IMG/VR virus record: IMGVR_UViG_3300007516_000148
Location: 1-24,015 of that record
Reading direction: 5' to 3' (one strand)
DNA length: 24,015 nucleotides
Source: a virus
Part shown: positions 1-24,015 of the stretch, piece by piece
How positions within the stretch are numbered: position 1 is the first letter of the stretch
Layout of the letters: every line of letters starts with the position of its first letter
Translations under genes and position numbers: made by a program
The notes under the pieces: generated by a model
The model's input: only the letters and a program-made list of their open reading frames with translations
Databases searched by the model: none
Told to the model about the DNA's origin: nothing

Positions 1-517
1 TATCAGATTCAGAATTACCCTTACCTAAATTTTTAATAGTTTTTCCAGCAACTGTATCGCCTAAAGTCTTACCGATTCTGATAGCAGCAGTCGTTAATTT
101 TTTTGTAGGTTCACGAAATGCATTATTGAGAGTGTTTTGTGCTAATTTAGAGAGCCCTTTCCCCACTCCTTTAATAATGCCTTCACCCGCTATACCACCC
201 ACCGCCCCTTCCCCAACATCTTTAATAAACTCTAGAGGGTTACTAGTTTGAGTATTTGCGGCAGCCTGTGAAGCTCCTCTGGCTGCCCCACTAGCTATAA
301 ACTTTAAACCTTTGGCAGCTGGAATCAGTGTGGATCCTAACTCTAAGCCCGACCTAGCAATGGATTTGACAAAGTCTGCGGTGTCTCCAGCAGCGTCTTT
401 TACTACATTTCCCGAGTTTCTTTGACGACGTTTTTTCTCATCTTCTTGCCACTGTTTGTCTAGGTTGACAGTGTTTCCATAACCAATAAAACTAAGTAAA
501 TTTCGTACGTTATCCAT
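1..517 (-). CDS. Internal-virion-type protein, partial (runs off left edge)
   Basis: An open frame begins with ATG at 517 (MDNVRNLLSF) and stays open to base 1, so only the first 172 residues are visible. The start overlaps the stop of the upstream gene by 8 bases (ATGGATAA). After a basic stretch (residues 27-34, DEKKRRQRN) the protein is a long run of small and hydrophobic residues (Ala, Gly, Ile, Leu) with amphipathic helix character. There is no enzymatic motif in the visible part. Its place as the last gene after adaptor, nozzle and a coiled-coil virion protein matches the internal or ejection proteins of podoviruses, which line the head core and enter the cell with the DNA. The full-length protein could be much larger and might carry a transglycosylase or other domain outside the window. 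The frame is secure; the role is inferred from position and composition. Confidence 0.7.
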   Translation of the reverse strand, partial: MDNVRNLLSFIGYGNTVNLDKQWQEDEKKRRQRNSGNVVKDAAGDTADFVKSIARSGLELGSTLIPAAKGLKFIASGAARGASQAAANTQTSNPLEFIKDVGEGAVGGIAGEGIIKGVGKGLSKLAQNTLNNAFREPTKKLTTAAIRIGKTLGDTVAGKTIKNLGKGNSESD

Positions 518-1508
518 AATATTCCCAGTCTGAACTACCCATTAAAGCATTATTAGCTCCACCATTTACTGCTTGTAAGTATTGGGCTATCCCACTATTG
601 CTACCTCCACCAGAGCTAGGAGCTGAAGATGGTCCTAGATCTTTTATAATTGCACCTGTTTGTGGATTGATAAGTTTCTGGCTACCGTTAATGGTGACCA
701 TCTGTGTATTAGTAGACAATTGTTTACTAAACTCTTCTCGCTGAAAATCATACCCTCTTTGTTCCTTGGCTAGGTCATTAGCCTCCTGCCATTCTGTTGT
801 TGCCAAAGATTGTTGAGATTGAAGTTTTGTTAGTAAAATATTAAGTCTATCTTGTCTATCAGCTGTGAAGCCGGTCATTTCTCTAGCAGCCTGTTGGCTA
901 ATCTGATCTACACCCTGTTTATAGACATCACTAATTCTATCCTGTCCTCTCATGGCTAAACCGGTTTTGTTGTTGATATCTTGAGTACCTAGTTGGATAC
1001 CCTGAAGTACACGGCCTAAAGATTGTGAAAGCCAGCCTAGATCTTCAGTTAGAGGACGTTTAGTTTCGGTGACTAAGTTTTGGCGCTGTCCTTCGGTTAA
1101 GAGTGAGTTCCTTGAGGTGTCGGATACATTACCTTCAACTCTGCGGATAGTGTCTTCTAAGTCGTTAACTTGACCGGATAGAGATGTAGCCGTTTTTCTT
1201 AAAGTAGGGATTCCAGCTTCCCCCTCAAGCCTGTTATAGATATCAAGAGGTTGTTCAAGACCTTTAACGTAATCAGCATATTTACCAAAAGCGTCGGATA
1301 CTTGAGAGCCTTGAGACTTGGCTAAATCATAACTAGACCCACCTATATCAGAGAGTTTAATGTCGGGAAAAGAGAAGTTAATACCACCGCCGCCGGATCC
1401 AACTCCAAACTCCTTAGATAGCTCCGCCGCACGAGGGCCAGAGGCAGCATTTGCAGCATCTGTAGCGTTATAGCCACCTTTAGTTATAAGAGCCTGTGTC
1501 AAATCCAT
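510..1508 (-). CDS. Putative internal virion / ejection-type protein (332 aa)
   Basis: No family is recognised with certainty. The N-terminal 50 residues are Ala/Gly-rich, with a short Gly run (GSGGGG) followed by INFSFPDIKLSD. Residues about 90-260 are predicted to be mostly long helices with coiled-coil spacing and many Gln, Arg and Asp residues. The C-terminus is low complexity (SSAPSSGGGSNSG) and ends WEYYG. There is no signal peptide or membrane segment. It follows the nozzle-like gene and precedes another Ala/Gly-rich virion-type gene, the place where podoviruses keep internal virion proteins. The ATG at 1508 follows a 15-base spacer, TGATACTATAAATAT, nearly identical to the one before the portal gene, and there is no Shine-Dalgarno sequence. 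A minor tail protein is an alternative. Confidence 0.75.
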   Translation of the reverse strand: MDLTQALITKGGYNATDAANAASGPRAAELSKEFGVGSGGGGINFSFPDIKLSDIGGSSYDLAKSQGSQVSDAFGKYADYVKGLEQPLDIYNRLEGEAGIPTLRKTATSLSGQVNDLEDTIRRVEGNVSDTSRNSLLTEGQRQNLVTETKRPLTEDLGWLSQSLGRVLQGIQLGTQDINNKTGLAMRGQDRISDVYKQGVDQISQQAAREMTGFTADRQDRLNILLTKLQSQQSLATTEWQEANDLAKEQRGYDFQREEFSKQLSTNTQMVTINGSQKLINPQTGAIIKDLGPSSAPSSGGGSNSGIAQYLQAVNGGANNALMGSSDWEYYG

Positions 1509-1523
1509 ATATTTATAGTATCA

Positions 1524-1766
1524 CTAAGTTAAAGTTTCTGAAAGCCATGCTGTCCCGTTCCACAGAGATAGTACACCTGTATCAGTTGCCCAATAAGCTT
1601 TACATTCCGCTCCACCAGCTGGACGATCAGCAGACAACCCTTCAAAGATAATAATTCCGTCAACATGGGTTTGTTGGATAGCTTTAGGCGTGATATTACG
1701 TTTATAAATTCTAAGTGCCTCCAATCTATCCTCTAGATCAGACAGCCGTTTAATTAATTCATCCAT
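1524..1766 (-). CDS. Small coiled-coil / fibre-tip-like structural protein (80 aa)
   Basis: The first 25 residues (MDELIKRLSDLEDRLEALR) form a clear heptad-repeat coiled coil, probably an oligomerisation stalk. The C-terminus (YWATDTGVLSLWNGTAW) resembles the short 'DTG-x-L-x-x-WNGTAW' element common in phage fibre and minor tail proteins. The start codon overlaps the end of the nozzle-like gene (ATGGATGA), so translation is probably coupled to it. The likely role is a small trimeric accessory protein attached to the tail; its partner is not visible. The gene is convincing because of overlap, motif and coding quality. The function is inferred. Confidence 0.72.
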   Translation of the reverse strand: MDELIKRLSDLEDRLEALRIYKRNITPKAIQQTHVDGIIIFEGLSADRPAGGAECKAYWATDTGVLSLWNGTAWLSETLT

Positions 1767-4700
1767 TGTTAAAGGCGCTTTCCGATGCTAGTACTTCCTC
1801 TTCAAAAGACAACTCTAATAAGATTGGAGCTGTAGATACAGTACTACTTAGGTTAATAGCCACATCTATTTCTTTGTGTCGGCCTTTACCAACTGCTAAT
1901 CTAGCAACATTATTATCCTCATTCATTTGCACTGTGCCAGTTTGCCAACTTCCACGATCTAATCTATATTCAAGTGATACGGATTGACCTGTAATCAATG
2001 GTTCAAGATCAGCTCTTAGATTCATAACTGATTTTTCCTTATAAACGGCACCATAGTCCATCCTAAGACGTTCAATTCTAGCCGTGGAAAAAGTAGTCCC
2101 AGCCGGATCTATTACGTCTACACCATAGGACACATTATCCTTCCAGCCTATTAATAACTTCTTTTCAACTGGAAAAACTAGACCTACTTGGATGTTGGAG
2201 TTAGTTCTATTACCAGTCGAGAGTGGGTAATCATAGGATAGAGCCATCGGATCAGTGTCATCCAGATGACCATATGTATAGACCCCTTGCTCAACTGTAT
2301 TAGAATTGGTCACACCAGCACCGAATCTGAGTAAAGTTTGCCACATGGTCACGGCTCCGGGCATAATTTCCATAGAGTCGGCCGAAGTAATGAGTGGGAC
2401 GCGTTTTTTCTTTCTCGCCTTAGCTCCACCTGTATACTCCAGTAGATCTCCTTGATATCCAGCCCAGCTGTAAAGAGTACCAGCTGTGCCAAGCATAGCG
2501 TTGATTGCACCCTCTGGCACCTCAATATAATCATTGTAAGTGGTGGATATACCATCCCAGAAAAAGATTGCCCCCTGATCATACGATCCGACACTAGTTC
2601 CACGCATACACCCAATAGCTAAAAATCCTTGCCATTTAGCTAGGCAACGAATATTATATTCCGCGGGTAGAGTTAGCCTGTGCGGCTTAAAAGTAACACC
2701 ATTCCAAGTAGCTAAATATCTACCATTACCAATAGTCAATAAATTAATCATATTTTCCATAGGATGATATTGAGTATCTGTCACTAAGAATTGATAATAA
2801 GTGTGAAAATCAGCAGTATTAAGATCACTTGTCGTGGTTGTGACTACCGCGGGAGTCCCAGTAGTATTTGTGACTGTTAGATGAAAGTGGTAAGTTTGTC
2901 CAAGCACCGGACGCCACACGTCACTAAAAATAAATTCAAAATCCCCAGATGCAGGCAGGGCAGCGTTTAATACAGTCTTTGACGCAACAACTCTATTCAG
3001 GGCATCATGTACAGTAAGTGTCCAATCAGCTGTAGTCCCTTTAGCACTGATATTGACCTCAAGTGATTTTTGAGGGTCACGTACAGGTATAAATTCTTGT
3101 CTATCAGTTGAGGATTCACCAATAGACGTAGACAGTGCGTAGGTCTGACCAGTGGTATCGAGGGCTTGATCTAGGTCTAGTCTAGCAGTAGGTGAGGAAA
3201 AAGGGACGGTCGTAGTATAAGTGGGTGAACCTGAAGCCGTTAAATTATTGGCGTTAGATGTAGCGTCTGTAGCATCGTTATTAAATTTATAATAGGCTAC
3301 CAATCCAGGAGAGGTCGTTGAGACTTGAATATCCTTATTAGAGAATAGTTGAGATTGTGTGCGTTCAGTATTCCAAACTCTTACATCATCAACTAATCCG
3401 TCCATAAATCCGGTTTTAGCTCCACCACTATTTTCATAGGCTCCAACATGGAAATCAGAGGCGTTGTCATGAATAGCCGTTAATGCTCCGGTGGCAGTTC
3501 CCTGAGACACACCATCTATATAAAAGGTTGCTGTGGAGCTAGAGGCATCCCACGACAACGCTAGTCTGTACCACAGAGCGGTTGTAATATCGACTACTTT
3601 TGTAAGACGTTCCGTATTTAAACCTGTACTAGATATACCTAGTCTGAGTTGATAAGAGGTAGTTGTGACTAAAGTATTGTCTTGTGATTGATCAATGGTT
3701 GGAGTAGTTGTTCCGGTAAATGAGGTATAGTAGTCGATATGGACTCTACCTGAGGATCCATTTGTACCGTCTCCCTGTCCTCCTGTTGCACGGGTTCCAC
3801 CGCTTGCAGTAACCAAAGTCGTACCCAAAGTACCGGATTGACACTTTAATAATACAGAGCCACCCGCACCACCACCGCCTCCGCCATGTTCATTACCTGA
3901 GGGAGCATCACCATTTCCACCATTAACCGTAATTAACGAGCCACTATTTAAGGTGATAGTAGTAGCGACTATAAATATTATTGCTCCACCATTTCCTCCT
4001 GATCCGCCGTATGCTGTAGCATGACCACCACCAGATCCACCACCACCACCAAACGTCATACTTGTTAAATCAGCACTTCCAGAACTTAATCCACCATTGC
4101 TTCCTGAGGCTGCACTGGCTGTAGTAGCATGACCACCACCAGATCCACCCATATAAGGCGGCGTACCAGATCCACCACCACCACCGGATCCATTAGCTGC
4201 AATCGACCTTGCTCCGCCTACTCCGGTAGTACCTTCTCCCTGAAAACCTACAAAATAATAATTTCCATCATCTGTTGATCTAGCTCCACCTCTAAATCCA
4301 CCCTTATTGCCTATATAAGCCTCTTGTCCTGCACCGGAAATTGTACCGTTATTAGTAATAGTTCCTGAACAAAGAAATGCTAATATGCCTCCAGTTGTAC
4401 CGTCCCAAGCCTTAGCGGTATAAGTAAATCCACTATTTATCGTGACAGCAGAATATTGAAGTAAAACCCTGACCTGCGCTCCTGTAATATAGGCAGCATT
4501 TAAAGCATTAGCTAGAGTAATAGTGCCGGCGGTGTAAGAGACGATAGTGTTGCGCATAGTAGTACCTGCACCACTGCCCCTAGTTTGATGGATTAATATT
4601 TCCTGACCTGAAGCAAATCCGGCATTGGTGGCACTAAGACTTAAACTTGCTAAAGTCCCCGTACAAGCTGAATCAGTTGGAGATTCTGTAGTATTAGATG

Positions 4701-5400
4701 AAATTGTCAATGCTCCACTAGAGCCATCACCGAAGAAACCTGATATAGCAAAAAGATCAAACATGTATGACCTGAGTGTTCCGGATTCATCCCATTTAGA
4801 TACTATGGTATGTGAGTTGCCAACAGTTGGTAAGGATTCAGGTTTATAATATGCCTCAATTGCTAAATCTCCGGTAATAGATAGCGAGGCGCTGTCAGCT
4901 CTGGATAGATACTGAGAGGATCCGGATTCTAGATCTATGGAATAAGTGTTAAGCGGTACGCCACCCTCTGAACCTAAATAATCATCAACAAAGTTAGCAG
5001 TCCCATCAGTTGGTCCATATCTTCCTAGGACTCTATCTGAAGCGTAATAGAGGAAGTTATCCTCCCCGTAAAACTTAAGTCCATTGCCGTGAGAGTTGGC
5101 TACCTGTCTAAGTAGAGCGTGTGACCCAGCCAAAGTTCGACTATAGATGTTTCCGGTATCTCCATGAATATAAATAATATCATTGACTCTATCAGCCCAC
5201 TTAGGTAAATCAGTGACAACCGAGCCAGATTCTTTTGAAGTTTTAGTCAACACACTTACTTGGCGAGAGTGGGAACGGACATTAACACTGCGCCCGAAAG
5301 CGTAAGAATTAGGCAGATTCTTTTTATTGTCGTCAGATATCCCACCATTAAAAGAGGATTGAGTATCAAATTTGCGTGAGCGAGTATTTTTTCCATCCAT
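1759..5400 (-). CDS. Nozzle-like tail protein with LamG domain and glycine-rich adhesin-like insert (1213 aa)
   Basis: Position directly after the adaptor and the two outer parts of the protein suggest the nozzle (T7 gp12-type) of a short tail. Residues 1-145 and about 870-1213 contain repeated beta-strand and Trp/Gly patterns (YLATWNG, FFWDG, LYSWAG) consistent with a propeller-like core. Between them, residues about 150-735 look like a concanavalin/LamG sandwich: YSIDLESGSSQYL at the start, then WYRLALSWD, ATFYIDG, DDVRVWNTERTQ and YYKFNNDATD. The LamG fold is itself interrupted by residues about 226-575, which are very rich in glycine (runs of 5-6 Gly, GGSGGGHAT twice). Residues 745-860 look like another beta sandwich. 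LamG domains bind glycans or proteins, and glycine-rich regions serve as receptor-binding tips in some phage adhesins. This may therefore be a nozzle carrying its own host-binding module. Domain edges are judged by eye. The start overlaps the adaptor stop (TAATG). Confidence 0.85.
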   Translation of the reverse strand: MDGKNTRSRKFDTQSSFNGGISDDNKKNLPNSYAFGRSVNVRSHSRQVSVLTKTSKESGSVVTDLPKWADRVNDIIYIHGDTGNIYSRTLAGSHALLRQVANSHGNGLKFYGEDNFLYYASDRVLGRYGPTDGTANFVDDYLGSEGGVPLNTYSIDLESGSSQYLSRADSASLSITGDLAIEAYYKPESLPTVGNSHTIVSKWDESGTLRSYMFDLFAISGFFGDGSSGALTISSNTTESPTDSACTGTLASLSLSATNAGFASGQEILIHQTRGSGAGTTMRNTIVSYTAGTITLANALNAAYITGAQVRVLLQYSAVTINSGFTYTAKAWDGTTGGILAFLCSGTITNNGTISGAGQEAYIGNKGGFRGGARSTDDGNYYFVGFQGEGTTGVGGARSIAANGSGGGGGSGTPPYMGGSGGGHATTASAASGSNGGLSSGSADLTSMTFGGGGGSGGGHATAYGGSGGNGGAIIFIVATTITLNSGSLITVNGGNGDAPSGNEHGGGGGGAGGSVLLKCQSGTLGTTLVTASGGTRATGGQGDGTNGSSGRVHIDYYTSFTGTTTPTIDQSQDNTLVTTTSYQLRLGISSTGLNTERLTKVVDITTALWYRLALSWDASSSTATFYIDGVSQGTATGALTAIHDNASDFHVGAYENSGGAKTGFMDGLVDDVRVWNTERTQSQLFSNKDIQVSTTSPGLVAYYKFNNDATDATSNANNLTASGSPTYTTTVPFSSPTARLDLDQALDTTGQTYALSTSIGESSTDRQEFIPVRDPQKSLEVNISAKGTTADWTLTVHDALNRVVASKTVLNAALPASGDFEFIFSDVWRPVLGQTYHFHLTVTNTTGTPAVVTTTTSDLNTADFHTYYQFLVTDTQYHPMENMINLLTIGNGRYLATWNGVTFKPHRLTLPAEYNIRCLAKWQGFLAIGCMRGTSVGSYDQGAIFFWDGISTTYNDYIEVPEGAINAMLGTAGTLYSWAGYQGDLLEYTGGAKARKKKRVPLITSADSMEIMPGAVTMWQTLLRFGAGVTNSNTVEQGVYTYGHLDDTDPMALSYDYPLSTGNRTNSNIQVGLVFPVEKKLLIGWKDNVSYGVDVIDPAGTTFSTARIERLRMDYGAVYKEKSVMNLRADLEPLITGQSVSLEYRLDRGSWQTGTVQMNEDNNVARLAVGKGRHKEIDVAINLSSTVSTAPILLELSFEEEVLASESAFNNG

Positions 5401-6305
5401 TATGTAATATGTCTATCAGTATTATGGTCGAGTCCAATTATCCGCCTCCGAATACGATGATTCGGGATAACCTGTGAACTATAGCGTCTGCCATAAGTCG
5501 CCTTAGCCCAGGCGTGATATTGCTCATATTGGTTCTTGTAAATAGCCCCATAAGTAGCATCCTTCTTGTAACCTTCAAAATAGTGCCATAAAGCAAAGTA
5601 GACGGGGATGTGGTGGGTTGGCCCAGGAGTAACGGGCATTTGACCGATGATATAGGCACTAGTTCCGGCTGTAATAGCAGTTCCCTGGTATTTTTTAATT
5701 AATTCAAGATTAGTAGCGTCGGTAATAGATGCTATTTCGTACCATTGACCATCGTTAGTTATTTTTAGATATCTTCCAGCTAGGCCACCAGTGGCAGTGC
5801 TCCAAGCTGTCCCAGTTCCTACTATAGTCTCGTCCGCATTAGTGGCAGTGGTAATTGTACCGCTAGAAAAATCATCATATTGCATATCCTTAGACTCAGC
5901 TTCATAGATGATGGTGTAGGTTAGAGCAGAGGCAGAAGCGGGGTAGTATTCGATAGTATTCCGCCTAACAAACATATAACGGACATAATCACTAGTTACA
6001 CCGCTAGTATTGGATTGAATGATTCTCCACTCGTCTTCATCATAGATTTCATGCGCGCTATATTGATTACTACCACTAATTACATAAAACGCTTTAGGTC
6101 GGACACAATCTTCAGGTAATTGGACACTGCTAGCTGAGGGAACGGTCGTACCTGTTCTAGTTTTTTCTACATGATGAATCCCTAAATCAGCCTCAAGCAT
6201 GTGTTGACCTAAATTAATTTGTTGCTTGAGAAAAGTTGTGGCGTCAGTGGAGGTATCAACCGCCATGTTTTGTGCCATGGCATACTGTTGGTTAAAAGTT
6301 AACAT
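5400..6305 (-). CDS. Head-tail adaptor (T7 gp11 / SU10 adaptor-like, 301 aa)
   Basis: The N-terminus is helical (QQYAMAQNMAVD, FLKQQINLGQHMLE), followed by a beta-rich middle with the typical adaptor phrases VQLPEDCVRPKAFYV and TIEYYPA, and a C-terminal helical part (VYFALWHYFEGYKKDATYG). This layout, helical bundle plus beta barrel at about 300 residues, fits the adaptors that dock under the portal in short-tailed phages. It lies immediately before the nozzle-like gene, again as in podoviruses. A segment around residues 145-200 (TATNADETIVGTGTAWST) resembles a small beta domain often seen in structural proteins. There is no enzymatic motif. Its start at 6305 follows a 24-base gap with a weak AAGG upstream. 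I am confident it is a structural connector and fairly confident in the adaptor call. Confidence 0.8.
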   Translation of the reverse strand: MLTFNQQYAMAQNMAVDTSTDATTFLKQQINLGQHMLEADLGIHHVEKTRTGTTVPSASSVQLPEDCVRPKAFYVISGSNQYSAHEIYDEDEWRIIQSNTSGVTSDYVRYMFVRRNTIEYYPASASALTYTIIYEAESKDMQYDDFSSGTITTATNADETIVGTGTAWSTATGGLAGRYLKITNDGQWYEIASITDATNLELIKKYQGTAITAGTSAYIIGQMPVTPGPTHHIPVYFALWHYFEGYKKDATYGAIYKNQYEQYHAWAKATYGRRYSSQVIPNHRIRRRIIGLDHNTDRHIT

Positions 6306-6329
6306 AAAGCAGACTCTACCTTATTATAA

Positions 6330-7130
6330 CTACATATCCAGTAAAGTATCTAGGTCGTTCTCGTGAATTTGCTTATATGCCAGTCCCTTTTTAACTGGTG
6401 GATCACTAGGAGTTGTCGCGTTCATACCACTAGCAGCAGCTTTTTGTTTGCTGATTTGTTCTTTGTTTTCAACTTCCTTAGCTTTTTGATCAGCGAATTT
6501 AAACCCTCCACCAAACTGTTCGGGTACTTGTGTCCAAAGTTCATAAGCATCGTGATAGGTGCCCTTACCGTGTTTTTTGCCAAAATCTACTAGATCTAAT
6601 TTAAACTTTCTACCTTCGTCAGTATTCGCCGTTGGTAGTGTTTTTTCTTTGGCTAAGTTATCATACTCAGTCTCAAAATTCTGGACTATTTTAGCTTCAG
6701 CGTCCCTTTCTTCCTGTGCCTCTAACACTAGTAATTTTTTGGAGTCTTCATGGTAATCTAACGGATTTTCATACTTCTTATCTCTCATCTCGTTTTTGAA
6801 GAGTTCGGATTGTTTAATGGGGATTTGTGTTTCAACTACAGGTTGAGGATTCTCAGCTTCTCGTTTGGCCACCTCTTGAGCTACATAGGCATCACGTTCA
6901 GCAGTAGACTTAAAAGTAATTGGCTCTTCCGGGGGTTTCTCTTCAACCGCCTCTTCAATAACAGGAGTTTCCACAATGGGTAGGGCAGGCTCTTCTGTTG
7001 ATAGGAATGATTTAAATGCAGTTTTCTCACCATCATCTAGCTCCGCCTCATGTTCTTTAAGAAAATCTTTTTCGCCTTGATCAAGTTCATCGAGCATTTT
7101 CCAACGAGTTTTTCCCAGATCATAGTCCAT
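6330..7130 (-). CDS. Acidic helical protein, candidate scaffold (266 aa)
   Basis: Strongly charged and mostly helical. Residues about 10-85 are acidic with a Pro/Glu-rich linker (EEAVEEKPPEEP). The central part is Lys/Glu coiled-coil-like. The C-terminus carries a charged tail ending NDLDTLLDM. No domain is recognised. Scaffolding proteins of HK97-fold phages look like this (acidic, helical, no Cys), and no scaffold gene lies in its usual place between portal and capsid genes. This gene or the coiled-coil gene at 11416-12231 is therefore the best candidate for a displaced scaffold. The alternative is a virion-core or tail-assembly protein. The ATG overlaps the upstream stop (TAATG), so it is coupled to the gene at 7130-7789. 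The gene call is firm; the function is inference. Confidence 0.75.
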   Translation of the reverse strand: MDYDLGKTRWKMLDELDQGEKDFLKEHEAELDDGEKTAFKSFLSTEEPALPIVETPVIEEAVEEKPPEEPITFKSTAERDAYVAQEVAKREAENPQPVVETQIPIKQSELFKNEMRDKKYENPLDYHEDSKKLLVLEAQEERDAEAKIVQNFETEYDNLAKEKTLPTANTDEGRKFKLDLVDFGKKHGKGTYHDAYELWTQVPEQFGGGFKFADQKAKEVENKEQISKQKAAASGMNATTPSDPPVKKGLAYKQIHENDLDTLLDM

Positions 7131-7789
7131 TAGATAGGTTCCTCGTAGTTAAGCTCCTGAGATAAAGTTTCGTCATCCATTACAGCCCAAGCAGCTTTAG
7201 TTTTAGGATCCTCGACATTAATCATTAAAGTGTCTTGAGCATAGGCGACAAGTTTGCCTCTTAATTCGGTTTGTGGTTGTTCTGGAGCCTGAGGTGTGTT
7301 AGTTTCAATTTGTTTTTGTTCCAGAGCGACATCAGCTAAAGCAGCGGATAGATCAGGCACGGTCACTGCCGGCTCAGATTGAACTGGGACTGGTGGAGGA
7401 GTTGGGACTATTGCTATCGGAGCGACGATAGGTTGAGTTTGTTTAGCTATATATAGATCTAAGTCAGACGGTCTATTCATTTGAGATATTTTATCCTCTA
7501 GGAGTTGGTTTTCAGTTTTGGGTGCTTCTTGGACAGCAGCTGTAATATTTAATACTATTTGTTGAGTATAAGCAGACCTTTTTCCTAGATCAGCAGTGCT
7601 TTCGTTACGCTCATTCATGATGGAATCTACTAAATGTTTAAGAAAAATATTAGCCATTGATTGAGGAAAAGTTCTAGTTTGGCCCTTGACTAAAAGTCCG
7701 TAGGAAGCACTGTTATAAATGCAGTCAAAAGGTTCTGCCGCTAGATTAGTTAAGGTTATTTGATTGTGTTGGGCTTGTTCGGGATTCAT
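7130..7789 (-). CDS. Phage structural-region protein with N-terminal beta domain and Pro-rich linker (219 aa)
   Basis: Residues about 10-60 (NLAAEPFDCIYNSASYGLLV, then GQTRTFPQSMANIFLKHLVD) match a small domain I know from many phage head modules, of the form 'N-x-x-x-x-x-F-x-x-x-Y-x-G-x-x-Y-x-x-x-x-G-x-x-x-x-x-P-x-x-x-A-x-H-x-x-x-H-L'; its biochemical role is not established. Next come a helical stretch, a Pro/Ala/Val linker (PTPPPVPVQSEP) and an acidic C-terminal part. It is the first gene after the strong promoter at 7816-7844 and is translated from a leader of about 20 bases. It probably forms an operon with the acidic candidate scaffold, adaptor and nozzle-like genes. No catalytic residues are visible. 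Confidence 0.75.
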   Translation of the reverse strand: MNPEQAQHNQITLTNLAAEPFDCIYNSASYGLLVKGQTRTFPQSMANIFLKHLVDSIMNERNESTADLGKRSAYTQQIVLNITAAVQEAPKTENQLLEDKISQMNRPSDLDLYIAKQTQPIVAPIAIVPTPPPVPVQSEPAVTVPDLSAALADVALEQKQIETNTPQAPEQPQTELRGKLVAYAQDTLMINVEDPKTKAAWAVMDDETLSQELNYEEPI

Positions 7790-7815
7790 GGGGTGGACTC
7801 TTGGTCTCTTAATTA

Positions 7816-7844
7816 AGATTACAATGTTTCTAAAAAGGTGTCAA
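7816..7844 (-). promoter_or_regulatory. Strong sigma70-type promoter for the tail operon
   Basis: The minus strand reads TTGACA (7844-7839), a 17-base spacer, then TAATCT (7821-7816). The -35 is a perfect consensus match and directly abuts the stop codon of the upstream gene. Six bases later comes AGAGACCAAGAGTCCA (from 7809), which also occurs at the same spacing after the capsid-gene promoter. Transcription probably starts at or near 7809, giving a leader of about 20 bases before the ATG at 7789. Confidence 0.75.
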
Positions 7845-8525
7845 CTAACCAATATTGAACACTCTCCTAGTTGATGCAACGACCTCTGATTTTATTGCGA
7901 ATGAAACTCCAATATAAGCTGTGCCTGTTCCGTTATGAGTAAAGGACTGCGCTCCGGTAGATCCGGCTGCGGTGATCACCTTGGTAGTATAAGTCTGACC
8001 CTGATTATTATCGACTGATTGTTGCACGGTATAGCCTGAAGGCCAACCGGTAAAGTCATCAACTGAAGCATCGATAAAAGAACAAGCACAATGGATAGCA
8101 TTAGCTGTGTTGGTAGTTATGGTTGGGGCTGAAGCATCAGATGACCCGGGTGGTGAGTCTAGATTACTAGTGGTAGGTGTGACATCATAAATATCAGTGG
8201 CATGAACATTCTGAAATGTTGTAGCTATTATTGACCATCTTCCCGAAGTTCCCAGAGTAAAGTTATAGGTAGCAGGATCCCCGGCTATAATTCTTCTCGA
8301 AAAAACAGATACGGTGTGGCCGGTGGAGGTATTCGGTTTGTGGTCGTTAAGATCTTCAGTAAAGGGTGTACTTCCGTTGTTATCAACAATCGTGGTTTGA
8401 GTATTACCATGCACGGTTAAGATAACTACATGCCCAGTTGTAGTGCCTGTTGGGCTACCCACTGACATAGCGGTGCCTGTGGTACTGGAATTTTGAGATG
8501 ATGCTACTACGCTAACTGCTGGCAT
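7845..8525 (-). CDS. Beta-sandwich surface/fibre-type structural protein (226 aa)
   Basis: Almost all beta-prone sequence, rich in Thr, Ser, Gly and Ala and poor in charged residues. Phrases such as GHVVILTVHGN, GRWSIIATTFQNV and TAYIGVSFAIKSE resemble the carbohydrate-binding-like or jelly-roll domains often found in phage minor structural proteins. There is no signal peptide or catalytic motif. It sits directly after the long fibre gene (TAATATG junction), so it may be a fibre partner or a capsid or tail surface decoration protein. It is the last gene before the promoter at 7816-7844, so it probably closes the head/fibre transcription unit. The specific role is unknown. Confidence 0.75.
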   Translation of the reverse strand: MPAVSVVASSQNSSTTGTAMSVGSPTGTTTGHVVILTVHGNTQTTIVDNNGSTPFTEDLNDHKPNTSTGHTVSVFSRRIIAGDPATYNFTLGTSGRWSIIATTFQNVHATDIYDVTPTTSNLDSPPGSSDASAPTITTNTANAIHCACSFIDASVDDFTGWPSGYTVQQSVDNNQGQTYTTKVITAAGSTGAQSFTHNGTGTAYIGVSFAIKSEVVASTRRVFNIG

Positions 8526-8526
8526 A

Positions 8527-11115
8527 TTATGGATTTTGCTTAAAGAAAATAGTAATACTTCCTTCAGTTACTGTACCTGATTGAGCAGTAGTTTTACATC
8601 TGATAAAAGCTCCCGCGGATACCGATGCATTGTCAAAAGTTGTTACAGAAGTTCCAGTTGTGGTATTGGTCGTAGCTGAGATAGAAGTGATTAAATTAGT
8701 TCCGGCTGCGCTCCTGTCTGTACCGTGGACAACATTAAATGTGACTGACGGGGTAGATGATCCCTTTACCACTGCCACAATCTTAGTGATAGTGACCGCT
8801 ACATCAGTATGAAACATCGTAATATCTTCACTTGCGGTGGGGGTTTCAATCGTTAATGTTTTACTTTGAATTGGATTTACAACAACTTCAGCTGTTCCAT
8901 CATAAAAGTTAAGTGTCTTGGATGTTGAGTCTATTGTGACTTCACCTGTCGCGTCCACTGTAGTTCCACCAGCACCGTTTGGGACTTCTAGCGATGTTGC
9001 ACCGCCAGCATCAAGCGCACCTAGTAAGACACCAAGTGTTTGAGTGCCTGTAAATGTTTGAGCAGCGTCAGTCCTCGCAATGGTGGCAGTGGTAGTCGGA
9101 AAAGTCATCGTAGTCGCATCTGTACCAGCTAGAGTTATAGTGTTATTTGAAAGTAGTTTTTTACCTGTGGCACCACTCGCACCTCCATAATTTGCACTCC
9201 ATGATGCAGCTGTTGTACCTGAAGTCAAAATACAAGTTATTATTACCGAAGTTAGGCCTGCAAGGATAATAATGGCATTTGCACCTGAGGAGTTAATTGT
9301 TACAAGTCCTGTTGAGTTATTTACAATGTAATATTGTTGCCCTAATACTAAAGTAGTAGCAACTGGCATTGTTACTGTTTGAGTAGTTGCACCTGTAAAA
9401 ATTTGGGTATATGTACTTCCTACTGTCAAAGTTGTTGTACCAGCTGCAGTGGCAGTAGTTGAATAACCTTCGAGTAGATTGACTGACGATAAATTACCAT
9501 TAGCATCTCTTGAAGCTAGTGTTGAGACTGTGGCACCAGAAGCGACACCTGTTCCAGTCGGAAGACCATTGAGGACGGGGGTTGCGATAGTAGGGGTAGT
9601 GCCGAATACAGCCACCCCTGTACCCGTTTCGTTCGTGAGAGCCGCTAAGAGTTGTGCAGAGGTGAAAGAACCAAGAACGGCAGCATTGCCCGTTGAAGTT
9701 ATATGTCCTGTAAGATTAGCATTCGTTGTTACTGTAGCAGCGTTACCAGTAATACCCCCTGCGATATTGTTAGTAACTTGTAAATCAGTGAACCAGCCTT
9801 TAGTTATTCTGGTGCCAGTTACACCTATTGAACCTGACATCGTTATTGAGTTTGTACCTAGTGCTAGGTCGCCTCCTGATACTGTAAATCCTCCTGTGGC
9901 TGTGGCTACAGTTATGTTTGCGGACCCATTAAAAGAAACTCCTCCTATTGTTCTTGCGTTTAATAAGGTCACCGCGGTTGTAGCAGCACCTGAAGTGGAT
10001 ACTGTGTTGTCTCCTGTGTTAGTTCCTGAGTTAGTTCCTGTGATGTCTGAGGTAAAAGCAAGTGTTCCAGCTGCATCTTTCAAAGTATAAATACGATTAG
10101 CTGTGTTGGTGTTTACAAAATATCCATCAAAAGTATTAGCCACATTCCTTAGTTTCATGGTTGTATCTAAGAATGTTTTGATGCCAGAGTTAGTTTGTGC
10201 AGTGGCAAGTACCATGTCTCCTGAGCCTGCAACGGTCACCCAAGTTGGAGCAAGTGTAGTTCCGTTACTTTGTAAGACCTGTCCAGCTGATCCGTTAGTC
10301 AGGCGAGTTGGTGCGCCAGATGCACCACCATAGATAACATCCCCCCCAGTGGTCATCGGATTAGTCATCTTTGCGTTTATTTGAGTTTGAATTGCTGAGG
10401 TGACACCAGTTGAGTAGTTTAACTCTACAGCACTTGAGGTGACATTTGTTCCCGCAATATTTAAGGTAGTCATTCTAGCTGTACCATCGACATCCAATAG
10501 AGCAGCTGGAGTATTAGTTCCAATTCCAACCCTATCAGTTGAGGCATCAACGAAAAAAAGATCTGGGTCTGTGTCGCCCTCTATGCGGGTGTCAGCATCC
10601 AAACCATTCTCGTTAACAATAATTGAGTTTCTAAAAGTACTGACTCCACCAGCTCCGATAAACAGGCTTTTCCATTCATTACCTGAAGCACCTAAGTTAA
10701 TTAAGTTATTAAAAGTACTAGCAGGAACTAGGCTAGTAGCAGACAGACTCATTACATCCTGATAGTTGTTATTAAAGGGAAGTTCAAAGGCAATTGCAGC
10801 AATACTACTGGCCGTATTTTGTGCACCAATTCGCATAATGTTATATGTTGTATCGTGATAGATAAACATATAGGGGGTATACCCACCAATAACGATTGGC
10901 TGTGCAAAAGCTTGACCTGCGCCACTCACAGCAAGTGTACCTGTACGGATATTCTTAGCTTTTAAAAGATCATTAGTTTCATCCCATGTGAACTCAGCAT
11001 CCCCACCAAAAGCACTAGCATCATTATATTGAACATAGGTATCAGATCCACCAGGACTACCTCCAGAACCTGTTTGATCAAGATTTCCCGTAAAAGGATT
11101 AAATTTATATCCCAT
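8527..11115 (-). CDS. Long tail/head fibre protein (862 aa)
   Basis: The N-terminus MGYKFNPFTGNLDQTGSGG and phrases such as FTWDETNDLLKAKN, DTRIEGDTDPDLFFVDAST, DRVGIGTNTPAALLDVDG and TNSGIKTFLD are hallmarks of phage and viral fibre shafts. Most of the protein consists of repeating Thr/Gly/Asn/Ala beta segments (SGTNTGDNTVSTSGAATT, LASRDANGNL, TLTVGSTYTQIF). The C-terminal 110 residues (from TIETPTASEDITMF) form a separate compact beta domain ending FFKQNP, likely the distal tip or trimerisation cap. I see no S74 intramolecular-chaperone domain and no depolymerase motif. It probably binds the host surface as a trimer. The attachment point could be tail or capsid. The ATG follows the upstream stop after 2 bases (TAAATATG). 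Confidence 0.85.
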   Translation of the reverse strand: MGYKFNPFTGNLDQTGSGGSPGGSDTYVQYNDASAFGGDAEFTWDETNDLLKAKNIRTGTLAVSGAGQAFAQPIVIGGYTPYMFIYHDTTYNIMRIGAQNTASSIAAIAFELPFNNNYQDVMSLSATSLVPASTFNNLINLGASGNEWKSLFIGAGGVSTFRNSIIVNENGLDADTRIEGDTDPDLFFVDASTDRVGIGTNTPAALLDVDGTARMTTLNIAGTNVTSSAVELNYSTGVTSAIQTQINAKMTNPMTTGGDVIYGGASGAPTRLTNGSAGQVLQSNGTTLAPTWVTVAGSGDMVLATAQTNSGIKTFLDTTMKLRNVANTFDGYFVNTNTANRIYTLKDAAGTLAFTSDITGTNSGTNTGDNTVSTSGAATTAVTLLNARTIGGVSFNGSANITVATATGGFTVSGGDLALGTNSITMSGSIGVTGTRITKGWFTDLQVTNNIAGGITGNAATVTTNANLTGHITSTGNAAVLGSFTSAQLLAALTNETGTGVAVFGTTPTIATPVLNGLPTGTGVASGATVSTLASRDANGNLSSVNLLEGYSTTATAAGTTTLTVGSTYTQIFTGATTQTVTMPVATTLVLGQQYYIVNNSTGLVTINSSGANAIIILAGLTSVIITCILTSGTTAASWSANYGGASGATGKKLLSNNTITLAGTDATTMTFPTTTATIARTDAAQTFTGTQTLGVLLGALDAGGATSLEVPNGAGGTTVDATGEVTIDSTSKTLNFYDGTAEVVVNPIQSKTLTIETPTASEDITMFHTDVAVTITKIVAVVKGSSTPSVTFNVVHGTDRSAAGTNLITSISATTNTTTGTSVTTFDNASVSAGAFIRCKTTAQSGTVTEGSITIFFKQNP

Positions 11116-11117
11116 AT

Positions 11118-11423
11118 TTAGGTTTTGGTAACAGTAGAAAGAACCTCCCTGGCAGATGTTGTATAGACGACAACCACGGTGGCTATTGTAGTCCCTCCTG
11201 ATCCGCCTGTTTTGAAGATATATGTTTCGGTGGTATCAGCAGCACTTAAAGTCATGGATACATAGTCGTACTCCGGAAGTCCCAAACCCACACTTTCAGC
11301 ATTAGAGTCAACTAAAGCGCGTCCGGTCGTATCATCGAACAATAACGGCATAGCAACACCAGTTGACCGACCAACTCCACCAAGCGGGGGGTTATTGTTA
11401 GGGGATGGGGTGAAGTTAGCCAT
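11118..11423 (-). CDS. Small structural protein (101 aa)
   Basis: The first 30 residues are Pro/Asn/Gly-rich (FTPSPNNNPPLGG), then a compact beta domain of about 60 residues follows (YDYVSMTLSAADTTETYIFK, TIATVVVVYTT). The second part resembles small beta modules found in phage head and fibre regions. The start overlaps the preceding coiled-coil gene by 8 bases (ATGGCTAA) and the fibre gene follows immediately, suggesting a joint role, perhaps a fibre-attachment protein. No family can be named with confidence. Confidence 0.7.
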   Translation of the reverse strand: MANFTPSPNNNPPLGGVGRSTGVAMPLLFDDTTGRALVDSNAESVGLGLPEYDYVSMTLSAADTTETYIFKTGGSGGTTIATVVVVYTTSAREVLSTVTKT

Positions 11424-12231
11424 TTAAAGATCCTCGCAATTCTTTGAAGGCTCTTTCGACAGTTTTTTCTCGATCTCTGACAACATACTCTTTGTTATTT
11501 AATCTCTGCTCTTTATCCTTCAGCATTGCAGTATAAACTAGTCTTTGTTGATTATCTTTGATCCTGTTTGATTTTGTTTGTATAATATCGTTCATAATAA
11601 CACCTAATTCTTGTTGTTTACTTTTAACATCTTTTACCAGTTGTTCCGCTTGTTCCCTCAAAGACGCTAACTGAGGTTCTAATCGACCTTTTTCTTGCTT
11701 GATTTGCTCTACTTCATTATAGGCAGATTCAAGCTTAAATTGCATACCATCATGTATCTCACGCAAACGGAACATCTCTTCAGTGTTTTTGGTTTGTTGT
11801 TGAATATTGGCTTCAAATTGGGATTCTATCTCCATAGCGCGCTCAGCTAAAGTAATATCCCTATTCCCGGCGTCATATTCCCGTTGCTCTACAGCTAACA
11901 GGCGAGTGGTGGCGTCTAAGATAATCTCTTTCGATCTGTTTTCAACCTTTTCAATCTCACTAAGTTCAAATTGTTGGATAAACACTTTTAAATCTTCAGC
12001 TTTATTAAATAAATCCTGATTAGATTGAGTTAAGCTCTGTATTGCGGTATGTAGAGCATCACGTTTACTAGTTAATGACTGTATTTCTTGCCTAAATTCT
12101 ATTAATTGTTTAGATTGAGCGTTGTGAGCGGCATCATTTGATGACTGTAGAGTAGATTGTTGTTGTTCAAGTAGCAGGATATCGTTTTTAAGAAGGAGTT
12201 TTTTTTGTGCCAGTTGTGATATTTCGTCCAT
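11416..12231 (-). CDS. Long coiled-coil protein (271 aa)
   Basis: Nearly the entire protein is a continuous heptad-patterned helix (LAQKKLLLKNDILLLEQQQS at the start, then many Glu, Lys, Gln, Arg and Leu residues) with no Cys and few Pro. There is no globular domain, membrane segment or signal. Such proteins act as structural rods, scaffolds or fibre-assembly factors. Its position between small beta-rich head proteins and the fibre genes makes a fibre stem or assembly chaperone plausible, and a displaced scaffold is also possible. It starts at ATG 12231, shortly after the stop of the upstream gene (TAGTATGTATGG), and overlaps the next gene by 8 bases. The gene is certain; the function is unknown. 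Confidence 0.75.
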   Translation of the reverse strand: MDEISQLAQKKLLLKNDILLLEQQQSTLQSSNDAAHNAQSKQLIEFRQEIQSLTSKRDALHTAIQSLTQSNQDLFNKAEDLKVFIQQFELSEIEKVENRSKEIILDATTRLLAVEQREYDAGNRDITLAERAMEIESQFEANIQQQTKNTEEMFRLREIHDGMQFKLESAYNEVEQIKQEKGRLEPQLASLREQAEQLVKDVKSKQQELGVIMNDIIQTKSNRIKDNQQRLVYTAMLKDKEQRLNNKEYVVRDREKTVERAFKELRGSLNG

Positions 12232-12236
12232 ACATA

Positions 12237-12503
12237 CTATTTAACTCCGTAGCCGGACATTGTATTAACAGTAATGTCGCAACTGGCTGAAGTAACTATT
12301 CTAACACCTGTGATGAAGTCCCAATATTCATATCGTGTCCCGACAGTTGGATTAGTAATAATACCCACATTAGCTGTAGTCCCGGCAATGTTGTCAATTA
12401 CGGTAATAGTTCCGGTTAGTGCGGCATTAACAGTAATTAACACCTTGTTAATTCGGCCGGTATCGACTTGAGTTGTAGTAGCAGTAGTAATGTATTTGTA
12501 CAT
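12237..12503 (-). CDS. Small beta-rich capsid-associated protein (88 aa)
   Basis: A short single-domain beta protein (KVLITVNAALTGTITVIDN, YEYWDFITGVRIVTSASCDI). This resembles small head-decoration or stabilisation modules common downstream of capsid genes, but no named family is assigned. Its ATG at 12503 lies directly behind a U-rich tract and a small hairpin that contains its only ribosome-binding-like sequence (GGGGG), so translation or transcription may be controlled there. It has neither membrane nor catalytic features. Confidence 0.7.
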   Translation of the reverse strand: MYKYITTATTTQVDTGRINKVLITVNAALTGTITVIDNIAGTTANVGIITNPTVGTRYEYWDFITGVRIVTSASCDITVNTMSGYGVK

Positions 12504-12531
12504 AAAAAAGCCCCCTTATTATAGAGAGCTT
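12504..12531 (-). promoter_or_regulatory. Hairpin plus U-tract, or promoter, at a start codon
   Basis: On the minus-strand RNA, AAGCUCUC (12531-12524) pairs with GGGGGCUU (12515-12508), giving 8 bp with two G-U pairs around an 8-base loop. A run of U residues follows and then the ATG at 12503. The wobble pairs mean only the minus-strand RNA folds well. The loop also contains a perfect TATAAT (12523-12518), with a weak TAGACT 18 bases upstream, so the same bases could instead be a promoter. I cannot tell which is used. Confidence 0.5.
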
Positions 12532-12562
12532 AGAGGGATTAAGTCTATCTCCCTAATTTAAA

Positions 12563-12973
12563 TTAAGCTGATTGCCCTTTAATAACTGCAAAATTGATGA
12601 TGATTGCCCCTGTTTCAGCTGTTCCGCCAGCTACGTTGTTATTAACTACAGTAATACTAAAAGAACCAGCGGCCACGGCTGAAACCACAATATCGGTATT
12701 TAAAGCAACTTTTCCACTTCGCATACTGGCAACCACCACATCACCGATTTCAACAAACGAATTAGTGACTACAAATACAGCGGATGCTTCAGCGGCTAGT
12801 GAGGTGTTGATTGTTGTAATGGCACCAGTTAGCGCATTGATAGTTACACCAGTAGCTCGGTCAGTACCTTGAGTAACAGCTGCTCCAGCTCCAATAGAAT
12901 ACCCGACAGCTTTTTTGGTAATTAAACCATTTTCCAATACACCAGGTAAATAATTTTCAATTGGTTGAGGCAT
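12563..12973 (-). CDS. Capsid decoration / stabilisation-type protein (136 aa)
   Basis: After a short N-terminal arm (MPQPIENYLPGVLENGL) the protein is a beta sandwich with the phrases TGVTINALTGAITTI, SFVEIGDVVVASMRSGKV, SFSITVVNNN and GAIIINFAVI. This pattern recurs in a widespread phage module that accompanies capsid and fibre genes. There is no Cys, membrane segment or catalytic residue. It lies four genes downstream of the capsid gene and probably binds the capsid surface or stabilises it. The start has a good Shine-Dalgarno sequence (GGGAGTG) and overlaps the upstream stop (TAATG). The structural role is likely; the exact location in the virion is inferred. Confidence 0.75.
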   Translation of the reverse strand: MPQPIENYLPGVLENGLITKKAVGYSIGAGAAVTQGTDRATGVTINALTGAITTINTSLAAEASAVFVVTNSFVEIGDVVVASMRSGKVALNTDIVVSAVAAGSFSITVVNNNVAGGTAETGAIIINFAVIKGQSA

Positions 12974-13197
12974 TAGTGGCCACTCCCTTCACAGGTAGGA
13001 CAAAGGGTTGCACTATCTAGTAAGCCTCGACCACCACAAGAGTCACACTTACCGGTTACCAGGGATTCAACTTTGTCAGTAAGAGTTGGTTCTTCAGGAG
13101 TTACTGGTGTTTCCTCGGCAGGAGTCTGCGTAAGAGGGTTTTCAGCTTCAGTAGTATTTGTTGTATCATTCATTGGTTTCTTTCTAAAGGAAAACAT
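12973..13197 (-). CDS. Small DnaJ-type zinc-finger protein (74 aa)
   Basis: The C-terminus carries two CxxCxGxG-like units (CDSCGGRG and CPTCEGSG), the metal-binding repeat of DnaJ central domains, which bind one zinc ion. The remainder is an acidic, Thr/Pro/Glu-rich disordered arm. I chose the ATG at 13197, 1 base after the stop of the upstream gene (TAGTATG), because the same TAG-T-ATG junction is used at 19547. An ATG at 13173 with AGAAAG upstream is equally possible and would give 66 residues. A longer frame to 13263 would overlap the decoration gene deeply and is unlikely. It might bind nascent capsid proteins as a mini-chaperone, but that is conjecture. Confidence 0.7.
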   Translation of the reverse strand: MFSFRKKPMNDTTNTTEAENPLTQTPAEETPVTPEEPTLTDKVESLVTGKCDSCGGRGLLDSATLCPTCEGSGH

Positions 13198-13198
13198 A

Positions 13199-13906
13199 CT
13201 AGTCGATAGTGAGGAATACGGTGTTGTATTCAGTATCAACCCCAGCCTGTAGAGCATATCCAACTTGGGCTAAAGTAGAAGCCATTACTTTAACTCCACC
13301 AGCAACACCACCTGGAACAGCCACCCCTGTACCAACCCCAACAGTTCCATCAATTAATACATTAGTTACTCCGCCTGTTTGCAACCAGCAATACTGACTA
13401 GCAGCGACAGCAAAAGGTGCAACGCCGGTTGGGTTTAAAGTTGTAGTAGTTGGATAATCAATTACACCATTCCAAGGATTAGGGATCAATGACACCTGAG
13501 ATGTTGTTAGAACTAAAGCAATCTTAATTGGGTCTGATAAAGTAACTGTTATTACTCCACTTGAAGAAGCAGCAGTATTGGTACTAATTCTGTAATAATG
13601 ACCTTCACCCGTTGCATCGTTTGCAACTAAATAGCCCCCTGAATATTGTCCAACTGTAGCAGCTGTTGCACCTAGAGTTGCAGATACTGAGGTGGAACCA
13701 ATTGCAGAAGCAGCGGATGCAGCTATATTTTGGTGATTGGCTATGATAGCAGGACCTTGAGTCATGTGACCAGCAACCAAAGCAACGGCACCAACTCTAG
13801 CATAACGGAATTTTCTTCCATCTGGTAATTCAATCATTCCACCGGGTTCCATCTGGGCAACGGTTGTTGAAGCGAATCTATCTTGTTCTACTACGTGTAT
13901 TGGCAT
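13199..13906 (-). CDS. Head decoration-type protein next to capsid gene (235 aa)
   Basis: The N-terminal part (MPIHVVEQDRFASTTVAQM, then IELPDGRKFRYARVGAVALVAGH) is a recognisable opening of proteins encoded next to HK97-fold capsid genes in metagenomic phages, usually annotated as capsid decoration or stabilising proteins. The middle is an Ala/Thr/Ser beta domain (GYLVANDATGEGHYYRI, VITVTLSDPIKIAL) and the C-terminus a second beta domain (GGVAGGVKVMASTLAQVGYA). It starts 4 bases after the capsid gene with a good AGGAG 8-9 bases upstream of ATG, which suggests high expression. No enzymatic residues are seen. Confidence 0.8.
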   Translation of the reverse strand: MPIHVVEQDRFASTTVAQMEPGGMIELPDGRKFRYARVGAVALVAGHMTQGPAIIANHQNIAASAASAIGSTSVSATLGATAATVGQYSGGYLVANDATGEGHYYRISTNTAASSSGVITVTLSDPIKIALVLTTSQVSLIPNPWNGVIDYPTTTTLNPTGVAPFAVAASQYCWLQTGGVTNVLIDGTVGVGTGVAVPGGVAGGVKVMASTLAQVGYALQAGVDTEYNTVFLTID

Positions 13907-13910
13907 AATT

Positions 13911-14981
13911 TTATACTCCTGTTACGGATGTTCCCCTTCCGTGACGTCTTGGCTGATTTGTCACCAAATTACCCATTAAGAAGATCTGTGCAACTTCAGC
14001 AGCTTGATCAGTTGGGGCTAAGAATGGTCTCCATTGGAAGCCGACGTTATCGGTTGGCTGATCACTGTATGGACCTTCCGTAGTATCACCGAGTGAGATC
14101 TGTTGATATTTGCTGTATTTAAGTCCAAACCACATTAAGTAAGATTCGTTCAGCATCCAAACAGAGCCAGCAGGGGATTTTTCATCGGCTACCCATGGGA
14201 TGCCTCTGTATATAAAGGAAGTGAACCCACCAGTACCTTTAAGATCACCACTAGCTACAGGTCGTTTTGAAGTTCTTGTGACAGTTGGAAGTCCGTTAGT
14301 TTCGTAATTAGCTCTAACAGTTGGAGATAGCATAGTTTCGTAAAGATTCTGTTCTGATTCGCTTGCTACAATTACAGATGGTCGTTGAGTCCTTGCAGCA
14401 CCGGCCGATACAGCGGAGTTAAGAGTGGCTAGTTTAGCCATTGTGAGGACACCGGCAAATGAAGTTCTTGTACCGGATAATGTTGGGAAAGTTGTTCTGC
14501 TTAATCCACCAACCGTTGCAGCTGTAGTTCCATCGTCTACCAAATTAGCAAGTCCATTAAATTCTTTTGATGTACTACCTGTTCCATCGCCATAGAACAT
14601 GTCACCCAAAGTGTCACACATAGACATATATGCCCAGTCCATTTCAGCTTTAATCAAAGAAATAACTCTGGTTTCGTCTTGTTCATTAACAGCAGACTCA
14701 AGATCAGGGACAGCAACAGGGATAGAATAACCTCGTGGATCATAAGAAAGCGTTTGTCGTGATTCAACAGTTCCGGTATTAAGATAGTCAAGACCTGCAA
14801 AAGCTTTACCTTGATTGTTTTTAGTTAGAGCAACTGGGAATTTAAGAGTTTCACCTGCCCATTTCTTACCCATCGAAATATACCGGTAAAGCATGAAGTT
14901 GTCACCGAGCAAGTTGTCGATAATCTTCGGCATTATCCTGTCCTGAGTGATAGATGTTATACGATTTGTAAAGCTAGCCAT
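13911..14981 (-). CDS. Major capsid protein, HK97 fold (356 aa)
   Basis: Size, composition and order (terminase, portal, capsid, decoration) support this call. Family-like segments include the N-arm (ITSITQDRIMPKIIDNLLG), an E-loop-like beta region (WAGETLKFPVALTKNNQGKA), the spine helix with DWAYMSMCDTLGDMFYGDGT and FNGLANLVDDGT, a P/A-domain part (RPSVIVASESEQNLYETM) and FIYRGIPWVADEKSPAG with LNESYLMW near the end. There is no protease-type propeptide: the N-arm is short, so if a scaffold is used it must be a separate protein. The gene has its own promoter-like sequence (15054-15083) and a hairpin leader. The ATG at 14981 has no Shine-Dalgarno sequence (CCAATATGG). It forms an operon with the decoration gene 4 bases downstream. 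Confidence 0.9.
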   Translation of the reverse strand: MASFTNRITSITQDRIMPKIIDNLLGDNFMLYRYISMGKKWAGETLKFPVALTKNNQGKAFAGLDYLNTGTVESRQTLSYDPRGYSIPVAVPDLESAVNEQDETRVISLIKAEMDWAYMSMCDTLGDMFYGDGTGSTSKEFNGLANLVDDGTTAATVGGLSRTTFPTLSGTRTSFAGVLTMAKLATLNSAVSAGAARTQRPSVIVASESEQNLYETMLSPTVRANYETNGLPTVTRTSKRPVASGDLKGTGGFTSFIYRGIPWVADEKSPAGSVWMLNESYLMWFGLKYSKYQQISLGDTTEGPYSDQPTDNVGFQWRPFLAPTDQAAEVAQIFLMGNLVTNQPRRHGRGTSVTGV

Positions 14982-14996
14982 ATTGGACAGTGAAAC

Positions 14997-15035
14997 AAAA
15001 AAAAGCCCACCAATTCCTTAAAGGAATCAATGGAC
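14997..15035 (-). terminator. Intrinsic terminator / attenuator hairpin in the capsid-gene leader
   Basis: The minus-strand RNA forms a 13-bp stem, 15035-15023 with 15017-15005, around a 5-base loop (UUUAA). Eight U residues follow directly (15004-14997). Four G-U pairs make the fold specific to the minus strand. The U-tract ends only 15 bases before the capsid ATG (14981), and the stem begins about 12 bases after the probable transcription start. It therefore sits inside the capsid leader, where it would act as an attenuator, as a terminator of read-through from the portal operon, or as a protective 5' stem. Confidence 0.75.
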
Positions 15036-15053
15036 TCGTTGGTCTCTGTAATA

Positions 15054-15083
15054 ACAATACAATAGATTTGTAAACCTCGTCAA
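15054..15083 (-). promoter_or_regulatory. Sigma70-type promoter for the capsid operon
   Basis: The minus strand reads TTGACG (15083-15078), an 18-base spacer and TATTGT (15059-15054). After six more bases comes AGAGACCAACGAGTCC (15047-15032). The same start-of-transcript sequence at the same distance follows the strong promoter at 7816-7844, which supports this weaker -10. The likely start of transcription is 15047. Confidence 0.6.
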
Positions 15084-15102
15084 TAGGGAAGTTAGCTTCG
15101 AT

Positions 15103-15140
15103 TAGCCCCCTGCTTTGAATACAGGGGGCTATTTTATTTT
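15103..15140 (+). terminator. GC-rich hairpin with plus-strand U-rich tail
   Basis: A perfect 10-bp stem (TAGCCCCCTG at 15103-15112, CAGGGGGCTA at 15122-15131) with a 9-base loop is followed on the plus strand by TTTTATTTT. On the minus strand the hairpin can also form but is followed by AATCGAAG, not a U-tract. By sequence it is therefore a plus-strand terminator, although no plus-strand gene is present. It might still end transcription weakly after the small membrane gene at 15134-15295, whose stop codon lies in its flank. Confidence 0.6.
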
Positions 15141-15295
15141 AACTTAGCGGATATCGTTGCGGTAGGACAGGAATCAATGATATCTATATAGTTGGGTGGT
15201 CTAGTAGCGTCGTCACTAACTTTGCGAAGGGTTAACAAACAAAGAACCAGGATAACTATTAACAACAGGACAATACTTGTTTGATAGATTCTCAT
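15134..15295 (-). CDS. Single-pass membrane microprotein between portal and capsid genes (53 aa)
   Basis: The ATG at 15295 overlaps the portal stop as ATGA. The frame reads MRIYQTSIVLLLIVILVLCL and continues with a basic LRK and a polar tail containing one Cys (IIDSCPTATISAKLK) before TAA. One strong membrane segment (residues about 7-22) is followed by about 30 residues that would face out of the cytoplasm, or inward if the topology is reversed. This is not a scaffold, although it occupies the scaffold slot. Together with the hairpin behind it, it looks like a small inserted cassette. A lysis-related (spanin or holin-like) or superinfection-exclusion role is possible, but nothing in the sequence decides this. 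Confidence 0.6.
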   Translation of the reverse strand: MRIYQTSIVLLLIVILVLCLLTLRKVSDDATRPPNYIDIIDSCPTATISAKLK

Positions 15296-17310
15296 TGCAT
15301 TTCAGGTGGAGGTGCAGATTGTGCACCACCGCTAAACATTCCCATTAGTTTAGACATCATCCCCGGCTGTGCTTCTTCAGGTGGTGCTTGTTCGGCTGTT
15401 GGTTCTTGCTGAGGTTGTTTAAGGGCGCCTTTAGCTATGGCAAGTGCCGCCTTAATATGTTCTAAGTGAGCCTGTTGGATTTCAGGGGGTAATTGTTTAA
15501 ATTGCGGGGATTCGATAAAGGCTTGATAAGTCGTTAAATATTCTTTTGTTGGTTCTGGCGGTGGATCAACCGGTTGCCCGGCACTAATCTGTTGGATATC
15601 CTGCGTTGCTTGAGGGTCTTGTTGACCGGATGCACCGGATATATCCCCATCTAAAAATTCCTCAAAGTATCTATCAGGTGCTAACTTAAACAACATATTG
15701 CGCTTAGCCCATTGTTTAGGTTTTGGTACTCCTAATCCTTCGGCTAAAGCTAACGGATCAAGTAATGGAGCTAGTTGTAACGCCTCTTGTTTTTTGGCGG
15801 TTGGATCATCAGGTAAAGCAGAACCTGTTTTCACTCTGATTTTAACACCGTCCTCAATGGATTGTGACCAAAAGTTGAGAAATCTAGTGGATCCCTCCTC
15901 ACTGGTAAACTTAATAGTTTGAGGGTCAGTATAAAAGACCTTCATTAATTGAACCATCCACTTATACCCACGATCCATACCGTCCTCTAGCGCATTCGAT
16001 AAAGTAGTAATCCTAGCGATATCGCCTCGCTGCGACAATACATCCTGACCCAACGTATTAGACTTAGTAGCCTCACCCCTGATAGCACCATGTGTTGAAA
16101 AGACATTATCTATAATCCCCCTTGAGTCCTGCCGGTGCATTAAGACGTATTCTTCTAGTTGAGTATTAGGTATTCTAGCCACTGCCTGATTAACCGGACC
16201 ATTAACCATTACCCTTTCCCTTGGATCACCTACCAATTTAGCGACACTCTCTTGGTTGATCATCTGAGCGTTAAAGACTAAACCCCCATTAGTTGAATCG
16301 GCGTTCTCAGTAATCTGCCTACCAGTCTTATTGACTATGTCCTGCATATTAGCAGCTTGCTCAGTTAGTGAGGTGGAGTCATAAATGTATTTGCCTAGAT
16401 TTAAGAAATTAAAGAAAACATAAGGCTTTTGCGGTTTAGCAAAAAAGTTAGTCCTCATCGGCTCGCCCTTATCATCCATGCTAGTTTCGTTATAATTATA
16501 TAGTGGAGTTTTAGTACCACCCATCACAACCCGACCCAACTTATAAATGATACCTTCTGAATGTTTCTTTGATTTATCGTAGTAACTGAAATGAGTTTGA
16601 ATGTAGCCAACCTCTTTAGACATTTTCGGTGTTACACCAGCTGATATGCCATACTCTTTTAAGATTTCATCTTTTTTATTAGGAAACTTAACACCTAGAT
16701 CCTCCAGAGAGTCGGTCATGTATTCACCGATTAAAGGTATCTTGTCGTGATTCTTCACACCGCTTGAAATAACTACGGAATGTGGTCTGAGTGTTTCAAC
16801 TGTGATATCGCCTAAAGTCTGGCCATCCTTGTCCATTTCTCCGATGGTGTTATCCCAGCCGTATTTCATCACACCAATCCTGTAACCGATCAATAAATGT
16901 CTAGCCACCATCATTAACTTAGTCTTAATATATAGATCCTCATATTTAGTTAGGAGCACGTCAGCTAAATCAGAAGATAGCTCTTTGGAAGCATCGGTAT
17001 TGTCAGCTTGTACGACAATTGGTTGAGGTGGTTGTGAGAGAGCCATCGGGATCAGAGATTCAATGGCAACAAATATTTTAGGGTCTTGATAGGGAATTTG
17101 AAAGTCATACAGCTCACTTTTATTAATGGTATTGTTCATCCAGTACCGCTCGTTTTCTTCTCTAACGCTTTTTAAATCAAGCTTACTATTCCAGAAGTCT
17201 TCGGATTGTTGGACGCGGTTACCGACTACACGGGCTACCTCTTCATCATTTAATTGAAGATCAAGTAATTCATAGGATGCAATTTCTCCTTCGTATTGTT
17301 CATTGTCCAT
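15292..17310 (-). CDS. Portal protein (672 aa)
   Basis: The portal forms the dodecameric ring through which DNA is packaged and to which the adaptor binds. The size, place after the large terminase and sequence pattern fit: an N-terminal helical part (EDFWNSKLDLKSVREENERYW), the clip/stem region with HLLIGYRIGVMKYGWDN and DITVETLRPHSVVIS, a wing part with PYVFFNFLNLGKYIYDSTSL and QAANMQDIVNKTGRQI, and the helical crown. The last 90 residues are Pro/Gln/Ala-rich and end in a Met/Gly-rich tail, as often seen in portals of podo- and siphoviruses. ATG 17310 follows the upstream stop by 12 bases through the spacer TGATAATATAAATAT, without a Shine-Dalgarno sequence. The stop overlaps the next start (ATGA). 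Confidence 0.88.
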   Translation of the reverse strand: MDNEQYEGEIASYELLDLQLNDEEVARVVGNRVQQSEDFWNSKLDLKSVREENERYWMNNTINKSELYDFQIPYQDPKIFVAIESLIPMALSQPPQPIVVQADNTDASKELSSDLADVLLTKYEDLYIKTKLMMVARHLLIGYRIGVMKYGWDNTIGEMDKDGQTLGDITVETLRPHSVVISSGVKNHDKIPLIGEYMTDSLEDLGVKFPNKKDEILKEYGISAGVTPKMSKEVGYIQTHFSYYDKSKKHSEGIIYKLGRVVMGGTKTPLYNYNETSMDDKGEPMRTNFFAKPQKPYVFFNFLNLGKYIYDSTSLTEQAANMQDIVNKTGRQITENADSTNGGLVFNAQMINQESVAKLVGDPRERVMVNGPVNQAVARIPNTQLEEYVLMHRQDSRGIIDNVFSTHGAIRGEATKSNTLGQDVLSQRGDIARITTLSNALEDGMDRGYKWMVQLMKVFYTDPQTIKFTSEEGSTRFLNFWSQSIEDGVKIRVKTGSALPDDPTAKKQEALQLAPLLDPLALAEGLGVPKPKQWAKRNMLFKLAPDRYFEEFLDGDISGASGQQDPQATQDIQQISAGQPVDPPPEPTKEYLTTYQAFIESPQFKQLPPEIQQAHLEHIKAALAIAKGALKQPQQEPTAEQAPPEEAQPGMMSKLMGMFSGGAQSAPPPEMQ

Positions 17311-17322
17311 ATATTTATATTA

Positions 17323-17514
17323 TCATAGGAAACGGTAGAGTGTTTTACATTTCCGACATTTCAATTCATCCCATCTATTAGCCTCGATTAATTCAGCCTC
17401 GATCACCTGTACCACCTCTCGACCCTTATATTTTTTAACTAACCCACCACATTTATTGCAATAGAAAAAACTGACCATATCGGACTCTGGCAAAGTTACT
17501 GAAATAATAGACAT
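17323..17514 (-). CDS. Zinc-ribbon protein, Com-like (63 aa)
   Basis: A single zinc ribbon is visible: CNKCGG near residue 19 and CRKCKTLYRFL at the end, spaced by a charged linker with VQVIEAELIEANRWDELK. The form C-x2-C ... E-x-K-C-x2-C-K resembles the small Com family (phage Mu translational activator), although the linker here is longer. I chose ATG 17514, 2 bases after the large terminase stop, because AAGGGA lies 9 bases upstream; the longer frame to 17532 would start inside the terminase gene. Com-like genes are often encoded in terminase/portal regions. RNA binding that adjusts expression of a neighbouring gene is possible. Function is not proven. Confidence 0.65.
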   Translation of the reverse strand: MSIISVTLPESDMVSFFYCNKCGGLVKKYKGREVVQVIEAELIEANRWDELKCRKCKTLYRFL

Positions 17515-17516
17515 GA

Positions 17517-19130
17517 CTAAATTCCCTTCCATGATTGAGCCTTCTTTTTATTATCTGCAAAGACATCTTTAAAATCGACTGTTGGAGTGAGGCCACCGGA
17601 TAAAGTAACTTGTTCTGATTTCATTGGAGTTGGGAGTACTACACCACCGTAGCTTAAAGTTTTCTGTAATGCAATCTCGAAATAAAGTTGTGCATGACAA
17701 TAATGGTCGGGTTTACCTTCCGGATGTAACCAACTAGGCTCCTCCATACCTTTATCATTGCGAACTACCACCCGATACATAAACCCCCAGTGCTGGATAA
17801 ACTCCTCTAATACTTCTTCAGTCAGGTTAAACTTTGTAAGACCGACGGACATATTAGATACTACGTTATCAATCATCTTAGTCCGGTCAGATTGAACCAC
17901 ACCTCTATCATCACCCTCACCCCACCGGATTATTCCTAGTTGCTTCTTATCTTTGGCATAATAATGGATAAAGACTTTGCCGAAATATTTTTTAGCTAAC
18001 TTGGCAGGTTCATCAGGATTAGGCATGGCGTCAATTACACAATAAGCGTTATATTGATTACGTAAAAACTCGATATCCTCCCAAGATTCTGTTTTGCCGA
18101 TTCTAAAGATGCCGTATTCATTGCCGATGACATAGTGCTTGACCTTGCCGACATCCACACCCATTGCATTATTAACCATTGGATTTCCGATTAGTGAGAT
18201 GTTTTTAGTAACTAGATCTCTGGTCACTGAGCTGTCTTTGGGTTGATAGGGTAGACCAAGCGTAAAGTTATAGAAAACTGATTGATCACCCTTGCTATCC
18301 TCAATAATCTTTTTAGCTGGATGCCACGGTACCATTAACTGTGATATCCAATAGCCTGAAATATTACGACCAAAGAATTTTTTAACCCATTGGCCACGCC
18401 GTCTATCTTCTTCGTCAAGTACACGGTTGCATTTGCGACAAATATAGGCTTCTAACTCTAGACTGATAGAGTCCGGCCACTCTAGTGTTTGTTGGTAGTT
18501 GCACCTACTACACTTAATAAACCAGTGCTTTTGGTCAGATTCGTTCCACTCCTCGTCCACACCATACCCTGGAGTTGTTGGATTACTAAACTTCCACTCC
18601 CAGCCCAAATCGGGACGAGTCATCTTAGAAGCATCAAGCCTAGTTCTATATGTACGGATAGCTTTTTGATTAGATCTATCTAACTCATCACTGATTAGGA
18701 TATCAGCCGAGATAGCGATACTACTAGCCTCGTCCCAGCTAGATCTGAAATAAACAAATCGGTCTCCAACTTTCTTTAAACCCATACTATCCACATCCCC
18801 AACCATCGCCTTAAGTGCAGGATTATTGGCAATTAATGGGTCAACTTTTGGAGTAACAAAGTCTTTGACTATGGACTTGGAGGGCAGGGTATAGATGACA
18901 TTAGCTCTGTAGAAGTTTGCCAGATGAAATGACCGAATGATAGCAAGAGTTGAATAGCCGACTTGTCCTGCTTTTCTAACAATGAGTTTAGGGGACTTGT
19001 CAATATATGGTTGATAGAGGAACTTGTGGTACTTAAATTCAATTGGCTGACCGTTCTCGTTAAGTATTCCATTATGGACGACAAAAGCTGCGGCGTTAAT
19101 TTTGGATCCAAAAGACAAGTCATAGCCCAT
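17517..19130 (-). CDS. Terminase large subunit, lambda GpA-like (537 aa)
   Basis: The motor that translocates and cuts DNA at the portal. The ATPase P-loop reads RKAGQVGYST (about residues 52-61), with Tyr where classical Walker A has Lys, as in lambda GpA (KSARVGYS). The Walker B-like segment is ADILISDELDR. A zinc ribbon, CSRCNYQQTLEWPDS ... CRKCNRVLDEE, follows the ATPase, also typical of the GpA family. The nuclease half starts at about residue 320 with MGVDVGKVKHYV, then CVIDAMPNPDEPAK and PDHYCHAQLYFEIAL, giving the Asp residues of an RNase-H-like active site. At 537 residues it is shorter than lambda GpA (about 640), mainly in the C-terminal portal-binding part. GpA relatives usually cut at cos sites. 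The ATG follows the upstream stop (TAACTAATG). Confidence 0.88.
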   Translation of the reverse strand: MGYDLSFGSKINAAAFVVHNGILNENGQPIEFKYHKFLYQPYIDKSPKLIVRKAGQVGYSTLAIIRSFHLANFYRANVIYTLPSKSIVKDFVTPKVDPLIANNPALKAMVGDVDSMGLKKVGDRFVYFRSSWDEASSIAISADILISDELDRSNQKAIRTYRTRLDASKMTRPDLGWEWKFSNPTTPGYGVDEEWNESDQKHWFIKCSRCNYQQTLEWPDSISLELEAYICRKCNRVLDEEDRRRGQWVKKFFGRNISGYWISQLMVPWHPAKKIIEDSKGDQSVFYNFTLGLPYQPKDSSVTRDLVTKNISLIGNPMVNNAMGVDVGKVKHYVIGNEYGIFRIGKTESWEDIEFLRNQYNAYCVIDAMPNPDEPAKLAKKYFGKVFIHYYAKDKKQLGIIRWGEGDDRGVVQSDRTKMIDNVVSNMSVGLTKFNLTEEVLEEFIQHWGFMYRVVVRNDKGMEEPSWLHPEGKPDHYCHAQLYFEIALQKTLSYGGVVLPTPMKSEQVTLSGGLTPTVDFKDVFADNKKKAQSWKGI

Positions 19131-19133
19131 TAG

Positions 19134-19547
19134 TTAAATATTAAACAGACGTTTGAGGAAGCTTTGTTTTTTTTGGTCAAGCGAGACATCCCCGCTTATT
19201 TCCTGACTAGGCTTAATTGGTTCATTGAATTGAGGTTGACCCATTGGATCAGATTCTATTGGGGTTAATGCCTTCTCCACTACGATATCCTGCTCAGATT
19301 TTTTATTTAATCCTGTATAGTGTGCCTCGATAACTGGATCATAGCGCATGATGATAAACCGTTTTTCTATTCTTAATGGTTGCCCTTTTTTAATAATCTT
19401 AGCGGTAATGACAGCCGGAAAGTCGGGGATATGTTTATAAAAATAACGTAGAAACTTTTGTGTTGATATTTGATTCATATTTAAAAGCGTGGGCTGCTGT
19501 TTAAGTAACCATTTAATTGGGGCAAACCCCTTCACCCACATATTCAT
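19134..19547 (-). CDS. Hypothetical protein upstream of large terminase (137 aa)
   Basis: Not recognised. The first 45 residues contain aromatic and basic residues (WVKGFAPIKWLLKQQ, FLRYFYKHIPDFPAV). A central part (TAKIIKKGQPLRIEKRFIIM) looks beta-rich, and the C-terminus is polar and ends in a basic amphipathic stretch (QKKQSFLKRLFNI). No membrane segment is obvious. It starts 1 base after the stop of the small membrane gene (TAGTATG), with AAGG nearby, and ends 3 bases before the terminase ATG, so it belongs to the same operon. A packaging accessory role is conceivable from position alone. Confidence 0.7.
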   Translation of the reverse strand: MNMWVKGFAPIKWLLKQQPTLLNMNQISTQKFLRYFYKHIPDFPAVITAKIIKKGQPLRIEKRFIIMRYDPVIEAHYTGLNKKSEQDIVVEKALTPIESDPMGQPQFNEPIKPSQEISGDVSLDQKKQSFLKRLFNI

Positions 19548-19548
19548 A

Positions 19549-19728
19549 CTACCTTAATACTGGGAAAAATGCACCAGATACTAAGAATATAAGCAGTAGC
19601 AAGGCTACTACACCGGTGATAATCTCACCAACTGGAGGACGGACTTTGAAAAGCTGCACCACGAATTGGGTAAGCCAGATAAGACCAACTACGATAATTA
19701 ACCTCACTACAAATGTTTCAAGACTCAT
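19549..19728 (-). CDS. Two-pass membrane microprotein, holin-like in size (59 aa)
   Basis: Two hydrophobic helices are clear: residues about 6-28 (VVRLIIVVGLIWLTQFVVQL) and 37-57 (EIITGVVALLLLIFLVSGAF), joined by a short basic/proline loop (FKVRPPVG). The ATG at 19728 is preceded by AGGGGG with an 8-base spacer; an in-frame GTG at 19737 is too close to that site. Two-helix proteins of this size are commonly phage holins, which make membrane lesions for lysis, but no endolysin is visible nearby and the short ends lack the usual charged tail. An anti-superinfection or envelope-remodelling protein would look similar. Confidence 0.65.
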   Translation of the reverse strand: MSLETFVVRLIIVVGLIWLTQFVVQLFKVRPPVGEIITGVVALLLLIFLVSGAFFPVLR

Positions 19729-19740
19729 GTATATCACCCC

Positions 19741-19932
19741 CTATTGATAGTACTCTGAATTACGAATAAAAGGAGGAGGAGAGTTAAGAGGTGTACCACA
19801 ATCACAGTAGTATTCATTATGCGCTTTAAATCCGACAGTATGCGGGCAACACTCCTCACATTTGGCTGACACTCTAAATCCAGGGTATTCCTCGACGTCA
19901 TACCAACCCGTACCATTGCATGATTTACACAT
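19741..19932 (-). CDS. Zinc-ribbon / DnaJ-type cysteine protein (63 aa)
   Basis: The N-terminus is a DnaJ-like half-finger, CKSCNGTGWYDVEEYPGF, followed by AKCEECCPHTVGF and YYCDCGTPL, giving eight Cys in 45 residues and at least one, perhaps two, zinc sites. The tail is Pro/Ser-rich. The first codon, ATG at 19932, has no obvious ribosome-binding site. Its 3' end contains the Shine-Dalgarno sequence of the following membrane gene. A competing frame (19734-19967) uses a TTG start and lacks a recognisable domain, so I treat it as a shadow. Function is unknown; small zinc ribbons in phages often bind nucleic acid or host proteins. Confidence 0.65.
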   Translation of the reverse strand: MCKSCNGTGWYDVEEYPGFRVSAKCEECCPHTVGFKAHNEYYCDCGTPLNSPPPFIRNSEYYQ

Positions 19933-19941
19933 GGATTGAGT

Positions 19942-20053
19942 TTAGTTACTGGGTTGGGATATTGCAATTAATGAGATTTTATCGTAGTGTTGACTGGCTA
20001 AAGCATTAAGACATTCGAGTTCCGTCTGCGGTGTTTTGATTAATTAGTTGCAT
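19942..20053 (-). pseudogene. Possible frameshifted short gene
   Basis: An open frame from 20043 to the stop at 19942-19944 encodes protein-like sequence (KTPQTELECLNALASQHYDK, then ISLIAISQPSN) but has no ATG, GTG or TTG start. An ATG at 20053 opens the neighbouring frame (MQLIN...) and would join it by a +1 shift at about 20034-20041, in an A-rich stretch. It could be a sequencing error, a decayed gene, a programmed shift or chance. The rest of the 122-base gap up to 20089 holds the hairpin described separately. Confidence 0.3.
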
Positions 20054-20061
20054 TTATAAAG

Positions 20062-20105
20062 CCGGTTTAGGATCTACCTGCTCTTGATCTTAGGCCGGTT
20101 TTTTT
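20062..20105 (+). terminator. Plus-strand intrinsic terminator with no plus-strand gene
   Basis: The plus-strand RNA pairs 20062-20074 with 20086-20098 over 13 bp, including three G-U pairs, with an 11-base loop, and continues with seven T residues (20099-20105). The wobble pairs would be A-C mismatches on the minus strand, so this is a plus-strand signal. It overlaps the last codons of the minus-strand gene ending at 20090. Confidence 0.65.
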
Positions 20106-20338
20106 GTAGCCTTTTCAATCTTGCAAGCATCCATCCAATCATACGAGTGACTAAAGTCCGCATGCAACCTTTGAGCGCACGCACAACTATCAACCGGAAT
20201 ATACCCCTTGAGTTCGTAGTCTAAGCATGTTTGCAGTGGACTTCCATCAACCGGAAGCTCTTTTGCCAAGACAACAGACACAGCGTATATACCAGTAACA
20301 AACCCAATTATTAGAGCAATTAGCATTATGTATTTCAT
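20090..20338 (-). CDS. Secreted or membrane-anchored small cysteine protein (82 aa)
   Basis: The start at ATG 20338 gives MKYIMLIALIIGFVTGIYAV, a signal peptide or N-terminal anchor with an early Lys and a hydrophobic core. A cleavage site might lie near AKELP. The mature part carries four Cys (LQTCLDYELKG, DSCACAQRL, WMDACKIEK) that could form two disulfides outside the cytoplasm, and ends in a basic tail. A longer frame to 20374 would begin inside the upstream gene, whose stop lies 2 bases before ATG 20338, so the shorter start is preferred. It pairs with the membrane microprotein just upstream. Lysis (spanin-like) or exclusion roles are conceivable; no lipobox is evident. Confidence 0.6.
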   Translation of the reverse strand: MKYIMLIALIIGFVTGIYAVSVVLAKELPVDGSPLQTCLDYELKGYIPVDSCACAQRLHADFSHSYDWMDACKIEKATKKPA

Positions 20339-20340
20339 GA

Positions 20341-20481
20341 TTAGTAGTTTGTTATGCAATATGAGGGCAGCCATGGTTTATCTGGAAAAGAGTCAATCCA
20401 GCATTTAATGGGTCTTTGGAGCAGGGCTACTCCGATTATGATAGTACCAATAATGATAAGGGTTATAGATGCAGTTCTCAT
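20341..20481 (-). CDS. Single-pass membrane microprotein (46 aa)
   Basis: The frame starts with MRTASITLIIIGTIIIGVAL, one hydrophobic helix, followed by LQRPIKCWIDSFPDKPW and a short tail with a second Cys (SYCITNY). The ATG at 20481 overlaps the stop of a 19-codon ORF (ATGA) and has AAGGA about 6 bases upstream. The next gene starts 2 bases after its stop. In layout (MR start, N-terminal helix, short Cys-bearing tail) it is like the 53-residue protein at 15134-15295, although similarity outside the helix is not evident. Function is unknown. Confidence 0.55.
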   Translation of the reverse strand: MRTASITLIIIGTIIIGVALLQRPIKCWIDSFPDKPWLPSYCITNY

Positions 20482-20537
20482 TTAGATTCCTTCTCAAATC
20501 GGTCTACTTTATAACAAATTGTTTTTTCTGCTTTCAT
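20478..20537 (-). CDS. Possible 19-residue coupled ORF
   Basis: ATG at 20537 overlaps the upstream stop as ATGA, and the stop at 20478-20480 overlaps the next start, also as ATGA. The product would be MKAEKTICYKVDRFEKESK, basic and polar. Overlap on both sides is the only evidence. It may be a real microprotein or a ribosome relay that keeps the downstream membrane gene coupled. Confidence 0.4.
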   Translation of the reverse strand: MKAEKTICYKVDRFEKESK

Positions 20538-20920
20538 GGTGTTTCTACCTCAATTTCCATATTGTGAACACCAGCGCAACATGCTTCTTCAGCTTTCTTT
20601 TCTGCCATATCTTCAAGGCTATATCCAAGACTCTTGTAAAACTGTTCATTATATTCAGTGTCATCCTCAATTGCTTCAAAGTCATAAAGCTCATTTATAG
20701 CCATCAGCACCAATTGGTCATCAGTAGCGTTATGTTCTTTTTGCCAATTTCTCCAAAAGACTTCATTAGTAATACCCTCTCGGTTGGTTCTTTGACTCAA
20801 GATTTCTTGACGACCTTCTTGTTTTAAAGCTTCAATCCAATCTTCTTTAATTGAATCAATCATCTCCTGTTGTTTTTCGTAGGATAAATCATTAAACTCT
20901 AATTCAAAATTTCTACTCAT
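20534..20920 (-). CDS. Acidic hypothetical protein (128 aa)
   Basis: A predominantly helical, acidic protein (MSRNFELEFNDLSYEKQQEM at the start). A Trp/Asn-containing middle (EVFWRNWQKEHNA) is followed by an acidic segment and a terminal CC pair (EEACCAGVHNMEIE). There is no membrane segment or known motif. The ATG at 20920 has a strong site (GGGAGGT, 4-base spacer). It overlaps the 19-codon ORF downstream by ATGA. Small acidic early-type phage proteins often inhibit host DNA-binding proteins by charge mimicry; for this one that is only a possibility. Confidence 0.7.
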   Translation of the reverse strand: MSRNFELEFNDLSYEKQQEMIDSIKEDWIEALKQEGRQEILSQRTNREGITNEVFWRNWQKEHNATDDQLVLMAINELYDFEAIEDDTEYNEQFYKSLGYSLEDMAEKKAEEACCAGVHNMEIEVETP

Positions 20921-20957
20921 TTTGACCTCCCATATATTGTTGTTCTGTTATTTCCAT
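20913..20957 (-). CDS. Possible 14-residue leader ORF
   Basis: MEITEQQYMGGQNE starts 1 base after the upstream stop (TAATATG) behind GGTGGAGGA, and its TAG overlaps the start of the acidic gene at 20920. The GGGAGGT ribosome-binding site of the acidic gene lies inside it. It may simply carry ribosomes into that gene. The same frame extends far upstream only as a shadow of the zinc-ribbon gene. Confidence 0.3.
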   Translation of the reverse strand: MEITEQQYMGGQNE

Positions 20958-20958
20958 A

Positions 20959-21345
20959 TTAGTGTCCTCCACCTTCCCCGCAATTACTGCAGTTTTGATA
21001 TTCTGATATTTCCCATTTACTTGGTCCTTCTGGTTCTGTGAATCCGTTATTCTCCCAGATTGCTTCAAGTGGTGTTTCACAATAGAAACATTCACCTGTT
21101 TCATTTTCTTGTCTTTCTGCCCAACACTCGTTGCAATAATATTTGTTATCTTCATCTTCATAGCCACATGATCCAACCGAACAAAGACCAGCTCTGCAAT
21201 CTGAACATTCTCGATCTGCGACATGTGTCGTACTATATTTACAGGTTTTTTGGTCGTTCATTTTGATACCTCCTGGGGCTTCAGGATCCATTATTTGAAC
21301 CACCTCATTTATTAGATTTTTGGTCAGGTCGGTTAAATTACTCAT
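20959..21345 (-). CDS. Multi-zinc-ribbon protein with two possible starts (128 or 100 aa)
   Basis: The protein carries a chain of Cys pairs: CKYS...ECSDCRAGLC, YYCNECWAER, ECFYCETPL and a final NCSNCGEGGGH, enough for two or three zinc sites of B-box or ribbon type. The first 28 residues (MSNLTDLTKNLINEVVQIMD) form a helix with no Cys. ATG 21345 has AAGGAG 5 bases upstream and overlaps the preceding stop. An in-frame ATG at 21261 has the best ribosome-binding site in the window (AGGAGGT, 6-base spacer) and starts directly at the zinc part, so two products are likely. Nucleic-acid or protein binding is plausible; no catalytic motif is visible. Confidence 0.7.
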   Translation of the reverse strand: MSNLTDLTKNLINEVVQIMDPEAPGGIKMNDQKTCKYSTTHVADRECSDCRAGLCSVGSCGYEDEDNKYYCNECWAERQENETGECFYCETPLEAIWENNGFTEPEGPSKWEISEYQNCSNCGEGGGH

Positions 21346-21458
21346 GCTTGCTCCTTCAACATCTCTTCTAAAAGATCTTCGTCAGTCTCGTCTTCTGCTT
21401 CTTTGATATCAGGTTGGAATGGTGCATCTTCTACCTCCCAAAGGTCTTGTGGATTCAT
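21342..21458 (-). CDS. Acidic microprotein, probably leaderless (38 aa)
   Basis: MNPQDLWEVEDAPFQPDIKE continues with an Asp/Glu-rich helix (DETDEDLLEEMLKEQA). The ATG at 21458 lies 9 bases after a good -10 (TATACT, 21472-21467), so the transcript should begin at or within a base or two of the start codon. Its last codons contain the ribosome-binding site for the zinc-ribbon gene, and the stop overlaps that gene by ATGA. Strong acidity suggests a binding partner with a basic surface, but no function can be named. Confidence 0.55.
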   Translation of the reverse strand: MNPQDLWEVEDAPFQPDIKEAEDETDEDLLEEMLKEQA

Positions 21459-21466
21459 ATATATAT

Positions 21467-21495
21467 AGTATATCAGACGGAAGCGGTTGGGTCAA
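21467..21495 (-). promoter_or_regulatory. Promoter P1 with 12-base spacer box
   Basis: TTGACC (21495-21490), a 17-base spacer and TATACT (21472-21467), with TGA directly before the -10 as in extended -10 promoters. The spacer carries the box AAGCGGTTGGGT (plus strand, 21481-21492), repeated identically in promoter P2. The stop codon of the upstream gene lies within the -35. Confidence 0.75.
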
Positions 21496-21644
21496 GTAGT
21501 AGTTTTTAGTTTAAGTTTACGTTCAGCTTTGATGCGGTTCATGTGGTCAACCTGAGCTTTTTGCTGTTCAGGAGTCCGTTTAGCAGCAGAAGCTTTGCCA
21601 CCTCTACGTCCTAATTCTTTTGCTGCGTTAGATACATCTTTCAT
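21492..21644 (-). CDS. Small basic Gly/Ala/Lys protein (50 aa)
   Basis: MKDVSNAAKELGRRGGKASA continues with AKRTPEQQKAQVDHMNRIKA and a very basic end (ERKLKLKTTT). The core 'ELGR-x-GG-x-A-x-A-x-K-R-T-P-E' is a recognisable short motif of many small bacterial and phage proteins, possibly DNA-binding. ATG 21644 lies 15 bases after the upstream stop with AAGGA at about 11 bases. Its stop is inside the -35 of promoter P1. The gene is supported by motif and tight packing. Confidence 0.65.
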   Translation of the reverse strand: MKDVSNAAKELGRRGGKASAAKRTPEQQKAQVDHMNRIKAERKLKLKTTT

Positions 21645-21658
21645 ATATGGTTAATTCC

Positions 21659-22072
21659 TTAAAGCCGCACCTCTTGGGTTAGCTGTTCCGACATCACGAT
21701 AGCGTCCTGTCCGTAGTATCCATTATGTTTATTGTAGGCTGTAAACTGAAGAATTCCTTGATTAGTGTTGATATTGACATACATAGTCCCACCCTCATAA
21801 AAGCTATTAGTTTCTTTATCGAATTTGACTTTATTGATAGTATCGTCCACTACTTCAATAGACTTGATCTCAGCAATGATCCAATCATCAAGATTGTCGA
21901 CCGACCAAAAATAACCAGGAGCCTCACAACAATCTATTTCCATAGTTATGCCAAGCTTTATGGTTTGTTTGGTAGTTATGACCTGGTAACCATCATAGGT
22001 GGTGCTTTTGTCATCTGACCTTTTAAATGATGTGGCTTCTATCCTTAATATCTTTTCTCCTAGTGTTGTCAT
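21659..22072 (-). CDS. DUF7448-like protein (137 aa)
   Basis: A beta-rich protein with the family-like features MEIDCCEAPGYFWSVDNLDD, a central IIAEIKSIEVVDD, and a last part QGILQFTAYNKHNGYYGQDA. The CC pair, the acidic helix and the terminal HNGYY element match a small uncharacterised family common in phages, which I recall as DUF7448; its function is unknown. It is the first gene after promoter P2, whose -10 lies only 10 bases before the ATG, so the transcript leader is very short. Confidence 0.7.
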   Translation of the reverse strand: MTTLGEKILRIEATSFKRSDDKSTTYDGYQVITTKQTIKLGITMEIDCCEAPGYFWSVDNLDDWIIAEIKSIEVVDDTINKVKFDKETNSFYEGGTMYVNINTNQGILQFTAYNKHNGYYGQDAIVMSEQLTQEVRL

Positions 22073-22082
22073 ATATGGTTAT

Positions 22083-22111
22083 ATGATAGCACAAGCGGTT
22101 GGGTAGGTCAA
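22083..22111 (-). promoter_or_regulatory. Promoter P2 with 12-base spacer box
   Basis: TTGACC (22111-22106), a 17-base spacer and TATCAT (22088-22083). The plus-strand box AAGCGGTTGGGT (22093-22104) is identical to that in P1, although 1 base differently placed relative to the -35. It drives the DUF7448-like gene. Confidence 0.7.
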
Positions 22112-22113
22112 AT

Positions 22114-22142
22114 TGTTGATAACTTGGGGGATAAGTGGATAA
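22114..22142 (+). promoter_or_regulatory. Cluster of three DnaA-box-like 9-mers
   Basis: TGTTGATAA (22114-22122), GGGGGATAA (22126-22134) and AGTGGATAA (22134-22142) are all near matches to the DnaA box TGTGGATAA and point the same way. They fill the gap just upstream of promoter P2. They may mark an origin, or a site where host DnaA regulates P2. Confidence 0.4.
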
Positions 22143-22148
22143 CTCATA

Positions 22149-22385
22149 TCACTGAGTACACCCAAACTTGCAGAGTCCGTAATTAATAATAGTACCGTGT
22201 TTACAGACTTTGAAGTTGGAAGGTTTCTTAGGTTTTACTATTTGTCTGGCGGGTGCATTTACTTCTTTGGCTATTTGTTTAATAACTTTAGTGTCAGCTT
22301 TTTTCCTAAATGCTTCGACCCGGCACTTACCAGAACAATAATTTTTAGTTGGTTTTTCAGTATTACAAGTATCACAAATAATCAC
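22149..22385 (-). CDS. Small zinc-finger protein, GTG start (78 aa)
   Basis: The N-terminal finger is ICDTCNTEKPTKNYCSGKCR, followed by VEAFRKK. The form C-x2-C ... YCSxKC-R-x-x-A-[FY]-R is a known short finger in many phage and bacterial proteins. A basic linker with KKPSNFK leads to a second Cys group (KVCKHGT, GLCKFGCTQ). The start codon is GTG at 22385, with GGTGA about 8 bases upstream. The product is rich in Lys and probably binds nucleic acid. It follows the small terminase and a short gap with repeated CGTAAC boxes. Confidence 0.65.
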   Translation of the reverse strand: MIICDTCNTEKPTKNYCSGKCRVEAFRKKADTKVIKQIAKEVNAPARQIVKPKKPSNFKVCKHGTIINYGLCKFGCTQ

Positions 22386-22420
22386 GTAACGTCACCGTAA
22401 CAGAAAAACGCTAGCGTTAC
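22385..22420. repeat. CGTAAC repeats and 12-bp palindrome
   Basis: CGTAAC occurs at 22385-22390 and 22396-22401, 11 bases apart (about one helical turn). A perfect palindrome AACGCTAGCGTT follows at 22407-22418, continuing as CGTTAC. This fills the gap between the small terminase stop and the GTG start of the zinc-finger gene and looks like an operator. Confidence 0.45.
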
Positions 22421-22437
22421 AAGATAGTGAAAGTTCC

Positions 22438-22956
22438 TCACAGTGAGTCTACGAAGTCGTTGAACTTCTTATCAAAGTCATCAGAGTCAGTCTTGTTGAC
22501 GTTCATAATATTAAATTGATTATTGGTTTGATTGATCGTAGCCGCCTTTTTATATTCGCCCATCTCATAAAGCATGTCTAAATATCTGGCATTATTAGTC
22601 GTGGCAGCCTTCTGTTTGTTAAGTTCAAGTAAGGTTTCGATTCCCCAGCCGGTGTCCTCTAAGTATTCTCGTGCGTTCATGGCAATTTTCGCAAATAATT
22701 TAGGGGAGAGTGTTCTGGCTGAATGATACTGGGTTTCCTTTAGGAGATATCCCTTCATGTAAGACCGGGTTTTATTACCGAATGTTTCTTTGCTAGTCTT
22801 ATCATAGAAATATTTGAATGTGGCTTGAACTCGGGGATCTCTTAAGAGTCTTTCTTTTTCTTTTTCTCTTTCTTTTTCCTCGGCCGTGATTTGCTTATCT
22901 TCGGGTTCGGATGGTTCTAATACATCTGAGGTAATAGGTGTGGTGTCTTCATTCAT
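22438..22956 (-). CDS. Probable terminase small subunit (172 aa)
   Basis: After an acidic, disordered N-terminal arm (about 40 residues with EEKEREKEKERLLRD), residues about 41-135 carry the small-terminase pattern: VQATFKYFYDKTSKETFGNK, then YMKGYLLKE, SPKLFAKIAMNAREYLEDTG and LLELNKQKAAT. This is a helix-turn-helix-like part followed by oligomerisation helices. The C-terminus is polar and acidic (DDFDKKFNDFVDSL), likely the contact to the large subunit. Its role is to recognise the packaging site and recruit the motor. The ATG at 22956 has AAAGGA 4 bases upstream. The 3.3-kb distance to the large subunit is unusual. A host-like DNA-binding protein is a less likely alternative. Confidence 0.7.
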   Translation of the reverse strand: MNEDTTPITSDVLEPSEPEDKQITAEEKEREKEKERLLRDPRVQATFKYFYDKTSKETFGNKTRSYMKGYLLKETQYHSARTLSPKLFAKIAMNAREYLEDTGWGIETLLELNKQKAATTNNARYLDMLYEMGEYKKAATINQTNNQFNIMNVNKTDSDDFDKKFNDFVDSL

Positions 22957-23139
22957 ATATCCTTTTCACGCGTGTAAACTCTTGCGGTAATTGATGTCGT
23001 ATTTAGCTACAAATAGCGACGTAAGCGGTTCAGTCACTCCCCTACTGCGTGTTATACCTTATTCTACTACTTTTCGTGCCTAAATAATAGTCTTCTGTTT
23101 TTATGGTGGAGTGGGGGAGTAGTGTTTTCATGTATGTAA
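22957..23139. other. Structured noncoding stretch, candidate cos/packaging site or leader
   Basis: This 183-base gap before the small terminase gene contains a palindrome CACGCGTG (22967-22974) in a larger near-palindrome; an imperfect hairpin (22996-23020, arms GTCG/ATTT and AAAT/CGAC); a third, diverged copy of the promoter box, AAGCGGTTCAGT (23023-23034), with a weak GTGACT/TATTTG promoter on the minus strand; and an inverted pair ACTCCCC (23036-23042) and GGGGAGT (23114-23120). I see no gene in it. In lambda-type phages the cos site lies just upstream of the small terminase gene. Confidence 0.45.
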
Positions 23140-23745
23140 TTACTTCTTTTTAGATAGAGTTGTTTTTATTTTAGCGTTATAGCTTTGGTTAGATAGTTCG
23201 TAATATAAAGCTTTTTGTCTTTCTTCTGAGTCTACTTCTACGAGGACTGAGTATTTGTATTTCTGTTCACCGGGATTTTCGGGTGCAATATTATTAATTA
23301 ATTCTTGAATAGTATTAGGAGTATCGAAGTTAACAGCGAAGGTATTCCAGTCTAGGCCGAAGTTGTCTTTAATGTTGGCAAACTTATCAAAGTCATAATG
23401 ACCGTAATCCGCATTGTGAGCCAGTGACCAACTTAACATACCATCTTCTTTAGTGGCATATGGCTCGACTTGCTCTACTGATTCAAAGACAGCCCTGAAA
23501 AGTCCGTCCTCCTTCTGAATAAAATCTACTGTTACTATCCAAGCTTGTTCTATTCCTAACTCACGCATCGCTTTAAGTCTCATATTCCCGCTGAGTACTG
23601 TGCCATCAGGCATTACTAAAAGGGGAGCGAATTGTCCTTTAAGCGACAACTGATCTTTAAGACGGCCATAAGATTCTTGATCTATATCACGCGCATTTGA
23701 TTCATACTCTTTAAGTTCGGATAGTGGTTTATATTGTTTATCCAT
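23140..23745 (-). CDS. ParB-like domain protein (201 aa)
   Basis: The first 85 residues are a ParB/Srx-type domain: KPLSELKEYESNARDIDQES, LKDQLSLKGQFAPLLVMPDG and the key nucleotide-binding strand-helix VLSGNMRLKAMRELG. In this family the domain binds CTP or ATP, or acts as a nuclease or DNA-modification partner. The middle (MLSWSLAHNADYGHYDFDKF) resembles the linker found in phage ParB-methyltransferase fusions, but no methyltransferase is present here. The C-terminus (YKYSVLVEVDSEERQKALYY) is a small beta-alpha unit also known from such fusions. No helix-turn-helix is evident. The start overlaps the YopX-like gene (ATGGATAA). Targeting of the phage DNA, packaging-site marking or methylation support are possible. 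Confidence 0.8.
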   Translation of the reverse strand: MDKQYKPLSELKEYESNARDIDQESYGRLKDQLSLKGQFAPLLVMPDGTVLSGNMRLKAMRELGIEQAWIVTVDFIQKEDGLFRAVFESVEQVEPYATKEDGMLSWSLAHNADYGHYDFDKFANIKDNFGLDWNTFAVNFDTPNTIQELINNIAPENPGEQKYKYSVLVEVDSEERQKALYYELSNQSYNAKIKTTLSKKK

Positions 23746-24015
23746 CTGTAGTAATTATATCTGATATAGGCTTGGATTCATAGATGTTGCCAATTACTTC
23801 AACTCTATTATCAAAACTTAGCGGCCAATTACCACCCACTACTCCCCGTAATGGACTGATGGTTATTTCTCCTATAATTGGTTCAGATTTGTTATGGTCG
23901 TTTAGCTTGTAATGTCTAACAATATCCCCCGAATAAATCTCTTTGCCGTTTTTATCTTTTAATCCTGTAGATTGCATTAGCTCTATTATCTTTATATCTA
24001 GTAAGTGATCACCAA
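23738..24015 (-). CDS. YopX family protein, 5' end outside window
   Basis: The sequence MQSTGLKDKNGKEIYSGDIV, followed by a short beta barrel (VVGGNWPLSF, VEVIGNIYE), is the conserved core of YopX proteins, small phage and plasmid proteins of unknown function. The frame stays open upstream of the Met at 23977 to the window edge (GDHLLDIKIIELMQSTG), and family members normally have about 30-50 residues ahead of this core. The gene therefore most likely starts beyond base 24015. It overlaps the ParB-like gene by 8 bases and probably forms an operon with it. Confidence 0.8.
   Translation of the reverse strand, partial: GDHLLDIKIIELMQSTGLKDKNGKEIYSGDIVRHYKLNDHNKSEPIIGEITISPLRGVVGGNWPLSFDNRVEVIGNIYESKPISDIITTDG

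Follow-up and report, generated by a model that had tools for sequence, protein, structure and literature searches.

Host sensing is usually the task of separate fibres. The locus described here raises the question of whether the injection nozzle of a short-tailed phage can itself be a receptor-binding protein, as an earlier note on this DNA had proposed from adhesin-like modules placed at 3196–4953 (residues 150–735) of a nozzle-like protein. The nested architecture described there is borne out almost to the residue (insert at residues 143–740, glycine-rich module at 222–574). The accompanying premise that a nozzle normally only forms the tail tube does not hold, as the nozzle of SU10 already has inserted Ig-like domains (PMC9509320).

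A tail nozzle with an interrupted propeller

The window, that is, the whole stretch of DNA analyzed, comes from a virus record 24,015 bases long, and its genes include a terminase, a P22-type portal (weak profile matches), and a major head protein. The nozzle gene is a single open frame of 1213 codons (Table 1), and the adaptor gene adjoins it here as it does in most relatives. Residues 147–213 of the adaptor match tail-fibre PHROGs (phrog_1980, 3.1e-7), and this part is possibly a fibre-dock domain as in SU10/T7-type adaptors.

Table 1. Features of the nozzle protein and its neighbour in the window (residue i of the nozzle protein begins at window base 5400-3(i-1))
Feature	Position	Strand	Evidence
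Tail nozzle protein with nested insert, 1213 aa	1759..5400	-	Foldseek matches to PDB nozzles; SU10-type adaptor gene immediately precedes it
Adaptor protein, directly upstream of nozzle gene	5400..6305	-	Pfam SU10_adaptor (PF24175), E=6.9e-9, above cut-off
N-terminal platform strands and putative propeller blades 1–2, residues 19–140	4981..5346	-	Aligns with insert-less relatives; model strands; blade assignment is a reading
Whole insert (LamG split by glycine-rich module), residues 143–740	3181..4974	-	Aligned relatives: 19 lack it and 24 (window not counted) have it
LamG N-terminal half, residues 148–218	4747..4959	-	Profile matches residues 2–71 of free-standing LamG in L002; VIA model range
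AgmC-like glycine-rich module, residues 222–574	3679..4737	-	NCBIfam NF047640, E=7.5e-22; homologues in 74 viral loci
Conserved beta-rich head of glycine-rich module, residues 222–345	4366..4737	-	Clade mean identity 0.66; model strands
Hypervariable glycine loops, residues 346–545, 34% Gly	3766..4365	-	Low identity, many indels, raised dN
LamG C-terminal half, residues 578–740	3181..3669	-	PF13385; matches residues 105–245 of free-standing LamG
Beta-sandwich adjoining insert, residues ~746–870	2791..3165	-	Alignment; found throughout the family; tandem copies in L039, L040
Predicted propeller blades 3–7, residues ~881–1111	2068..2760	-	Strand pattern; VIA propeller Z 26
Putative C-terminal platform strands, residues ~1123–1203	1792..2034	-	Strand pattern, analogy with SU10 (PMC9509320)

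No clear sequence match of the protein to solved nozzles was found. A model of residues 8–1207 was built from 36 sequences (mean pLDDT 87.8, pTM 0.55), and its best PDB matches by Foldseek were T7 gp12, P22 gp10, SU10 gp17, and the tail proteins of Sf6, Kp7, LME-1, Pa223, and E1004. All the top matches were nozzles, with E-values from 1.5e-8 to about 1e-6 and low TM-scores, which we put down to a different domain arrangement and to the insert, which has no partner in them. By its predicted fold, the protein is a podovirus tail nozzle, and from its relatives it is assumed to be hexameric. One propeller had been expected in the earlier note, and VIA-align found one, seven-bladed and WD40-like, across positions 20–1103 of the model (Z 26). 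Because this single propeller spans the whole of that range, the insert lies inside it; the pTM of the full model makes the relative positions of insert and propeller uncertain. The list of strands in the model, as we read it, gives two blades of four strands each ahead of the insert and a further five behind it.

A LamG domain split yet intact

The outer layer of the insert is a LamG domain in two halves. Pfam Laminin_G_3 (PF13385) matched residues 563–684 with 51.5 bits (cut-off 27.6), and the family profiles of its N- and C-terminal halves matched, in order, residues 2–71 and 105–245 of a free-standing LamG gene in another of the viral loci (L002:7995–8768; L numbers denote such loci). When the two halves were joined into one profile, it matched that gene end to end, at residues 3–249 of 251, with 157 bits. 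The insert was also modelled alone (residues 144–742, pLDDT 87.2, pTM 0.68). With VIA, 203 residues of this model were aligned to 4dqa, a putative carbohydrate-binding protein (Z 23.6, rmsd 2.6), and 206 of the 217 residues of the pentraxin 3flp_A were aligned to model residues 4–593 (Z 22.0, rmsd 3.0). Because the VIA alignments use model residues 4–593, the two parts of the LamG combine in a single fold despite the glycine-rich module between them. As modelled, then, this is a complete sandwich of the Laminin_G_3/pentraxin type (PF13385; 4dqa, 3flp), above the Pfam cut-off, although, unlike those, it is interrupted by a module of ~350 residues. One intact LamG had been anticipated, with the packing of its halves named as one of the points on which the idea could fail; in the predicted insert they do pack together.

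A portable glycine-rich module

The module nested in the LamG matched the NCBIfam profile gliding_AgmC_N (NF047640) over profile positions 111–402, with E=7.5e-22 and 77.8 bits against a curated cut-off of 275. Judged by sequence, it shares ancestry with the N-terminal domain of AgmC, a gliding protein of myxobacteria; its score below the family cut-off makes it a homologous domain and not an AgmC, and the phage protein stands in a different setting. The prediction of the compact glycine-rich part proposed earlier has good confidence (most blocks at pLDDT 70–95, a few at 52–69); in the insert-alone model, the glycine-rich stretch has few strands and block pLDDT values of 63–93. The head of the module is better conserved in the clade than the nozzle core (mean identity 0.66 vs. 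0.46), while inside the glycine loops the invariant positions are nearly all glycine and alternate with variable segments. The profile of the module had no sequence match in the PDB, solved gp38 included, which does not show that the fold is new, and tblastn gave no match to the module in annotated phage records.

A scan with the profile found the module in 74 viral loci. Besides the nozzles, it occurs as a largely free-standing protein in about 19 loci, mostly of 365–412 aa, and in 19 of the 19 that were checked the upstream frame stops within 13 nt of its start. In L124 and L127, the gene upstream of the module matches tail-fibre PHROGs (1.7e-7 and 3.7e-10, respectively). The module is also found inside other large proteins (L099:4629–8258, L112:4584–8279, and L091:4647–6572), which by eye have a jelly-roll-like stretch, and that of L099 has a Kelch-motif match. 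On sequence grounds, these three represent a second host architecture for the module. The module is portable, being present as a free gene behind tail or fibre genes, within the LamG of the nozzle, and within another propeller-bearing protein.

Some further observations were made around the free-standing genes. They lie directly behind another gene in L101, L109, L115, L117, L124, L127, and L130-L135. Several of the other upstream genes end, by eye, in a similar-looking sequence, and an HNH endonuclease gene is upstream of the module in L131 and, by its sequence, in L115.

Fast change in the glycine loops

When eight regions of the protein were compared in eight pairs of relatives, the glycine loops were the least conserved in six, with many indels. 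In the pair L023/L027, for example, the loops are 55% identical and the other regions 79%–94%. By equal chance, six or more of the eight would be expected with a probability near 1e-4, a calculation of our own that treats the regions as exchangeable, which strictly they are not. dN, measured in four pairs, was 0.41–0.60 in the loops vs. 0.05–0.33 elsewhere, and dS was high or saturated in all regions. Because of this saturation, the data establish faster amino acid change but do not demonstrate positive selection; loops under relaxed constraint would be expected to give a similar pattern.

The host recognition that had been inferred for the nozzle stays putative, and it gains independent support from the change and the indels in the loops and from the free module genes behind fibre genes. 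Our best reading, with a probability of about 0.68, is that the insert is a putative receptor-binding tip built into the nozzle where SU10 has its nozzle domains. The alternative that survives best, although we consider it unlikely, is a purely structural insert that would lengthen or brace the tail tip like the Ig-like domains of SU10, with glycine loops that vary unconstrained. The saturated dS, by which selection is not proven, would agree with it, as would the SU10 nozzle domains, which are apparently at the same place and act by rearrangement, with no receptor binding known (PMC9509320). It is less easily reconciled with invariant glycines that alternate with variable segments or with the recurrence of this module in free-standing genes beside fibre genes. 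In addition, LamG folds commonly bind ligands.

That same property could be turned into a second alternative, and one more doubtful than the first, in which the LamG would bind the receptor and the glycine-rich module would be a spacer or a contact surface between neighbouring nozzle subunits. LamG and pentraxin folds are ligand binders, the structural match to the putative carbohydrate-binding protein 4dqa is close, and in two of the eight pairs the C-terminal LamG half equalled or exceeded the loops in variability and ranked as the most variable part. However, the loops exceed the propeller in variability, which the LamG usually does not, and the module occurs without LamG in many phages.

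A probable single gain in a clade of nozzles

A profile made from the C-terminal part of the nozzle protein found 57 viral loci, and 24 insert-bearing proteins besides that of the window were aligned with 19 insert-less ones. Residues ~143–740 are almost without a counterpart in the insert-less proteins; both flanks align, with an occupancy of mostly 0.92–1.00. With all loci counted, the order nozzle-N, LamG-N, glycine-rich module, LamG-C, nozzle-C is complete in 51 distinct proteins, and all three inner parts are missing in 26. No nozzle with the LamG alone or the glycine-rich module alone, as a natural intermediate would be, was found among all the loci counted. The double nesting, of one domain in another and of both in a propeller, is present in an all-or-none manner among the diverged short-tailed phages of the clade.

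In a tree of the core built without the insert columns, which is unrooted, the insert corresponds to one change (24 vs. 17 rows, SH-aLRT 99). Because the insert-less state is also found in more distant annotated relatives, a single gain in the clade is the simplest reading of these sequences, even with the core tree unrooted. The tree of the glycine-rich module, compared with the core tree for signs of shuffling, has no starred branch. Although the window is one metagenomic virus record, an assembly chimera or a chance join of unrelated sequences has next to no probability, given the single open frame, the same architecture in 51 distinct proteins from many samples, and the clade-wide single origin.

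A number of relatives depart from the common plan. In L057:2–5584, a GH5 cellulase domain (3.4e-24) precedes the LamG with its nested module in the same frame, the N-terminus being cut at the contig end; this arrangement favours the receptor-binding reading. The nozzle gene of L006 is in two abutting frames (2440–3603 and 3603–6464) with the break inside the glycine-rich module, and the second frame opens with ~130 aa absent from relatives. In L038, the nozzle (6572–8041 and 8544–8909) is split by ~500 nt into parts that match profile positions 2–347 and 348–461 with no overlap, and the interruption may be an intron or similar element. In the insert-less nozzles L039:6560–8854 and L040:6584–8818, the beta-sandwich domain that corresponds to residues ~746–870 is duplicated in tandem. 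L005:6738–8996 (MW202577), annotated as a YbhE-like isomerase, is a distant nozzle relative with an unrelated-looking stretch at about the place of the insert. In L002, the stretch that separates the free LamG gene from the nozzle contains a short adaptor frame beside an HNH-endonuclease-like frame (9337–9714 and 9746–10,177). As to possible hosts, two relatives lie within MAG contigs of Terriglobia and Ca. Brocadia, and a distant insert-less relative is from a TM7 phage record.

How a receptor-binding nozzle might work

For the receptor-binding tip that we favour, the following course can be envisaged. A nozzle clade would have gained a LamG lectin-type domain once, between blades 2 and 3, and a strand-to-strand connection of this domain would carry the AgmC-like glycine-rich module. 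The LamG may be a stiff arm or a glycan binder near the tail mouth, and the module would display its variable loops on a framework of conserved glycines in the manner of gp38, and it would bind a cell-surface receptor. With up to six tips in contact, the tail would be brought into position, and opening of the nozzle could be aided. A bolder version, which we hold only tentatively, would make the nozzle both gate and receptor sensor, with binding at the loops relayed via the LamG into the propeller and opening the tail with no separate fibre signal; recognition and release would then reside in one polypeptide. In the open-licence literature, no precedent for a lectin or glycine-rich module in a nozzle was found. 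The arrangement suggests that an injection nozzle can be a receptor-binding protein, and the module may serve as a sequence handle for receptor-binding parts in uncultured phages that have no recognisable fibres.

Comparison with known systems

With SU10 gp17, T7 gp12, and P22 gp10, the protein shares a propeller-based nozzle that adjoins an adaptor, and with SU10 it also shares a propeller that accommodates extra domains. In SU10 gp17, these are inserted between blades 2 and 3 (PMC9509320), and because our reading of the strands places the insert between the same blades, the two sites appear to coincide. The content differs: SU10 has four Ig-like domains there, whereas the present nozzle has a LamG with an adhesin-like module, rich in glycine, nested in it.

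The other likeness is to gp38 of the T-even phages S16, PP01, and T2, in which conserved glycine-rich motifs alternate with hypervariable segments (PMC6851490, PMC12892980). It rests on composition and on the pattern of variation. A three-layer polyglycine II sandwich is a further mark of gp38; the modelled glycine-rich stretch of the insert has few strands. The T-even gp38 is a separate protein that caps the gp37 fibre via an N-terminal helical domain, whereas the module described here is within the nozzle ORF and is neither a separate protein nor a cap, so that identity as gp38 is ruled out. Some of the free-standing module genes, which follow a fibre gene, resemble g38 behind g37. By analogy, the closest working parallels are the SU10 nozzle domains for the position of the insert and gp38 for the principle of its glycine loops.
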